Positions 1 through 64,000 of a stretch of DNA of 64,000 nt are shown here, piece after piece. The notes under the pieces were generated by a model. The model saw only the letters and a list, made by a program, of their open reading frames with translations. It was not told where the DNA came from and did not search any database. Position 1 is the stretch's first letter, and every line of letters begins with the position of its first letter. The position numbers and the translations under genes are program-made. The stretch comes from Capsulimonadaceae bacterium (GTDB lineage: Bacteria; Armatimonadota; Armatimonadia; Armatimonadales; Capsulimonadaceae): positions 1 through 64,000 of the forward strand of contig JARLGU010000010.1 in the NCBI GenBank assembly GCA_031292625.1, given 5' to 3'.

Positions 1-228
1 CCAACCCAGGCCGGCCCTTTCAGGACCGGACACGGTTGATCGCATCCATTAATATCAACGATCGTCATCACTACTGGCGCGGTTTCCGGCCGTTAACGAC
101 CGGTCTGAGATGTCAATCCCCATCAATGGGGCTGCCGGATCGCGATAATGCTGGCCGTCTGACGATTAACCCTGTTCACAGGGTTTGCCCAACCCAGGCC
201 GGCCCTTTCAGGACCGGACACGGTTGAT
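1..228. repeat. Tandem copies of a ~188-bp hairpin-rich repeat (possible structured RNA)
   Basis: Bases 1-40 recur at 189-228, so the window opens on the tail of one unit followed by a full unit with a 188-bp period. The full unit holds four hairpins: 86-103 (CCGG arms), 118-131 (CCCCAT/ATGGGG), 168-185 (AACCCTG/CAGGGTT, loop TTCA) and 199-217 (CCGG arms around CC/GG). A diverged copy lies at about 39205-39365. No convincing coding frame crosses the unit. The function is unknown; the hairpin conservation suggests a structured RNA or DNA element, and the strand is undecided. Confidence 0.75.
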
Positions 229-243
229 ACAGAGAGGTTTTCA

Positions 244-275
244 GCCCCGCGCAATCGTGCGTTGGGGCTTTTTTC
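244..275 (+). terminator. Hairpin plus T-run, phage-type terminator or leader
   Basis: GCCCC / GGGGC arms enclose an inner CGCA / TGCG stem, followed directly by six T residues. This looks like a Rho-independent terminator, but it sits just upstream of the structural gene at 348. A second hairpin with GCCCGG / CCGGGC arms follows at about 278-297. The same 25-base hairpin core recurs at 3461-3486 ahead of the gene at 3533. It could separate transcription units or act as an attenuator in the leader. Confidence 0.6.
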
Positions 276-347
276 GTGCCCGGTCATTCGGCCGGGCGAG
301 GGAGTTGGCCGGGACGGTAGGACTAGCGGCGAGAGGCAGGAGCTGAT

Positions 348-872
348 ATGGCGAATGAAATAGAGATGGCGTATTCGACGGGGGCGGCGGTTTATGCGAT
401 CGTGACGAATGGCGGCGGCCAGGTCTGGAACGGGACGGGGTTTGAGGCGCCGTCTTCGAGCGACTGGGCATCGTATGCGGTCGCGCTGAGCGAGGCGTCG
501 GGGACAGGGGTGTATTTCGGGTCGTTTCCAGGCGGGATCGCCACGGCGGGGCTTTACCGGGTCATCGTATATGCGCGGAGCGGCTCAACGCCTACGCCTA
601 CGGATACGGCGATCGGGGGCGGGCAGATCTCCTGGACGGGGACGTTCGAGGGCGTGATCGTCGCGGGCTACGCGTCTGGCCAGGACCCGGCGGCGTTGCT
701 GCTGGCGAACGCGCGGTTCAAGAACCTGTGCTCGTATGTGGACGGAAAGTACTCGTACAATCCATCGTCTGGGACGATTACGTTCTACGATCAGGACGGG
801 GCGACCGTGCTGTTCGATGCGGTGCTGACGTTCGATGAGAGCGGGAATATCACGTCGCGGGTGATCGGATAG
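348..872 (+). CDS. Phage structural (tail/baseplate-like) protein, unidentified family
   Basis: This 174-residue protein has no signal peptide or membrane segment. It is rich in Gly, Ser, Thr, Ala and aromatic residues, as in beta-rich phage appendage proteins. The start follows a GGCAGGAG ribosome site with good spacing (about 335-342). It heads a co-directional run that ends in an endolysin at 5274-5822, which is why a virion or tail role is favoured. No catalytic motif is visible. The function is inferred from context, and a baseplate or fibre-attachment protein is one possibility. Confidence 0.6.
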   Translation: MANEIEMAYSTGAAVYAIVTNGGGQVWNGTGFEAPSSSDWASYAVALSEASGTGVYFGSFPGGIATAGLYRVIVYARSGSTPTPTDTAIGGGQISWTGTFEGVIVAGYASGQDPAALLLANARFKNLCSYVDGKYSYNPSSGTITFYDQDGATVLFDAVLTFDESGNITSRVIG

Positions 873-879
873 GACGCGC

Positions 880-1010
880 CTACGTTCCGTATACCTACCT
901 TCCGGCGGCGAACGGTGGGGCTCTTCCGGATGCCTACCTTCCCCTTCGGGGCCCCTTCCTTCCGTGCGGGAGGAGTTCCGGAGGACGGAGCCTCATCCAC
1001 CCGCCAGGCG
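880..1010. repeat. REP-like palindromic repeat (family R1), intergenic copies
   Basis: Two partial units lie in the 281-bp gap between structural genes. Each begins with a CCTACCTTCC box. The second (about 932-987) continues through a small hairpin into GGCCCCTTCC and ends in GGGAGGAGTTCCGGAGG. Related units occur at 1917-1986, 3232-3320 and 38815-38980. The rest of the gap (1011-1153) shows a further hairpin-rich stretch but no gene. Confidence 0.65.
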
Positions 1011-1153
1011 GGTACCCGCCCCTCTCCCACTGGAATGGGCGAGGGGAGCGGCCTTCCTTCCCGTTGCCCTTCGAGTCGCGATGCGCCTTACGGTGGTCGC
1101 CCATAATGGGCGAGGGAGCAGGCGCCATATTTCTCGCGAAACGAGAGTGAAGC

Positions 1154-3127
1154 ATGAGTATCTCGGTAATCAGCGCGACGGTTCTTCCAAATGGGAACGA
1201 GATCGATATTGTATTCTCGGAACCTTTTAGCGTGACGCCGCTTTTTAGGCCGTCAATCTCCGTTTGGAAAAATGGCATTCTTTGGTGCACGGTTGGCGTC
1301 TCGTGTTCGTATTTGGCGTCTGGCGCTACCCTCAAGCTCGTTGGTTTCCCAGGTGCGATCTTTGCGAGCGACGTGGTCACGCTCTCCGGCAGCATCTCGG
1401 ACTGGGAGATCGAGGCTGGAGGAGTTCTCTTCGACGCCGCTGCCGCAATTACGAACGAGTCCATGCGCGATACTGGGGTGGACGCGCTTGCGTTCACCGG
1501 CTTGTCTGTCGTTTCAGCCTTCATCGCCCCGAAGGATGTCGTGTCCGTGTTCGATCTTCTCGCGCTCCGGACGCCTACGGGGCTGCTGTATCAGGCGTCC
1601 GCGACGGGAGGTGCTTCGTATATTGCGTCTCCGCCAGCGCCCAGCGCATCCGGCTGGCTGCCGGCGAACCTGCTGATCGATCACCTGCCGGGGGACACGG
1701 TGAGCGGGTATGAGGCACCGGGTACGTCTCCTCTCCTGTGGGTGATGGCGTGCTTTCCGTCGCCGTCCACGGTGGCCGGGATCGAGATCGCGGGGGCGTT
1801 CGGTTCGACAGGCGTCACCGCGAACGCGTATGGGTCCAACGATGGGCAGACGTGGAGCGTGATCGGGTGGGTGAGCGGGGCCTCGAGCTACCGCGATTTG
1901 AGCCTGACGGGGAACCTACCTGAGACCTACCTTCCCGCCGGGGACGGCGGGCCCCTTCCTCCCGCAACGGGAGGAGCTCCGGAGTGGTTTCCGGTCAGTT
2001 CGTCCGCTTACCGGTATGTTGCGGTTTGCTTCCGCTCTGCGAGCCCCGGATCGTTCAGCGTCACGGATCTGCGGTTCAATGGGGCGAGCGCAGGGACCGG
2101 GGCGGATTTGACGCCGGGGCTGGTGCGGTTTACGGATGCGTCGCATCTCGCTGATTTAGGGCGCATAGGGCTGCTCAAGTCGATTAACGGCAACGTGATT
2201 TTGGTCGATGCTGGCGGCGCGCGTACAATTCCGTCGGGCCGCGTGCGCATCAGTCACATGGATCAGAACGTTGGGATGGATCCCGGTTACCAGGTCAGCC
2301 GCTTTGCGCTTGCGCAGAGCCAGCGGGACGTAGTCTCGCTGACGGACGCGGCTGGGGTTGAGAAATGGGTTTTTGGCATCGACGCGCTGAGCCTGTCCGA
2401 TCATGCCGGCCTGCGGGCGTCCCTGCTCTATCGCTCAGATGTCGCGACGCTTAGCGATATGGCGTCGGTCCTTCCGGGCGTTCGGGAACGGATGACGTTG
2501 GCGGATATGGCAGGCACGACATCCTCTCCGTCGGCGTGGGATTCCCTGGCGATCGTGGATTTGTCGCGAGCGGGAATCTTGCAGGCGTTTGCGGATGCGT
2601 TCACGGTAGCGGATACGGCGTCGCTAGCGCTTGCGTTGGCTGCGCCGATCGATGCGATCGAAACGGAAGACTCGACCCAGGTGTCCGGGCCGAGAACGGA
2701 CTCGGCCGCGGAGGCGCCGTCAATGGCGGATGCGGCGGCGGCGTCCGTTACGATTGCGGCCGCCGACACGGTCAGCGTGGCGGACGTCATTAACGTTTTG
2801 CGCTTGTTGCCGATCGCAGGGGATACGCTGGGCTTCGTTGACGCAGGCAGAGTCGCGCGGTTTGAGGTCGTGTTGGCGGAGGCGCTCCAGATGGCGGAGA
2901 CGACGTTGGATCCGTCGGGCTCGGGGACCTTTTACGAGCTATTGGCGGACGTCGGGCGGCTTGGCGACGCTGGGTGCGTGGGTGTTGCGGCGAGCCATGC
3001 GGACGGCGTCAGGTTCTCGGACGCGACGCGGGCGCCGGCTGTCCCGATCGGCCCCGACGATCTCGCGATAGCGGATGCGGTCAGCGTGCGCGTGACATCG
3101 GAGCAGTATTCGACGGTGTGGAGCTGA
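1154..3127 (+). CDS. Phage tail fibre / receptor-binding-like protein with discoidin-like domain and short repeats
   Basis: This 657-residue protein falls into three parts. Residues ~1-110 are beta-rich. Residues ~165-330 resemble an F5/8 type C (discoidin) carbohydrate-binding domain, with a YGSNDGQTW-type strand and an AYRYVAV strand. The C-terminal half (~390-650) is built from short degenerate repeats of the pattern D-x-L-S-L-x-D-x-A, typical of phage tail proteins. A REP-like palindrome (1917-1986) is inserted in frame inside the discoidin-like domain. The gene lies between another structural gene and small late genes, so a host-recognition fibre is the best guess. The exact family is not identified. 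Confidence 0.65.
   Translation: MSISVISATVLPNGNEIDIVFSEPFSVTPLFRPSISVWKNGILWCTVGVSCSYLASGATLKLVGFPGAIFASDVVTLSGSISDWEIEAGGVLFDAAAAITNESMRDTGVDALAFTGLSVVSAFIAPKDVVSVFDLLALRTPTGLLYQASATGGASYIASPPAPSASGWLPANLLIDHLPGDTVSGYEAPGTSPLLWVMACFPSPSTVAGIEIAGAFGSTGVTANAYGSNDGQTWSVIGWVSGASSYRDLSLTGNLPETYLPAGDGGPLPPATGGAPEWFPVSSSAYRYVAVCFRSASPGSFSVTDLRFNGASAGTGADLTPGLVRFTDASHLADLGRIGLLKSINGNVILVDAGGARTIPSGRVRISHMDQNVGMDPGYQVSRFALAQSQRDVVSLTDAAGVEKWVFGIDALSLSDHAGLRASLLYRSDVATLSDMASVLPGVRERMTLADMAGTTSSPSAWDSLAIVDLSRAGILQAFADAFTVADTASLALALAAPIDAIETEDSTQVSGPRTDSAAEAPSMADAAAASVTIAAADTVSVADVINVLRLLPIAGDTLGFVDAGRVARFEVVLAEALQMAETTLDPSGSGTFYELLADVGRLGDAGCVGVAASHADGVRFSDATRAPAVPIGPDDLAIADAVSVRVTSEQYSTVWS
1917..1986. 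repeat. REP-like palindromic repeat (R1) inserted in frame inside a coding region
   Basis: This copy carries the family marks: an ACCTACCTTCCC box, a CCCGCCGG...CGGCGGG hairpin, then GGCCCCTTCCTCCCG and CGGGAGGAGCTCCGGA. It keeps the reading frame of the 1154-3127 gene and adds about 23 Pro/Gly-rich residues (about residues 255-278). The flanking sequence reads as one continuous discoidin-like domain. Confidence 0.7.
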
Positions 3128-3532
3128 GGGACCTCATTCCCCCACGCCCCTCGACGGAGTTCGGGACCTTCGGCCGGGAGGAGGCAGGGGGAACTAACTG
3201 GGCTTTGCCTCGGCGCGCTTCGCGCGGAACCTACCTTCCCATTTCATTTGCCCCTCCCTCTCCTTCGACAGGCTCAGGACTCCGAGCGAGGCCGAGGAGC
3301 CGAAGCGGGAGGAGCTTAGGAGCGCTTGGCAATGCGGCCAACAGTCTCTCGGTTTCGGAGAGAAGGGGACCCCATTCCGATGGGGTAGAGAGGTCTCCGA
3401 ACGCGCGAACCACGCTCAAATTGAGCTATATTCTTCATAAGATCGTACTAAAGTCGTCACCCCCGCGCAATCGTGCGTTGGGGCTATTTTCGCGCCCGGC
3501 ACTTCGAGAATGGGCGGAAAGGCTGGAGGCAT
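3128..3532. repeat. Repeat-filled gap: R1 copy with a nested ~60-bp palindrome, then a hairpin leader
   Basis: The 405-bp gap has no supported gene. At about 3232 an ACCTACCTTCCC box starts an R1 unit. From 3256 to 3318 it contains a ~60-bp segment (TCCTTCGACAGGCTCAGGAC ... GAGCCGAA) that is nearly identical to 38909-38972. The unit closes with GGGAGGAGCTTAGG. At 3461-3486 lies a second copy of the CCCCGCGCAATC hairpin seen at 245, followed by CTATTTT, just upstream of the gene at 3533. Confidence 0.7.
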
Positions 3533-3823
3533 ATGAGTTGGTTTACGGTGATCCTCGGCGATATCGCGGAGGGAGCTTATACGTCGATCGGAGATGTCGA
3601 TACGAGCAGCGCGTCGAAGGCCGCGCCAACGTTGCTGAAGAAGCTGGCGCTGCTCAAGACGATCTCGCAGGATCTCGGGAGCGCAGCGGCGGTGGCGTTC
3701 GTCGCGCAACACGACGACCAGCTGGGGCCGTTCGCACAACAAATCGTCGACGCGGTGAACGGAAAGGCGATCGCGGAGGCGGTGAGCATCGTCGTCGGGC
3801 TGCTCGGCATTATCGGCAACTGA
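3533..3823 (+). CDS. Small phage-region protein, hydrophobic C-terminus
   Basis: This 96-residue protein is unrecognised. The ATG at 3533 follows a strong GGAGG at 3525-3529, so the in-frame ATG upstream at 3473 is rejected. The last ~20 residues form a hydrophobic segment rich in Val, Ile, Leu and Gly. The middle is Ala/Lys-rich and probably helical. It forms a pair with the 106-residue gene 37 bp downstream, between the fibre gene and the lysis genes. A small structural or lysis-accessory role is possible. Confidence 0.6.
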   Translation: MSWFTVILGDIAEGAYTSIGDVDTSSASKAAPTLLKKLALLKTISQDLGSAAAVAFVAQHDDQLGPFAQQIVDAVNGKAIAEAVSIVVGLLGIIGN

Positions 3824-3860
3824 TTGAGATCGCAAACGCATCGCGCGGGAGGACAACATT

Positions 3861-4181
3861 ATGACACAACAGATTATCGCTCTACTCGAGAAGAACGGTT
3901 TTGTAAATATCGAACATGCGATCGCATTTATTGCGGAGGCGTACGTGCTGACGCATCGCGAGACGAGCCCGGATCAGGCGTTAAGCGACCTTGACGCGGA
4001 CCTTAAGGCGCTTATCGGCACGCGCTACCAGATTGTGGCGGACATCGCATGGAAGTACTTGTCGCCTCTGCTCCGCCCCGTTCTCCAGAGCGCCATTAGC
4101 GCGGCGCTCGCGTCTGGCGTTGCCGGAAGCGCGGAGGCGCCCGCGCTCCCCCAGTTGCCGGGCGGTCAGACCGCCGCATGA
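3861..4181 (+). CDS. Small hypothetical phage-region protein
   Basis: This 106-residue, probably all-helical protein is unrecognised. The start has a good GGGAGGA ribosome site at about 3847-3853. The C-terminal third has an amphipathic Ala-rich helix and then a Pro/Gln tail. Its stop codon overlaps the ATG of the next small gene (ATGA at 4178-4181), so the two are probably translationally coupled. Confidence 0.6.
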   Translation: MTQQIIALLEKNGFVNIEHAIAFIAEAYVLTHRETSPDQALSDLDADLKALIGTRYQIVADIAWKYLSPLLRPVLQSAISAALASGVAGSAEAPALPQLPGGQTAA

Positions 4182-4369
4182 TCTCGTTTCGCTCTCTTGG
4201 CGTCCGTGCTCTCCGCACTGCAGGCGTGATCGGCTTTGCTGGCTCGATGGCCCTTCAGGCGTACCCGCAGCACGGCGAATATCTGCAGGCCGAGCGTGCG
4301 CTGGCTGCACTGTTCGCGCTTCTCGCATGGCTTGGCGCAAGCCCGCTTGCGGCGGTCCGGCGACGGTAA
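4178..4369 (+). CDS. Small membrane protein, possible holin-like
   Basis: This 63-residue protein has two hydrophobic stretches (about residues 13-26 and 41-57) separated by a short polar turn, and a basic C-terminus. Its start overlaps the previous stop. A two-segment membrane protein a few genes before an amidase endolysin fits a class II holin-like role. That is inferred from position and topology only. Confidence 0.5.
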   Translation: MISFRSLGVRALRTAGVIGFAGSMALQAYPQHGEYLQAERALAALFALLAWLGASPLAAVRRR

Positions 4370-4404
4370 ACATCGACCGGCGAGGTACCTCGGTCCGCCG
4401 CAAC

Positions 4405-4788
4405 ATGAACGAGGTTGTAATAGAAATGCCCATGTCAGACGAACCCACAGCGACACGGCGCTCGCCGTCGCTACGCGATTATCACGAGGTCGTTACGCAA
4501 CTTGCCGATGAGTTGCGCGGCAATTTCCATGAAGTTGGGGCAAAGCTCGATATCGTCGTCCAGAAAGTCGATGACGCTCGAACGCGTATTGCCGTTCTCG
4601 AAACCCAGCACGCCGAGGTAACGCAGCTTCGGCAAGAAAACCGCGACCTGCGTTGCGAACTGACGAGCATGGGCAAGACGTTGACCGAACTGGAGGTTCG
4701 GGTCAAGACCAACGCCGCATGGATCTCGCTCGCCATATCGGCCGTTCTTTCGTTCGCGACCGGTCTCGTCGTCAAATACTTGCATTGA
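4405..4788 (+). CDS. Coiled-coil protein with C-terminal membrane anchor, holin/lysis-accessory-like
   Basis: This 127-residue protein has a long charged coiled coil (about residues 25-100) and one C-terminal transmembrane helix (about 105-122) ending in a Lys/His tail. The start is uncertain: ATG 4405 has a poor ribosome site, and ATGs at 4426 and 4432 are alternatives behind GAGG at 4410-4413. The shape resembles phage haemolysin-XhlA-type or other lysis-cassette membrane proteins. Its place before the endolysin supports this, but the family is not certain. Confidence 0.6.
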   Translation: MNEVVIEMPMSDEPTATRRSPSLRDYHEVVTQLADELRGNFHEVGAKLDIVVQKVDDARTRIAVLETQHAEVTQLRQENRDLRCELTSMGKTLTELEVRVKTNAAWISLAISAVLSFATGLVVKYLH

Positions 4789-4796
4789 GGTTTAAC

Positions 4797-5051
4797 ATGA
4801 TGGATCCTTCGACTTCTCGCCCCTGCCGCGCGTGTGCCGGTAGGGGCTATTTTCCCTCCACTATACGTCGTTACAAGCCGCTTTGCCACGTTTGCCGGGG
4901 GACAGGTATCGTGTCCGTCGCGGCCGTTGCGAACCGGTCGAGCTACATCTTCCACTACGAGCGCGATGTCCGAGTTGCCGACCGCATGCTCTGGGAGGCT
5001 ATCGCCAATGCCGCATCCGAATCGCGCGCATCCACGCTGTCTACGTCCTGA
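4797..5051 (+). CDS. Small protein with DnaJ-type CxxCxGxG zinc-binding pairs
   Basis: This 84-residue protein begins eight bases after the coiled-coil gene stop, with ATG at 4797 and again at 4800. It carries two CxxC-x-G motifs, CRACAGRG near residue 9 and CHVCRGTG near residue 30, which together would form one zinc site like half of the DnaJ cysteine-rich domain. No J-domain is present. Its 3' end overlaps the next gene, another Cys-rich small protein, by 44 bases in a different frame. The role in the phage is unknown. Confidence 0.6.
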   Translation: MMDPSTSRPCRACAGRGYFPSTIRRYKPLCHVCRGTGIVSVAAVANRSSYIFHYERDVRVADRMLWEAIANAASESRASTLSTS

Positions 5052-5277
5052 TTGCTGCAACGGACGCATTTTCGATGGTAACGGGAGCGATCGTGAATGC
5101 GATGTCTGCAGCCATCTTTGGCGGCGGGACGAAATGGAATCTCTCGGGGCAGGTCCGCCCACTCGCCGCTCGCTTGCGGTACGTCTGGCCGCGCATTTTG
5201 ACCAGAGCGGCTTGCACGGTTGGGCCGCTCGCGTTCTTGAGCGGGCAGTGCCCGGATATAAGGAGATCACGCAATGA
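5008..5277 (+). CDS. Small Cys-rich (zinc-ribbon-like) protein
   Basis: This 89-residue protein has Cys residues in the spacing C-x4-CC ... C-x2-C within residues 11-34, suggesting a small zinc ribbon. The start at 5008 lies inside the preceding Cys-rich gene. The stop overlaps the ATG of the endolysin (5274-5277), so this gene and the amidase are coupled. No family is recognised. The two overlapping zinc-finger ORFs may act together. Confidence 0.5.
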   Translation: MPHPNRAHPRCLRPDCCNGRIFDGNGSDRECDVCSHLWRRDEMESLGAGPPTRRSLAVRLAAHFDQSGLHGWAARVLERAVPGYKEITQ

Positions 5278-5822
5278 ACATCATAGGAAAGCGCTTTTCG
5301 CCGGACGAGTTTTGGGGATATGCCGCTCAGACGATTGGTGAAGCGTCCTGGAAGGGGAGCTTCGTCGTGCTTCACAACACGGGCTCCCCGACGCTCGCTC
5401 AGCGCCCGTCCGGCCTGACGTCCGAACACATCACGAATCTTCGTCTCTACTACGAAGACCTTGGCTGGCACGCCGGTCCGCATCTGTTCATCGATCAGAA
5501 CGGCATCTGGGTCTTCTCTCCGCTGACCGCTCCCGGCGTCCATAGCCCGTCGTGGAACCACGTCAGCTACGGTGTCGAGCAGCTCGGAGATTTCGATCGC
5601 GAAGCGTACACGTCCGGTCCCGGCGCGCTCGTTCGCGCCAATGCGATCTCCGCCCTCGCTGCGCTCCACCATGCCGCCTGCATCGATTCCGCGACGCTCA
5701 AACTCCACCGCATGGATCCGAAGACGACACACCGCGATTGTCCCGGTGCGCACTGCGCCGACGAGTTCGAGCAGATCATGCGCGACGTCCACGCGGCGGT
5801 CGTGGCGCGGGAGCAGGTTTGA
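5274..5822 (+). CDS. N-acetylmuramoyl-L-alanine amidase, phage endolysin
   Basis: This 182-residue amidase_2/PGRP-type domain should cleave the bond between MurNAc and L-Ala in peptidoglycan. Putative zinc ligands are H34 in VVLHNTGS and the distal HRDCPGAH motif near residues 153-160. An aromatic GWHAGPH segment near residues 65-70 matches the fold. There is no signal peptide or cell-wall-binding domain, so export would depend on a holin, for which the small membrane proteins upstream are candidates. Start and previous stop overlap by 4 bases. It closes the phage late-gene run. Confidence 0.85.
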   Translation: MNIIGKRFSPDEFWGYAAQTIGEASWKGSFVVLHNTGSPTLAQRPSGLTSEHITNLRLYYEDLGWHAGPHLFIDQNGIWVFSPLTAPGVHSPSWNHVSYGVEQLGDFDREAYTSGPGALVRANAISALAALHHAACIDSATLKLHRMDPKTTHRDCPGAHCADEFEQIMRDVHAAVVAREQV

Positions 5823-5908
5823 GAAGAACTTGCTGGCGGCGTAGGGAGGTTACGCCGTCAACGTTTGCAGACCGCTGGACGATTTGTTAGGCGGCTCCTC
5901 GTCTTTTC

Positions 5909-6844
5909 CTACATCACCGAATGCAGCAGGTCCCACGCGATCATCAACACCGTCGCCGACACCAGGATCGCGAACAGCAGCCGCAGGATGCGGTTCGAGA
6001 GATAGTGCGTCGTTAGCGCCCCGAGCTGTGCGCCGATCGATGAGCCGATCAGGATCGCCATTGCCAGTTTGAGGCTGACGAAACCCCTTAATGACTGTTC
6101 GATAGTTCCCACCGCGACCGTGACAAAGAGCAGCAGAATGCCCGTGCCGGAGGCGTTCCGTACCGAAAGACCAATCCCGTAGAGCAGGATCGGCAGAAAG
6201 AGCACGCCGCCCCCGATGCCCATCATGCCCGAGGCCGCGCCCAGGGCAAACCCGAGATAGCCGAGCATCGGCACGGAAACCTGAGTGAGACCGACGTTGG
6301 GCAGGTCGATGTAAGGGGGAATGCGCACCTTGGTCACGAGGGGGCCGGGAATGCTGATATCCCCGCGCGGGACGGTCCGTTTGCTGGCCTGCCAGGCATC
6401 GCGAAACGTATAGGCTGCTGTAAATGTGAGCAAGATAATGAAGAGCGCATCGAGCACGATCTGGACGATCGGGACGTGCAACCCGCTCCTGCCGCGAAAG
6501 TCCCCGAGGTTGGTCAGGTAAGAAAGAAGACGCGTGCCGGCATCGACGCCGATCAGGCTGCCGCCGAGCATGACCAGGTCGATGCGGGGCTCGCCGAGCT
6601 TCAGCGAACGATATTTCAAGTAAGAGCTGATCGACGTCCCGCATTTCTCGCAGAGCGCGGAACCAACGGCCATGGGGGGCGGCACGCCAAAAACGTTCAT
6701 GAGGACCGGGGTGAGCAGAAAACCGCCGCCGACGCCGAACATACCGGCAATATAGCCAACGAACAAACCAAGCGACGCAATCGCAGGGAGCGAGACCGCA
6801 TGCCCGATGCCAGCGCCAAGACGTACAAGCAGCATACCGCGCAT
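5909..6844 (-). CDS. Sulfite exporter TauE/SafE family membrane protein
   Basis: This 311-residue polytopic protein has the two TauE/SafE half-repeats. The N-terminal half has GMFGVGGGFLLTP and the C-terminal half the related GMMGIGGGVLFLP. About eight transmembrane segments flank a longer central loop of roughly 70 residues. The family exports sulfite, sulfoacetate or related organosulfur anions. A second ATG three codons in is an alternative start. A short membrane-protein frame ends six bases upstream, possibly a partner. It is one of several sulfur-related genes in this window. Confidence 0.85.
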   Translation of the reverse strand: MRGMLLVRLGAGIGHAVSLPAIASLGLFVGYIAGMFGVGGGFLLTPVLMNVFGVPPPMAVGSALCEKCGTSISSYLKYRSLKLGEPRIDLVMLGGSLIGVDAGTRLLSYLTNLGDFRGRSGLHVPIVQIVLDALFIILLTFTAAYTFRDAWQASKRTVPRGDISIPGPLVTKVRIPPYIDLPNVGLTQVSVPMLGYLGFALGAASGMMGIGGGVLFLPILLYGIGLSVRNASGTGILLLFVTVAVGTIEQSLRGFVSLKLAMAILIGSSIGAQLGALTTHYLSNRILRLLFAILVSATVLMIAWDLLHSVM

Positions 6845-6850
6845 TCCGAT

Positions 6851-7000
6851 CTAAATGTGATAATCGATTGGCAGGGAAGGCGGTTCCGCTGGCCGATCTT
6901 CGTTTGCGCGCGCACGCTTCGATGGCTTGAGGCGCCGCTCAATCAAAACCGTCGCGCCGTACACGAGCAGTCCCCAAGCTGCCGGTACAATCACGCACAA
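6851..7000 (-). pseudogene. Possible small membrane protein upstream of TauE, start frame disrupted
   Basis: Read from a TTG at 7000, this frame gives 49 residues: one transmembrane helix followed by a basic tail, ending six bases before the TauE gene. The good ribosome site (AAGGAG at about 7038-7043) and its ATG at 7035 lie in another frame, which stops after 14 codons. A one-base change near 7021 would join that start to the membrane frame. So this is either a frameshifted gene, a sequence error, or a gene using the weak TTG. Confidence 0.35.
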
Positions 7001-7215
7001 TGCGGCGTATCCAACCGAGTTCCAGTGCATTCATAATCTCCTTGCTCGACTATTGTACCGCGTTCGATCCTGCGATGCCGGCTGCGCGTCCCACGAAAGG
7101 AGTGCGCGTTCCGGATCTCAGAAACTTCACCGCGGATCCGGTCCCAGCGACTCCATAACGTCGCCTCGACGAATGTTTCACCGTTCAGCCATTAAGCTAG
7201 GGTACAACAGTTACC

Positions 7216-7851
7216 ATGGGCTACACGAGTAAACGAGATTTCGATAAGGATGCGGCGACCTGGGACGACAACCCGGCGCGCGTCTCCCTAATGGGCAAGG
7301 TGGCCGAGGCGCTCATGGCCAATGTCGCGATCGATGAGTACACCGCAGTGCTCGACTACGGAGCGGGCACGGGACTTGTGTCGTTCGCATTGGCTCCTTA
7401 CGCGGGCAGCGTTACCGCCGCGGACAGCTCTGAAGGAATGCTTGCCAAGTTGCGGGAGAAGGCTCTCTCCTCCGGCCTTGAAACCGTCAGTACGTTGCTG
7501 CTCGACCTGGAACATCAGCCGGTTCCAGAGAGCCGGTTTGACGTCGTCGTTTCCACCATGGTCATGCACCATATCGACGATGCCGCGGGAGTCATCGCTC
7601 GGCTGGCGCTGCTTTTGAAGAATGGCGGCTGCCTGGCGATCGCTGATCTGGATAGCGATGGCGGCGACTTTCACGCCGACCCAGCGGGCGTCGCGCACAA
7701 TGGTTTTGAGCGCGACGAGATGAAGCAGTACTTCCGGGATGCCGGCCTTGCCGATGTTTGCGATGTCACCGCCGTAACTTTTCGGAAGGATGTGCCCGGC
7801 AAGGGGCTGCGTCCGTTTAGCATCTTCCTGATTACGGGGCGAATCATCTGA
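7216..7851 (+). CDS. Class I SAM-dependent methyltransferase
   Basis: This 211-residue Rossmann-fold methyltransferase has motif I at VLDYGAGTG (residues ~42-50), an acidic residue in AADSSEGM ending strand 2, and the VVSTMVMHHIDD segment typical of UbiE/Methyltransf_11 enzymes. The substrate cannot be told. The ATG at 7216 has only a weak ribosome site. It stands alone, divergent from the TauE gene and convergent with the YeiH exporter gene. Confidence 0.8.
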   Translation: MGYTSKRDFDKDAATWDDNPARVSLMGKVAEALMANVAIDEYTAVLDYGAGTGLVSFALAPYAGSVTAADSSEGMLAKLREKALSSGLETVSTLLLDLEHQPVPESRFDVVVSTMVMHHIDDAAGVIARLALLLKNGGCLAIADLDSDGGDFHADPAGVAHNGFERDEMKQYFRDAGLADVCDVTAVTFRKDVPGKGLRPFSIFLITGRII

Positions 7852-7955
7852 AGCGCGGCCCAATTGGGGCACGTCAAGATCCAGAGCACGTTCGCTCGCT
7901 GCTTGGACAGGCAGCGAGCGACAGCGCGGCGGAACCGGCGACCCCGATCGTCGAA

Positions 7956-8975
7956 TTAGTAGAGGCACCGGATCAGCAAGAGGCTTGCCGCTGCCACGAA
8001 GATCCACGCAGCCGCGCCAAGGACCATTGGCTTCGGCCCCATGAGCCGCAGCTTCTCGAAGTGCGTCTCCAGCCCCATTGCCGCCAGCGCCGCGCACAGT
8101 AGAAACTGATCGATCGAGCCGATCCCCGTCTTCCACGCCGACGGCAGCAGACCAAGGCTGCTCACCCCAACCATTGCGATAAATCCCAGTACGAACCAGG
8201 GTATGGTCACGCGCTTTACGTCGAACCGCTCGCCCGGTCGCGCCCCCGCCCCGAGGACGCCAAGCCCAAGGACCATCGGAGCCAGCAGCATTACCCGCGA
8301 GAGCTTGCTGATTGTTCCGATCTGCCCGCTGACCTGCCCGTCCTGGAATGCGGCCGCGACAACCTGCGCCACCTCATGGATCGATGCGCCCGCCCAGAGA
8401 CCGAACGCCGCCGGGCTCAGGTGGAGCAAATGCACGAGCGCCGGATAAAGGAACATGGACGCGGTGCCAAAGAGAGTGACCGTGCCAACGCTGTACGCAA
8501 CGTCCTCATCCGTGCCGTCCGTCACGACGTTTACCGCAATCACCGCCGATGCGCCGCAGATCGACGTGCCCGCCGCGATAAGCTGCGTGAGCTTGCGCTC
8601 GATCCCCATGCGTCGTCCCAGCCACGTCGTAAAGAGAAACGTCGCCAGGAGCGTCGCCGCGACGACGAAGAAACCCTTCGCGCCCACTTGCTCGATCTGC
8701 AAGAAGCTGAGCTGCAAGCCGAGAAGGGCGATCGCAATCCGCAAAATCCGCTTGAGACCAAACGATACGCCAGCTTGAAATCGCGCCGCGAGCCCGACTG
8801 TGTTGCGGTAAGTCATGCCCAGCACGATCGACAAGATCAACGCGCTGAGCACGCCAATCACCGGCTGGCGGTGCAACCAGAAGGCCGCTGCCCCGATCGC
8901 CGCGATAAGCGCAACCCCTGGAAGCGTCGCCTGTAGCGTTCGGAATCTGTCGTTGCCTTGTCCTGCGGAATTCAT
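7956..8975 (-). CDS. YeiH/PSE family putative sulfate exporter
   Basis: This 339-residue integral membrane protein has about 9-10 transmembrane helices and the family segments GTSICGASAVIA and AGASIHEVAQVVAA. The family (UPF0324) is annotated as a putative sulfate exporter, though its transport activity is poorly established. It is divergent from a LysR regulator across a 110-bp gap, the same arrangement as yeiH/yeiE in enterobacteria, so the regulator probably controls it. Confidence 0.85.
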   Translation of the reverse strand: MNSAGQGNDRFRTLQATLPGVALIAAIGAAAFWLHRQPVIGVLSALILSIVLGMTYRNTVGLAARFQAGVSFGLKRILRIAIALLGLQLSFLQIEQVGAKGFFVVAATLLATFLFTTWLGRRMGIERKLTQLIAAGTSICGASAVIAVNVVTDGTDEDVAYSVGTVTLFGTASMFLYPALVHLLHLSPAAFGLWAGASIHEVAQVVAAAFQDGQVSGQIGTISKLSRVMLLAPMVLGLGVLGAGARPGERFDVKRVTIPWFVLGFIAMVGVSSLGLLPSAWKTGIGSIDQFLLCAALAAMGLETHFEKLRLMGPKPMVLGAAAWIFVAAASLLLIRCLY

Positions 8976-9085
8976 CGGTATGTTCTCCTCGCGTCCGGTC
9001 CATGTGGAACCAATACAGGGAGCTTACCGTGCATTGTAGGTATAATACAAATACATATAATTCATAATATGCATAACATAAACAT
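8976..9085. promoter_or_regulatory. Divergent yeiH-like/lysR-like control region
   Basis: The 110-bp gap is AT-rich on the LysR side. It contains TATAAT at about 9031-9036 and repeated ATA-type half-sites (ATAATTCATAATATGCAT at about 9056-9073) that could form LysR T-N11-A boxes. Promoters for both directions must lie here; the exact start points cannot be fixed by eye. Confidence 0.5.
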
Positions 9086-9985
9086 ATGAACATCAATCAT
9101 CTTGCGATTTTCCACGCCGTTCTTCAAGAGGGAAGCGTTAGCCTCGGGGCCGAAAGGCTGCACATCAGCCAACCCGCCGTTTCCAAACAACTCAAGGAGT
9201 TCGAGGAGAGCCTGAACACGAAGCTGTTCGATCGTCACCCAAAAGGCGTTCGTCCGACCGAGGCGGGAGAGCTTCTCGGGGGATACGCGCGCCGCCTCTT
9301 CGCGCTTGAGGCCGAGGCGGAACTTGCGCTCGCCGAGATGCAAGGTCTTCAGCGCGGCCGGTTGGTGATCGGGGCGAGCCTGACGATCGGCAACTACCTG
9401 TTGCCCGAAATCCTCTCGCGCTTCCACGTTCGCTATCCTGGCGTCGAGGTGAACGTCGAGATCGGCAACACGGAAGTGATCCAGGGTAAATTGATCGACG
9501 GCGCGCTCGATCTCGGGTTCACCGAAGGGTATGTCGAGATCGCCGAACTCGACGCCGCCGTGTTCGGCGAGGACGAACTCGTCCCGATCGCTGCGCCCGA
9601 GCACTCGATTTTCGCGACCCGTCCAGTGACGTTGGAGGCGCTTTGCCGGGAGGATTTCGTGCTTCGTGAACAAGGCTCGGGTACTCGCGAGGTGATGGAG
9701 AGAGCTCTCGCCGCGCGCGGCTTTACGCTCCGTTCCGTGATGACATTCGGCGACATCGAAGCTTGCAAACGAGCCGTCGCCGCTGGCATTGGCATCGGGA
9801 TTGTCTCGGCGCATACGATCGCGATGGAACTAGCGCTTGGAAAAGTCGAGCGAATCGAGGTTGCCGATTTTGCGATCAGGCGACCGCTTCATTTGCTGAC
9901 GTTGCGCGGGAAATATCAGACCCGCGCAGCGCGCGCGCTCCTGGCCTTGCTTCGCCAGCCAATTCACGGCGTCGCGCCAGGCTAG
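9086..9985 (+). CDS. LysR family transcriptional regulator, YeiE/CysB-like
   Basis: This 299-residue LysR protein has an N-terminal winged HTH (residues ~1-60, with ISQPAVSKQLKEFE) and a periplasmic-binding-like effector domain (~90-295). The length is standard. It is divergent from the YeiH exporter gene, which suggests local control of sulfur-anion export and autoregulation. The effector is unknown; sulfite or sulfate is a reasonable guess from the neighbour. Confidence 0.85.
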   Translation: MNINHLAIFHAVLQEGSVSLGAERLHISQPAVSKQLKEFEESLNTKLFDRHPKGVRPTEAGELLGGYARRLFALEAEAELALAEMQGLQRGRLVIGASLTIGNYLLPEILSRFHVRYPGVEVNVEIGNTEVIQGKLIDGALDLGFTEGYVEIAELDAAVFGEDELVPIAAPEHSIFATRPVTLEALCREDFVLREQGSGTREVMERALAARGFTLRSVMTFGDIEACKRAVAAGIGIGIVSAHTIAMELALGKVERIEVADFAIRRPLHLLTLRGKYQTRAARALLALLRQPIHGVAPG

Positions 9986-10211
9986 GCCGGCCCGGCCGTT
10001 CGGTTTTTGTGGCAACTTTTGGGGCGCTTGATTTGCTCCTGACGGCGGCATTTACTTTACCTGTCCGGTCGCCAACACTGGATTGCAGCCGGGTCGAGCG
10101 CACCTCGGAAGGCTCACTGCCGTTATTAGATGCCACGCATGGCGGGCATCGGGCGCCGCGATCTTATGACGCGTCAAACGCCAGTGGAACGCGCCGTGCC
10201 TCAGTCGCGAC

Positions 10212-11107
10212 TTAGAAGCCGCAGGTTCCGAACAGCTCTGCGTTCGGCATGGCGAGCTTCGCCGGGGCAAACTCAAACCGCTCAACGTCCGGTAACTCCC
10301 GGATATCGGCGTCGAGCCGGATGAGCCGTTCGTTGAGCGCGAGCAGGTCGGCGTAGGGCTCCCCCTCGAACGGCCTTTCGCTAGATACGATGGCCGCGCC
10401 TTCTTCGGGCCTACGCCGGGAACGCCGCGGATGTTGTCGGTGGCGTCGCCTGTTAGCGACTTAAAGAAGACGTAGTCGGCAGGGGCGATCCCGAACTTCT
10501 CGCGAATGAAGCTCGTATCCACGAAGTCCACGCAATCCTTCGCCCTAAGATTCACGATAAATGTCCGGTCATCGACCAACTGGTAGAAGTCGGTATCCGA
10601 CGAGAAGACATAGCAGGCTCCTCCTGGATGCCGTGTCTGAAAGCGCTTCGACAGGCTCGCGACGACGTCATCGCCTTCGACGCCGGCGAGCTCAACGTAC
10701 CCGATTCCCAGCTGCTCGAGAGCCGATTTGATAAGTGGCAGGTGGCGGAAGGGAGAGTCCTCGCCGTCCGCGAAGCCGAGCCGCCGGTTAGCCTTGTAGT
10801 CCGCCGAAAGCTGGAAATTGCGGCTTGGCCCTTCGCCGTCGAAGACAACGACGAGACGGTCCTGCCATCCCAGGTGCGGTATCGCCGCGACCGACCGGCG
10901 CACAAGCTCAAGGAACGTGGCGACGACGTGAAGCGGCGTCCCCTTGACTGACGCGAAGCTGAACGGGACGGAGTAGGACCGCCACAGGAAATTGTGACCG
11001 TCGATGATGGCTGATCTCGTCGCTGTCGGGTCTCGCCGGGCATAAGCTGAGTATAGCACGACGGCCTTGCCGCATATCGAACTTTCAGGGTGTTCAGGAC
11101 CACTCAC
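10212..11107 (-). pseudogene. 5'-3' exonuclease (FEN/PIN, Pol I N-domain-like), frameshifted near its 3' end
   Basis: The protein has the SAIIDGHNFLWRSY start of the PIN-like nuclease core, acidic metal-binding patches (EGDDVVAS, SSDTDFYQL) and a helix-hairpin-helix GVPGVGPKKA. After that motif the open frame changes to unrelated Ser/Arg-rich sequence and runs on to 10052. One base near 10391-10400 (GCGCGGCC) breaks the frame. With it corrected, translation continues as a plausible C-terminus and stops at TAA 10212-10214, giving ~297 residues. The original frame starts at a GTG (11107), and the true start is uncertain. This is either a recent mutation or a sequence error. Confidence 0.7.
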
Positions 11108-11207
11108 ACGTTGTCTAGCGATAGCGTTGTGCTTACCTTGAAGTGCCTAAGTTCGAAAGGAAGTCGAAAACCGCCTTTTCGAGTAGAAAGGTAGCGCTTT
11201 GGCGGGA

Positions 11208-11327
11208 TGTGAACGAACGATACGCAACGGCAAAATATGTACACGAAAGTGGTATTCCGTGCACATATCCTGGTGACATGTACACAATACGCCAAGGTCG
11301 TGGCCATATTTTGGTGAGGAGGAGCCA
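11208..11327 (+). promoter_or_regulatory. Leader with repeated ATGTACAC half-sites upstream of fic
   Basis: ATGTACAC occurs at about 11237 and 11278, and the inverted form GTGCACAT at 11260. Together they make an imperfect inverted repeat (ATGTACACG/CGTGCACAT) plus a direct copy. This is a candidate operator for the Fic gene. A strong GAGGAGGAG ribosome site precedes the TTG start at 11328. Confidence 0.4.
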
Positions 11328-12404
11328 TTGTTGGACAATCTACAACCACTTAGCAGCCTGTCCTCCGAACGGTTCGAGGCGCCCAGCATCGCAAAGCGCC
11401 TCGTGGCGGCTGGTCGAAGTCTGGCGGAACTCAAAGGGTTGGCGGCATCGGTTGCCAATCAGGCCATCCTTATCAACACGCTGGCTATTCAGGAAGCCAA
11501 AGACAGTTCCGAAATCGAGAACATCGTCGCTACCCATGACGAATTGTTCAAAGACGAAATCGACGCCGATGGCTTCGTGAATGCGGCTGCGAAAGAAGTG
11601 AATCGATACCGCCAAGCGCTCTATACGGGGTTCGAGGGTGTCGCCGAAGACGGACTGCTCACCATCAACCAGATTATCGAGATCCAGTCCGTTCTCGAAC
11701 AAAACAAAGCGGGGTTTCGCAAACTCCCCGGAACAGTGCTCAAGGACGGTGCAGGGAATACAGTCTATACGCCACCGCAAAACCCCGACGACATCCTGTC
11801 GCTCATGGCGGATCTCGAACGATTCATCAACGACCCGACCGTATTCGATGCCGACCCGCTCATCAAAATGGCTATCATGCACTACCAGTTTGAGAGCATT
11901 CATCCCTTCTACGATGGCAACGGACGAACCGGGCGGATCATCAACATCCTCTTCCTGGTGAAAGAGGGGCTGCTCGACATCCCGATTCTGTATATCAGCC
12001 GCTATATTATCAAGCACAAAGCTGAATACTACCGGCTGCTTGGGGCGATTCGGGAAGAGGATGCTTGGGGAGCGTGGGTGGAGTACATGCTCACGGCAGT
12101 CGAAGAGACGGCGGCGGATACAATTGTCACCGTCCGGGCCATCGACGATGCGTTGACCAACACGAAGCGCCGCATCCGGGCCGACTACAAGTTCTATAGC
12201 CAGGATCTCCTCAACAACCTGTTTACGCATCCCTACACCAAAATCGAGTTTCTGATGCGAGACCTTGGCGTCACCCGCCGCCCGGCCACGAAATATCTCG
12301 ATGAGCTTGCCGAAGGCGGCATCCTTGAGAAGCGCAAAATCGGGCGGTCCAACTACTACGTCAACTTGGCGCTGTGGCGGATATTGACTGGCGAGACGCA
12401 GTAG
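11328..12404 (+). CDS. Fic family protein (AMPylase) with internal inhibitory helix and winged-helix C-terminus
   Basis: This 358-residue protein carries the Fic motif HPFYDGNGRTGR (H192 to R203), which transfers AMP, or sometimes another nucleotide group, to target hydroxyls. SSEIEN at residues 60-65 matches the inhibitory (S/T)xxxE(G/N) helix, so this is a class II, self-inhibited Fic. A C-terminal winged-helix-like segment (about 295-350) may bind DNA. The start is TTG behind a strong GAGGAGGAG; a second TTG follows at once. No antitoxin gene is needed or seen. It lies in a decayed accessory region. Confidence 0.9.
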   Translation: MLDNLQPLSSLSSERFEAPSIAKRLVAAGRSLAELKGLAASVANQAILINTLAIQEAKDSSEIENIVATHDELFKDEIDADGFVNAAAKEVNRYRQALYTGFEGVAEDGLLTINQIIEIQSVLEQNKAGFRKLPGTVLKDGAGNTVYTPPQNPDDILSLMADLERFINDPTVFDADPLIKMAIMHYQFESIHPFYDGNGRTGRIINILFLVKEGLLDIPILYISRYIIKHKAEYYRLLGAIREEDAWGAWVEYMLTAVEETAADTIVTVRAIDDALTNTKRRIRADYKFYSQDLLNNLFTHPYTKIEFLMRDLGVTRRPATKYLDELAEGGILEKRKIGRSNYYVNLALWRILTGETQ

Positions 12405-12491
12405 CTTCAGCGCCGCCTTCATGCCTCGCTGCACTTCCCCCTGCGATACCCGGTCATGATTGGGTTGTCATCGCCTTTTCCCGTAGCATTC

Positions 12492-12779
12492 TTATACCGC
12501 AACGCCTTTAACAGGGTTTGCTGCTTCGATTGCCTTGCGCAACTGGGCGTCCTTCTGCTCTCTATCACGCTTGCCCCATTTCTGGGGCGGCAAGGCTTTG
12601 AGCTTCTCGCCGTACTCGACCAATATGCTCGTCAGAACCCACCGGACGTTCTTAAGGTGCTTGCTTGTGGCCTTCTTGTCGACTGCAAGATGATTGCAGT
12701 ACTTCTCGATTAACTGGGCGGCATTTGCGCTAAAACCCTCTTCGTACCGGTCTTCGTCGTCTTCGCCGCATGACTGCAT
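12492..12779 (-). CDS. Hypothetical protein, charged and helical
   Basis: This 95-residue protein is Lys/Glu-rich and likely all-helical, with no recognised domain. There is no clear ribosome site before the ATG at 12779. It sits between fic and tRNA-Arg in a region of broken genes, so it may be a cargo gene of a former mobile element or a chance frame. Confidence 0.4.
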   Translation of the reverse strand: MQSCGEDDEDRYEEGFSANAAQLIEKYCNHLAVDKKATSKHLKNVRWVLTSILVEYGEKLKALPPQKWGKRDREQKDAQLRKAIEAANPVKGVAV

Positions 12780-12950
12780 CGTAGATATTATCGTTTGTTG
12801 CTATTTATTGCAATTTAAGCGGAGGCTCTCTGTTCTCGGACCGGAGACACTCTGTTCTCGCTGTCGAATTTATCGATATTATTATATCGCAACGTCAGGA
12901 TTCTATTAATGGGTAATATTTCTATCTCTCTGTTTGCCGAAAGCCGTAAG

Positions 12951-12978
12951 AAAAATGCCCATTCGTTAGAATGGGCAT
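12951..12978 (-). terminator. Rho-independent terminator after tRNA-Arg
   Basis: On the minus strand a perfect 10-bp stem (ATGCCCATTC / GAATGGGCAT) with a TAAC loop is followed by TTTTTC. It lies 22 bases past the CCA end of the tRNA. Confidence 0.85.
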
Positions 12979-13000
12979 CGTCATATCGCTATTTCTATCT

Positions 13001-13076
13001 TGGTGCACCCGGACAGATTCGAACTGCCGGCCCTCTGTTCCGAAGACAGATGCTCTATCCACTGAGCTACGGGTGC
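13001..13076 (-). tRNA. tRNA-Arg (anticodon TCG, CCA encoded)
   Basis: On the minus strand a full cloverleaf folds. The acceptor is GCACCCG/CGGGTGC, the D-stem GCTC/GAGC, and the anticodon stem TCTGT/ACAGA with loop CTTCGGA. The T-stem is GGCAG/CTGTC with loop TTCGAAT. Loop positions 34-36 read TCG, decoding CGA and possibly other CGN codons. The discriminator A and the CCA end are encoded (13001-13004). Broken genes lie upstream of its 5' end, a common sign of an old integration site at a tRNA. Confidence 0.95.
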
Positions 13077-13189
13077 AAATATGACCTATCTTTGGAAGTA
13101 CCTGTAAGCACGAACGTTAGAATTGTAGCACATGTGTCAAGTCCTAATCCCTTCAAAAAAGGGCGATAGGCGGTCTGTTCTCTATACGG

Positions 13190-13585
13190 CTATGACCTAT
13201 TTCTTTTAGTCGCAAACGTCTCAGCAATGAGAATCAAGCGGTTCCGGTCTTCTTCTGACAGCACGTTGAAGTACTCCAGGAGCTTCAACGTGCTTGCAGG
13301 ATATGGCTTATCAGTTGTGAGTATTATTTCAGTCGTTGATTGGGAAACTACTGCATTTCCATCGTCGCCGAGCAGGGCCGCGACTGATGTCTTCAGGATT
13401 CCCGCAAGAGGTAATAGCTGGCTGGCGTCGACGTCAGTCGTACCATTTTCCCATTGGCTAACCAGCCCTCGCTAAACATCGAGCGCCTGAGCTATGGTGT
13501 CTTGGTTCAGGTCTAATTCTCGCCGCCGGCTACGAATACGGGAGCCGATTGCTGCCCGTTTATCCAAATCCACAAATCTAGCCAT
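13190..13585 (-). pseudogene. XRE family HTH regulator interrupted by an in-frame amber codon
   Basis: From ATG 13585, with AAGGGA about nine bases upstream, the frame reads as a Cro/C1-type helix-turn-helix protein. It runs into TAG at 13472-13474 (codon 38), inside the HTH between LNQDTIAQALDV and RGLVSQWENG. It then continues open in the same frame to TAG at 13190, for 131 codons in all. A Ser codon (TCG) to TAG change would explain it. The C-terminal ~60 residues look like a folded acidic/Leu-rich domain. It is most likely a recent nonsense pseudogene. Confidence 0.75.
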
Positions 13586-13793
13586 ATGTGCTCATCCCTT
13601 TCGTTGCGATAGTATTGTGTCGCATTAAGAGGGATACCGTCAATCATTGTTACTGGAATTGTGTGCTTCGCAGACCGTAAGAAAGCGTTCTCGATGATGC
13701 GCAACATCAAATCGCGGCCGGTCAACATTATCGTCCAATGCCCTCCTCACGCCCCGCCAGCAACTACATATCCCCAAAGGAGGACCTTAACAT

Positions 13794-14003
13794 ATGGAAC
13801 TACTTCCTACTGAAATCGCGGCGACTTTGCAGCCGTTTTTCTCACAAGAGCACGACCCCGCCCCGATGCTCCTGGTCAAGTTCTTCACACCGCATAGCTG
13901 CTTCACGGTTTACGTTACCAAGTATGATCCCGCTGATCGTCTGTTCTTTCGCCTGGTGGTCGGCTTTGAAGCCGCAATGGGCTACATTTCCCTCGACGAG
14001 TAG
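13794..14003 (+). pseudogene. DUF2958-like protein, truncated by a stop codon
   Basis: The 69 residues match the first two-thirds of DUF2958: it starts with MELLPTEI, then has VKFFTPHS, YVTKYDPAD and FRLVVGFE, ending at GYISLDE. A strong GGAGG lies ten bases before the ATG. Family members are usually ~100-115 residues. Here the same frame after TAG continues with KSVRG-type sequence, then meets TGA, so the tail has decayed. DUF2958 genes are typical of plasmids and integrative elements, which fits the setting. Confidence 0.6.
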
Positions 14004-14273
14004 AAGAGCGTGAGAGGGCAGGGGAATCGTACTTGACTTGAATGTGTCCAAATAGCAGTTCATTCAAGGCATGATGTCTCCAACGACGCCATGTTCCGCT
14101 ACCAATTGATTCCCAAAAGACACTCCGTGGCTTGTCACGGACCTGCACGTTGATCGCTTTCTCCGGATCCCCTGGTTGGATTGACCGGATTCAGTGGTCG
14201 GTTTCGACCGGATTTTCAGTTCTTCTGTGTCCTGAGGCACGTCGCGCGATTAATGATCGACGGACGTAAGCCG
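14004..14273. other. Gap with decayed sequence, no supported gene
   Basis: The first ~40 bases look like the decayed tail of the DUF2958 frame. At about 14180-14215 the element GACCGGATT occurs twice around a CGGTTTCGACCG hairpin. Nothing else is recognisable. Confidence 0.4.
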
Positions 14274-14911
14274 TCAGATAAGCCCCGACGCTACGAAACA
14301 TTCGATCTGTGCCACGATCTCGTCACTCAGCGGCCCACAATGGCCCATTCCCGCGACCTGAACGTACTCCAATGCGAGCCCTCGGTTTCGCATTGCTGCG
14401 GCAAGGCGGTCTGAGTGCGTTGCTTTTGTTACGGAGCTATCTTCCGCGCCATGCACGATCAAATACGGGATATTCGGAAGTTGATCGACCTGCTGGAGAG
14501 GGGAATGAGCTTTCAAAGCGGCAGAAATATCACAGTAGCTGCCAAATGCATGATGCAATGTCCGCGGTACATCGGGGCGCTCGGTATAGAGGGCCGCGAG
14601 ATCGCATACAGGGCAGTTGGCGAAACACGCTGTTACTGACAACTTGGATGCGATTGCATACTCAAGCGCGGCATAGCCTCCCATGCTGCCTCCGGTGGCA
14701 ATAAGCGGGTTTGCGGAGATCAGGCCGTACTCGCGCCGCACACATTCTACGAGCTCATCGACAAAATCGACGGTCTCGTTGTTCATCCAGGACCACGGCC
14801 CATAGTACGGCATGACACAAACCGCTCCGGCATCGATCCAATTTTGATCCTGCGTCGACGGTGAATCTTTCATCGCGGTGTTGTCGAGGCCACCAAACAT
14901 AAGTACGATGC
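14274..14911 (-). pseudogene. C-terminal part of a prolyl-oligopeptidase-type alpha/beta hydrolase
   Basis: Downstream of about 14911 the minus-strand frame reads as the catalytic part of a DLH/prolyl-oligopeptidase-like hydrolase. The nucleophile Ser is in GGSMGG, the Asp in HGAEDSS and the His in GMGHCGP. The N-terminal domain expected before LMFGGLDNT is missing. The open frame does extend to 15047, but that part overlaps, in another frame, a clear GH42-type sequence and looks non-coding. The piece therefore seems fused by deletion to the fragment upstream. Confidence 0.65.
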
Positions 14912-15396
14912 CTTGCCAAACTCGTTTACCAGTCCCGCCGCGCGCCCTGAAAGCCCCGCGCCTTCGAAAAACGCGAATGGCACAGCGGTCGTCAGTTCGA
15001 CGCATTCTGCATGCGGCAGACAGTTCGCCGTTTGTCCGTCTTCCCACCGAACTACCAGATTCTCCCGATCCCCGTCGTCCTTATTGACCGCAAAGCCGAG
15101 AACATCGCCAAGTGGCTGTCCGAGAACAGGATAGAAAGCGCCCCATTCATCTTGATGCGCCGTTTTAGCGACACCCAATAGCGTTCCGCCCTGCTCGACG
15201 AAGCTCCGCAAGATTGCAGCGTCCGAGTGCCCCAAAAGGAGCGCGGACGGCATCACAACAAGTTCGTATCCATCCAGCGCGTCACCAGGACGCACGACAT
15301 CTACAGAGATGCCTAGCCGCCAGAGCACGGAGTATGCTTCCGCTACAATCGTCGTGTATGAAATGTGCATATGGCGCTTCAAATAGGGATCAGGCG
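14912..15396 (-). pseudogene. Beta-galactosidase (GH42) trimerisation-domain fragment
   Basis: The frame reading from about 15415 matches the GH42 trimerisation domain, a class-I-amidotransferase-like fold: AYSVLWRLGISVDVV, a YELVVMPSALLL strand, an EQGGTLL segment, and WEDGQTANC. The ~400-residue catalytic barrel that should precede it is absent. The 3' end breaks at VNEFGK (about 14912), where hydrolase sequence begins in another frame. It is bounded on the other side by an IS1380-like fragment. A remnant, not a working gene. Confidence 0.6.
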
Positions 15397-15507
15397 TCAG
15401 TGCAGCGCGCCGCAATTCGATGTGATGTCACCGCCGGCAAAGCGAGCGGTCACATCTTTGCCGCGAACAGCAGGAAATTCGAACGAAAGAGACGTATCGA
15501 GTGCCAA
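15397..15507 (-). pseudogene. N-terminal fragment of an IS1380-like transposase
   Basis: From TTG 15507 the 36-residue frame contains FPAVRGKDVTARFAGGDITS followed by NCGAL. This resembles the F-DGG-L-(S)-D-GG-LLL start of IS1380 family transposases. It stops abruptly at TGA 15397-15399 where GH42 sequence takes over. Only the extreme N-terminus remains, so the insertion sequence was truncated by deletion. Confidence 0.5.
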
Positions 15508-15601
15508 CGGGTGTCCTCTGCGATTGCTTTGTGTGGTTACAAGTCAATTCTGCAAAGTGCACCCGTTTTACTCTTCTTACGAATATTTCGGGATAGATGG
15601 C

Positions 15602-17830
15602 TTACCGCATTTCGTACCACGGCGACGCCAAATCGATTTCATAACTGTGATTCGTGAAAGAGCTACCGTCCAGCAAGATAAGTGCCACCCAGCGCCTACT
15701 GCCGTGAACGATGCCGTCAGCCGCGCCGCCCCAGCACGAAGAGCTTTGGCCGTCCAGCGGCAACTTGATTGCCCTCCAACCTGTCCAATCGATACATCCG
15801 GCATCGACTTGAAACGTTTGTCCGGACGAATCCATGTATCTGGCGTGAAGAGTAACCCTTGAGCCATCGCCATTGATCCAAAGAATTAGCGCCTGCGCAG
15901 TATCAGGGATGTGTTCAGTTAGATTAGGTTCAACAGTATAGTAATTCCAGCCACTCCCGGTCGTGTATGGAACCCGAAGCACGGTTGCGCAAACTAAACC
16001 ATCCTGGGACTTGAAGACATCGAGTTTTGTTGGCGCAAGAAGCTTGTCATTAACGTGAAAGTATCTAGTGTAGCCAGCGGCAGACGATTCGTCGATCCAA
16101 TGTGGCATAGCGATATATTTCGCATTAATCGTTGCCGATGCGGGCATCTGACTTGAGGAAATTGCCCTTAAGTGCGAAAAGCCCCGTGTTGCGCCAGCAA
16201 AGGTGACCATTCGCGTTGTATCCGGCGGCACCATGATCGCTCGGTGATCGACTATGGCTCTGCCGGATGTCGGTTTGTGCATGATCTGGCCGTTGAATAT
16301 GTGCGATGATCTGTTGGTTATGCTTGCAACAAGATCGATACCTCGCGGCGCGACAGCAAGATCTATCGGCCAGGCAATCAGCGCGGATGGAGCGGCGGTT
16401 GAAACTACTGGAATATCATTCCATTTCATTGTCAGATCAATGCGCTGGGGGCTAACGCCATCTAGGTTCATAAAATAGTCGCTTGTGATGGACTTGACAT
16501 TGTGCGGCGGCACAACGCATCGCGCCTGGCGACCGCAATTCGTTAACACTACTGCCGCAGTTTCTCCTTCGGTGTTGCGGACGCGAACTGATATAGGGAC
16601 GGATGGGCATGCTCTTGCGATTGGGAACTCAGGCGAAAGCTCGATGGATGCCGCGCGCTTGAGCGGCCGATATTCTGGAGCAGAATCGGCGATTTTGCGC
16701 ACAGTGGGCATTCGCTGGTCGTCAGGGGTCAAAGGGTTTGTGGACCACGTAACAAGAGCGAGGTCATCCGGCCCTTCAAAAAGAAGCTGATAATCTTGTG
16801 CATCTTTAGTAGCTATTCGATGGCAGAACCGGTATCCGCGTAACTGCCGAATTAAGCTGCGGACCGCCACGAACGAAGGCTTTGGGGTAAGGTGTTGTGT
16901 GAGCATGCCATACCGGTGCTCTCCGTTGCTCGGATCGGGACCGTCGTTCTTCCAGTCGTAAAATATGGTAAGATCAACGCACGCTGCGAGATTGGTGAGA
17001 TACTCGCGCACAATATAGCAGGCCTGCTTCTGTTCGCTTATCCCGGTTGTCGCGGTATGGTAGCCCCATTCCGAACAAACAATAGGAAGCACATCCTGAC
17101 CTGCGGGCGTGTACTGGGCGACAAGAGCGCGGACTTTGGCGTAGTCGTTTTCAACCGTCTCGGGATTCGTGCTGCGATAGGGATGTACCGAAAGACCACT
17201 CGCATTGGTGAGGCATCCGCTCTTGAGCATTGTATTGATGTAATCCAGTGGAATGCAGTTGGTCGCGCCAACTAGAATCGTCGCTCGAGGATCTGCGATG
17301 CGCATCGCATGGATCGTGACCTTGACAAGCGCGGCGTAATCCTCCGCGTTTGGAGCTGGCTTCCAAAAGACGCTGAGGTTGGGTTCGTTCCATAATTCCC
17401 AAATCACACCGCGATTTCGGTAGCGAGCCGCCGCCGCTTCACAGAACCTTGCGTAGGCTTCCCGATCCGCATTCGCATGAGGCGACAGGCCGCTGTCATA
17501 GAGCGGATTGCCGTAATCCAGAATGAGAAGGGCGCGAACACCGGCTTTGTCCAAGTCTCCCAGCAAGGCGTCGTAAGCTCTAAAATCGTAGACGCCCAGT
17601 TTCTTTTCAACATTTTGCCATGGGCAGTCCATTCGGACGAATCCAAATCCGGCGTCCTCAAGACATCGCAATTCGTCTGGTCCGAGGTATGTGCTGTGTA
17701 TATTGACGCCAAAACCATTTGGGATGATCGGATGTGGCAATCCAACGACGGAGGCACAGGCTATTGTTGACATCGCGAAGAATATTGCGAGACGCAGCAC
17801 GCCTCCAATCGCGGGTTTCAATTGAAGCAT
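15602..17830 (-). CDS. Secreted clan GH-A glycoside hydrolase (GH39/GH5-like)
   Basis: This 742-residue protein starts with a signal peptide (about residues 1-26). A (beta/alpha)8 catalytic domain of about 320 residues follows, with acid/base E149 in WELWNEPN and nucleophile E254 in VCSEWGYHT, the pattern of GH39/GH5-type retaining enzymes. The remaining ~400 residues are beta-rich, probably accessory beta-sandwich modules, ending in a carbohydrate-binding-like domain. AAGGATC precedes the ATG. It is the last gene of the regulator-pseudopilin-hydrolase operon (20.0-15.6 kb). The substrate is a plant or fungal polysaccharide, not resolvable from sequence. Confidence 0.8.
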   Translation of the reverse strand: MLQLKPAIGGVLRLAIFFAMSTIACASVVGLPHPIIPNGFGVNIHSTYLGPDELRCLEDAGFGFVRMDCPWQNVEKKLGVYDFRAYDALLGDLDKAGVRALLILDYGNPLYDSGLSPHANADREAYARFCEAAAARYRNRGVIWELWNEPNLSVFWKPAPNAEDYAALVKVTIHAMRIADPRATILVGATNCIPLDYINTMLKSGCLTNASGLSVHPYRSTNPETVENDYAKVRALVAQYTPAGQDVLPIVCSEWGYHTATTGISEQKQACYIVREYLTNLAACVDLTIFYDWKNDGPDPSNGEHRYGMLTQHLTPKPSFVAVRSLIRQLRGYRFCHRIATKDAQDYQLLFEGPDDLALVTWSTNPLTPDDQRMPTVRKIADSAPEYRPLKRAASIELSPEFPIARACPSVPISVRVRNTEGETAAVVLTNCGRQARCVVPPHNVKSITSDYFMNLDGVSPQRIDLTMKWNDIPVVSTAAPSALIAWPIDLAVAPRGIDLVASITNRSSHIFNGQIMHKPTSGRAIVDHRAIMVPPDTTRMVTFAGATRGFSHLRAISSSQMPASATINAKYIAMPHWIDESSAAGYTRYFHVNDKLLAPTKLDVFKSQDGLVCATVLRVPYTTGSGWNYYTVEPNLTEHIPDTAQALILWINGDGSRVTLHARYMDSSGQTFQVDAGCIDWTGWRAIKLPLDGQSSSCWGGAADGIVHGSRRWVALILLDGSSFTNHSYEIDLASPWYEMR

Positions 17831-17844
17831 TTAGAGATCCTTTC

Positions 17845-17875
17845 GAAAAGACGATGATCGCTAATTCGTCTTTTC
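17845..17875 (-). promoter_or_regulatory. 10-bp perfect inverted repeat between pseudopilin and hydrolase genes
   Basis: GAAAAGACGA at 17845-17854 pairs with TCGTCTTTTC at 17866-17875. On the minus strand it spans the pseudopilin stop codon and ends 14 bases before the hydrolase ATG at 17830. It is not followed by a separate T-run. An intercistronic RNA hairpin that changes relative expression, or a repressor site, are both possible. Confidence 0.6.
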
Positions 17876-18793
17876 CCGGAGGGCGAAGGTTGCGCCGTAT
17901 TGGACAGGATTGCTATTTGAATTGAGATTGCAGTCCGTGCTTGGCGCTAGAGAGTTAAATGTAGGCGGACACTGGGCGAAAGCTTTCGTGTTTCCTATGG
18001 TCGTATCATATCCCGCTCCGACCAGTGTTGGCTTGAACCACCTTGCATGGCCGTCCGCCAACAAGTAGTTTGCTCCACTTTGGTGTCGCCCGTCAGCCCC
18101 GATAAAGTAAGAGTTATTGCCTGTAATGTTGGTAACAATATTGTCGCTTTCGTTAGCCTGGGCATTGGCGAGCTGGCCGGTGGCATATTTGAGGGAGCTC
18201 GCCGTTTCAGTTGAAGCTGACCCGCTATTATTGCCATTCAGTGAGTATCCGCCTAGGCTTACAATTCCATTTCCGCATGGCGACTTTTGGACGTCCGCTG
18301 CCAGAGACGTCACGTTGATAGTCGAACTACCAATACAGTTGATGACTTCGAAAAGCATGACAGATCTTGCGGGGCTTGCCATCTCGGAAATGGCCACAGG
18401 AACAGGAATGCCATTGTTTGAGTTGTCCAGTACATAAGGCACCATGTTGGAGTTGATCGCATATGAGATAAAGTCTTGAGGATTTATATCGTCAGGACAT
18501 AGGAACACAGACGTGCTTTTGGCATATGGGAACACTTGTGCAGCCCATCCATTTCCGCCTCCCCAGTTGTTCGTTCCGCATGGGACAATTTCATCGTAAT
18601 CCTGCTCGTACTGCGTATAGGCTAGACCAAGCTGCTTCAAATTGGACAAGCAAGCTGCAGAGCGGGCTTTCTCTCTGGCTTGTGCGAAGATTGGAAATAA
18701 CACTGCTGCCAATATCGCTATTATGGCTATAGACACTAATAACTCTATAAGAGTAAATGCTCTCACTTGAGAACGATCAGTTACGACTATCAT
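17861..18793 (-). CDS. DUF1559-type prepilin-like protein (pseudopilin) of a hydrolase operon
   Basis: This 310-residue protein has a type IV prepilin N-terminus: a basic leader, AFTLIELL, then a hydrophobic helix and the [27 protein letters not shown] segment typical of this superfamily. Prepilin peptidase should cut before the Phe. The H-X9-DG motif is present ([14 protein letters not shown]). Its ATG lies one base after the regulator stop, and its GGAGG ribosome site lies within the last codons of the regulator, so translation is coupled. The hydrolase gene follows 30 bases later. A surface or secretion-apparatus role linked to that enzyme is inferred. Confidence 0.85.
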
Positions 18794-18794
18794 C

Positions 18795-19997
18795 TTATCC
18801 TCCTAGACTAAGAGTGCGCTTGATTTCGTCAGGATCGGGAAGGATCAACCGAGGTTCTAAGCGCCGATGCTGCGGCTCGGCTGGCAGCCTTCCGCCCACT
18901 CGGTCGAAGAGCATCCCAACAAGCTCTCCGCCGATCCGAGGATTCTCCTTGTCGATCGTAACGGCAGGGCAAACATCGACATTATGGGAAATCCGTTTAT
19001 ACGCCCAAAAGTTATCATAGCCAGCTAGCAGCAGATCTTTCCCCGGCGTCTTCCCTAAAATTCGGCATGCTGCATCGACACTGGTCAGTTCGCCGTCCGA
19101 AAGGCAAAGGATGGCATCGACAGGATGGGGGGTATGGAGATGTTCAAACAGGTACCCGGCCAATACGCGCTGTCCTAGTTCAATCTGGGCTGCCGAATCG
19201 ACACCTTGCATAAAGGGATAAGATACCAACGGCAGACATTCTAGCCCAAGCTCCGCGACCGCTTTCTCATAGCCCTTGCGCCGCTCTTGTGGCCAGCACA
19301 TTTCTTCTTCGCAGCTAAACATCAAGATTCGCCTGCAGCCTTGCGAGTAAAGCCACTTGACCTCCTCGGCGACACCTGCGGAATGATCGCTTCCCACGCG
19401 ATCTATACCGTCAAGATCGAACTCAAACCCGTACGCCACGATCGGAACGCCTATTTCGTGCGCCTTGATAAGCATTTGAAGCGCGTTAGGAAATCGATTT
19501 AGAAGATCGATTACAATGATTCCAAAAGGGCTTGATTGAATAATTCCTTCCCAATCGCCGCTGTCTATCATGGCTGGATGGAAAGCCAGGAAGTGCCGCT
19601 CACGCTTGCGAACCTCATCTATAGCGCCTTGATCGATCCAATCATCCGTCCCATAGGCGTGAAAAGGCAGATCGAGGCCACGGGGATGAGAACTTAGCAT
19701 CACGATCGTATTTCTGAGAATACCGCTGCGTATCCCACCGATTTCGTTGACAATTCGCAAACGGCCGCCATTCGAGCGAATGACGCCTTTCTCACTCAGT
19801 GCAGCTAGCGCCCGGACAACTGTTGATCTCGTGACACTCGTTATCTGAGCTAAATCCCGCTCAGACGGCAATCGTTCTCCTTCTAGATAGAGACCGTCCT
19901 TGATACCGCGTTGGATATGCTGGATAACGCGCAACCGCGGTGCTAAGCTTGACATTTGCTCTTTTCGATCTCGGTCTTTGCAAGTAACGAGTGCCAT
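18795..19997 (-). CDS. GntR-type HTH fused to a LacI-type sugar-sensing domain
   Basis: This ~400-residue regulator has an N-terminal GntR winged helix (residues ~15-80, with [12 protein letters not shown] and [13 protein letters not shown]) and a LacI/periplasmic-binding-like effector domain (~100-390), as in AraR/GntR-hybrid repressors. ATG 19997 is chosen for its GAGGA site; an upstream in-frame ATG at 20045 would overlap the promoter. It opens an operon with the pseudopilin and a secreted hydrolase and probably represses its own promoter through the palindrome GGACCGTCC between -35 and -10. Confidence 0.85.
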
Positions 19998-20016
19998 TGT
20001 GTCCTCTTGTGGTGAT

Positions 20017-20045
20017 ATATTATCATGGACGGTCCAAAATGTCAA
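20017..20045 (-). promoter_or_regulatory. Near-consensus promoter with embedded operator palindrome
   Basis: On the minus strand: TTGACA (20040-20045), a 17-bp spacer, and TAATAT (20017-20022) with an extended TGA just before the -10. The 9-bp palindrome GGACGGTCC (20027-20035) lies within the spacer, an ideal site for repression. The regulator ATG is 20 bases downstream of the -10. Confidence 0.85.
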
Positions 20046-20085
20046 TATGGGTATACCATAACATGGAACGATATTCTAGTTTATC

Positions 20086-20214
20086 GTTGAGACAAACGCA
20101 ACAGCTCAGATGCTGCATGTGGTTTTGCAGCTCCGACAAGCAACCGGCAAGCTTTGGTTCGATGACGTAGAAGTCAAGAAAATTGGTCAATCAGTAGCGC
20201 CAAAGGGCAATTAG
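20086..20214 (+). pseudogene. C-terminal remnant of a secreted carbohydrate-active protein
   Basis: A 42-codon plus-strand frame reads VVLQLRQATGKLWFDDVEV and then KKIG before a short tail and TAG. This is the usual last strand of CBM4/9-like modules at the end of glycoside hydrolases (compare TAWFDDVRVED in the GH5 enzyme at 59677). There is no start codon and no upstream domain: the frame abuts the promoter of the divergent operon. It is a remnant of a lost hydrolase gene. Confidence 0.55.
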
Positions 20215-20746
20215 CGCCGAACCCTACACTTCGTGGGCGTTGGTCGTATCACTTGGACTTCAACGCCCCTGCAACATGATTGGTGGCTCTGCGCTTGGAC
20301 TTGTCGGTGACACCAATGGCAGTGATCCAACCTTCCGGGTGATTTCCACCATTGCAAAGCCCTGCTCCTGCCGCCGCCCCCCAGAATGTTCTCGTAAAAA
20401 TGTTACAGATGCGCTCCGCATAATGTGGCAGTCGGAGAACGAGAGATCCGAGCATACTTCTTGTTGGGGTGCAGTAGCGCATGCCGCCCCGCGATTATCT
20501 CAGCTCAAAATGTGTTGTGATGCCGCCCACCTCCCCACTATCCCATCCTGCCAAACGGAGCAAATCTCCGCGGGGTTAGGCTGGGTGGCGGTCGGGTTTG
20601 GTGGGGCGAAACGATGACAGCAACGATAACGATCCGGTACACGCTCCAATGGACCTAAGGGGCGATCGTTGTTGCCGTCATCTATTGCAGCGCCGGCAAT
20701 CCTTGATTCGCTTCAGTATCGTATGGCATAAATTTCTGCCCGTACG
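20215..20746. other. Gap without recognised gene
   Basis: This ~530-bp stretch has short open frames on both strands with no recognisable domain, ribosome site or repeat. It may be decayed coding sequence between the remnant at 20086 and the small membrane gene at 20747. Confidence 0.4.
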
Positions 20747-20920
20747 TTATCCCCGCCGCGATAGGAGGCGCATTACGACAACCGTAATGACGAGTGCGAG
20801 AACAATTATGGGGATCAGATGAAATAGCCAGGCCATCAAATGGAATAAAGCTCCAATGACGTGCCCAGTGATCCAGAGCAGGAGAAGGATCACGGCGAGT
20901 GCGATTAAGAGTGTTTGCAT
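20747..20920 (-). CDS. Small two-helix membrane protein (lmo0937/DUF5670-like)
   Basis: This 57-residue protein is almost wholly hydrophobic: helix 1 residues ~3-22, helix 2 ~28-50, then a basic tail. It resembles the short lmo0937-type membrane proteins. The ATG at 20920 is chosen because upstream in-frame sequence is not hydrophobic; an ATG at 21067 would add 49 residues. The function is unknown. It follows the ssu genes on the same strand with a 217-bp gap. Confidence 0.5.
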   Translation of the reverse strand: MQTLLIALAVILLLLWITGHVIGALFHLMAWLFHLIPIIVLALVITVVVMRLLSRRG

Positions 20921-21137
20921 GGCTGTGTTTGTATCCGTCAAGTCTCTCGGCGATAGCGCTCTTGCGGCTGCTTGGACGTTTGTGACGATGCCTACCAGTA
21001 CCATTAACCATGCAGCAGACGTTTCCTCCCATGCCGCGAATATTGCCTGACGGGACGGCACGAACATCGCGCGGGCAATCTGCCGCTTCCCTGGCTTTTG
21101 CCGCCGCGCCGTAGTCGTTTCGGCTCAAGATAGACGA

Positions 21138-21917
21138 CTATTCTTCGGCGGGACCAAGGACTTGCTCGAGAATCTTTGCTTCATATTGGCCGAATTCCGC
21201 AATTGTTCGTTGGCGAGGACGGGCGAGCTCTATCTTCGTGTCGAGCGCAATCTTTCCCCGTTCCAGGAGCGCCACCCGGTCGGCGAGTGCGACGGCCTCT
21301 TCAACATCGTGAGTGATCAGAAGCACAGTAAAGCCGTGCTCATGCCAGAGGCGTTCAATCAGACGTTGCATTTCGATGCGCGTCAGCGCATCAAGCGCGC
21401 TCATTGGCTCATCCAACAATAGGAGGCGCGGCTTGGAAACGAGGGCTCGCGCAAGGCCGACTCGCTGCCGTTCGCCGCCTGACAGAACGGCTGGCCAGTC
21501 GTCCGCGCGGTCGAGCAGGCCAACTTCCGTGAGCGCTTGATCGGCTTCATCCCTCCAATTGCCTTGGCGGCCAATCCCAACGTTGTCGCGCACCCGTTTC
21601 CATGGCAGTAGACGAGCGTCTTGGAACATAACGCGGGCACCGGAGTTCTGCCCCTGCAGAGGCGCTCCGTCGATCAATATTTGCCCCTCGCTGGGCGTCT
21701 CAAGGCCGGCAACCAGACGCAAGAGGGTACTCTTGCCGCACCCGCTTTTGCCGATCAGCGCGACAAACTGACCGTAGGGTATGGCAAAGTCGACTGCGCT
21801 CAAGACAGGCGACGCGCCAAAGCTTTTGTTCACGCTCTTGAGAACGACGTGGTTGGGCTGTTCTCGTGGAATTGGCGGATTCGAGCCGCCATTTAGGACT
21901 GGTAAGCGGGCTGCCAT
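21138..21917 (-). CDS. ssuB: Aliphatic sulfonate ABC transporter ATP-binding protein
   Basis: This ~259-residue ATPase has Walker [10 protein letters not shown] at ~56-64, a Q-loop, the ABC signature LSGGERQR, Walker B LLLLDEP and the H-loop THDVEEA. It belongs to the SsuB/TauB/nitrate type and powers uptake with the permease and binding protein encoded upstream. The ATG at 21917 overlaps the end of the permease gene by 25 bases. The long upstream extension of the open frame is a shadow of the permease gene. Confidence 0.85.
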
Positions 21918-22696
21918 TTCAGCAAGACCCTTTCTAGCAATCGCGCCATTGCGTCCGCCGCCTTGCCAAGCACCGCGTAGACCACAATCCCTAAAAGAAC
22001 GACGTCGGTTTGCATGAAGTCGCGCGCGTTCATTGTGATGTATCCGATCCCCGAGTCTCCCGCGATGGTTTCGGCTACGATCAGGGTTAACCACATCAAG
22101 CCGAGGGCATAACGAACCCCGACCAACACCGATGGCATTGCGCCCGGGAGGATGACGTTCCAAAACAGCGACCAAGATTTGACGCCGTAGACCGATGCCA
22201 TCTCGCGCAGCGCGGGGTCGATCGAGCGAACTCCGTGAAACGTGTTCAAATAGATTGGGAAGAAAACGCCGAGCGTCACCAGGAACAGCTTCGCTGGTTC
22301 TCCAATTCCGAACCACAGAATTACCAACGGGATAAGCGCCAGATGCGGGATGTTGCGCAGCATTTGAACTGAGCTGTCCAGGAGAGTTTCGGCTATCCGC
22401 GAAAGTCCGTTGAGGAGACCAAGCAGAAAACCTATGCCCCCGCCGATCAAGAAACCGAGGCCGGCGCGCTCGGAGCTGATGGCTATCGCGCTTTGCAGTT
22501 GGCCGTTATGCCAAAGACGTTCCCCGGCGGCGAAAACGACGCTGGGAGCCGGCAGGATGCGCGATGAGATGACTCCGTGCACTGCGAGCAGTTGCCACGA
22601 AATGATCGCAACCGCTGGAACGCTCCATGAGAGCAGCAGGTGAACGATGGCGTTCTCTGATCTGTTTCGAGAATTGCGATTTGCGGTGCTTGTCAT
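21893..22696 (-). CDS. ssuC: Aliphatic sulfonate ABC transporter permease
   Basis: This 267-residue BPD_transp_1 permease has about six transmembrane helices. The cytoplasmic EAA-like coupling loop is in [24 protein letters not shown]. It is homologous to SsuC/TauC. The start ATG 22696 gives the expected basic N-terminus; the frame extends upstream without support. It lies between the binding-protein gene (13-base gap) and the ATPase gene (overlap), as in ssuACB operons. Confidence 0.85.
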
Positions 22697-22709
22697 GGGC
22701 TTGCCACGT

Positions 22710-23726
22710 TTATTGCTTAGCGGGAAGGGGCGAAATGGAATGTGACGGCGTCGAGAAATCGTATACCGCATCCTTCACAGTGATGCTTTTCGGAAGGAGA
22801 GCGATTCTGTGAAACATGTCGGCCAACTCTTGCTGGCGAGCCACGGCGCTTGACGTTACTGGACCTTCGCCGAAAGTGCGGTGGGAGATGACGACCTCGA
22901 GTGTTGGAACATCGATTCCGAGATCCGGCGACATCAACTTCGCGACCGCGAGCTTGTGCGACGCGATATACGTGTCCGCATCGCGAAGCTGTCGCAGAAC
23001 GACCTTAACGACCTCTGGATGCTCGCGAACAAAGTCGGTTTGTCCGATATAGAACTCCCGGTCCGCCATCAGACCTGTCCCGTCCTGAAGGACGCGGGCG
23101 CGCCCATCGCGAAGAACCGACGTGTAATAGGGATCCCAGATGACCCACGCATCGATGCTTCCCTGTTCAAAGGCGGCGCGCGCGTCCGGCGGCTCCAGAT
23201 ACTTAATGTGAACGTCGTCCGTCGTGAGCCCAGCCTCTTTTAGAGCGCTGATCAATAAGCAATGAGACGTCGTCCCCTTAACGATTGCGACGGACTTGCC
23301 CTTCAGGCCGGCGAGTGTCCGAATACTGGATGTTTTCGGAACGAGGATTGCGAGCGCCTGAGGGCTCGGGCCTTCCATGCCGACGTATACGAACGGTACG
23401 CCGCTTGCCTGAGCGATGAGCGGGGGAGGCTCTCCGACGTGTCCGATGTCGATCTTGCCGGCATTCAGCGCCTCGATGAGGGGCGGTCCGGCCTGGAACT
23501 GGCGCCAGACGACGGTATAACCAAGAGGTCTGAGCGCTTCCTCAAGCTTGCCGCTCGACTTGAGGATGCGAAACGTACCGAATGCTTGGTAGCCGATATT
23601 GACGACATGCTGATCGCCTGACGAGGCAAACTGGCCGGCTCGACGGCTGCACCCGAATAGGGCCCCAAGAGCAACCGTTGTCGCAAGAAGGACACCGCAA
23701 AATCGCAATGATGTGTTGATGTTCAC
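22710..23726 (-). CDS. ssuA: Sulfonate-binding lipoprotein of the ABC transporter
   Basis: This ~338-residue NMT1/SsuA-type periplasmic-binding protein has a lipobox LGALFGC with the lipid-modified Cys near residue 26. Start GTG 23726 puts the signal sequence at the N-terminus; a TTG at 23786 is possible but adds a non-signal stretch. The family binds alkanesulfonates or taurine. No FMN monooxygenase (ssuD) gene is next to it. A TATACT -10-like box lies at 23789-23794. Confidence 0.8.
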   Translation of the reverse strand: MNINTSLRFCGVLLATTVALGALFGCSRRAGQFASSGDQHVVNIGYQAFGTFRILKSSGKLEEALRPLGYTVVWRQFQAGPPLIEALNAGKIDIGHVGEPPPLIAQASGVPFVYVGMEGPSPQALAILVPKTSSIRTLAGLKGKSVAIVKGTTSHCLLISALKEAGLTTDDVHIKYLEPPDARAAFEQGSIDAWVIWDPYYTSVLRDGRARVLQDGTGLMADREFYIGQTDFVREHPEVVKVVLRQLRDADTYIASHKLAVAKLMSPDLGIDVPTLEVVISHRTFGEGPVTSSAVARQQELADMFHRIALLPKSITVKDAVYDFSTPSHSISPLPAKQ

Positions 23727-23909
23727 GCTGAAGGAAGGCTTCCAATTTCTCGATGGGAATAATGGGGATGGCGTCTCCCGGCGCAAGTATACCTCGCGGC
23801 ATATGGTCTTTGCCAGGATATCGGCTCAGGAAACAAGTTCGCACTTTACGCGAACAATACCTGCGCGTTGCGATAAGTCTTTCAGCGCAGTCGCCAATTC
23901 GGCGGGCTC

Positions 23910-24938
23910 CTAACACGCGGCCCTGTACCGTTCGATCAGGTCATCAGGCGGCGCGAAGCCTTGGAGGCTGATCGGGCGGCGCTCTACGGCGCTTTGATAG
24001 ACGGCGAGGACGACGGCCCATTCGTGTAGCGATTGGCGCAGGCTCGTCCCCGGTTCGGCGGCATCGCCGGTAAGCCAGTCGAACATCGCCTGGTGAAAAC
24101 CGGTTTGAGCAAGTCTATTGTTTGCCGCGAACCCATCCATCCCGCCATAATGACCGCCGTCATATGCGCCGTCCCCCACGATTTCCCAGCGGCCAAACTC
24201 CTCGAACAGAACGCGCCCCTTGTCGCCGAATGCCGCGATGCGCACGTGCTGCCAGGTCGTCGACGGATCCCCGGCGCGCGGAGAGATGGTCCCAGATGTC
24301 CAGAGGGCCGTCAGACCCGTTTCAAACTCAAGCGCTGCCACGGTCGTGCAGGGCGCGGGGTGTCCGGGATCGCTCTCATCCCAGCCCGAAGCGTTGGCGA
24401 ATACGCGCGTAACGGCGGGGTCTCCAATCAGCGATCGACCGTAGTTGAGCGTGTGCGTTCCCTGGCCGGAAATATTCATCCCCGCGGAAATGTGTAGAAA
24501 CTCCGGCTTGCCGCAAACGCCGCTGGCGAATGCTCGCTGGCATTTGAGCAGGTTGGGATGCCAGCGGAGCTGATGACAGACCGCGAATCGCGTCGCGCTC
24601 GCGTTACAAAGTACTTGGAGTTGACGCCAGTCCGCGACGCCGGAAGCGATCGGCTTCTCGACCGTGCAAAGCGGCACGTCGTGCTCGGAGACGAGCGTCA
24701 TTAGCTCAATGCGCGTATGCGGCCAGGTGACGATGTGGACGATATCCGGGCGCTCTCGTTCCAGCATCTCGGCCGCATCCGCATAGGCGCGCAGTCCGTA
24801 TTTTACGGCAAGCGGGTCGCGGCGCATTGACGACGGCGCGCAGCATGCGACCACAGTCGCGTCTCGCAGGTCCCGGTAGGCTTCAATATGGGCTCCGGCG
24901 CGCCCTCCGCAGCCGATGATCGCGGCTTTGTATGTCAT
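23910..24938 (-). CDS. Gfo/Idh/MocA family oxidoreductase
   Basis: This 342-residue NAD(P)-dependent sugar dehydrogenase-type enzyme has an N-terminal Rossmann segment AAIIGCGGRAGAH, the EKPIASG substrate/cofactor motif (EKP near residue 96), and a C-terminal alpha/beta domain. The ATG overlaps the stop of the zinc dehydrogenase gene (ATGA at 24935-24938), so the two are co-translated. Together with the AraC regulator divergent from the pair this looks like a small polyol or sugar oxidation unit. The substrate is unknown. Confidence 0.85.
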   Translation of the reverse strand: MTYKAAIIGCGGRAGAHIEAYRDLRDATVVACCAPSSMRRDPLAVKYGLRAYADAAEMLERERPDIVHIVTWPHTRIELMTLVSEHDVPLCTVEKPIASGVADWRQLQVLCNASATRFAVCHQLRWHPNLLKCQRAFASGVCGKPEFLHISAGMNISGQGTHTLNYGRSLIGDPAVTRVFANASGWDESDPGHPAPCTTVAALEFETGLTALWTSGTISPRAGDPSTTWQHVRIAAFGDKGRVLFEEFGRWEIVGDGAYDGGHYGGMDGFAANNRLAQTGFHQAMFDWLTGDAAEPGTSLRQSLHEWAVVLAVYQSAVERRPISLQGFAPPDDLIERYRAAC

Positions 24939-25957
24939 GAGCGGCCTCCTCGGTCGAACGGATGCAGAATGACCTTGCCGCACTCGCCGGTCACCTGCAG
25001 TTCCCATGCTTTCTGCACGGCTTCCATGGGGTAGGTGTGTGTTATCAGCTTGTTAAGATCGCTGTCGACGCACCGGATCATATGCATCATCTTTTGTGCG
25101 TGGCGCAAATTCCAGTGCCAGATCCCGTGGAGCGTCAGGCCATGCGGTACCATGTTGTCCAGCTCGATGTGTCCTCCCCAGCCGACGAATGCGACGTGCC
25201 CGCGCCGGCGAGTTGCGGCGATTGCAAACTGCTGGGCGGCCGGGATCGCCGTGCAATCCACGGCCTTATCGACGCCGCGCTCCCCTGTGTGCGCTCGTAT
25301 TTGCGCCAAAGCGTCCGGGTCTCGCGGATCGATTACGATCTCCGCCCCGAGTTCCAGCGCCAGTTTCGCGCGATAGGCGTTGCCGTCCACGGCGATCACG
25401 CGGGCGCCGCGGAAGCGCGCGTTTATCACGCCGCCCAGGCCGACCGGCCCGAGCCCGCCGATTAGAACGGTGTCGAACGGGCCGACGGAGAGATGCTCCA
25501 TCGCGCCAAACGTTGGCCCGAGACCGCAACACGCCATCGACGCATGATCGTAAGAAATATCGTCGGGGATCGGAAGCAAAAGCCAGTCTTGTTTGATGCA
25601 ATACTCCGCATAGGTGGCCGTGCCGGTCTCCGAGCCGCAGACTGCCTTGGGGTCGACGCAATGTTCGCAGTGAATGTAATCGCCCTCCTGGCACAGCGCG
25701 CACACGCCGCAAGGATATTGAGGCATTACGACGACCCGGTCGCCCGGCTTGACGCGTCCCGGCTGCGCGATCTCCACGACTTCTCCCGCGGCTTCGTGTC
25801 CCAGACAATTGCTAACATCGCCGTGTTGGAAGCTCTTGTATTCAGTGCACATCGGCGCTGAGAGGATTTTGATGAGAGCGAAGTCCGCTCGAATGCGCGG
25901 CATCGGCTGGTCGACCAGCGCGCTTCGCAATGGGCCCGTAATGCTTGCTACTCGCAT
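24935..25957 (-). CDS. Zinc-dependent medium-chain alcohol/polyol dehydrogenase
   Basis: This 340-residue MDR enzyme has catalytic zinc ligands Cys in APMCTEYKS and the GHEAAGEV motif, and a structural-zinc lobe of four cysteines in CGVCALCQEGDYIHCEHC. The NAD-binding GGLGPVGLGG lies near residue 165-175. Start ATG 25957 has AAGGA upstream. It is the first gene of a two-gene operon with the Gfo/Idh oxidoreductase. Confidence 0.85.
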   Translation of the reverse strand: MRVASITGPLRSALVDQPMPRIRADFALIKILSAPMCTEYKSFQHGDVSNCLGHEAAGEVVEIAQPGRVKPGDRVVVMPQYPCGVCALCQEGDYIHCEHCVDPKAVCGSETGTATYAEYCIKQDWLLLPIPDDISYDHASMACCGLGPTFGAMEHLSVGPFDTVLIGGLGPVGLGGVINARFRGARVIAVDGNAYRAKLALELGAEIVIDPRDPDALAQIRAHTGERGVDKAVDCTAIPAAQQFAIAATRRRGHVAFVGWGGHIELDNMVPHGLTLHGIWHWNLRHAQKMMHMIRCVDSDLNKLITHTYPMEAVQKAWELQVTGECGKVILHPFDRGGRS

Positions 25958-26077
25958 GTTGTTGTCCTTGTTAATATCGCATACTTGCCTGCCATAGGCG
26001 CGTCGCGGCAATGGCGCCAGACTGCTGTGGCCTGCCGGCACTCTATCATTCTAGGGCAATCCGCGGACAAATAGCAA

Positions 26078-26106
26078 TGGACTATGTTTGCTCATTCTTG
26101 TATAAT
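26078..26106 (+). promoter_or_regulatory. Promoter of the AraC regulator
   Basis: TGGACT (26078-26083), a 17-bp spacer and a perfect TATAAT (26101-26106). Transcription would start near 26112-26114, only about 6-8 bases before ATG 26120, leaving almost no leader and no ribosome site. Confidence 0.65.
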
Positions 26107-26119
26107 TCTTTTGCGTACT

Positions 26120-26965
26120 ATGATTATTCCCAATTCGCGTAAGCACCCCGCAGTTGTCGTCGATCTTATCGGCATGGACACTTCGCACGAGCCCGGCTTT
26201 TTCGTCGACCGGCCGCCCCGCAAGGACGACTGGCTTCTGATGTGCTTCCGGACGCGGTTTTCGATCGTGACTGCGCATGGATTGGAGCAGGGAGCGCCCG
26301 GGGACTGCATCCTGCATGCACCGGGGTTTCCTGAATGGCACGGTCCGGCAGAGGGAGCGCTTGAGGGCTTCCGCAACGACTGGACGCATGTTCACGGCGA
26401 TGGCGTCGCGGCGCTCATTGAGCGGTATGAGGTGCCGCTCAATCAGCGGATACCGACGGGTAACTCTCTGTTTTTGTACGAGGACCTGCAGGCAATCGCG
26501 GACGAACAACTGCACCGCGCGTTGTACTGGGAGGATGCGGCCGCCGAGCGGGTAGGGCGGATGCTGCGTGGCCTCGGGAGGGCGCATGCCGAACTGTCCC
26601 GGGCAGGCGAGGCCGGTCCGGGACACGATGAGCAGCGCGATACGTTCATAAGCGCACGGGCTCGCATTCTCGGTGCGCCGCACGTGCTTTGGACGGTCGC
26701 GAGCATGGCCGCGCTAACCGGACTGGGGCCGAACCGGTTTGCTGTTTTGTACAATCGGTTCTTTCACGCCAGCCCAGTCAACGATCTGATTCATGCCCGG
26801 CTCGCTCAAGCGCAGAGGCTGCTCCTCTCATCGAACGCGACCCTGGAAAACATCGCCGAGCAGTGCGGATTCTCCGATGCGCCCTATTTAAGCCGGGTTT
26901 TTCGATGCCACATCGGATGCACTCCCGGGCAGTACCGCAGGAGCGGCGTTCGAGGACGGCGGTAG
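26120..26965 (+). CDS. AraC family transcriptional regulator
   Basis: This 281-residue protein has a cupin-like N-terminal sensor (about 1-150) and a C-terminal double HTH of AraC type (about 185-275), ending with the conserved second helix pattern IAEQCGFSDAPYLSRVFR and a GCTPGQYR segment. ATG 26120 is preferred over 26084 because the latter lies within the promoter spacer. It is divergent from the zinc dehydrogenase operon and convergent with the fucosidase gene. Confidence 0.85.
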   Translation: MIIPNSRKHPAVVVDLIGMDTSHEPGFFVDRPPRKDDWLLMCFRTRFSIVTAHGLEQGAPGDCILHAPGFPEWHGPAEGALEGFRNDWTHVHGDGVAALIERYEVPLNQRIPTGNSLFLYEDLQAIADEQLHRALYWEDAAAERVGRMLRGLGRAHAELSRAGEAGPGHDEQRDTFISARARILGAPHVLWTVASMAALTGLGPNRFAVLYNRFFHASPVNDLIHARLAQAQRLLLSSNATLENIAEQCGFSDAPYLSRVFRCHIGCTPGQYRRSGVRGRR

Positions 26966-26969
26966 GGAT

Positions 26970-28235
26970 CTACTCTTCCGTCTGATAAAGGGCCGCGTCG
27001 CGCAAGGTCCAGGCCCCATCGGCTTCCAGGATGCGGACGTGCACCTTCTTGGCGCGAATAAGCGGAAATGCGCAGATCGCCTTATGACCGACGTTGCGGC
27101 CTTCCCATACGGGAATCGGCGCGCTGTGCGGAAAGCCTTCGACCTCTATGGCAAACCGGCGGATGTGCTCTCCGGCGGTCAGGTCTTCTTGGACGATGAC
27201 GTGATCCAGCCGGGTCGTGCCGGGAAATGTCCAGGAGACGCAATCGCTGCTGACCTCGGCATCCGCAAGCGTGACGATCGGCTTAGCGAAGCGGCGTCGC
27301 AATTCGGCGGCAAGCCCCTTGATTCGTGCGGAATCCAGGTCGGGAAATACGCCCCGCCGGTCCGGCCCGATGTTCATCAGAAGATTGGCCCCGCGTCCGA
27401 CCGTTCGGTAGTAAATGCCGAGAAGCTCGGAGACCGTCTTCACGGTGTGCTCGTCCTGGTCGCTGTAGAACCAGTTCACATCGCGCATCATGCAATCGGA
27501 TTCCGCGCTTAGCCAGATCGGACCGGAGGCAAGTTTCTCCTTCTCGGTCGTGTTAACGGAAAAGTCGAGGGAATCAACCGTGTTCCAGAGCGGCCATGGA
27601 CCGATGCCCGCCTCGTTGCCGATCCAGCGGAAGTTCGGATCGCCCATGTTGAAGATCAAGATCTCGGGCTGCATCTGGCGGATTGCCGACGTGATGCGCG
27701 GCCAATCGTAATTATGCCCTTCCGAGCCGCATCCGTCGAACCAGAGGATGTCGATTTTGCCGTAGGGTTCAAGGATCTCGCTGATCTGGCCAATAAAGTA
27801 GTCGTCGTACGCCTTTGGATCCGCATAATTGGAGCCTGATGCGTCTGCCGGGGAATAGTAGAGGCCGACCTTGAGCCCGTGGCGCCGGCAGGCATCGACA
27901 TAGTCGCGGACGACATCGCCCTTTCCGTTTCGCCATGGCGAGCGGGCAACCGAGAAATCGGTGTATTTTGACGGCCAGTTCGCAAAGCCATCGTGGTGCT
28001 TGGCGGTGAGGACCATGTATTTCGCGCCGGCGTCCACGGCAGTCCGCGCCCACTGGTCGCAATCGAGCTCCGACGGGTTGAACGTTTTCGCGTCCATCGG
28101 TTTGCCGTCCCAATCCCGGTGGCCCTCATTGAACGTGCGTACGCCGAAGTGAACGAAAATGCCGAACTCCCAATCCTGGTACTCAAGCTGCCGGACAGTT
28201 GGGATAGCGGTGGGGACGGGGGATGTGTAGGTCAC
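26970..28235 (-). CDS. Alpha-L-fucosidase (GH29)
   Basis: This 421-residue enzyme has the GH29 landmarks FGIFVHFG, AKYMVLTAKHHDGF and ILWFDGCG, where D167 is the probable nucleophile. It would release terminal fucose from plant glycans such as RG-I or xyloglucan side chains. GTG 28235 is chosen because CAGGAG lies eight bases upstream. No signal peptide is seen, so it acts inside the cell on imported oligosaccharides. It lies downstream of the pseudopilin, PL22 and GH106-like genes on the same strand, though a terminator at 28547 separates them. Confidence 0.85.
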   Translation of the reverse strand: MTYTSPVPTAIPTVRQLEYQDWEFGIFVHFGVRTFNEGHRDWDGKPMDAKTFNPSELDCDQWARTAVDAGAKYMVLTAKHHDGFANWPSKYTDFSVARSPWRNGKGDVVRDYVDACRRHGLKVGLYYSPADASGSNYADPKAYDDYFIGQISEILEPYGKIDILWFDGCGSEGHNYDWPRITSAIRQMQPEILIFNMGDPNFRWIGNEAGIGPWPLWNTVDSLDFSVNTTEKEKLASGPIWLSAESDCMMRDVNWFYSDQDEHTVKTVSELLGIYYRTVGRGANLLMNIGPDRRGVFPDLDSARIKGLAAELRRRFAKPIVTLADAEVSSDCVSWTFPGTTRLDHVIVQEDLTAGEHIRRFAIEVEGFPHSAPIPVWEGRNVGHKAICAFPLIRAKKVHVRILEADGAWTLRDAALYQTEE

Positions 28236-28546
28236 GGAAGAATCTCCTGAGTTAGCTTGCAAAGCCGTGTGTTGGCTTTACATACGCCGGGGCTTCTTGG
28301 ATAACCTTCTCGAATTTTAAGTAGTTAGATAGTATCCACGCCGGAAGAACGAACGTCTTTTGCGCATCTTCCCCGCTTTTCATTCACGACGCCGGTCTCA
28401 AAACCGGAACCGGTAGTTGAAGATACCGATCGACCGCTTGAGGCGATTCGTGAATACAAACGTAACGTAACGCCGGACGCATCGTTGTCGAGATCCTTGA
28501 GCCCCGAGAATCTCGGCCGGCAGCACGGATAGCAACAAAAGAGCAA
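28236..28546. other. Gap between fucosidase gene and terminator
   Basis: About 310 bp without a supported gene. A minus-strand 62-residue frame from 28586 overlaps the terminator hairpin and is not convincing. Promoter elements for the fucosidase gene probably lie here. Confidence 0.35.
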
Positions 28547-28567
28547 GGGCCGCGACATTGTCGCGGC
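28547..28567 (-). terminator. Strong terminator after the pseudopilin gene
   Basis: GGCCGCGACA / TGTCGCGGCC, a 10-bp perfect GC-rich stem, is followed on the minus strand by CTTGCTCTTTTG. It lies 30 bases past the stop at 28597. Confidence 0.65.
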
Positions 28568-28596
28568 CGGTATCGTGATCGCTCATGACACGAGGG

Positions 28597-29445
28597 TTAA
28601 TAGTACGTATTGGCCGTACCTAGCAGGTTGTCGTCGGGATAGTAGTTGAGCCCATTCGATTGCGGCCCATATATGTAATTCGTATAGCCCCAGGATGAGC
28701 AAGGCAGATTCGTGTTGCTGGTGCTGCTGACCACGCCTTGTTGTCCGACCGTTGCCAGGAACCACTTGACATGTCCGTCGGCGAGCGCATAGTTGGCGCC
28801 GCCCGAGTGGCGAATTGCCGCGACCGCGGCGTCGCACGCGGGGTTCCCGGTAGAGACCGCTGTGCCGCTGAGTATGCGCGCGGTCTCCCAGTCGCTGGCG
28901 CTGGCCACGTTGGTGCCGTTGCCGGGGTTGAAAACCAAGCACCGGTCAGTCTGATTGATTATGCTGGTCACGCTGTTTGCTCCGGTGCTTGTTGTCGTAT
29001 TGCCGCCAAGTGCGTCTGCGAAAACAACCGTCGAGCCTGGGAACGGTATCGTGGAAATGACGCGCGGCGGAAACGTGGAGATGCCGGTGTCCATTGCCAC
29101 GTACGTGTTGTACGTGTAGTCCAGGACGCTGCCCGCAAGCCCCTGGCTCGGGCAGGTGAACACGGATTTGCTCTTGATGTAGGGGTAGATCGCGTAACAC
29201 CAGTTGAACAGAACCGGCGATGCGGAAGAAACACCCGATCGCGTCGGGACCGCCATCTCGTCGTAGTCCTGCGAATACTGCAGGTCGGCCAAAATGATCT
29301 GCTTCAAGTTGCTCGCACACGTCGATTGCCGCGCCTTCTCTCTGGCCGTCGCAAATACGGGAAATAGAATCGCAGCGAGAATCGCTATGATGGCTATAAC
29401 TACGAGAAGTTCGATTAATGTAAATCCTTGATGTTTTTCTTTCAT
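28597..29445 (-). CDS. DUF1559-type prepilin-like protein (pseudopilin) in the pectin cluster
   Basis: This 282-residue protein has [10 protein letters not shown] at the prepilin peptidase site, then the hydrophobic helix and [21 protein letters not shown]9-DG is [14 protein letters not shown]. Start ATG 29445 follows GGAGGCTG directly; the upstream extension is rejected. The body ([18 protein letters not shown]) is close to the pseudopilin at 56370-57203, so these two are recent paralogues. The gene follows the PL22 lyase by 31 bases and so is in the same unit. Confidence 0.85.
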
Positions 29446-29476
29446 TTTCAGCCTCCTCCAATTCGGAGTGCCGCCG

Positions 29477-30742
29477 CTAATGCGATGGCTCACGATCGAC
29501 GCTTACTGCATAGACCTGGTTCATGCCGGTCCAGTTTGCCATGAAGAACACCCATTTGTTGTCCGCCGAGAGCGAGACGTTCGGTTCCGCGCGCACGAAG
29601 TTGTGACCGGTGAGGTCGCACAGAGGCTCCGTCCGAAGAGTGCCGTCCGTTTGCGGGTAGAGCAGGTGGATCATCGGATGCTTGTTGCCGCCGTCGCCAT
29701 CCGCCGCGAAGAACGACCCGTCGTGCGAGATATTGTAGTGCACCGAATACTGGTCCCCAACAATCGGATAGCTCGTGTCGTGGCCTCCCGAGAGCGGATG
29801 TCCGGTCAGCATCCGGGCCTTGCCGTCGAAGTAGTCGAACCAAATTGTTTGCCCACTCGGAGACCAGAACTCGTGTCCGCGATATTCGCGGTCCGTTCCG
29901 CGCGGGCAGACGTCGGTCAAGCCCGTGCCGTCGGCGCGTATGTTCCAGATGCGCTCAACCTTGTTCCAGGGACCCTCATGCGCAAACATCAGCGTGGCTG
30001 GGTCGGTAGGCGAGAATTGAACGTGATTGAACCAATCGTTGCCCCGATGGATCACGGTCAGCTTGCCGGTGGCGATGTCGACGGTAAACACAAGCGTGGG
30101 AAGATGCGCCTCATAGGCTTGCGCAATCTGCTGTCCTCTCTTGCCGCCGGCATCCTTGACGGATTTGAAGATCGCGGTGACTCCATTCGTGTTCGCGCCG
30201 GCAATCAACGTGTCGTCGGCGTTCGCGCTCAGCCCCGCAAGGCTTTCGCCGGTCAGGTCCCAGTCGCCGGGAATCTGTGCGATCGTCCGCGTTTGAAGCG
30301 TGTCTATATTGGTTGCGAGGATCTTGTCGCCCGCGACGTAGTAGACGACCGGCCTTTTGCGGCTAACGGCGGCAAAACCGAGGAGCTTCGCCGCGAGATC
30401 GGTTAGGCGCGTGATTGTGCCCTCGCCCATCGGTTGGCGGTTCGATATATCGATGGAATAGAGCGCGCCTGCGTGTGCGAAAACCAGCTTGTCGCCCGCT
30501 GGCGTTAGAGCATGTTGGTGGAAATAGAGCACGCCCGAGCCGCCTTTGGGGAAGCGGGAAAGCAATACGACTCGGTGACCGGTTGTAGCGTCGACCCATG
30601 ACGTCGCCGTCATGCGCGCGTCGTTTTCAGCCCCCAACGCGTAGCCGCCGATGAGCGTGAGCGCGACCGCTGCGCTTACCAAGCGCCGCGCGAAGCGGGC
30701 GAGAAATGTGGTCCTTATGCTTGAGATCGTCAATCCGTTCAT
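29477..30742 (-). CDS. Oligogalacturonate lyase-like beta-propeller protein (PL22)
   Basis: This 421-residue protein has an N-terminal signal-like hydrophobic segment (about residues 20-38) and a seven-bladed propeller. The [16 protein letters not shown] segment matches PL22, where His residues hold the catalytic metal. PL22 enzymes cleave oligogalacturonates to 4-deoxy-L-threo-hexosulose uronate and shorter oligomers. A leader is unusual, since many PL22 enzymes are cytoplasmic. It follows the GH106-like gene by 28 bases and precedes the pseudopilin. Confidence 0.8.
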
Positions 30743-30770
30743 CTGTCCTTTATCCCCTACGCTTTATTGT

Positions 30771-32720
30771 TTAGCGTGTCGCTAGCACGGTTAGTTCGAA
30801 CGGTCCCAGCACGATCGCGCGATTCTTCAACGTCTCGATTTCACCCGTTCGGGCATCCCACTGTTCGATCGCCCCGGAATTGTGTTCGACTTCGATTTCA
30901 AGAGCCGATGCGCTTTCGTTCGAGAGCAGAAAGAACTCGACGCCGCCTTTAGCAACCTGTCGCACGCGCAGGGCGTCGCGGCCGCCGGTAAAGCGTGCGT
31001 GAGACGGCGCAAGCCGGTCGATTGCGGCAACCAACTCACGTGGATTGGTCGCCGGCAGGCTTCCGGCGACCAGATTTTCCTCGCCCTCCCGATACTCGAT
31101 CAGCCGTCCAGCGGCCGCGATCCGGCGCAGTACGGTCAGCGCCTCTTCGTCGATGTCAATGAGGCCATCGATAACCACGCTCCGATAGATCATGCCCGCG
31201 ATCTCGACTCCGGCCGCGCTGACGACCGCGCGTTCGCTCAAATCCCTGATCTCCAGATAATTGAAGTCGCGCTGGTTCTCAAAGCATGCCTTCGCCGCTT
31301 GCCACGGCAGCCAATCGCCGCGTCCCAATATGGCGGTGTCGCAACGGTGGACGCAATCCGTGTTCAGCCAGCAAAGACGCTGATACGATTTCGCGAACGT
31401 CGCGTAATTGCTCCACCATGCGCTGTTTGGTCCGACATCCGGCGGGCGCTCATCGAGGCGAAATCCGCGAATCGAGTAGTAGAACGCATGCGGAATGATC
31501 ATGTTTACGCCGCGAACGATCAACCAGTTGGCGATTGCGACCATTTCCTGGTATGTGAATTCGTGTCCGAAAGAACCGTAGCACTCGTTGCTGTTGCGCC
31601 GCCGGCCGTTGTGGATCATCGCTGATGACGTGCACTTCGCCTGCGTCGACTGCGGCCCTTCGATTCCAGATGGCTTTCCGGGCTCTACCCAGCGCCAGAC
31701 GATGTCCTGTCCGGGAACGTGCAAGAATCGTTCGATCTCGATGCCGTCAGGTTCCGCGGGGTGTCCCATCAGCCAGACATTATGCTTCTCGCACCAATCG
31801 TGCAGCGGACGGTAATAGGTTTCGAGCAGCCGGTCGCCGACGGCCTTTTCGTAGACGCCGCGATGCGCTTTCGCGGAGGGATCGCCGTCATCGAAGAGAG
31901 CCGCCAGATGCGGCGTAAAGTCATAGCCGGCGCACGCGCTTAGCCAATCATTAAGGCCGCTCGTCCACGGAACCATCTGGGCGCGCTCGTGACAGCGCCC
32001 GAGCAGATGCGGCTCATCCGTGAACATGCCGATGATCGTCGTCCCGAAATATTCTCGCAGTCTTTCATAATAGCGATCGTAGACCAGGCGGATGAAGCAG
32101 CGGACGGCGTCGGGGTTGAGCAAATCCGCCGCCGGAGGCGTGTCCTCCCGCTTTTCGTCCTCGGAAACATGCAGTCCTCGGATGACCGAATTGATCCGGC
32201 GGTCAACGAGTTTGACTTGCCGGCCGTCGGATAGGGTGGGACATGCGACGACGCGGCCGCCATCGGGCACGGTTGCGTCGGGCTCTTCGCAGACGAGGGC
32301 GCGGCAGCCATAGATGGGGTTTTCGGCGACTACCTGCCCTGACGAAGAGCCGGACGGGTACATTCCTTCATCGTACAGGACAACCTTCATGCCTCGCCGC
32401 GCTGCCTCGTGAACGGCAAACTCGACGTATCCGAGCATTGCCTCCGACATCCAGCCAATGCGTCGTGGAAGGCCGACGCGCGGATGGATCACGAAGCCGT
32501 AGACGCCATGCTCGTCGAAATCGCCGATCTGACGCGCGATCTCGGCTTCGTTCAGGTCATCGTTCCAAAACCAGAACGGAATCAGCGTGAACTCGCGCGG
32601 CGGGGAGAGAAACTCATCGACCATCCATTGCCGCGCGACGCGCGACGTTTGTCCGCCCCGGCCGTCCTTTGCCGGGTAGAGACCTTGCTTGAGTTGTCCA
32701 TTGCCGCCTATCGTAACCAT
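30771..32720 (-). CDS. GH106-like glycoside hydrolase (possible alpha-L-rhamnosidase)
   Basis: This ~649-residue protein has the family pattern IPFWFWNDDL near residue 45, GVYGFVIHPRVG, VVLYDEGMYPSGSSSG and IGMFTDEPHLL, as in the large GH106-like group annotated as rhamnosidases. It has no signal peptide. Starts: ATG 32720 with GAAGAG upstream; TTG 32741 is an alternative. It is the first gene of the cluster with PL22 and a pseudopilin, which suggests rhamnogalacturonan use. A strong promoter lies at 32760-32788. Confidence 0.65.
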   Translation of the reverse strand: MVTIGGNGQLKQGLYPAKDGRGGQTSRVARQWMVDEFLSPPREFTLIPFWFWNDDLNEAEIARQIGDFDEHGVYGFVIHPRVGLPRRIGWMSEAMLGYVEFAVHEAARRGMKVVLYDEGMYPSGSSSGQVVAENPIYGCRALVCEEPDATVPDGGRVVACPTLSDGRQVKLVDRRINSVIRGLHVSEDEKREDTPPAADLLNPDAVRCFIRLVYDRYYERLREYFGTTIIGMFTDEPHLLGRCHERAQMVPWTSGLNDWLSACAGYDFTPHLAALFDDGDPSAKAHRGVYEKAVGDRLLETYYRPLHDWCEKHNVWLMGHPAEPDGIEIERFLHVPGQDIVWRWVEPGKPSGIEGPQSTQAKCTSSAMIHNGRRRNSNECYGSFGHEFTYQEMVAIANWLIVRGVNMIIPHAFYYSIRGFRLDERPPDVGPNSAWWSNYATFAKSYQRLCWLNTDCVHRCDTAILGRGDWLPWQAAKACFENQRDFNYLEIRDLSERAVVSAAGVEIAGMIYRSVVIDGLIDIDEEALTVLRRIAAAGRLIEYREGEENLVAGSLPATNPRELVAAIDRLAPSHARFTGGRDALRVRQVAKGGVEFFLLSNESASALEIEVEHNSGAIEQWDARTGEIETLKNRAIVLGPFELTVLATR

Positions 32721-32759
32721 GAGATACTGCTCTTCTTTCAAATAAAGACCGTTGCATCC

Positions 32760-32788
32760 ATTATAAATTGGCGCGGCATGCGTGTCAA
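32760..32788 (-). promoter_or_regulatory. Consensus promoter of the pectin cluster
   Basis: On the minus strand: TTGACA (32783-32788), a 17-bp spacer and a perfect TATAAT (32760-32765). It faces the GH106-like gene. The divergent AraC gene begins ~60 bases away, so its product could bind in this gap and control both. Confidence 0.85.
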
Positions 32789-32848
32789 TTCACGATAGGA
32801 ACCGATTTGTAGTACAATAGTGATATTCTATTGTGGATGGTATCCGTC

Positions 32849-33778
32849 ATGACGGGGCAGGTCGAGGTTCGTCTCTCAAGACATACGTATAAGATCCAGA
32901 GCGGCTTTCCGGTCCAGGTTCACTGGCACTACGATCAAACGTGCAATCGTATACATGATCATGAATTCATGGAAATTGCATTGGTCGTCGAGGGCGCTGG
33001 AGTCCACTATTCGGCCTGCGGGAAGCAGAGAATCAGCCGGGGCGACGTCCTCGTGGTGCAGCCGCAAGCCTGGCACACGTATATGGACAGCGAAGGCCTC
33101 GTCATTCTTAATTGCATGTTCGGCTACGAACTGTTTCAACGAGACATTCCTGTCCTTGCGCGCGATCCCGCTGTGCAGCACATGATCGAGGTGCAGCCGG
33201 GCTACGAGCAAGAGCGCGGCATCTTGCCGCTTCATCTACCGGAAGAGAAGTTCGTATCCTGTATAGCGCTTGTGAATGAAATCGAGGAACTGCTAACGAG
33301 GGATATTCCCTGCGCGGAGGCGGAATGTCTCGCGTACCTGATGCACTTCATCGTGACGATAGCGAGAGGCCTTGGGCAGGATAATAGTGACGCGCATAAT
33401 CGCGTCCGGGCGCTGCCTCGTCCTGTGTTCGACTGCCTGTGCTTGCTGGACGGCGCGCCGTTCGAGCCGTGGACGATCGAAGACCTGGCGGACCGGCTCC
33501 ACTACAACCGTCACTATATCATGCGCGTCTTCAAGCAGGCTGTCGGCGTTTCCATCGGCGATTACCTGACTCGCCAGCGCGCGGAGCGGGCGGCGAAGCT
33601 TCTGCGTAACTCCGATCGTGGCGTCGCCGATATCGCGGCCGAAGTTGGCTGGCCCGACCAGACCTATTTCGCCCGGCGGTTTAAAGCCTATCATGGCATG
33701 ACCGCGTCCGAATACCGCGTGCGACACAGTGGACGGACGCCAAATGAGCGGGCCGCGGAGCTTGCCGGGCGCTTGTAA
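32849..33778 (+). CDS. AraC family transcriptional regulator of the pectin cluster
   Basis: This ~309-residue regulator has an N-terminal cupin sensor with HWHYD and HDHEFMEIALV, as in RhaR/RhaS-like regulators, and a C-terminal double HTH (about 205-300). ATG 32849 is chosen; TTG 32831 and ATG 32837 are in frame upstream. It is divergent from the GH106-like/PL22/pseudopilin unit, so control of that unit by rhamnose, galacturonate or their products is the natural inference. Confidence 0.85.
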   Translation: MTGQVEVRLSRHTYKIQSGFPVQVHWHYDQTCNRIHDHEFMEIALVVEGAGVHYSACGKQRISRGDVLVVQPQAWHTYMDSEGLVILNCMFGYELFQRDIPVLARDPAVQHMIEVQPGYEQERGILPLHLPEEKFVSCIALVNEIEELLTRDIPCAEAECLAYLMHFIVTIARGLGQDNSDAHNRVRALPRPVFDCLCLLDGAPFEPWTIEDLADRLHYNRHYIMRVFKQAVGVSIGDYLTRQRAERAAKLLRNSDRGVADIAAEVGWPDQTYFARRFKAYHGMTASEYRVRHSGRTPNERAAELAGRL

Positions 33779-33798
33779 ACCCTGTGCGGTTTTTTTGA
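33779..33798 (+). terminator. Weak terminator after the AraC gene
   Basis: A short AAACC / GGTTT stem around CTGTGC is continued by a run of seven T residues. It lies directly after the AraC stop codon and before the cysD promoter. Confidence 0.4.
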
Positions 33799-33803
33799 AA
33801 CCA

Positions 33804-33832
33804 TAGCAACCCCCTCGGGATTAGGGTATAAT
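33804..33832 (+). promoter_or_regulatory. Probable cysD promoter
   Basis: TAGCAA (33804-33809), a 17-bp spacer and a perfect TATAAT (33827-33832). The -35 is poor, which suggests activation by a regulator. The leader to ATG 33899 is about 60 bases. Confidence 0.5.
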
Positions 33833-33898
33833 CGAGTTCCGGTGGGTGCAGTAAGGAATCATTATTATCAGCGCCCGCAAAGCGAGTATGCAACGCCT

Positions 33899-34804
33899 AT
33901 GAATCGATACGGATTGACTCATCTCAAGGAACTCGAAGCCGAGTCCATCTACGTCTTGCGCGAGGTGGCCGCGCAGTTCGAGCGGCCGGCGCTGCTTTTT
34001 TCGGGCGGCAAGGATTCGATCGTCGTCAGCCAGCTTGCCCGTAAGGCATTTTTCCCCGCGCGAATTCCATTTCCGCTGATGCACGTCGACACCGGGCATA
34101 ATTTCCCCGAAGCCCTTGCGTATCGCGACGAGTGGGTCGAAAAGATCGGCGCGCATCTGATTGTGGCGTTCGTGCAGGACTCGATCGATAGCGGGCGGGT
34201 GGTCGAGGAGAAGGGGTATAACGCGAGCCGCAACGCGCTGCAGACCGTCACGCTTCTTGATGCGATCGAGGAGCATAAGATCGACTGCGCGATCGGCGGG
34301 GCGCGTCGCGACGAAGAAAAGGCCCGCGCGAAGGAGCGATTCTTCTCGCACCGCGACGAGTTTGGCCAATGGGATCCCAAGAACCAGAGGCCCGAGCTCT
34401 GGAACCTGTTCAACGGCCGAAAGGCGATGGGCGAGCACTTCCGGGTATTTCCGATCAGCAACTGGACCGAGATGGATGTTTGGCAATATATCTACCAGGA
34501 GCAGATCCCGATCCCAGAGATCTATTTTACGCACCGCCGGAATATTATCGAACGCGACGGGGTCCTGTACGCCTATTCCGATTTCCTCAACTTGAGGCCG
34601 GCGGAGAAGCCGGTCGAAATGCAGGTGCGCTTTCGGACGGTTGGCGACATGACATGTACCGGTGCGGTCGAATCGCCCGCAAGCACCCTGGAAGACATCA
34701 TCCAGGAAGTCGCGGCGTCGCGCGTTACCGAGCGAGGCACGCGCGCCGACGATAAGCGGTCCGAGGCGGCGATGGAAGACAGAAAGAAGCAGGGGTATTT
34801 CTGA
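33899..34804 (+). CDS. cysD: Sulfate adenylyltransferase subunit 2
   Basis: This 301-residue PAPS-reductase-like ATP pyrophosphatase has the PP-loop SGGKDS at residues 35-40 and the usual CysD length. With CysN it makes adenosine 5'-phosphosulfate from ATP and sulfate, the first step of assimilatory sulfate reduction. Conserved RRDEEKARAKER and FRVFPISNWTEMDVW segments confirm the subunit. The ATG at 33899 restores the conserved MNRYGLTHLKELE start. The stop overlaps the cysN ATG by one base. Confidence 0.95.
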   Translation: MNRYGLTHLKELEAESIYVLREVAAQFERPALLFSGGKDSIVVSQLARKAFFPARIPFPLMHVDTGHNFPEALAYRDEWVEKIGAHLIVAFVQDSIDSGRVVEEKGYNASRNALQTVTLLDAIEEHKIDCAIGGARRDEEKARAKERFFSHRDEFGQWDPKNQRPELWNLFNGRKAMGEHFRVFPISNWTEMDVWQYIYQEQIPIPEIYFTHRRNIIERDGVLYAYSDFLNLRPAEKPVEMQVRFRTVGDMTCTGAVESPASTLEDIIQEVAASRVTERGTRADDKRSEAAMEDRKKQGYF

Positions 34805-36156
34805 TGGGCGCAATCGACGTTGTCGAGCAAGATACTTTCAGCAGCGCGGGCTACTTGAACATGGAACTCCTACGCCTCTCGACGGCGGGGAGCGTCGACG
34901 ATGGCAAGAGCACGCTGATCGGCCGCCTGCTATACGATACGAAGTCCATATTCGAGGACCAATACGCCGCAATCGAGGAATCCAGCCATAAGCGCGGCGA
35001 AGACTACGTGAACCTTGCACTTCTCACCGACGGCCTTCGCGCGGAGCGTGAGCAGGGCATCACGATCGATGTCGCGTATCGATATTTCGCGACGCCCAAG
35101 CGCAAGTTTATTATCGCGGATACCCCCGGTCACATTCAGTACACCCGCAACATGGTTACCGGGGCATCCACGGCCAACGCGGCGCTCATCCTGATCGATG
35201 CGCGCAAGGGCGTGATCGAGCAAACGTGCCGTCACGCCATCATCGCATCTGTCTTGCGTATTCCGCATCTGATCGTCTGCGTGAACAAAATGGATCTGGT
35301 CGACTGGGACCAGAAGGTTTTCGAGAAGATTAAGGCGGATTTCGAGGCGCTTGCAAGCAAACTGGAAGGCTTCGACCTGCATTTCATCCCGATGAGCGCG
35401 CTTCTCGGCGACAATGTGGTCGACGACTCCGAGAACATGCGCTGGTATCGAGGGTTGACGTTGCTTGGCTTGTTGGAGACCATCTATATCGCCAGCGATA
35501 TTAACCGCACGGACTGCCGCTTCCCCGTGCAGTACGTAATTCGCCCGCAGTCGGCTGAATATCATGACTATCGCGGCTACGCAGGACGGATCGCGGGCGG
35601 CATCTTCCGCGTCGGCCAGCGCGTTAACGTCCTCCCCTCTGGCCTTGCGACGCGCATCAAATCGATCGATACGCTGGACGGCTCCCTGCAGCAGGCGTTT
35701 GCGCCGATGTCCGTCGTGATTACACTGGAAGACGAGATCGATATCAGTCGCGGCGATTTAATCGTCGGCGACGAAGACCTGCCGATCGTTTCGCAGGATA
35801 TCGAACTTACGGTTTGCTGGCTGGGGGCGCGCCCGTTGCAACCCGGCGGAAAGTATGCCGTCCGCCACACGACGCGCGACACCCGTGCGATCGTGAAGCA
35901 GATCCGCTATAAGATCGACATCAGCACGATGGAAAAAATCGAAGACGACATCACTATCGCCGCCAATGATGTCGCGCGCATCAAGATTCGTACGACGACG
36001 CCTCTCGCGTTCGACAAATACAACCGCAATCGCACGATGGGCAGCCTGATCCTGATCGATGAGGCCACCAACGTCACCGTCGGCGCTGGCATGATCGTCA
36101 GCCCGACGCAACTCGTCACCGGCGACGTCAACGTCGCGGACGGGGGGACGATTTAG
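34804..36156 (+). CDS. cysN: Sulfate adenylyltransferase subunit 1 (GTPase)
   Basis: This 450-residue translation-factor-type GTPase has P-loop GSVDDGKST (residues 29-37), DTPGH (106-110) and NKMD (161-164), then two beta-barrel domains. GTP hydrolysis drives APS formation by CysD. There is no fused APS kinase (CysC) domain, and no cysC or cysH gene is next to it. It overlaps cysD by one base. Confidence 0.95.
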   Translation: MGAIDVVEQDTFSSAGYLNMELLRLSTAGSVDDGKSTLIGRLLYDTKSIFEDQYAAIEESSHKRGEDYVNLALLTDGLRAEREQGITIDVAYRYFATPKRKFIIADTPGHIQYTRNMVTGASTANAALILIDARKGVIEQTCRHAIIASVLRIPHLIVCVNKMDLVDWDQKVFEKIKADFEALASKLEGFDLHFIPMSALLGDNVVDDSENMRWYRGLTLLGLLETIYIASDINRTDCRFPVQYVIRPQSAEYHDYRGYAGRIAGGIFRVGQRVNVLPSGLATRIKSIDTLDGSLQQAFAPMSVVITLEDEIDISRGDLIVGDEDLPIVSQDIELTVCWLGARPLQPGGKYAVRHTTRDTRAIVKQIRYKIDISTMEKIEDDITIAANDVARIKIRTTTPLAFDKYNRNRTMGSLILIDEATNVTVGAGMIVSPTQLVTGDVNVADGGTI

Positions 36157-36376
36157 CGGACGGGAGAAAAGTGGTCGAGAGTGATTTAAGGAAGTGGGCG
36201 TTGCCGACCGTGGAACTCTCTCGGAGCGGTAAGCCAGTCGAAACGACAGGCGATTTTTCCTGTGCTGACGACGAGGCGAGCCTTGCTTGCTCTATCACGC
36301 TTATATCAGATGGACTGCACGCCCGCCCGAGGATCGACTGCCGCTCCTTGGACGGGCGTGTTTGTTATTCTCGCCG
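36157..36376 (+). terminator. Gap after cysN with a long-loop hairpin
   Basis: CACGCCCG at 36318-36325 pairs with CGGGCGTG at 36353-36360 and is followed by TTTGTTATT. The loop is long (27 nt) but itself structured. It may end transcription from cysDN and, read the other way, from the gene at 36377. No gene is supported in the gap. Confidence 0.45.
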
Positions 36377-36925
36377 CTACTTCGCCGCCGCCGCATCTGG
36401 GCCGATTGGCGGGGCGCCCGTAAGGCTCAGCGTGCGGCCGTGATCCTTGACGACCAGTATGCCCGCCTGGTAGCGCTGTTGCCCGTCGTCAATGCCCTTT
36501 AGGTGAAGCCGCTGGCCGTTGGCGGGTGTCCAGATGCCGACGAGGATCGGGTACTCGCCGTCCGCAAGGACAACCGGAAAGTGGCAATACGTAGGCTTGC
36601 CCTTAACGATCTGCCCGGCCTGCCACGATTCCGGCGCGGTTTCGATCCCGGTGCCATACTGAAGCAGCAACTCCCCGCCGCGCGTGAAGTGGACGAACGT
36701 ACCCGCGCCGGGAGGGAGCTTCTCGCGCACATCGAACGCGAAGACGATCGTATAGCTGCGCGCGCGGTTTTGGTGGAAGGAGACGATCGACGGCGTGACA
36801 TCGTAGACGTGATCGGGAGCGGTGTCCGAGGCGACCGCACAGGCGGCCGCGATTACAAGCACGACGGCGGGCGCGAGCAGCCGGGCCAAACATCGCGCGG
36901 GCACGAATGATAGAAATGCTTTCAT
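36377..36925 (-). CDS. Small secreted protein of unknown function
   Basis: This 182-residue protein has an N-terminal signal peptide (about residues 1-32) and a beta-rich body with repeated F/Y-V strands, possibly a beta-sandwich. No family is recognised. The ATG overlaps the stop of the beta-helix gene (ATGA), and GGAGG lies upstream, so it is translated with that gene and probably works on the same substrate outside the cytoplasm. Confidence 0.6.
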   Translation of the reverse strand: MKAFLSFVPARCLARLLAPAVVLVIAAACAVASDTAPDHVYDVTPSIVSFHQNRARSYTIVFAFDVREKLPPGAGTFVHFTRGGELLLQYGTGIETAPESWQAGQIVKGKPTYCHFPVVLADGEYPILVGIWTPANGQRLHLKGIDDGQQRYQAGILVVKDHGRTLSLTGAPPIGPDAAAAK

Positions 36926-38724
36926 CGGCCTAATCCTCCATTTACGATCGTCACGCCATCCTTGAATCCGGCGCCCGATGCGGTCGGGGACGCTGTCACG
37001 AGGCGGCGCATGGCTGGCCCAGGCTGCTCGACGCGATTGTTCGCGAGCGTAATCCCGTCGCATTCGGTGAGCCAGAAGAGCGATGTTGGGTCGATCCCAA
37101 GCTTCGAACCGCGATCAAGATATTGAGGCATAGGCCTTACGAATGTATTGTCGCGTATGGTTACGTCTTTTACAGATGTGATCAACACATTCACCGCGTT
37201 GTTGCTCTCGAAGCGGTTGCCGGTGACGACAATATTCGAGTGCCCGCCCGGACGCGGCACGAAATGGTCCTGCTCGTACGCGGCAATTGTTAACGAGCCT
37301 GCTTGCGAGCTTCCCGGCGATGGATCGCCCCCAACTCCGCGAATCGTGTTGTTCTTGATGACCAGGTTGTGCGCATAGTCCGCCTCGGCCCACACATCGA
37401 CCTCGGGGCAAACGATTATTCCGCCCTCCGTGTTGTCGATCGTGTTGCCCTCGATTACGCCGTCTCCTGCCTTAATCAGCATGGCGCGTGTCCGTGAATT
37501 ACGGATCGTGCAGTTCTTGATATGGAATCCGTTCCCGCAGGCGTTGACATTGCCGATTGACCAGCCGAACTTTAACGGAACCGCATGATCCAGCGTGATC
37601 TCGCGCCAATAGGGTTCGTCCTGCAACATGTAGAACCGGCTGGCGACCAGGTGTGTATTCGTGACCGCATAGTCGTCGAGCACGTTTATGCTGACGACCT
37701 TCGCGCTCCCAACCACCGATCGGTCGTCGCCGAGGATGCGCAGTTCGTCGCCGGGATGGCACCAATCGGCCATTGGGGCATCCACGATCACTTTGTCACC
37801 GTGCGCTTCCATCACGAACGCATACCAGCCGTGAATCGGGATCCCATCGTCGCCCATGCCTTCCAGAAGACAGTTTTCCAGGGTGGGCCCCGTGCGAACG
37901 GAGTTGCTGTGGAAGGCGTCGGCGTTCGATGCCAGCAGCGGCTCTTCGTCGGCGCCGTCGGGTTTTGGCGGGTAGCTCAACGTATAATTGTAGTAGTTGC
38001 CGCCGTCGCCTCCGAATTCGGTGACGCAGAACCCAGCCCCGCCGAGGATCTTGACGCCCTCGATTCGCATGTGCGCGCAGTGGTTGAGGCTGATGTCCGT
38101 TGCGCCGGGGCCGCGCCAGGCGATGCGGTCGCCGACGATCAGCGGGACATTGTCGGCGAGGTGAAAGTGCAGCCGTACGAGGCCGTTGCTCATGTGCTCG
38201 GCCCATCCCGAGTACTGCATCGGGACTGAGAGCTTCGGCAACCTGCTCCCGGCGGCGTAGGTGTAGAGCATGCCGATTCCCTGGCAGTCCGGCGCATAAC
38301 CGGCGTGCACGCGGATGTCGATATACCATCGCTTGGGGTCGATCGCCTCGACCGTCCCTTGCGAGCTCGGAACCGTTGTCCGCATCACCGTCGCGCCGCG
38401 AAGCGTGACATTGGCGCAATCGTGAAACTCGATCATGCCTTTGCCGGCGCTGCCGGCAAGGGTAACGCCGGTTGCGTCGATCGTAAAGTCGTGCATGCCG
38501 TCGAAACTCAGGTGGGCTCTGGCTTTCGCGTTTCCGTGGATTTCGTATTTGCCCGGCGGAAGGGTAATACTCTTTTGCCCAGCCGCGTACGCGGCATCTA
38601 TCGCCTGCTGGACGGATGTTGGGTCGCCGGCGCTGACGACCGGCGCGCCGCGCGAGATCGCAACGGTCGCGAAGAGAAGAACGACGGCGCAAAAGCAGCC
38701 GGCCGATCGAGGTGTGATATGCAT
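36922..38724 (-). CDS. Secreted right-handed parallel beta-helix protein
   Basis: This 600-residue protein has a signal peptide (~1-27), the start TSVQQAIDAAYAAG of pectate-lyase-superfamily domains, and many parallel beta-helix rungs (NCTIRNS, GVIEGNTIDN, VIKNNTIRGV, IVVTGNRFESN). The segment LENCLLEGMGDDGIPIHG resembles GH110/GH28-type catalytic rungs with paired Asp, but the family is not certain. It would act on an extracellular glycan. A near-consensus promoter is 28 bases upstream; a small secreted protein follows in the same operon. Confidence 0.7.
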   Translation of the reverse strand: MHITPRSAGCFCAVVLLFATVAISRGAPVVSAGDPTSVQQAIDAAYAAGQKSITLPPGKYEIHGNAKARAHLSFDGMHDFTIDATGVTLAGSAGKGMIEFHDCANVTLRGATVMRTTVPSSQGTVEAIDPKRWYIDIRVHAGYAPDCQGIGMLYTYAAGSRLPKLSVPMQYSGWAEHMSNGLVRLHFHLADNVPLIVGDRIAWRGPGATDISLNHCAHMRIEGVKILGGAGFCVTEFGGDGGNYYNYTLSYPPKPDGADEEPLLASNADAFHSNSVRTGPTLENCLLEGMGDDGIPIHGWYAFVMEAHGDKVIVDAPMADWCHPGDELRILGDDRSVVGSAKVVSINVLDDYAVTNTHLVASRFYMLQDEPYWREITLDHAVPLKFGWSIGNVNACGNGFHIKNCTIRNSRTRAMLIKAGDGVIEGNTIDNTEGGIIVCPEVDVWAEADYAHNLVIKNNTIRGVGGDPSPGSSQAGSLTIAAYEQDHFVPRPGGHSNIVVTGNRFESNNAVNVLITSVKDVTIRDNTFVRPMPQYLDRGSKLGIDPTSLFWLTECDGITLANNRVEQPGPAMRRLVTASPTASGAGFKDGVTIVNGGLGR

Positions 38725-38751
38725 TTTGTGGGTGCCCTACCTTAGTATAAT

Positions 38752-38780
38752 AGGATAAGCGATTTTTCGTGGCTTGTCAA
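38752..38780 (-). promoter_or_regulatory. Promoter of the beta-helix operon
   Basis: On the minus strand: TTGACA (38775-38780), a 17-bp spacer and TATCCT (38752-38757). Confidence 0.75.
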
Positions 38781-38814
38781 GAACTGAATATTAGAGGGGT
38801 AGGGCCGTCGCACT

Positions 38815-38980
38815 TGGCGACGGGGGCCGAGCAATATGCCTTCGGAGGCTCACCCACTTCCCCTTCGAGAGCCTCATGGTCCCGAGCAATGCCTATGGGA
38901 GCGGCCCCCTTCCTCTCCTTCGACATGCTCAGGACTCCGAGCGAGGCCGAGGAGCCGAAACAGGAGGAGCTTCAGAAGAT
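38815..38980. repeat. REP-like repeat (R1) with the nested ~60-bp palindrome
   Basis: This R1 unit contains GGCCCCCTTCCTCTCC, then a segment (about 38909-38972) nearly identical to 3256-3318, and closes with CAGGAGGAGCTTCAG. The shared core starts TCCTTCGACA and includes GCTCAGGACTCCGAGCGAGG. It lies in the gap between divergent units, with no gene. Confidence 0.7.
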
Positions 38981-39009
38981 CGCGCCACAGCGTTTCGTGC
39001 TCGATCGCC

Positions 39010-39062
39010 GTTTGCGGCGTACCAAAAATGGCCTGCCCGGCCAGAGAGGGCATCCTAAATTC
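39010..39062. repeat. Partial copy of dispersed repeat R2
   Basis: ATGGCCTGCCCGGCCA followed by GAGAGGGCATCC is the inverse of the core found at 44629-44653 (GATGCCCTCTCTGGCCGGGC). Only about 35 bases of the ~95-bp unit are present. Confidence 0.55.
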
Positions 39063-39204
39063 CCAACTGCGATCCCCCTGATTAGAAGGGGCCACTGTGA
39101 GATTCTCAATGGCGCTAGCTCGCCGGACGTCGGCGGGGGCGGCCAATCATATCCCTGCTCATCGCCTCAGATTCGCTGGGGGGGGCGCATCTGCTAATAT
39201 CAAG

Positions 39205-39365
39205 GATGTCACCGATATTGGCGCGGTTTCCGGCCGTGAACCACCGTCCTGAGATGTCAAACCCAATCAATGGGGCTGCCGGATCACGAAAATACTGGTC
39301 GTCTGCCGATTAGGCCCGTTCACGGGCGTTTTCAACACAGACCGGCCCCTTCAGGACCGGACGCG
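39205..39365. repeat. Diverged copy of the window-start hairpin repeat (possible structured RNA)
   Basis: It aligns along its length with bases 65-228: shared GCGCGGTTTCCGGCCGT, TGAGATGTCAA, TGGGGCTGCCGGATC, and CTTCAGGACCGGAC. Hairpin 3 is preserved here as GCCCG TTCA CGGGC (39314-39327), with two paired base changes relative to the first copy. It ends about 150 bases upstream of the Gfo/Idh gene at 39517. Confidence 0.75.
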
Positions 39366-39516
39366 CGCCGCTGCTAACAGTTATGGATGCGATTGGCCTG
39401 GGCTCGCATGACCGCCCGCCACGAATCCGGGCCGGTTATCGTGTATCATTGAGGGATATGCGCGCCGTCAGATTTGAATGTCCTGGCGGTTGCGTCCAAT
39501 CTTCGGAGGATTTACA

Positions 39517-40581
39517 ATGAGTAGTGACAAGACCGCAGGCCCGATTCGTCTCGGCCTGCTTGGCATCGGCCGCGCGGGGAACGGCATGCATTTTGGCGAA
39601 CTCGCGGGGCAAGAAGACAAGTTCCGTTATGTTGCGTGCTGCGATTTGATCGAACAGCGTGTCGCCGACACTGTTGCGCGGTTTGAAGGTTGCCGGGGCT
39701 ATGCCCGCTACGAGGACATGCTGGCCGATGAGAATGTCGAGATTGTCGACATTGCAACCCGCTCGTGCGATCACTTCGCACATGCGAAACTCGCGCTCGA
39801 AGCCGGCAAATCGGTGCTTATCGAGAAGCCGATGACGTGCACCTTCGACGAAGCAAAGAAGCTCGTTGCTATCGCCGAGACTGCCCCCGGCTCGCTCTAC
39901 GTTCGCCACAATCGCCGTTTTGAGCCGGCGTTCCAGCACATCCGCGAGATCATCGCCTCCGGAATCCTTGGCGATGTTTACGAGATCAAGCTACGCCGCG
40001 TCGGGTATGGCCGCCGTGACGACTGGCAGACGATCAAGGAGTTCGGCGGCGGGCAGCTTCTTAACTGGGGACCTCACGTTATCGACCATGCGTTGCGCCT
40101 ATTGGAGTCTCCGGTGAAGAGCATGTGGAGCAACTTGAGGCGAATCGCGGCGGTTGGCGACGCCGAAGATCACGTGCGCTTTATTGTGACCGGTGAGAAC
40201 GGCCGCATTGTTGACGGCGGAATTAGCGGCGGCACGGCGATTGGCGAGCCCGAATACCTGATCTGGGGGACGAAGGGCTCTTTGAGCTGCACTGGCGATT
40301 CGATTACAATGCGCTATCTAGACCCGGCCCGGCCGCCCGCGCCGCGAGCCGCCAATCCGGAAACGCCCACCGTCGCCACGTTCGGCGGCGCGGACAACCT
40401 GCACTGGGTGAACGCTACGATTACCGCATCCCCGGCGACCGGATGCGATACTGGCTCCACGATCTGGGAGCAGCTTTACGAAGCCTTCCGCAACGGAAAG
40501 CCATTTCCGATCACGCTCGACGAGGCGGTCGGCGTCATGGAGATCGTTAGCGCAATCAAGCGAGGGACGGAGTTCGAGTAA
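39517..40581 (+). CDS. Gfo/Idh/MocA family oxidoreductase
   Basis: This 354-residue NAD(P)-dependent dehydrogenase-type protein has the Rossmann motif GLLGIGRAGNG near the N-terminus, the EKPMTC motif near residue 108, and a large C-terminal substrate domain with GGGQLLNWGPHVID. The ATG at 39517 has GGAGG eight bases before it. No other metabolic gene is co-directional, so the sugar or polyol substrate is not clear. It converges with the FAD oxidoreductase gene. Confidence 0.85.
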   Translation: MSSDKTAGPIRLGLLGIGRAGNGMHFGELAGQEDKFRYVACCDLIEQRVADTVARFEGCRGYARYEDMLADENVEIVDIATRSCDHFAHAKLALEAGKSVLIEKPMTCTFDEAKKLVAIAETAPGSLYVRHNRRFEPAFQHIREIIASGILGDVYEIKLRRVGYGRRDDWQTIKEFGGGQLLNWGPHVIDHALRLLESPVKSMWSNLRRIAAVGDAEDHVRFIVTGENGRIVDGGISGGTAIGEPEYLIWGTKGSLSCTGDSITMRYLDPARPPAPRAANPETPTVATFGGADNLHWVNATITASPATGCDTGSTIWEQLYEAFRNGKPFPITLDEAVGVMEIVSAIKRGTEFE

Positions 40582-40675
40582 CAGCGCGGCGTTTTCATTG
40601 CCAGGCTTCGCATACGGAGCTGGCAGTGAAGGCGCGGACGGCCTCGTCGATCCGTCGAAGTAACGGTCTGTTGAG

Positions 40676-42445
40676 CTACGGACGGCCTGCGGCTAGCGGC
40701 GCGACCTCGCTCCAGCGCGTCGCGATGCCGTTTTGTTCGAGGGTCGTTTGGAACGCCGCCAGAAGAGATGCTGAGTTGCGGACGTCCGCTGGCAGAACGC
40801 CGTACTTGATGCAGAAGGCGGCGAGGTTTCCTGCGACTTCGCCGATGAGCCATTCGGTTGGATGTACGCGGGCGGATGCCGCCGCAAGACGGCTGGCTCC
40901 TAAATCGAGCGCGGCAGGGAGTACGTTTGCCGGACCTGAGACTGCAACGAACGCTCCCAACGGTATTTCGTAGGGTAATACCTTGGCCGGCGCCGGCGCT
41001 CCTTCGAGCGCCGGATGGATGTCGATAGGATACAAGGCCAGTCCCACCGAATCCGGGAAGTCTGCGCCGGTGACGCGATCGGGCGCCGTGGGATCGGCGA
41101 TCATGTCGCGTTCCGTAAGCGGCGCGACCGCCGCGAGACGGCGGGATTCGCGTATGTAGGGCGACGGCGCAAAGCCATCCCCGTCGAGCTGACCGGCAGC
41201 GGGCTGGATCTCCGGATAGCCATTTCCCCCATCGTCACGCGGGCATTCGGTTTGCAGCCAATACAGGAATCCCTGTGCATATGCTTTTGCCCGCCTCAGG
41301 ATGCGCACCTGTTCTTCCGGCGACTTCCCGATTACGTTTTCTTCGCCGAAATCGTTGCCCGACCAGTTAATCAGCGCGATGTCCTGGGAATAGTCGGGGT
41401 TTTGGTTGAAGCTCGATGCGGCAACCAGGCGGCGGTAGGTCCAAAAGGGCCCGGCGGCCTTTGGCGCCGTCGTGAACATCTTGTAGTACACCAGGCCGCG
41501 CTCGTCAGGATAATCGTAGCCCAGGCTATACTTTCCGAGCGACTTAAAGAACTCATACTCATCGGGCTTGGCGATGATGGATTGCTGCCCCGACGGGGTC
41601 CATCTTACGATGAAGCAGTAAGTAAAGCTCTGTACGAGATCCGGTTGCGCTTCTTCCGGCGCGTCCGGTTCGTTATATGTGCCCTGGGCCTCCTGCCCGA
41701 CTACCCATGGACTGGCGGCGAGGTCCAAAAGATCCCCTGTCGGCGTCGCGTCCAGGACGTAGCGCGCGCCAATGCGGGTGATGCGCCCCGTGTCCAAATT
41801 CAAGAAATCCGCGTAGCTCACCTGGCCGTTGCCAGGGTATCGCTGAACGTCCAGCAGCGCGTTGCGCATAAGAATCTGCCGAATGCCCATGGTACCGATT
41901 AGCGGCGCGAGGCGGTCACGTATCGCTTGCTCCCAGATGCGCGGCTCGGCGGAGATCCTGCCGACCCAGCACATGCCGACATTCCGTTCGCGGCCGGGGA
42001 CGATGCCAGGCATTTTGGCGTAGGCGTCCCGGACCTGTTGCCGAAGTTGGCGGTAGTGGAGGGCGCCGGGGCCCGGCTGCATCTCGATAAACTTGTTCTC
42101 ATCCGGCGTACAAACGCCCTGTGCCGTGAGCTGACCTCCCAGGTGTGATGTCTGCTCGGTTAGGATCACGGACATGCCCGCCTCGGCCGCGGCTTCGGCT
42201 GCCGCGACTCCGCCGAGACCTCCGCCAACGACGAGCACCTGGCATGTCGGGACATCGTTGGGGAATCGAGGCGCGTTGACGACGCGAAGATTCTCAATAT
42301 CGGCGACGCGACGGCCGGGAGCGCTGTAGGGCCGATTGGGCGGCGACAATGTTTGCGCGTCCAGAAGATCCGGGGACCAGGCGATCACGGCGATCAGAAG
42401 TATGAGGGATCTAGACCAAGCGGTTGGGAAACGAATACGCACCAC
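40676..42445 (-). CDS. Secreted FAD-dependent oxidoreductase (FAD_oxidored family)
   Basis: This 589-residue protein has a signal peptide (~1-30), then the dinucleotide-binding motif VLVVGGGLGGVAAAEAA near residue 70 and the HLGGQLTAQG motif of the FAD_oxidored group. Such proteins are abundant in Armatimonadota, Verrucomicrobia and Planctomycetes, often in glycan loci, and their substrates are largely unknown. Start GTG 42445. It is distantly similar to the FAD protein at 61493, which has no signal peptide. Confidence 0.8.
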   Translation of the reverse strand: MVRIRFPTAWSRSLILLIAVIAWSPDLLDAQTLSPPNRPYSAPGRRVADIENLRVVNAPRFPNDVPTCQVLVVGGGLGGVAAAEAAAEAGMSVILTEQTSHLGGQLTAQGVCTPDENKFIEMQPGPGALHYRQLRQQVRDAYAKMPGIVPGRERNVGMCWVGRISAEPRIWEQAIRDRLAPLIGTMGIRQILMRNALLDVQRYPGNGQVSYADFLNLDTGRITRIGARYVLDATPTGDLLDLAASPWVVGQEAQGTYNEPDAPEEAQPDLVQSFTYCFIVRWTPSGQQSIIAKPDEYEFFKSLGKYSLGYDYPDERGLVYYKMFTTAPKAAGPFWTYRRLVAASSFNQNPDYSQDIALINWSGNDFGEENVIGKSPEEQVRILRRAKAYAQGFLYWLQTECPRDDGGNGYPEIQPAAGQLDGDGFAPSPYIRESRRLAAVAPLTERDMIADPTAPDRVTGADFPDSVGLALYPIDIHPALEGAPAPAKVLPYEIPLGAFVAVSGPANVLPAALDLGASRLAAASARVHPTEWLIGEVAGNLAAFCIKYGVLPADVRNSASLLAAFQTTLEQNGIATRWSEVAPLAAGRP

Positions 42446-42538
42446 GTCATTTTACACTAAAACGGGGCGTCACTCTCACGCTCAATGGCTGCAACATGAC
42501 TCCGCCGCCGTGAATGGTATCCGGCACGTTCGACAACC

Positions 42539-43567
42539 TCAGCTCTCCTGTCCGCCATACCGGAGCGGGGTTCGGACGCGGTAGACGGCGACGGAAACCA
42601 GCCAGCCCACCAGAAAGACGCCTACGATGATGAAGCCAAGGTTATCGTTCAGCAGGTCGCCCAAGCGGCCTTTGAACGTCAGGTCGGTTCCCAGCATCTG
42701 AAGCAACTGCCGCGTGGCGACCGCAAACGCCACGCTAATCGACGTCAACACGATGACCACGTTATAGACGAGCTTGCGGCCGGGATTGAGGAACGCCCAT
42801 CCGTATGCGCCAAGCATCAAGACGCCGTTGATCGAGTCGATCAGGCACATGCCCATTGTAAACAGAATGGGGAGCAGCATCAGGGCTCCCAACGTCAGTC
42901 CTGCCGCGCTCTGTTGGGCGGCGAGCGAAAGCAAGCCGACTTCTGTCGCGGTATCGAAGCCGAGCCCGAAAAGGAAACCCACGAAGTACATCTGCCAGCT
43001 GCTGCGGATCGTCCTGAATATCGGACGGAATATCCTTCCCATGAGGCCCAACTGGCCAAGCAGGTCGTCCGTCCTCCACGCTTCCTGGCCTGCCCGTTTG
43101 GTGCGCAGCGATTTCATAAGGGAGATGAAGACGGCGAGGTTGATCCCGCCGATCAGGTAAAGGAAGGCTGTCGAGATGCCCGTCCCGACCTTGTCGCCAA
43201 GAGCCTGCCAACCGGGAATATGGGCTCTTGCATAGCCAGCCGCGACAGCAGCCAGTGCGCAGAGAAGCAGGACGACGGTAGAGTGGCCCAGCGAGAAGTA
43301 GAATCCTACACCGACCGGCCGCTTGCCGTCCTGCATAAGCTTGCGCGTCGTGTTGTCAATTGCGCAGATGTGGTCGGCGTCGACCGCGTGCCGGAGCCCG
43401 AAGCCATAAGCCAGCCAGGCCAGCGCTAAGAAGTGTGCGTACGCAGCGCGCTCCGTCACCGCCGCAATCCATGCCGCCGCGTTCGCAAAGACAAGCACGC
43501 ACAACATGACAACGATGCGATTGCGAACGCCAGGATCGCGATAAATCGAACCTTCACGCGATTGCAT
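42539..43567 (-). CDS. Nickel/cobalt permease (NiCoT family)
   Basis: This 342-residue permease has about eight transmembrane helices and the NiCoT signature HAVDADHI (residues 60-66) in helix 2, plus GLGFDTATEV further on. It imports Ni2+ or Co2+ for metalloenzymes. A NikR regulator gene lies 173 bases upstream on the same strand, making nickel the likely substrate. Confidence 0.9.
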   Translation of the reverse strand: MQSREGSIYRDPGVRNRIVVMLCVLVFANAAAWIAAVTERAAYAHFLALAWLAYGFGLRHAVDADHICAIDNTTRKLMQDGKRPVGVGFYFSLGHSTVVLLLCALAAVAAGYARAHIPGWQALGDKVGTGISTAFLYLIGGINLAVFISLMKSLRTKRAGQEAWRTDDLLGQLGLMGRIFRPIFRTIRSSWQMYFVGFLFGLGFDTATEVGLLSLAAQQSAAGLTLGALMLLPILFTMGMCLIDSINGVLMLGAYGWAFLNPGRKLVYNVVIVLTSISVAFAVATRQLLQMLGTDLTFKGRLGDLLNDNLGFIIVGVFLVGWLVSVAVYRVRTPLRYGGQES

Positions 43568-43740
43568 AACCAGAGTTTCCTAGAGACGAAGAGCACGTGC
43601 GATTGCCGCGACGGCGGCGCGATGGCTGGTCAGTTGGACGTCAACCGGTACCGATAGCTGTACATCGCTTATGCGCTGCAAAGCCAAAATACGTTAGCGC
43701 GGCAGTAGCGAGCTACGGCAAGGACATGCCGCGCCTGCAT

Positions 43741-44169
43741 TCAAAAATGCTCGACGGCGGACGTGCAAACGAGTTTGCCGTGCTTGACGCCCGTCGTGCT
43801 GATTAAACGGTCGGATATCGCCCTTATCTGCTCTGCCGTTCCCCGCACGACGACGACTTCGAGGCAGTTGTGCTCGTCCATGTGGACGTGCGTCGTGCAG
43901 ACGATGGCATCATGATGGGAGTGCTGAAGCGCGTTCAGGGTGTCGCTCAGACCGTGCTTATCGTGGCTGTATACGATCGTCACGGTTCCGATCAAGTTTC
44001 CTTCCGCGCGTTGCCACTGATCTTCGATGAGCGATTCGCGGATCAAGTCCCCAATCGCCTCCGATCGCGTCTTGTATCCCTTCGACCGGATCGCGCGGTC
44101 AAAGCACGCAATCAGCTCGCCTGGCAACGAGACGCCGAACCGGATCAGTTTCGCCAATTGTGCCACCAT
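43741..44169 (-). CDS. nikR: Nickel-responsive regulator
   Basis: This 142-residue protein has a ribbon-helix-helix N-terminus (about 1-50) and an ACT-like C-terminal domain. The nickel ligands of NikR are conserved: H83, H94, H96 and C102 (equivalent to E. coli H76, H87, H89 and C95). It would repress the NiCoT permease gene downstream when nickel is plentiful. An inverted repeat overlaps its own start (44163-44180). Confidence 0.95.
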   Translation of the reverse strand: MVAQLAKLIRFGVSLPGELIACFDRAIRSKGYKTRSEAIGDLIRESLIEDQWQRAEGNLIGTVTIVYSHDKHGLSDTLNALQHSHHDAIVCTTHVHMDEHNCLEVVVVRGTAEQIRAISDRLISTTGVKHGKLVCTSAVEHF

Positions 44170-44180
44170 TTCAAATATGG
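44163..44180 (-). promoter_or_regulatory. Inverted repeat over the nikR start codon
   Basis: ACCAT / ATGGT arms flank a seven-base centre, with the second arm covering the ATG. It could be an autoregulatory operator or a translational control hairpin. Confidence 0.4.
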
Positions 44181-44189
44181 TAGCACAAT

Positions 44190-44589
44190 CTCAGGAACTT
44201 ACTGTCCTCGCATCAGTGGATTAAACCGTCGTGCCCGTATTCCAGCGGTATGTGCATTTCGTCATTCGTGGCGGGCAATGCCTGTGCACAAAACAAAAAT
44301 CCCGCTTTGGATCGGGGGCTAGCGTAGGGTGAGTAGAGCGAATAGGCTGTGCAATAGACTGGCGTAGTGCGAGAAAGATTCAGGACGGCTCGTGCCGCCG
44401 GGGCATTTTTTTGCTCGCGCCTCGTTCACGGCGGTGATTTACGATGCTTCGTCAACACGCGTACAGCCTATTGCCGCCATCGTCCGATAGCGGCACGCAT
44501 CGCGAAGTCACGAAAGCGCTGCGCCGGCCCTTTCCCAAAAACGGCCACGGCGGCCGGGGAGCCGTCTTACAAAGCATTTCAATTAGGGC
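44190..44589. other. Gap upstream of nikR without recognised gene
   Basis: No frame here shows a domain or a good start. The stretch carries a few GC hairpins and probably the nikR promoter at its left end. Confidence 0.35.
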
Positions 44590-44591
44590 AT

Positions 44592-44692
44592 TCGCTTAGT
44601 GAGAGAAGATAAGGATTAAGATGCCCTCTCTGGCCGGGCTGGCCAAGTTTCTCTAGCCGCCTAACACTCAGCCTGTTGGCAAGCCGCATGCG
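44592..44692 (+). repeat. Dispersed repeat R2
   Basis: About 95 bp matches, in inverse orientation, 63165-63262. Shared blocks are GAGAGAAGAT-AAGGATTAAGATGCCC, TGGCCGGGCTGGCCA, GTTTCT-TAGCCGCCTAACAC and CCTGTT-GCAAGC. The core GGCCGGGCTGGCC is a hairpin. It lies downstream of the pseudopilin gene at 44864. Confidence 0.75.
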
Positions 44693-44863
44693 AAGCGGCC
44701 AAAGAACGTTTCTTAGTCCTGACCAATTTAGCGTATCCACTCGCGTAACGCACAGCAAGCGAAAGTCTGATCGACGTGTTTGCCCGGATAGGAGCGTCGC
44801 TCTTTTGCGTTCGGCGCATTGGCGGAAGGAGCGTCTGATCCGCGCCCGCCGTCCCGCGCATCG

Positions 44864-45805
44864 TTAGTGAATCGAGAACGTCGCCGCCGGTCCGCCGCCG
44901 CCGCAGGCTCCGGACTGCCCTGCCGCCGCCGCGGAATGCGCGACCCAGCTCGAGTCGCTGTAGTAGCCGGATGGGTAAGCGCCGCAGGTGTTCGAGATGT
45001 TGTCCAGCCCGGCGGATATGGCGGTGCACATCATGAACTTTGTATGCCCATCGGCAAGGGCGTAGTTTGCTCCGCCATTGTGACGTCCCGTCAAATGCGT
45101 GCCGAACAATTGGCTGCCGCGCTCAGCCATTGCTATTCCCGGCCAAACTCCTGTTGTGACGTTAGCGGTGCCGTTGGTGTTGAGTATGTCGGTGCCGTTG
45201 CTGGCCGGAGAACTGGCGTCGAAGCACCCCGTATAGCTGGTGTTTGTCGGATCGGCAGTGCAGCCGGTTACTTCGAACAGCAGCACCGTGTTGGTTGCGC
45301 TGCCGAGGGACGATGCCGGATAAGAGTGCGCGGCGGCTCCCGTACCGTTCATGCCAAAGTTTGCATTGTATGCGTATGACATCTCGGCCTGCTTGGCGCT
45401 CGGCACGCCAGACTCGCCGCATGTGTTGGTTGTCGCCGTGATACACGTTGAGGTTATCCACATGCATGCGCCGCCCGATCCGCTCGTCGCCGTCGACTGG
45501 AACGAGTCGCTCGGGCAAACGAATGCCCCCATCGATTTGACATAGGGGTAGATCTGCCCGGCCCATCCCATTCCATAATTGTAGGAGTCGCTTTGGTAAG
45601 GAATGCCCTTCGGATAGCACTCATCGTAGTCCTGGATATATTGAAGGGCGGCGAGCCCGAGCTGTTTCATGTTGCTGAGACACGCCGTTTGCCGCGCCTT
45701 CTCGCGGGCGGTTGCAAAGACGGGAAATAGAATTGCAGCAAGTATCGCAATGATCGCGATAACTACGAGAAGCTCAATCAAAGTGAACCCATTTCGGCTT
45801 TTCAT
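44864..45805 (-). CDS. DUF1559-type prepilin-like protein (pseudopilin) beside the GH13 gene
   Basis: This 313-residue protein has [10 protein letters not shown] with a basic leader, a hydrophobic helix and [22 protein letters not shown]9-DG is [14 protein letters not shown]. Several extra cysteines ([13 protein letters not shown]) may form disulfides. ATG 45805 has GAGG upstream. It lies just downstream of the GH13 gene on the same strand but has its own consensus promoter at 45863-45891. Confidence 0.85.
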
Positions 45806-45862
45806 CGATATACCTCGCAATTGATTGTTGTCTAGTCTTAATATGACACGGAGGTTTTCCCT

Positions 45863-45891
45863 ATCATATCATGCCGTGCTGCCCCTGTCAA
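45863..45891 (-). promoter_or_regulatory. Consensus promoter of the pseudopilin gene
   Basis: On the minus strand: TTGACA (45886-45891), a 17-bp spacer and TATGAT (45863-45868) with extended TGA before it. The leader to ATG 45805 is about 50 bases. Confidence 0.85.
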
Positions 45892-45957
45892 GTGCCGGCG
45901 GAAACTATGCGGGTACTATTCTTAATATGAGTTGCTGCGAACGCCGCCGCTGAGATG

Positions 45958-48900
45958 TCACTTTGCCTCAACCAGCTTATAGTGCTCGCGCACGGCTGCC
46001 CACGGGCGCGTACTCGTGATCGTGATCGAGTGGGATGTCTTCGACAGGTCGATCGGCGGCGTCTCCGCGAAGCCAAAATAGGCGTTGCCAAATGTAGACG
46101 TGCCGCGCTTAATCCACGTCAGAGGCTGTACGACGCCGTCGACGCGCACTGTGTATGCTTCATCGAAGTCAGTGCCCTCGGCGGACTGTCCGCTGTTGCG
46201 AAGCTCGAACTGAATGCGGTATGTGCCCGCGGCCGGCGCGAAGCCGTCCCAACGGACCTCGCCAGGCTCAGGCAGCCACACCGCGAAAGAATGCAGATAC
46301 TTCGTCTTGGCCCCGGCGAGCGTTTCGTGCATGGCTGTGCGCTGAACGGGAAGTCGTGGATGCGTAAAGCGCGAGCGCGCATCTCTATCGATCGTTTCGA
46401 TCGTGAATCGTGCGTGCAGGCCGCGTTGGTTGGCGGTGGGCAGCAACGAATTGTCCGCCTGCCATTGGGTTCCGAGGCCAAACGCTCTGACGCGCGGACT
46501 CAAGTCCGCATCCGTCGCATAAAACCGTGTCTCAAGGCGATACGGCTCCGAGTTGACCTCATCGGTGCAGTCGGTCAATACGACGTTTTCGGCATCCGTC
46601 GCGATGTCAGTCAATGCAATTCCGCTGCCGTCGCGTCCAACGAAGGCCAATCCCGGCTCGTCCGGGTGCAGAGGCTCGGTGATCGACTGCCACAAGCGGC
46701 CATCAGGAGCGACGCCATTGTACAGCCGTCCCCAGCCCGCCGATCCCCAGGCGATCTTTCGGTTCCACCGGTAATTGCTTTCCGCCGGGAATGGAAAGTG
46801 GCGTTGCAGAGCACGGTCGTTTAGGATAGCGGTGCGGCCCGAGACGAGCCATCGGTCCGCGCCATGTGCGACCAATCGGAGCGCAGGCGCTCCCTCGGCG
46901 AAATCGGCCTGTACCGTTGCGCCTCGACTGGTCCGATTCACGACGATCTTGCCATATGGCAAGACAATCGTTGTCCGCGCACCGTCGACTGTTTTGGTGA
47001 CCGGATCGTTTCCGATCGATAATTCAAGGGATATTTCGCCCTTATTCCAGACGAGGCTGGACGCAGGAGCAAGTCTAGCAGCCGCGTAAGTTTCTCCTGC
47101 AAACCGTTCCACTGGCGCAGGAGTGATCGACTTCGTCCCGCCAATGCGCATCAGGGCGGTCTCGTACGGCGCGAGCGTCCAGATGAAACCGCCATCACTG
47201 ATGGACGCGGATCGTCCCGAGACGCCATCGACAACCGGAGTGCCGGTTTCGATGTGCAGGGCTTGTGACAGAGAGACCTTGCCGGAAACGGTCGCGCCTG
47301 AAAGGTTCACTAATGCCAGGGCGCGCGAGCCGTTCAACGTGCTGACGACCGTGAAGACCTGCGGGGCAAATGTCGCCGCATAGTAGTCCGGTTCACCGGC
47401 TCCTAATTCATGCAACTGCCGCCGAGCCCAAAGCATGGGACGAATCGCGTCATAGTCGCCTATCTCCTGCTCCTGATAGATCATCGGAACGCCGGGCGTC
47501 GCCAGACAGAGGCCGAGGAAGGCGCGCGACAGGCCAGCGCCAAATCGCTGCTGGACGCGTCCGTTGGCGATCACTGTGTCGTGGTTGTTCAGGGTGCGCA
47601 GCGTCATTGCGCCTTCAGGCAGCGAGCCGCGTTGGCGTTCGAGCATCTCCCGCAAGCGGTCGACGATTTTCGGCGCATCGGTCAGGTCGGCGGGGAGCTC
47701 GTGCTCGAAAAATCCCGTGAACTCACCGCCATAGCCCAGCGGCGTCAGGCGAAAATATTCGGGAAGGTCAGGCGACTCGGGCAGCAAAATCGGCACGTCT
47801 CCCGTGTCCAAGGCGCCGCCCTCAATAATTCCGTCACGCGCCGCTTTCATAATTCCGAGCGGCCCGCCGATTGACGACAGCGATGCGTGGTTCGTTAGAG
47901 GGGATGTCCAATTCGGATGCCCCACGCAGCTGTCAATGCGGACTCCCTCAAAGCCGAAGTCGCGCGCGATCCGCCGGCATGAGTCGTGCATGACGGCCTG
48001 CCATGGCGGCGAAGCATAATCCATCGGATGTAGACCCTCAATCGGCTTGCGTTGACCATTGCGCCCCGCGTACCACCACTCATCTAGCTCGGGGCTGGTG
48101 GGGAAGGCGCTGGCCCATGGGACGATTTCCGCGATATTATGTATCCCGAGGGTTCGCGCCTTGTCAGTTAATCGCTTTAGGGCCTCAGATCCTCCCAGAA
48201 CAGTATCGATCTTCGTATAGTCTAGCGGCACGTAGGGATTCCAGCCGCCGGTAGCGCCGTCGGGAGGCGTTTTAAATGCGAACACGAAGTTATGCCAGAT
48301 CGCATTTATTCCGAGATCGTGAAGATAATCGAGATGATGAGCCAGCGCGTCGAAGCCTCCCACGTCGCTGTAGCGCGACTCGATATGTCCGCCAGCGTTT
48401 GCTTCGTAGAGAATTGCGGTCGCCAGCCAATTGGGGGTTGGGACGGGGACGTGGATTCCGGCAGCGCTATACCAGCGCTGCGCCTCCATTCTAAAGTCTG
48501 TCGAGTCGCCGGAGCGAATCCAGATCCCCATCGATCCGATCTTCGCGCTTTGGCCTGGATTGAGCCTCCATTCGGCATCAACGTTAGCCGCAATTATGCC
48601 GTGCGACGTGTCCAGCGAGTATGCATCTTCCATGGACGTGTACGCAACATGCAGTGTTTGTCCGGCGTCAGCCTCGGCCATCCACAGAGGCGACGGGTTC
48701 CAAACGCTTCCGCCCGGTTTGAGCGCAGGCGCGATCCGCATGATGGCGCCCGTCAGATCCTGGCGGGCGTCGCTTGTGTTGGTGTAGGTGAGCGAGCGCA
48801 GCCAAGCTCCAGAGCCCATCGCTCCAAACGGCGCGTACCGCTCGATGAGCGTTCCTTTGCGCAGCGTGTAAGTCGCTTCAATCACGCCGCCGTCCAACGC

Positions 48901-49122
48901 GGCGACAACCGGAACGATGTGTCCGGCGACTGCCGATCGATCGTCCACCGTTACATCCACTGCGGCCCCGGCGGCGGACATCGTGGTTTCTCCGCTTGCG
49001 CAGGCGATGATTGGCCAGCCGTCGCGAAGGCCGAGGGCGGGATCCGCCCCGGCTGGCTGGCAGGGCGATAGCAGGGCGAACAGGACGCAAGTAACGAGTA
49101 GCGGCCGTTGACGGGAGAACAT
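45958..49122 (-). CDS. Large secreted GH13 (alpha-amylase family) protein
   Basis: This ~1054-residue protein has a signal peptide (~1-27), an N-terminal beta-rich domain (to ~230), then the GH13 barrel: nucleophile D397 in GVRIDSC, acid/base E449 in LLPES, and third Asp D515 in LNNHDTV. The barrel is followed by the usual beta domain and ~450 further beta-rich residues. The precise subfamily and substrate (alpha-glucan or similar) are not resolved. ATG 49122 has AGGTGA upstream. The promoter at 49161-49189 carries two palindromic sites. Confidence 0.85.
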   Translation of the reverse strand: MFSRQRPLLVTCVLFALLSPCQPAGADPALGLRDGWPIIACASGETTMSAAGAAVDVTVDDRSAVAGHIVPVVAALDGGVIEATYTLRKGTLIERYAPFGAMGSGAWLRSLTYTNTSDARQDLTGAIMRIAPALKPGGSVWNPSPLWMAEADAGQTLHVAYTSMEDAYSLDTSHGIIAANVDAEWRLNPGQSAKIGSMGIWIRSGDSTDFRMEAQRWYSAAGIHVPVPTPNWLATAILYEANAGGHIESRYSDVGGFDALAHHLDYLHDLGINAIWHNFVFAFKTPPDGATGGWNPYVPLDYTKIDTVLGGSEALKRLTDKARTLGIHNIAEIVPWASAFPTSPELDEWWYAGRNGQRKPIEGLHPMDYASPPWQAVMHDSCRRIARDFGFEGVRIDSCVGHPNWTSPLTNHASLSSIGGPLGIMKAARDGIIEGGALDTGDVPILLPESPDLPEYFRLTPLGYGGEFTGFFEHELPADLTDAPKIVDRLREMLERQRGSLPEGAMTLRTLNNHDTVIANGRVQQRFGAGLSRAFLGLCLATPGVPMIYQEQEIGDYDAIRPMLWARRQLHELGAGEPDYYAATFAPQVFTVVSTLNGSRALALVNLSGATVSGKVSLSQALHIETGTPVVDGVSGRSASISDGGFIWTLAPYETALMRIGGTKSITPAPVERFAGETYAAARLAPASSLVWNKGEISLELSIGNDPVTKTVDGARTTIVLPYGKIVVNRTSRGATVQADFAEGAPALRLVAHGADRWLVSGRTAILNDRALQRHFPFPAESNYRWNRKIAWGSAGWGRLYNGVAPDGRLWQSITEPLHPDEPGLAFVGRDGSGIALTDIATDAENVVLTDCTDEVNSEPYRLETRFYATDADLSPRVRAFGLGTQWQADNSLLPTANQRGLHARFTIETIDRDARSRFTHPRLPVQRTAMHETLAGAKTKYLHSFAVWLPEPGEVRWDGFAPAAGTYRIQFELRNSGQSAEGTDFDEAYTVRVDGVVQPLTWIKRGTSTFGNAYFGFAETPPIDLSKTSHSITITSTRPWAAVREHYKLVEAK

Positions 49123-49140
49123 GGAGGTCACCTGTGAATA

Positions 49141-49189
49141 TCTTATGATAAGAGTTAATGATCTTATCATGAATCCCTCGGCCTGTCAA
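49141..49189 (-). promoter_or_regulatory. Consensus promoter of the GH13 gene with operator palindromes
   Basis: On the minus strand: TTGACA (49184-49189), a 17-bp spacer, and TAAGAT (49161-49166) with extended TGA. The palindrome TCTTATGATAAGA (49141-49153) follows the -10, and a related TCTTATCATGA overlaps it (49162-49172). A dimeric repressor binding both would block transcription; the divergent LacI at 49339 is the obvious candidate. Confidence 0.75.
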
Positions 49190-49249
49190 TCGTTAATGGG
49201 GGCGATACCCTTCCAATATCCTCGAGGCTCTCTGATCTTCGATGTTCTC

Positions 49250-49301
49250 TTGACACCTGGTTAATGATGTGTTATAGTAGGTACATACAGCGCTATATGT
49301 A
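49250..49301 (+). promoter_or_regulatory. Promoter and palindromic operator of the LacI-pseudopilin-GH74 operon
   Basis: TTGACA (49250-49255), a 17-bp spacer, and TATAGT (49273-49278) preceded by TGT. Three bases on begins TACATACAGCGCTATATGTA (49282-49301), a 20-bp imperfect palindrome with a central AGCGCT, typical of LacI-family operators. A related half (TATACAGCG) recurs at about 49316. Confidence 0.85.
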
Positions 49302-49338
49302 TTAGATGAGTGGGCTATACAGCGTTTGATTAGATGCC

Positions 49339-50376
49339 ATGATTACACTTGACGATGTTGCTAAGCAGGCTGGGGTCTCAACGTCGACGGTCTCGATTGT
49401 CGTGAACAATCGACATGTCCGCGGCGTGAGCGTGTCGCCGGCAACAAGGGAGCGAGTTCTCCACGTTGCGCGCGAAATGGGCTATACGCCGAACAGTCTG
49501 GCCCGGGCGGTCGCAACCGGCAAGAACCGTGTCCTGGGATTTATTAAGGACGATCTGGCTGCTGAACTCGCGATGCGCATCATGGTCGGCGCGCAGCAGG
49601 AGTGCGAGATCGCTGACTATCTTATCAAACCGTTTCAACTCTCACATCCGGCGATCGCAAGCGATCTTGTGAGGAAATGCCTCGGACAACGCGTCGCCGG
49701 AATTATCGTCGTCAATCTGCCGGACGATGCGCTGGCTATCGTCCTCCACGAGGCGAAAACGGCGGAAGTTCCCGTCGTAATGGTGGACAGTCCGTCTCCG
49801 AATGCATCGTGCATCCAAATTACTTCCGACGCGGAGCAAGGGGTTCGCCTCATGTGCGGCCACCTCGTTGAGCAAGGACATAAGCGTATCGCCTTCATCG
49901 GCGGTCCGGCGGACTCCGTCGTTTCGCAGGAGCGCAAAAGGATTTTTCGCGACGCGTGCCTTGAGTATGGATTAGATATTAGGGAAGATATGATTGTCGA
50001 TACGTCCTGGGGAGAGACCGATATTGTGAAAGCAGCTGTTGCGCCGCTCCTGGCTCGCCCGGTGGAGCACCGGCCGACAGCCCTGTTTTGCGCTGGAGAC
50101 GCGATCGCCATGATGAGCGTTAAGACTGCGCGCCGCTGTGGTCTTCGCGTTCCCAAGGATGTCAGTGTCACCGGCTATTCGAACGCGTCGTATGCCTATC
50201 TTTGCGATCCGGCGCTCACGACTGTTGCGCAGGATTTTGTTGAAATGGGACGCATCGCCGTGCGGCATGTACTGGCGTTGGCGGCAGACAAGGACTGCGC
50301 CGCGAAGAGCGCCATTGTCAAGGTGCCGACATCGCTCGTTGTACGGGAATCGACTTGGGGACCAGACTGGGTATAG
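49339..50376 (+). CDS. LacI family transcriptional regulator
   Basis: This 345-residue protein has the LacI HTH at the N-terminus ([21 protein letters not shown], residues 4-24) with the hinge helix near 50-60, and a Peripla_BP_3 effector domain. It probably binds the palindrome at 49282-49301 and controls the downstream pseudopilin and GH74 genes in response to a xyloglucan-derived sugar. It may also act on the divergent GH13 promoter. Confidence 0.9.
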
Positions 50377-50435
50377 ACGGCCAACCACCGCCCCAAGCAA
50401 GACCTACCGTCGGCCTGAGGATTGGAGAAACCAAT

Positions 50436-51233
50436 ATGAAGCGATCAATAGCCTTTACTTTAATAGAGTTGCTAGTTGTTATAGTTATTATTGCAATATT
50501 AGCAGCAATTTTATTTCCCGTGTTTGCGACGGCCCGTGAGAAGGCGCGTCAGACGCAGTGCGCTTCTAACGAAAAGCAGCTTGGGCTTGCCTTTTTGCAG
50601 TATACGCAGGACTTTGATGAGAATTATCCGCCAGCGTTTATTCAGATGAGCGTTAGTCCATGGACTGTTCAGGAAGTCTGGGATCAGGTGGTCTTCCCGT
50701 ACACGAAGAGCAAGAACGTTCTTACGTGCCCCGACGACACGGTTGCGCGACAGTCATGGATGACGACGGGACCGCGAACATACGCGCTTCCGGCTTCACA
50801 GTACAACACCGATTGTATCTATTTTGGATGTGAGGTGAATGCCGCGGGCTTACTCGTCGGGGCGACGCCGAACCAGAGCCAGATCGCTTCGCCGTCTCAG
50901 CTTATCATGTTGGCGGAGGCGCCGAACGTGAACAATATTATCAATTACGCCACGTCCAGCGTGTTCGTCTGCTCCCCCTCCTACAGCTCCTCGTGCAACT
51001 GGGGCCCGATCGCGGGCCAATCGGGCGAGCCGAATGGGGCTGCCAACCCGCTTCATAATGGTGGATGGAACTACATATTTTCGGACGGACATGTCAAATA
51101 TCTGCAGCCATCGCAGACCGTTGGGGCCGGGATCGGCGGCGCGGGCAAAGGATTGCGGGCTGATGGCGTGACGCAGTATACATGTTCTCTGACAACGCCC
51201 TGCGGCTACTGGACCAGAGCGGATGGTGACTAA
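50436..51233 (+). CDS. DUF1559-type prepilin-like protein (pseudopilin) between LacI and GH74 genes
   Basis: This 265-residue protein has [10 protein letters not shown] after a five-residue leader, then the helix and [22 protein letters not shown]9-DG is [14 protein letters not shown]. Start ATG 50436 follows GGAGA. The first ~25 codons after the start are unusually AT-rich (TTA, ATA, GTT) for this genome. It is co-directional with LacI (59-bp gap), and the GH74 gene starts within a few bases of its stop. Confidence 0.85.
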
Positions 51234-51237
51234 TCCG

Positions 51238-53565
51238 ATGCGTGATGATAGATTACCAGCGATGAACAAGATTCCTTTAACCAGGGAAGGCATTCTGCTA
51301 AGGATCGTCCTGATTGTACAGACCGCCCTGGCGCTCTCGATTTTGCCGGTCCCGATGGCGGCGTGCGTTGCCGGCGCGGCCGTTACCGATCCAGCGCCAA
51401 TGACCGCAACGCAGCCATATGTGTGGAAAAACGTACGCATGGAGGGCATGGGGTTCGTCACGGGCGTCGTGGTTCATCCCAAACAACCCGGACTTGTCTA
51501 CATAAGAACCGATGTCGGCGGCTGCTACCGTTGGAACGCCCAAACGCGATCATGGATACCTCTGATGGACGGTTTTGATCTGGAGCACTGGCCGGGCGGT
51601 CTCGAAAGTATCGCGATCGATCCGCAAAACCCAAATACCGTATACGCGGCCGGGACGTTCTGCAAAACCGCCGATATTTACCGGTCTGGCGATCGTGGAA
51701 CGACGTGGGCGCCCTTAGGATTGCGAACCAGCACCGGCAAAGCAGTTGTCATGGCCGCCAATGGCGAGTACCGCGGAGCCGGTGAACGCCTCGCTGTGAG
51801 CCCGTCTAATAGCGCGAGCATCTTCTTTGGCTCCCGCTCGGACGGTCTGTTTCACTCCGCTGATGCCGGCAAGACGTGGTCGCATATAGACAGCCTGCCG
51901 AACTCCGGCACGGCGAAATTTGGGGTGACGTTCGTCCAGTTTAGCGTCGACGGCAAGCTCGCGTATGCTGGCGTGGCGGGCGCTGGGGTCTACCGGAGCG
52001 CGGACGATGGCGGATCGTGGAGTCTGCTTGCTGCCGCGCCGTCGGCGGATGCGTTTCCCTGCCGCGCCGCGGTCGCGTCAAATGGTGACGTCTATGTCAC
52101 GTTTGCCAGCGTAAATGGCAATGCTGGCGGGCTGTACAAGATCGGCGCGCCGGGGGTGGTCACGGATGTGACGCCGGAAGGCAAGCACCGGGGATATGTC
52201 GGAGTCACGGTGGATCCGCATGATCCAACAAGGGTTGCGACGTTCTGCGGCTCCTTCAGCGTGCAAACGCTCTTTGTCTCGCGTGACGGTGCGGCAACGT
52301 GGGCGCATTCCCACTTCAAATACACGGTTCCTGGTTGGTGGGCTCGATACGAGCTGGCCGCCGATGGCGCGTTCGGCTACTCGTCAGCCCTCGTGCTCGA
52401 TCCCACGCAGCCCGGATCTGCCTGGGCCGCCGACGGTTTCGGGGCGTTTCACACCGCCGATCTGTTTGCCGAAAACCCAGTATGGACTGCCGAGATGAAC
52501 AATCTGGAGGAACTCGTCGTGCTTGCGCTGACCAGCCCTTCCACGGGAGCGCCTTTGATTAGCGGTACCGCGGATATGCACGGTTTCCGGCATGCGGACC
52601 TCGACGCGGTTCCGGACAAGACCCTTGCCAACAACGTTTTCGGCGACACGGAAAGCCTCGATTTTTGCGAGGCGCATCCGAACGTCATCGTACGAGCCGG
52701 CGGCGGGGAGAACGATGGCAAGGCGAGCAACGGCTATTCGACGGATGGCGGCGCAACCTGGAGGTCATTCGCCAACTTTCCAAGCCACTACAACAACGGC
52801 AAGGTGGCAATCTCGGCGACTGACCCGAATCTGATCATATGGGCGCCCGAATCGAATCACTGGGATCGGAACGACCCGCTCAATACGGTTTATCCCGTCC
52901 GCTCCGTCGATGGCGGCCAAACGTGGCAACCGGTCGAGGGCGCTCAACGCAACCAGGGTGTACTCGGAATGTGGTTCGGAAGCACTCCGCTCGCGGCCGA
53001 CCGGGTCGACGGGAACCTGTTCTACTTCTACGAGATGGGCGATAACGTCAACGGGAAATGGCATGGCCCGCAAATGCGGCGTAGCATGGATGGCGGCGCA
53101 CACTGGCAGGTGACATGCACTTCGTTGCCGCAATGGTATGAGGTGTCCGTGAAAACCGTCCCAGGGTTTCGTGGGGACGTGTGGCTCTCGTGCGCGAACG
53201 GGCGGCCGTTGGTTCGCTCAGTCGATGCAGGCGTAACGTTCAATCCGGTGCCGCGTCTGGACAAGGTTTGGCAATTCGCCTTTGGCAAGAACAAGCCTGG
53301 CGTGTCTTACCCGTCCGTCTATGTTCTGGCCGTTATAGACGGCCAGGAGGGCCTCTTCCGGTCTGACGACCTGCTGGGTTTTCCACCTTCCGGCAGCGCC
53401 AGCGCTCACTGGGTCCGCGTGAACGGCGAAGAGGGGTTCGGCGGCGCGACGTGCATGGTGGGCGACCGGCAGGTTTACGGCCGTGTCTATGTCGGCGCCG
53501 GAGGGCGTGGAATCCTCTACGGGACCATCGACCCTAAGACAACACTCATTACCGCGCGTCCGTAG
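51238..53565 (+). CDS. Secreted GH74 xyloglucanase-like protein
   Basis: This ~775-residue protein has a signal peptide, then the two seven-bladed propellers of GH74. Its opening blade VWKNVRMEGMGFVTGVVVHP with YIRTDVGGCYRW matches the family, and the Asp of RTDVGG is the expected catalytic residue. Asp-box repeats (SADAGKTW, SADDGGSW) recur. The start is uncertain: ATG 51238 has GGTGA eight bases upstream; 51223 and 51262 are alternatives. It is the enzyme of the LacI-pseudopilin-hydrolase unit; xyloglucan is the likely substrate. Confidence 0.8.
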   Translation: MRDDRLPAMNKIPLTREGILLRIVLIVQTALALSILPVPMAACVAGAAVTDPAPMTATQPYVWKNVRMEGMGFVTGVVVHPKQPGLVYIRTDVGGCYRWNAQTRSWIPLMDGFDLEHWPGGLESIAIDPQNPNTVYAAGTFCKTADIYRSGDRGTTWAPLGLRTSTGKAVVMAANGEYRGAGERLAVSPSNSASIFFGSRSDGLFHSADAGKTWSHIDSLPNSGTAKFGVTFVQFSVDGKLAYAGVAGAGVYRSADDGGSWSLLAAAPSADAFPCRAAVASNGDVYVTFASVNGNAGGLYKIGAPGVVTDVTPEGKHRGYVGVTVDPHDPTRVATFCGSFSVQTLFVSRDGAATWAHSHFKYTVPGWWARYELAADGAFGYSSALVLDPTQPGSAWAADGFGAFHTADLFAENPVWTAEMNNLEELVVLALTSPSTGAPLISGTADMHGFRHADLDAVPDKTLANNVFGDTESLDFCEAHPNVIVRAGGGENDGKASNGYSTDGGATWRSFANFPSHYNNGKVAISATDPNLIIWAPESNHWDRNDPLNTVYPVRSVDGGQTWQPVEGAQRNQGVLGMWFGSTPLAADRVDGNLFYFYEMGDNVNGKWHGPQMRRSMDGGAHWQVTCTSLPQWYEVSVKTVPGFRGDVWLSCANGRPLVRSVDAGVTFNPVPRLDKVWQFAFGKNKPGVSYPSVYVLAVIDGQEGLFRSDDLLGFPPSGSASAHWVRVNGEEGFGGATCMVGDRQVYGRVYVGAGGRGILYGTIDPKTTLITARP

Positions 53566-53607
53566 GGTGGATACAGGCTCAACGCGCTCGCGATCGTCGA
53601 GCACTAT

Positions 53608-54768
53608 CTACAGCCATGCGTCCGCATAGTCGAGCCACGCGCTCCAGTCTTCGGTCGTCATGGCGTGGCGGCCTGGGCGGATGAAATGCCCGAGGCGTGT
53701 TTTGAGCAGGACGCCGGTTTCCGGCATCTCGTGTACATCGATTCCCTCGCCTGAGACGAGGCGGTAGACGGGATCGGCGGCGTTCAGCATGGCGAATGAG
53801 CCCGCTGGGTTTGCCCACAAATCCTCCGTCGCGCTCGAGACGAGCACCGGGCGCGGCGCGCAGAGGGCGATGAGAGCGTGCTGATCGAAGGGCAGCTTGT
53901 CCGGACTTGCGTTATATTGCTTGAAGTTCGCGCAAAACCAGTGGGGAAACGCCGTGTTGATTTGCTGAACGGTTTCCCTCTGAGACCACTCGTTTCCCAG
54001 ATCGCGGGACGGTCCCGCGCCGCCGCAACCGGATTGACTGGAGATCACGAGAGCGGCGCGTGGATCCATTGCTCCCGCGAGCAGGGCCGTTTTGCCGTTG
54101 CGTGAATGACCGGCGAGAGCGATTCTCTTCGCGTCTACCGCACCGTCGTTCGACAGAAAATCGATCGCGCGGGATAGGCTCCATGCCCAGCAGGCGATCG
54201 TTGCCGGAGCATCGCCGCCGTCGGGCTCCACGCCTGGCGGCAAGAAGCCGGCCAATCGTTGCGCGGCCGTATATTTATCGTCCGGGACCGCGTCTCCATT
54301 GAAAAACGTCGCCAACGCGTAACCCCGCGCGATGATCGCCGCCGCTGGCCACGTGCCGGTCTCCGTGCCACGTTCAGCCTCAACGTCCGCGCCTGAGACG
54401 CGTTTCGCCAGCTGAGGCCGGATCGCGGCATCGGGAAGAATGCGGTGATTGCCGCCGAAGTTCAGCCCGAGAAAGCAGCCAGCCGGGGTTGTCGCCGCGT
54501 TCGGCGTGATCAAGAGCAACTCAATGTGGGCATCGGGACTTGTCGTGTCGATGTCGATTTCGCGCAGCGTCCCGCAGCCGTCGAGCGCGTTCCGATCGGT
54601 GCGTACGACGGTGGCGCGCAATTGTCCCGGCGCGGATGGTATCTGCCCGTATTCCTCTCGCTGAATAAGCGCCGACAGGGCAGGGCGGCAGACTTCGTTC
54701 CACTGCGTTGACGTTAATGCGCGGCCGCCGCCGGGCAGAGCCAACGGATCGGGCAGGTTCAAGGACAT
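53608..54768 (-). CDS. Glucuronoyl esterase-like alpha/beta hydrolase (CE15)
   Basis: This ~386-residue protein has the nucleophile elbow GHSRNGK, followed by RAALVISSQSGCGGAG, and a late catalytic His in LGHFIRPG, as in CE15 glucuronoyl esterases. These split ester links between lignin and glucuronoxylan. CE15 usually has GCSRxGK; here the Cys is His. No signal peptide is seen with ATG 54768. It is downstream of GH4 with a 37-bp gap, in a cluster with a pseudopilin. Confidence 0.75.
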   Translation of the reverse strand: MSLNLPDPLALPGGGRALTSTQWNEVCRPALSALIQREEYGQIPSAPGQLRATVVRTDRNALDGCGTLREIDIDTTSPDAHIELLLITPNAATTPAGCFLGLNFGGNHRILPDAAIRPQLAKRVSGADVEAERGTETGTWPAAAIIARGYALATFFNGDAVPDDKYTAAQRLAGFLPPGVEPDGGDAPATIACWAWSLSRAIDFLSNDGAVDAKRIALAGHSRNGKTALLAGAMDPRAALVISSQSGCGGAGPSRDLGNEWSQRETVQQINTAFPHWFCANFKQYNASPDKLPFDQHALIALCAPRPVLVSSATEDLWANPAGSFAMLNAADPVYRLVSGEGIDVHEMPETGVLLKTRLGHFIRPGRHAMTTEDWSAWLDYADAWL

Positions 54769-54805
54769 GGATTCACCATCAGGCCTCTCGTTGAGTGCGC
54801 TTATG

Positions 54806-56104
54806 CTACTCCTTAGGCCAATTCGCGACGTACTCGCTGTTCTCCTCGAACATTTCATCGACCATCTCTGAAATCTTCGGCAGCGTGAGGACGGCCGCAG
54901 TCATCGGATCGGCCTGGATAGCCTGACGGATCAATCGGCGGTTCTTCGTGAGCGTGCCGGTAACCGCCATCTCGTGGACGGCAATGTGCGGGGCCATGAC
55001 CGCCGCAAGCTGCGGCGGAATCGCGCCGACCCGTCCCGGAGTGATGCCGGCCTTGCGTGCCACGCAAGGAACCTCGACGATTGCCTGCGGCGGAAGGTTG
55101 CTGATCAGTCCGCCGTTAGGCACGTTGCCGTAAAACTCGTTGACCGATCCCGTTTCCAGCGAGTGGATGATCCACGAGCCGTACTCTAGGCTGCGCTTGT
55201 AATTGATCGGGCGCGTGCCGGCGATCTGCTCTTCGATCTCGATCGTACGATCCTGGAAGTTTTTGGAGTCGACATTAAAGCCGAAGAATGTGGGCGCTCC
55301 GTATTGCGCCGGCGAGTCCTTCGATTTGCAAAACCAGGGATAGTATTCGAATTGGTGAATCGGGCCTTCGGCGGGATAGTGGTCGAGGTATGCCAGGAGT
55401 TCCAGCGGCGCTCGCAACATCGGGTTTTCGGCGATCTTTTTGTCAGAGATGGCCTTCAACATCGGATACATATCTTTGCCGTTGTGTTCGAGGCGCAGGT
55501 AGAAGTTGATATGGTTGATCCCGCCGGCCGTGTAGGTAATTTCGTTATGCGGGATGCCCAACCAATCGCCGAGGCCTTTGTAGGCGGCCTGAATACTGTG
55601 GCATAGGCCGATGACTTTGCTCCAGCCGCAATCGCGGAACGTCCAGCAGTTCATCGCCATCGGGTTTGCGTAGTTGAGCACCCAGGCGTTTGGCGCGACC
55701 GCCTGCAGATCCTCGACGATGCCCCGCAACACGGGGGCTGTACGCACGGTGCGGAAGACGCCGCCCGGCCCAATGGTATCGCTGACTGTCTGGTAAACGC
55801 CGTACTTGGCCGGTATGGCGACATCGCTGTGATAATGCTTCAGGCCTCCGACCATGATCGTGACGATCACATAGTCGGCGCCTTCGAGCGCCCGGCGGCG
55901 ATCCGTGGTCGAATCCGTCGTCGCGCGAATGCCAAGGTCGGCCGTCATCTTGCGTACCAATCGCTCGGAGCGGGTCGCGCGCTCCGCATCAACGTCCATG
56001 ATCGTCATGTGGATGTCCTGAAGCTCGGGAAAGCTAAACAGATCGACCGACACTTCGCGGACGAACTTCGCGCTGCCGCCGCCAATGAATACGATTTTGC
56101 TCAC
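54806..56104 (-). CDS. GH4 glycosidase, alpha-galactosidase-like
   Basis: This ~432-residue NAD- and Mn-dependent GH4 enzyme has the N-terminal dinucleotide motif IVFIGGGSAKF, the metal-binding Cys in GLCHSIQ and the His in GGINHINFY. The CHS form is typical of alpha-galactosidases in GH4. It is a cytoplasmic enzyme. GTG 56104 is preferred over ATG 56152 because of the strong AGGGGG site. A TATAAT box lies at 56188-56193. Confidence 0.8.
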   Translation of the reverse strand: MSKIVFIGGGSAKFVREVSVDLFSFPELQDIHMTIMDVDAERATRSERLVRKMTADLGIRATTDSTTDRRRALEGADYVIVTIMVGGLKHYHSDVAIPAKYGVYQTVSDTIGPGGVFRTVRTAPVLRGIVEDLQAVAPNAWVLNYANPMAMNCWTFRDCGWSKVIGLCHSIQAAYKGLGDWLGIPHNEITYTAGGINHINFYLRLEHNGKDMYPMLKAISDKKIAENPMLRAPLELLAYLDHYPAEGPIHQFEYYPWFCKSKDSPAQYGAPTFFGFNVDSKNFQDRTIEIEEQIAGTRPINYKRSLEYGSWIIHSLETGSVNEFYGNVPNGGLISNLPPQAIVEVPCVARKAGITPGRVGAIPPQLAAVMAPHIAVHEMAVTGTLTKNRRLIRQAIQADPMTAAVLTLPKISEMVDEMFEENSEYVANWPKE

Positions 56105-56369
56105 GGAGAATTCCCCCTTGCCGTCCTCTTTCGGGACGATGCAATTGATCATCGAAAATGTGTAGAGGTATGAGGTCCTACCAGTGTATTATATCCTGAT
56201 CCGTCGTTTTGCACGATGCATTGGCGAGGCTTTTAGAGGGGAATCGCGTTTGGCGGTTAATTTCGCGTAACCCGCGTCAGAGATGCCGGAGCGGCATGCC
56301 CCGCGGCATTCTATCGCCGACGCGCTGTTAGGCCCGGTTCATAATTTCGCTTTACTTGGCGAGTGCGCG
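56105..56369. other. Gap upstream of GH4 gene
   Basis: It holds the GH4 leader with a TATAAT box (minus strand, 56188-56193). A small ATGCCG/CGGCAT hairpin lies at about 56283-56297, possibly a terminator of the pseudopilin unit. No gene is supported. Confidence 0.4.
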
Positions 56370-57203
56370 CTATTCGTAGGCCGACGTCGTGCCGATCGTC
56401 GTATCGTCAGGGTTATAAATCAGCGTGTTCGAAGGCGGATACTGGTTCGTATATCCCCACGGGTTTGAGCACGCGTTCGCGGCCATTTGGAAGGTATATG
56501 GATTCGCCGATGTCGTGACGCTCGGATACCACTTGACGTGTCCGTCGGCCATTGCATAGTTGCACCCGCCGGAATGGCGGACGGCCGCGACGGCTCCGTC
56601 ACAGACATTGTTTCCGGTTCCGGCGCCGCCGGGCACATCCCGTGCGAGTTCGCTGCCGCCGAGGACCGAAGCGTTCGGATTCGGCATGGCGAATGTTAAA
56701 GCGGTACCGGTTGGGATGGACAATCCAGCGGTTGTCGTGTTGGCGCCTCCAAGGGCATCCGCGAACGCCACGGTGGATGCGGGATATTGCAGGGTGGTTA
56801 TCGGTCTCGGCGGAAGGGCGCCCGTGCCGTTATTGTATATCATCCCGAGCAACCAGTTGTACGTATAGTCGAGCGCGCTTCCGCCAATGCTCTGGCTAGG
56901 ACATGTAAATACCTGGTTGCTTTTGATGTAGGGGTAAACGCAGGCGCACCAGTTGAAGTTGCTCGGAGATCCGCTGGACGGGCCGACCCGAAGGGGAACC
57001 AGCATTTCGTCGTAGTCCTGGGAGTACTGTACGGCGGCGAGCCCAATCTGCTTCAGGTTGCTCGCACACGACGACTGCCGGGCCTTCTCGCGAGCGGTCG
57101 CGAAAACGGGAAACAGAATTGCCGCGAGAATCGCGATAATGGCGATAACAACTAGTAATTCGATAAGAGTGAATGCTCGCTTTTTGGAATGCGTCTGTTT
57201 CAT
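56370..57203 (-). CDS. DUF1559-type prepilin-like protein (pseudopilin) upstream of GH4-CE15
   Basis: This 277-residue protein has [10 protein letters not shown], the helix and [22 protein letters not shown]9-DG is [14 protein letters not shown]. The ATG has a strong AGGAGGAG site. It is very similar along its length to the pseudopilin at 28597-29445, including FNWC, PYIKS, FTCPSQS and the Asp-rich C-terminus. It is the first gene of the cluster with GH4 and CE15 and has its own near-consensus promoter. Confidence 0.85.
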
Positions 57204-57258
57204 TATACGCTCCTCCTATCGTCGATAACCGGCTCGATTACCTACTTTAGCTTGAATT

Positions 57259-57287
57259 ATAGTAACATTTGTTTTACGTATTGTCAA
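57259..57287 (-). promoter_or_regulatory. Promoter of the pseudopilin gene
   Basis: On the minus strand: TTGACA (57282-57287), a 17-bp spacer and TACTAT (57259-57264) with TGT before it. Confidence 0.75.
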
Positions 57288-57687
57288 GGCGAACGCGAAC
57301 GCGTCAAGGCGGCACTTTCTCGGGCAGACCTTTCTCGCATGGCGAACGCCTTTGGAATGAGGCTATGTGAAGACTATATTGCTACTGTGACAAAGGTGCG
57401 GTGTCACCGCGTACAATTTATCTGCGGCTGCAACAATCCCCCCAGGCATTATTGTTGCGCCGATCTTTCGCGAAGCGCGTTGCTAGCTACTTGGAAATCC
57501 TCATGGGAGCAAAGATTGGACAGGCCGGTTTGCGTTGGCGGCGCAGTCAGGCTCGAAGCTTAATTGCGTGGAGCTGCTAGATTTCTTGACCTTGTGGAAC
57601 CGGTCATTTTCGTGGTGTAGTATTCTATGTCTTGTTTGGAATTAAGACATATGACGTGACATTCATTAAGACTGACTTAAAATTGTC
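57288..57687. promoter_or_regulatory. Gap with an operator-like inverted repeat near its right end
   Basis: No gene is recognised in this ~400-bp gap between divergent units. At 57626-57651, TATGTCTT and AAGACATA form a perfect 8-bp inverted repeat around ten bases, about 60 bases before the LacI promoter: a candidate upstream LacI operator. Confidence 0.5.
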
Positions 57688-57716
57688 TTGACATAGGTGT
57701 ACATCAGTGATATACT
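57688..57716 (+). promoter_or_regulatory. Near-consensus promoter giving a leaderless LacI mRNA
   Basis: TTGACA (57688-57693), a 17-bp spacer and TATACT (57711-57716) with extended TGA. The start of transcription predicted six to seven bases after the -10 coincides with the GTG start codon at 57723. Confidence 0.8.
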
Positions 57717-57722
57717 CATGAA

Positions 57723-58787
57723 GTGAACACTATTGAAGAAATTGCAATGAGGGCTGGCGTTTCCACCGCAACCGTATCAAGGACTTTTCATTCGCCAGCA
57801 AAGATTAATCGGGAGACGGCGACCAGGATTCTCCAGATCGCGGACCAGCTAAAGTACTCGCCGCGGCCAGGGCGATCAAAACGCAAACTTACTGGTGGTC
57901 ACATTGCTATGGAATCGGTCAATGCGGGTGATATTGGGTTCTTATTCTTCTCCGAAAATCCGAAACAGCTTTATGCTAGCGATTCATTTTACGGATTAGT
58001 GTTGCATGGTGTGCAAGTGCAGGCGAAGGTGCTTGGGCTAACTGTGGAAGTCGATATTGCCGACCGATACGAGGTGCCTACGTCTCTTCCGGCGATGATC
58101 GAGCAGCGTTCGGTTAAGGGCCTGCTTTTGGTTGGGTCTGCACCATCTCAGATCCTTACCTTTTTCTCTTCGGCTGCCCCGAATATCGTTTATGTGGATC
58201 GCCTTGATCCGAGCGGAGAACGGGATGCAATACTGTCCGACGGAATTGGTGGGGCTCTCACTGTTATGAGGCATCTCGGCGATCTTGGACACCGCAAGAT
58301 AGCGTTTGTCTGCCCTGCTTCAGAGGCAGAAACGTTTAATGAGCGCTATCAGGGCTTCCAGCTCTACTGCAACGACAAAGACATCCCGCTTGATCCCAGG
58401 ATGGTCGTAATCGAGGAGGGATACAATAACCTGCGGTCTCGTGTCGAGGCTCTCGTAACCTCGCCTTACGCCCCAACTGCGATATTTGCAGCAAACGATC
58501 TCACAGCGGCGATGGTGTTGCATGCTTGTCATGCGCGTTCCATAAGCGTGCCGGGGCAGGTGAGCGTCGTAGGATTCGACGATATGGATCTGGCCAAGCA
58601 CGTCTGGCCACCTTTGACGACTCTGCACGTTGACATCGAAGGAATCGGACAGCAAGCCGCGCTCAGGTTGTACGAACGGATGACTTTCCTATCGCCTAGC
58701 GCTTCCCGTCTGGCGCCTGCTACGATTCGAGTACATGGTAGCTTGGTTGTAAGGGAATCTACCGCCCCGCCTTCAAGCGTAGCCTAG
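57723..58787 (+). CDS. LacI family transcriptional regulator
   Basis: This 354-residue protein has the LacI HTH (IEEIAMRAGVSTATVSRTF, residues ~4-22) and a periplasmic-binding-like effector domain. The GTG start sits at the predicted transcription start, with no ribosome site. It leads an operon with a pseudopilin and a GH5 enzyme and probably binds the inverted repeat at 57626-57651. Confidence 0.85.
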   Translation: MNTIEEIAMRAGVSTATVSRTFHSPAKINRETATRILQIADQLKYSPRPGRSKRKLTGGHIAMESVNAGDIGFLFFSENPKQLYASDSFYGLVLHGVQVQAKVLGLTVEVDIADRYEVPTSLPAMIEQRSVKGLLLVGSAPSQILTFFSSAAPNIVYVDRLDPSGERDAILSDGIGGALTVMRHLGDLGHRKIAFVCPASEAETFNERYQGFQLYCNDKDIPLDPRMVVIEEGYNNLRSRVEALVTSPYAPTAIFAANDLTAAMVLHACHARSISVPGQVSVVGFDDMDLAKHVWPPLTTLHVDIEGIGQQAALRLYERMTFLSPSASRLAPATIRVHGSLVVRESTAPPSSVA

Positions 58788-58825
58788 CTAAACTGACTGA
58801 GTGGGTATTTTGAAATGAGGATAAT

Positions 58826-59605
58826 ATGAAAAAATATGGTTTCACTCTTATAGAATTATTAGTCGTTATTGCCATTATTGCTATTCTTGCTGCGATTCTT
58901 TTCCCTGTATTCGCCAAAGCTCGGGAAAAATCGCGGCAAGCGGCTTGCTTGAGCAACGAGAAGCAACTTGGGCTAGCCGTCGCGCAGTATCTCCAAGATT
59001 ACGACGGGGTCTTCCCAATGCGATACTACCCAAACAGCAATCCGCTGGTCGATTGGCAAATGGTAATCCTGCCCTATGTCAAGAGCGTAGGCGTATTTAG
59101 TTGTCCCGATAACCTTAGCACCGGCGCAGGAGTGGCTTATACGTCCCCGGCAATGCCAATCTCATATGCTCCCAATTGTGTCGATAACCCACTTGGCGTC
59201 GATCAGATCGGCCTATTTGGAGACACGTTGACCAGCAATTCTGCAAATGAATCACAAATAGCCATCCCTGCGAGCGTAGTCGAGTTGTGTGAAATCAACT
59301 GGAATAATTCGGATTTTGTCGTCAACAACAATTGGTATGTCACGTGCGGCGGCACATTGACGAACTGCACCGTCGCCGGCAATCGCTCCGCGCCAGCGCT
59401 TTTCGCAGGGCACACGGGTTTGAGCAATATTCTCTACGCCGATGCACACGTTAAGGCGACAAACCTGATGAATACCCTATCTAGCACGGAGGGAGGGGGC
59501 GGGCAGGTAGACGCATGGACCCGGGACGGAAGCAACCTGCCATCGGGGCTAAGTTACGCTCAGGCTATTTTATCCGGCGCCACCGCTTACTATGCCGGCA
59601 AATAA
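58826..59605 (+). CDS. DUF1559-type prepilin-like protein (pseudopilin) between LacI and GH5 genes
   Basis: This 259-residue protein has a five-residue leader, [10 protein letters not shown] and the hydrophobic helix, then [19 protein letters not shown]. The H-X9-DG motif is changed: the segment reads [14 protein letters not shown], with Ala for Gly. The ATG has GAGGATA upstream, 38 bases after the LacI stop. The GH5 gene follows after 71 bases. It is the shortest of the six pseudopilins in the window. Confidence 0.85.
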
Positions 59606-59676
59606 AACGCCGGAAGGTCGAACGATGCGCTCCATAGACCACTGCGAGCCGCTCATTTTCTAGAAGGAATGGTTTA

Positions 59677-61191
59677 ATGAAGATAACGTTGATATCAATT
59701 TTACTGCTGGCGGCTTTGAGTTTCCCGGCGGCAGCCGATCTCGCCCCCATTCATGTCGAAGGACAGAACCTGGTCGCAAGTGGACATCCGGTTCGACTTC
59801 GAGGCATCAACTGGGCTTGGTGGCATCTGAAAGGAACGCAATATAACGAGGACGATATGCGTCATGTCTCCAAGTGGGGCTGCAATGTCATCAGGCTCGC
59901 GTTTACGTACAGCGACCTCGAGCGCACCGATCATCCTGGCGTTTGGCGTCACGACGGTTTTCGAGATATCGACAACGTGCTGCAGTGGGCAAAGAATAAT
60001 GGCGTCTATGTTATCTTAGACATGCACGTAGTGCGTGGAGGTCAGGCCAGGCAACCATACAATGACGGAGGAAAAAACCTGTTCTGGCAAAGCCAGGATG
60101 ATCAGGATTCGTTTGTCGCGTTGTGGTGCGAAATTGCTCGGCGATACCGCAATCGGCCGGAAGTGGCAGCCTATGAATTGATGAACGAACCGGACACTGA
60201 AGGCCATTTTGATCGTTTGATTTCTATTTATAAAAGAACGATTGATGCCATTCGCACTGTCGATTCGCGAAAAGTTATTGTCGTCGACGGTGACCAGATG
60301 TCAGGGCCGAAAACCCTTGTCGATGGTATCAAGCTGGTAGACGACAACATACTTTACACATTCCATTGCTACATTGGATGTTCCAATACATGCTGGTGGA
60401 TTAAGAATGCGAAAGATGGAAAGAAACTAAGCGGAACGCAAGACTGGCAGTATGTCGATGAAGAATGCACGGTGCCGGAAAATGCACTGCAGACAAGTGT
60501 TATGCTACGTTCGAGCGCCAACTCCGGCACTGCCTGGTTCGACGACGTGCGCGTCGAGGATGAGAATGGCAAGTTGCTTCAATCAGGGAGTTTTGATAAT
60601 GGACCAAATGGATTCCAGGCTGAGCGAGATCCGGTTTCGTCAATGGCGTTCGATCCCAGGCTTGGACATGTAGCGCCAGGCAGTTTGAGTGTCCACGGAA
60701 CAGCTGATTACAATGGCTGGCTGGGACCGCGATTCTTGGTAGAGCCCGGTCAAAAACTACATATCTCCGCGTGGGTCAAGACCAAGGAAGCTTCTGGCGA
60801 AACGTACATCACTGCTGCATTCTTCGGTCCATCCGATGGAATCGTGGGGACGCCGGACAACAGGGCCAGGCTGCGTTCTCAAATGGCGGATGCGGTAGCT
60901 TTTAGCCGTAAGTACGGTGTCCCCGTATGGGCAGGAGAGTTTGGCGCGACTGCGGACCAACCAGCAGACAGGCATCCAGGGGATTTTCAACAGAAGTGGG
61001 TGAGCACTTTGATCGATCTTTTTGAAGAAGCAGGGCTCAACTGGAGCTACTGGAACTTCAAGGAAACAACAAGTCCAGGAAGCATGGCTCTTCAGCCTGA
61101 AAAAAGTGACGGTAGCAATTATCCTGTGAACGAGACCCTTCTTACATCCTTAATGAGAGGATGGGCGCTTAATGCGAAGGGTGGGCAGTAG
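59677..61191 (+). CDS. Secreted GH5-type glycoside hydrolase with an inserted binding-like domain
   Basis: This 504-residue protein has a signal peptide (~1-20) and a cellulase-superfamily barrel: RGINWAWWH near 42, acid/base E171 in LMNEPD and nucleophile E421 in VWAGEFG. Between them residues ~250-385 form a beta-sandwich-like segment with GTAWFDDVRVED and a GPRFLVEPGQKLHISAWVK strand, like CBM4/9-type modules. So the second half of the barrel comes after the insertion. Endoglucanase or mannanase activity is likely. AAGGA precedes the ATG. Confidence 0.85.
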   Translation: MKITLISILLLAALSFPAAADLAPIHVEGQNLVASGHPVRLRGINWAWWHLKGTQYNEDDMRHVSKWGCNVIRLAFTYSDLERTDHPGVWRHDGFRDIDNVLQWAKNNGVYVILDMHVVRGGQARQPYNDGGKNLFWQSQDDQDSFVALWCEIARRYRNRPEVAAYELMNEPDTEGHFDRLISIYKRTIDAIRTVDSRKVIVVDGDQMSGPKTLVDGIKLVDDNILYTFHCYIGCSNTCWWIKNAKDGKKLSGTQDWQYVDEECTVPENALQTSVMLRSSANSGTAWFDDVRVEDENGKLLQSGSFDNGPNGFQAERDPVSSMAFDPRLGHVAPGSLSVHGTADYNGWLGPRFLVEPGQKLHISAWVKTKEASGETYITAAFFGPSDGIVGTPDNRARLRSQMADAVAFSRKYGVPVWAGEFGATADQPADRHPGDFQQKWVSTLIDLFEEAGLNWSYWNFKETTSPGSMALQPEKSDGSNYPVNETLLTSLMRGWALNAKGGQ

Positions 61192-61492
61192 TCACTGTGC
61201 GATGTTCTAGTGCTACCCTTGTCTTGAGCATATCGCGATCTTGGGACTGGACACAATCGATCTCGCGCATGTCGCCTAAAACAACTATCGTGTACACAAT
61301 CTCCGGCTTGTCCTCCACTTCTTCCGGGAAAGGCAGTCTCGGAGAGCGATTTTGTGATGAAGCTAATCGACTTTGATCCGGCGGCACATTCGCATTTGTC
61401 TAAGGCAGGCTTTATGCGTCTGCGCTCGCACCGTTTCCCCTCTTGGGGCTTGGCGGCGCGAGCGCACGGACGATGGCGCCCTGTCGTGGAGA
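61192..61492. other. Gap with decayed sequence
   Basis: A minus-strand frame (61169-61387) reads KPEIVYTIVVLGDMREIDCV and looks like the end of a protein, but it has no clear start or known family. It may be a remnant. Nothing else is recognised. Confidence 0.35.
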
Positions 61493-63031
61493 TTATTTCG
61501 CCGCAGGCCAATCGAGTACCTGTCCGGCTTGCTCAAGGCGAGATCGAAGGCGAGCGTACGAGATGCTTTGTACGGCGTCGACGCCGTCCGCGAGCGCGAC
61601 CGATGCCGCGACGGCGGCGGATTGCCCAAGGATGATGAACACCGGCTCCATGCGGATTGAGCCGTATGCGATATGCGACGCCGCCATGCACACCGGCACC
61701 AGCAGATTCGCGCACTCGGTTGCGCGTGGGACGATCGAACGATACGAGATAGGATACGGCCCAGTCGGAGCGACCTGGACGTCTCCTTCGTTGCGCACTC
61801 GCCCGTCGATTGCGAAACGGCGGCAATTGTGCGAATCCATGTTGTACGCCGCGAGGCCGACGGAATCGTCCGGCCGCCGCAGATGTCTGCAGTCCGCGTC
61901 CGTTGAAACGTAATCCGATACCATCCGGCGCGCCTCCCGGATATAAAGCTGATGCGGCCATCCGCCGGTCTCGACAAATTCGTCCTTTGCGAGCCCCCAC
62001 GAGTTAACCCATTTCCGCGCCTCGGCCGGCACGCGCTCGTCGGTCGCCAGGAACCAGAACAGCCCTTTCTGCCAGCGGACGTGAGCCTGGAAGATCGTCT
62101 CTCTCGCAGCGTACCCGGCGTCAGGATAAAGCCAGTTGCCGCCGATAAAATCCGTGGAAACCGCGCCGTGGTTATTCTTATCGACCTTGTCTCCTCGAAT
62201 GGCGTCGTACATGCCGTACACCTCGGAATGGTCGATTGCGTAATAGCGAGCGAGGAGTTCGTAGTCCCTCGGATCGTAGCCGCCGGGCTTTTCCCAGGGG
62301 ATAAGGTTGTCTGGTCGTTTCGTCAGGCAGAGCCGGAAATTGTATGCCTGTACGCGGTGGTCGCCCGTTCCGTTCGGAATTGGCCCGACGGGATCAATGC
62401 CGGGCAGCAAGCCGCTGGACGGATCGCCGGGGACGACGTAGGGATCGACGGGATGCTGGAACTGGTGCGCGTCACGATGTTGAACGCCGTTCAGCGTCTC
62501 GCCGTAGACGTCGTTGCTTTCGCGCCCAACGTGGTATGAGACGCCGGATTTCGCCATCAGATCGCCCTCGTATGAGCAGTCGATGAATATCCGCGCCTGC
62601 ACCGTAAGGCCTGACTCGGTCGTGATTGAGACGATCTTCTTCCCGTCGAGCGCAACGGTGTCCAGAAAGTGCCGGAAGTAGACCGGGATACCGTTCTGAG
62701 CGACCCATGCCTTGAGTGTTTCTTCTGCAACGGATGGCTCGAAGTGCCACTCTTCTTCGACGCCGTAATGCTTCCCGAATGCGCGATATAGCTCGCGGGA
62801 AAGTCCGCCGATTGCATCCTTGTTGCCGATGTCCGTTGCGCTAAGCCCGCCAGCGGTCAGCCCGCCGAGGTGTCCGCCGGGTTCAACGACTGCGACGGAA
62901 TGGCCGTCCCGAGCTGCTTGCACGGCCGCGATCACGCCTGCCGCGTTTCCGCCGTAGATGCAGATGTCGACGTCGATCGTTTGCGCCTCGCGCTCTTGCG
63001 GCGAGTGGTAGTAGTAAAGGTTTTCGTTCAT
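61493..63031 (-). CDS. FAD-dependent oxidoreductase (FAD_oxidored family), cytoplasmic
   Basis: This ~512-residue protein has the FAD motif ICIYGGNAAGVIAAVQAA near residue 24, EPGGHLGGLTAGGLS, and a C-terminal SIRMEPVFIILGQSAAVAA segment of this group. No signal peptide. ATG 63031 has AAGGAAT upstream. The substrate is unknown. It is convergent with the GH5 operon and followed upstream by repeat R2. Confidence 0.8.
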   Translation of the reverse strand: MNENLYYYHSPQEREAQTIDVDICIYGGNAAGVIAAVQAARDGHSVAVVEPGGHLGGLTAGGLSATDIGNKDAIGGLSRELYRAFGKHYGVEEEWHFEPSVAEETLKAWVAQNGIPVYFRHFLDTVALDGKKIVSITTESGLTVQARIFIDCSYEGDLMAKSGVSYHVGRESNDVYGETLNGVQHRDAHQFQHPVDPYVVPGDPSSGLLPGIDPVGPIPNGTGDHRVQAYNFRLCLTKRPDNLIPWEKPGGYDPRDYELLARYYAIDHSEVYGMYDAIRGDKVDKNNHGAVSTDFIGGNWLYPDAGYAARETIFQAHVRWQKGLFWFLATDERVPAEARKWVNSWGLAKDEFVETGGWPHQLYIREARRMVSDYVSTDADCRHLRRPDDSVGLAAYNMDSHNCRRFAIDGRVRNEGDVQVAPTGPYPISYRSIVPRATECANLLVPVCMAASHIAYGSIRMEPVFIILGQSAAVAASVALADGVDAVQSISYARLRSRLEQAGQVLDWPAAK

Positions 63032-63164
63032 CGTGGATTCCTTTGCGCGCGCGTTCGTGGAGTGGCGCGCGATCTTGAGGGTAACGTTAGGGAACGCATC
63101 GCGAGTCTCCTCCGAAAGATCGAAAACTGGCGGCGCTTGACCTTCCAACTCAGGCGCTTCGCGT

Positions 63165-63262
63165 CCGGCTTGCTAACAGGGTGCGTGTTAGGCGGCTAAA
63201 GAAACATGGCCAGCCCGGCCATGGAGGGGCATCTTAATCCTCATCTTCTCTTACGAAGCGAA
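63165..63262 (-). repeat. Dispersed repeat R2, inverse copy
   Basis: The inverse of this stretch matches 44592-44692 over ~95 bp with scattered differences. It holds the hairpin core GGCCAGCCCGGCC and lies between two minus-strand genes. Confidence 0.75.
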
Positions 63263-63280
63263 GTTCTAAATGTGATAAAC

Positions 63281-64000
63281 CTATCGCGGCTGGTTCGGTT
63301 TGATCAAAGTGTCGGCAACAACGAGGACGTCGGTGTTCGGCACCAGGTCGATCAGGTTGGAGACGAGGGAACCACGGACGAATTTCTTCCATCCGGACTG
63401 GCGCGAGTGGCCAATCACCATCTCGGATATTTGGTTCGACTTCGCGTAGTCCGCCAGTGTCTTTGCGACATCGGTGCCGGATATCTGTTCGACGGGGATG
63501 TTCAATTGGGTCGCGAGGGCAAGATTGGCATCCAGGTTGCGGCGCTGATGGAGTTCAAAACGGTCGGGCGCGACGTAGACGGCGACGACGTCGGCCTTGA
63601 GGCGTTGCGCGACGCGCCATCCTCGGCGAAGCAGCTTGTCGGAGGGACGGTCGGCGGAGATGCAGATCATGACGCGCTCCTGCGTCTGCCACGGCTCCTG
63701 GACGCCATGTTCGGCACGGTAATGCTGTACGGAGCGGTCAACGGTCGAGGCGATCTCCCGGAAGGCGATTTCCCGAAGCGCGCCAAGGTTGCCTTCGCGG
63801 AAGAAATTGGAGAGCGCTTGCGGCACCTTCTCCTGATTGTACACATCGCCGCGCTCGAGACGGTTGATGAGCGCGCGCGGGGTAATGTCGACGTTTACGA
63901 TCTCATCGGCGCGTCCGAGAAGCCAGTCGGGCACCGTTTCGCGAACCTTGATGCTCGTGATTTGCATCACGGTATCGTTCAGGCTCTCGAGGTGCTGGAC
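63281..64000 (-). CDS. KdpD sensor-domain / UspA protein, 5' end beyond the window
   Basis: The frame is open to the window edge (240 codons shown). It begins VQHLESLNDT and continues with RETVPDWLLGRADEIVNVD, the end of the KdpD N-terminal sensor domain. A universal-stress-protein domain follows (about the last 130 residues, with VIGHSRQSGW for the nucleotide loop). It stops without transmembrane helices or a histidine-kinase core. So it is a stand-alone KdpD-N/Usp protein of the kind found with K+ transport genes. The real start lies outside the window. Confidence 0.8.
   Translation of the reverse strand, partial: VQHLESLNDTVMQITSIKVRETVPDWLLGRADEIVNVDITPRALINRLERGDVYNQEKVPQALSNFFREGNLGALREIAFREIASTVDRSVQHYRAEHGVQEPWQTQERVMICISADRPSDKLLRRGWRVAQRLKADVVAVYVAPDRFELHQRRNLDANLALATQLNIPVEQISGTDVAKTLADYAKSNQISEMVIGHSRQSGWKKFVRGSLVSNLIDLVPNTDVLVVADTLIKPNQPR

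Follow-up and report, generated by a model that had tools for sequence, protein, structure and literature searches.

The Rickettsia palindromic elements (RPEs) are short palindromes that lie between genes and also in frame within unrelated genes, whose products tolerate the extra peptide (PMC10969869, PMC3733652). For several species, REPs inside genes, including copies in frame, are on record (PMC3733652), and intragenic MITEs give rise to in-frame fusions that have been described as not unusual (PMC10969869). Since coding palindromes and intragenic REPs exist in several species, the original prediction for the locus described here, which called protein-coding palindromic elements rare outside Rickettsia, was overstated and is to be softened. 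In cluster K mycobacteriophages, the SAS and ESAS elements share one orientation and lie in wide gaps near start codons, with a Shine-Dalgarno (SD) core and inverted repeats; the SAS is 13 bp long, nearly absent from the host chromosome and typically located 3-7 bp from the start (PMC3203893). Borg tandem repeats occur both between genes and in frame, where the same kind of repeat encodes disordered protein segments in a mobile genome (PMC9879509).

Here we describe R1, a family of dispersed palindromic repeats that occurs in frame in at least three unrelated proteins: a fibre-like protein, a primase and a ParB-like protein. Each unit is ~60 nt long and carries two hairpins. In the window, which is the whole 64,000-nt stretch of DNA analysed here, a near-consensus copy occupies positions 1921-1984 of the + strand (GAGACCTACCTTCCCGCCGGGGACGGCGGGCCCCTTCCTCCCGCAACGGGAGGAGCTCCGGAG, one extra base preceding, by direct reading). 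Its score against a covariance model built from an alignment of 23 copies is 75.2 bits (E = 2.9e-17 over the 5.77-Mb genome). The common core of these 23 copies consists of GGAGACCTACCTTCCC, a first hairpin of variable length, GGGCCCCTT and then the second hairpin, with the consensus TTCCTCCCG-aa-CGGGAGGAG. Across the genome the model finds 80 matches at E <= 0.01, the count of elements varying with the score threshold, and a strict R1 pattern has 30 exact matches against none for the reversed pattern used as a control; these numbers exclude a chance origin of the match. The palindromic repeat noted originally is thus a real repeat unit, but it is a double hairpin instead of a single palindrome, comprising two perfect stem-loops: hairpin 1 (1934-1951, +; 7 bp, 4-nt loop) and hairpin 2 (1956-1976, +; 9 bp, 3-nt loop), the 3' arm of which is the SD-like GGGAGGAG. 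Both hairpins are predicted by RNAalifold, and in each of them one pair varies on both sides yet stays paired (in hairpin 1, alignment column 18/29 is G-C, A-U or C-G). Rfam returned no match above the gathering score at the R1 copies.

The window copy lies within an open frame (1154-3127, +) for a putative tail or fibre-like prophage protein of 657 aa. Codon usage is coding-like on both sides of the repeat, and the frame is kept across it, as had been proposed. R1 encodes ETYLPAGDGGPLPPATGGAPE, residues 257-277, in agreement with the residues 255-278 (1916-1987) given earlier, and the stretch of the protein that spans the insert reads ...SLTGNLPETYLPAGD.... Directly 5' of the full unit, direct reading reveals a probable partial R1 start, GGGGAACCTACC (1909-1920, +), and half units like it precede many other copies. 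The protein has no PHROG match, and a homology search with its whole length among phages, viral contigs and 60 relatives matched only R1 itself. We infer a fibre from its place in the late region, upstream of the gene for an N-acetylmuramoyl-L-alanine amidase (endolysin) that ends this region (5274-5822, +; Pfam Amidase_2, E = 1.2e-7), and from a discoidin/CBM32-like domain (1619-2089, +; about residues 156-312) that R1 splits.

This tentative domain assignment draws on a Pfam match, a structural model and fold matches. The match to Pfam F5_F8_type_C is weak (E = 0.0017; 18.9 bits, under the curated cut-off of 28.2), and Foldseek comparison of the domain model returned CBM32 / F5/8 type C structures as the top PDB matches (probability 1.00, TM-score about 0.45). 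The AlphaFold2 model, calculated from 6 aligned sequences, has a pLDDT of 66 and a pTM of 0.66; a single-sequence model has a pLDDT of 36.5. In the 6-sequence model, residues 87-118, which take in most of the repeat peptide, form a loop between strands and are nearly all below 50 pLDDT, values that are low in part because the insert columns hold one row only.

When the domain alone was used to search the phylum, homologues emerged that the whole-protein search had missed. Five homologous domains were identified, two of them in neighbouring ORFs (G102:C25), two as repeats within a 971-aa frame (G102:C14) and one in G122:C18, and all of them are without the R1 segment. Measured from the conserved W (QTW, SND-x-x-x-W) up to the residue that precedes R-Y-V/W/L, the QTW-to-YRYV loop has 53 residues in the fibre-like protein versus 32, 37, 35, 29 and 33 in the homologues. 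The excess of 16-24 residues equals about one R1 unit, and removal of 21 codons reduces the 53 residues to 32. In line with the original description of one discoidin-like domain around the loop, phmmer matched residues 163-237 and then 281-308 to one homologue in order, the second piece being weak alone. Because five homologous domains are without the segment and the excess matches one unit, the segment is an insertion and not ordinary protein sequence. The comparison supports the in-frame insertion of an R1 copy into the discoidin-like domain, with ends that are approximate, since the homologous domains share only about 20-31% identity with that of the fibre-like protein.

Other coding insertions, for which a genome search had been suggested, are found in two further proteins of the same prophages, one a primase and the other ParB-like. 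In the ParB-like protein (L035:4267-6576), R1 occupies residues 652-671, preceded by an in-frame half unit, and lies between the conserved part and a C-terminal tail that homologues do not share. A second REP type, CCCTCACCCC-NN-CCCTCTCCC, also lies in frame near the N-terminus of this protein (L035:4315-4335, contig C48), where it encodes GPSPQPSPIGMGEG. In the NrS-1-like primase/helicase (L035:853-3660), a degenerate R1 lies in an interdomain linker at about residues 363-382; its homologues carry both flanking domains in one ORF, joined by a linker that is unrelated or shorter. Such homologues occur in related genomes of the phylum, and the protein can serve as a marker for this phage group. 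The ORF L034:18269-18781 begins with a possible fourth coding copy, the status of which is ambiguous because translation could truly begin at a downstream GTG. We discarded a candidate coding copy in a host ORF at C60:81478, whose frame is arginine-rich and non-coding-like, and the R1 copy at C17:251 was judged not clearly coding. Half units within genes are spaced by 39 and 33 nt, each a multiple of three, and those between genes have mixed spacings. All coding copies are in the sense orientation and use one common frame, E-T-Y/L-L-P ... P-P-x-T/Q-G-G; given a fixed orientation, three or four copies would share a frame with a chance of 1/9 to 1/27, which is no more than suggestive.

These coding copies bear on three other readings of the insert. 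Contig ends of this genome fall in repeats, so a misassembled repeat might be suspected, or a proline-rich linker that resembles R1 by chance; the significance of the fibre-like copy, the correct order of the two domain halves around it and the use of the same R1 frame in three separate genes make such an artefact extremely unlikely. The coding copies might instead be once-intergenic copies caught by read-through fusion of neighbouring genes, as the mostly intergenic location of R1 and its position just before the unshared tail of the ParB-like protein would allow. However, both flanks in the fibre-like protein form one domain, and the primase homologues hold both flanking domains in one ORF; at the insertion point, the fibre domain and the primase each have uninterrupted relatives, and none turned up for the ParB-like protein. 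We consider gene fusion very improbable. Finally, the exposed position of the loop in a CBM32-like, that is carbohydrate-binding, domain of a late phage protein could mean that it is under selection and affects how the protein binds a receptor or glycan, or how stable it is. Selection of this kind seems unlikely to us, as the same peptide occurs in the primase and the ParB-like protein, for which receptor binding has no relevance, and the R1 copy stays close to the DNA consensus and so gives no hint that it has adapted as protein.

R1 is concentrated in two prophages. Prophage A extends from about 85 kb to the end of contig C48, with primase, ParB-like, terminase, portal and SU10-like capsid genes, and C8:1-8.6 kb, beyond which a tRNA gene lies, probably belongs to it. 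Prophage B, with its own terminase and capsid genes, runs from about 22 kb of C17 down to position 1 and continues in the window from 1 to 5.9 kb. A 188-nt repeat with several hairpins is common to the two contig ends (window 1-228 and C17:1-235) and is the probable cause of the assembly break that divides prophage B in two. Related 96-aa proteins are encoded in the late regions of these two otherwise different prophages (window 3533-3823 and L036:5188-5478). The fibre-like gene is preceded by a 174-aa ORF of the same prophage (348-872, +; no family match), and the gap between them holds an intergenic R1 copy in the sense orientation (928-983, +). Another copy, 3' of the fibre-like gene (3225-3322, +), has the long second hairpin of the chromosomal composite type; both copies are matches to the covariance model. 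The composite chromosomal repeat, in which R1 hairpin 1 is joined to a TTCGACAGGCTCAGGA-type hairpin, occurs at window 3225-3400 and 38848-38977. Elsewhere in the window, direct repeats of about 191 nt lie at 18579-18769, 29246-29436, 45609-45799 and 56995-57185, with 60-77% identity to the reference copy.

About 29 R1 copies fall within some 43 kb of prophage, versus about 23 comparable copies in the remaining genome, so that their density in the prophages is roughly 167-fold above that of the host chromosome. Judged against the upstream gene, every one of the 28 orientable prophage copies is sense, compared with 10 of the 22 in the host (Fisher p = 5e-6), and relative to the downstream gene the counts are 25 of 26 and 11 of 23. 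Copies that share a tandem array are not independent, and the genes were called by a simple codon-score caller. Prophage arrays are exclusively direct tandem. Because the sense bias is complete in the prophages and orientation is random in the host, the alternative of selfish DNA or regulatory RNA is now testable.

The complete sense bias raises the possibility that R1 acts primarily as RNA, as a mobile sense-strand leader that supplies phage genes with an SD, GGGAGGAG, held in a hairpin; the coding copies would then be by-products, or would act on the mRNA through pausing, processing or coupling. This is consistent with the pairing of GGGAGGAG within hairpin 2, with about nine or ten prophage copies whose ends lie 3-20 nt ahead of a start codon, and with the likeness to SAS and ESAS (PMC3203893). 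On the other hand, many copies are separated from the next start by 50-300 nt or belong to tandem arrays, both-sided changes affect only 2 of the 13 consensus pairs, the folding energy of most copies is no better than that of shuffles, and the host copies are random in orientation. By direct reading, the fibre-like gene has no internal start codon in frame at a useful distance after its coding SD. We hold a primary RNA role to be possible but tentative; it is compatible with the explanation we prefer below. A bolder version, in which the two prophages adopted R1 as a mobile, sense-only RNA leader with its own SD that spread between their genes and controls translation, and spillover in one frame repeatedly adds the same disordered loop to phage proteins, is rather doubtful.

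R1 has relatives outside this genome. Other genomes of the same family contain weaker matches (best 42.6 bits), some of which (L083, L086, L088 and L089) form inverted pairs with 30-70 nt between the units. No repeat family of this kind occurs in related prophages that carry homologous primases. Because the relatives are found in the host family and related prophages are without such repeats, R1 looks like a REP-like element of the host lineage that these two prophages acquired and amplified. Viral contigs gave no match to the R1 pattern, to the primase or ParB-like protein, or to the domain alignment; two matches to the pattern in genome contigs were chance-like and unconfirmed by the R1 model. 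The only Y1_Tnp transposase gene of the genome (C45:3907-4251) lies more than 1.5 kb from any R1 copy (3.3 kb checked), the nearest being at C45:2090-2151.

Our preferred explanation, which we regard as likely, is that a REP-like R1 of the host lineage was amplified in the prophages and that its coding copies are tolerated as disordered linkers. The short double hairpin would have multiplied in the two prophages mainly in intergenic gaps, always along transcription, where it may be neutral or serve as an RNA leader. One copy would have entered in frame the exposed interstrand loop of the CBM32-like domain, enlarging it by about 21-25 Pro/Gly-rich, probably disordered residues without breaking the domain. 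The copies in the primase linker and the ParB-like C-terminal linker may have arisen by the same route, or by capture of a gap. The frame that R1 happens to use would yield a linker of Pro/Gly/acidic character, which could be accommodated in a surface loop or between domains, and we infer that the fibre-like protein is still functional, its loop simply tolerated. Counting against this explanation are the sense-only orientation, unexpected for a neutral DNA transposon, and the absence of R1 beside the sole Y1 transposase gene.

Among known systems, R1 comes closest in kind to the RPEs and the intragenic REPs. It resembles the RPEs in being both intergenic and in frame in unrelated genes, with homologous proteins that are without the segment. 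It differs from them in its length of about 60 nt, its two hairpins, its concentration in prophages and sense-only orientation there, and its few coding copies; it is RPE-like in kind, the comparison with RPE-1 to RPE-10 being one of description. With the REP/BIME families (GTAG, CGTC), R1 shares short hairpin repeats that occur as singles and inverted pairs in same-family genomes. Its invariant CCTACC contains CTAC (GTAG on the other strand) at one end, a possible counterpart of the terminal GTAG of the GTAG type. Unlike RAYT-mobilised REPs, no R1 copy accompanies the Y1 transposase gene, and unlike REPs and BIMEs in general, R1 is strongly prophage-enriched and oriented one way. The nearest match to its intergenic phage arrangement is SAS/ESAS, although R1 is also present in the host, often lies far from starts (only about nine or ten prophage copies are within 20 nt of one), has coding copies and is unlike GGGATAGGAGCCC in sequence. 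Borg repeats are the nearest match for the presence of one kind of repeat both in intergenic gaps and in the reading frames of a mobile genome, but they form perfect local tandem arrays of unrelated units, whereas R1 is a single dispersed family with conserved hairpins. R1 thereby extends coding palindromic elements to tailed-phage genes with empty-site homologues, and it offers a natural test of protein tolerance to a standard 20-residue insert in a CBM32-like domain, a primase linker and a ParB-like linker. Coding repeats were already known from Rickettsia and some other bacteria; the R1 family, its prophage concentration and its one-way orientation are new, and they join features of the RPEs and intragenic REPs, of SAS/ESAS and of Borg repeats.
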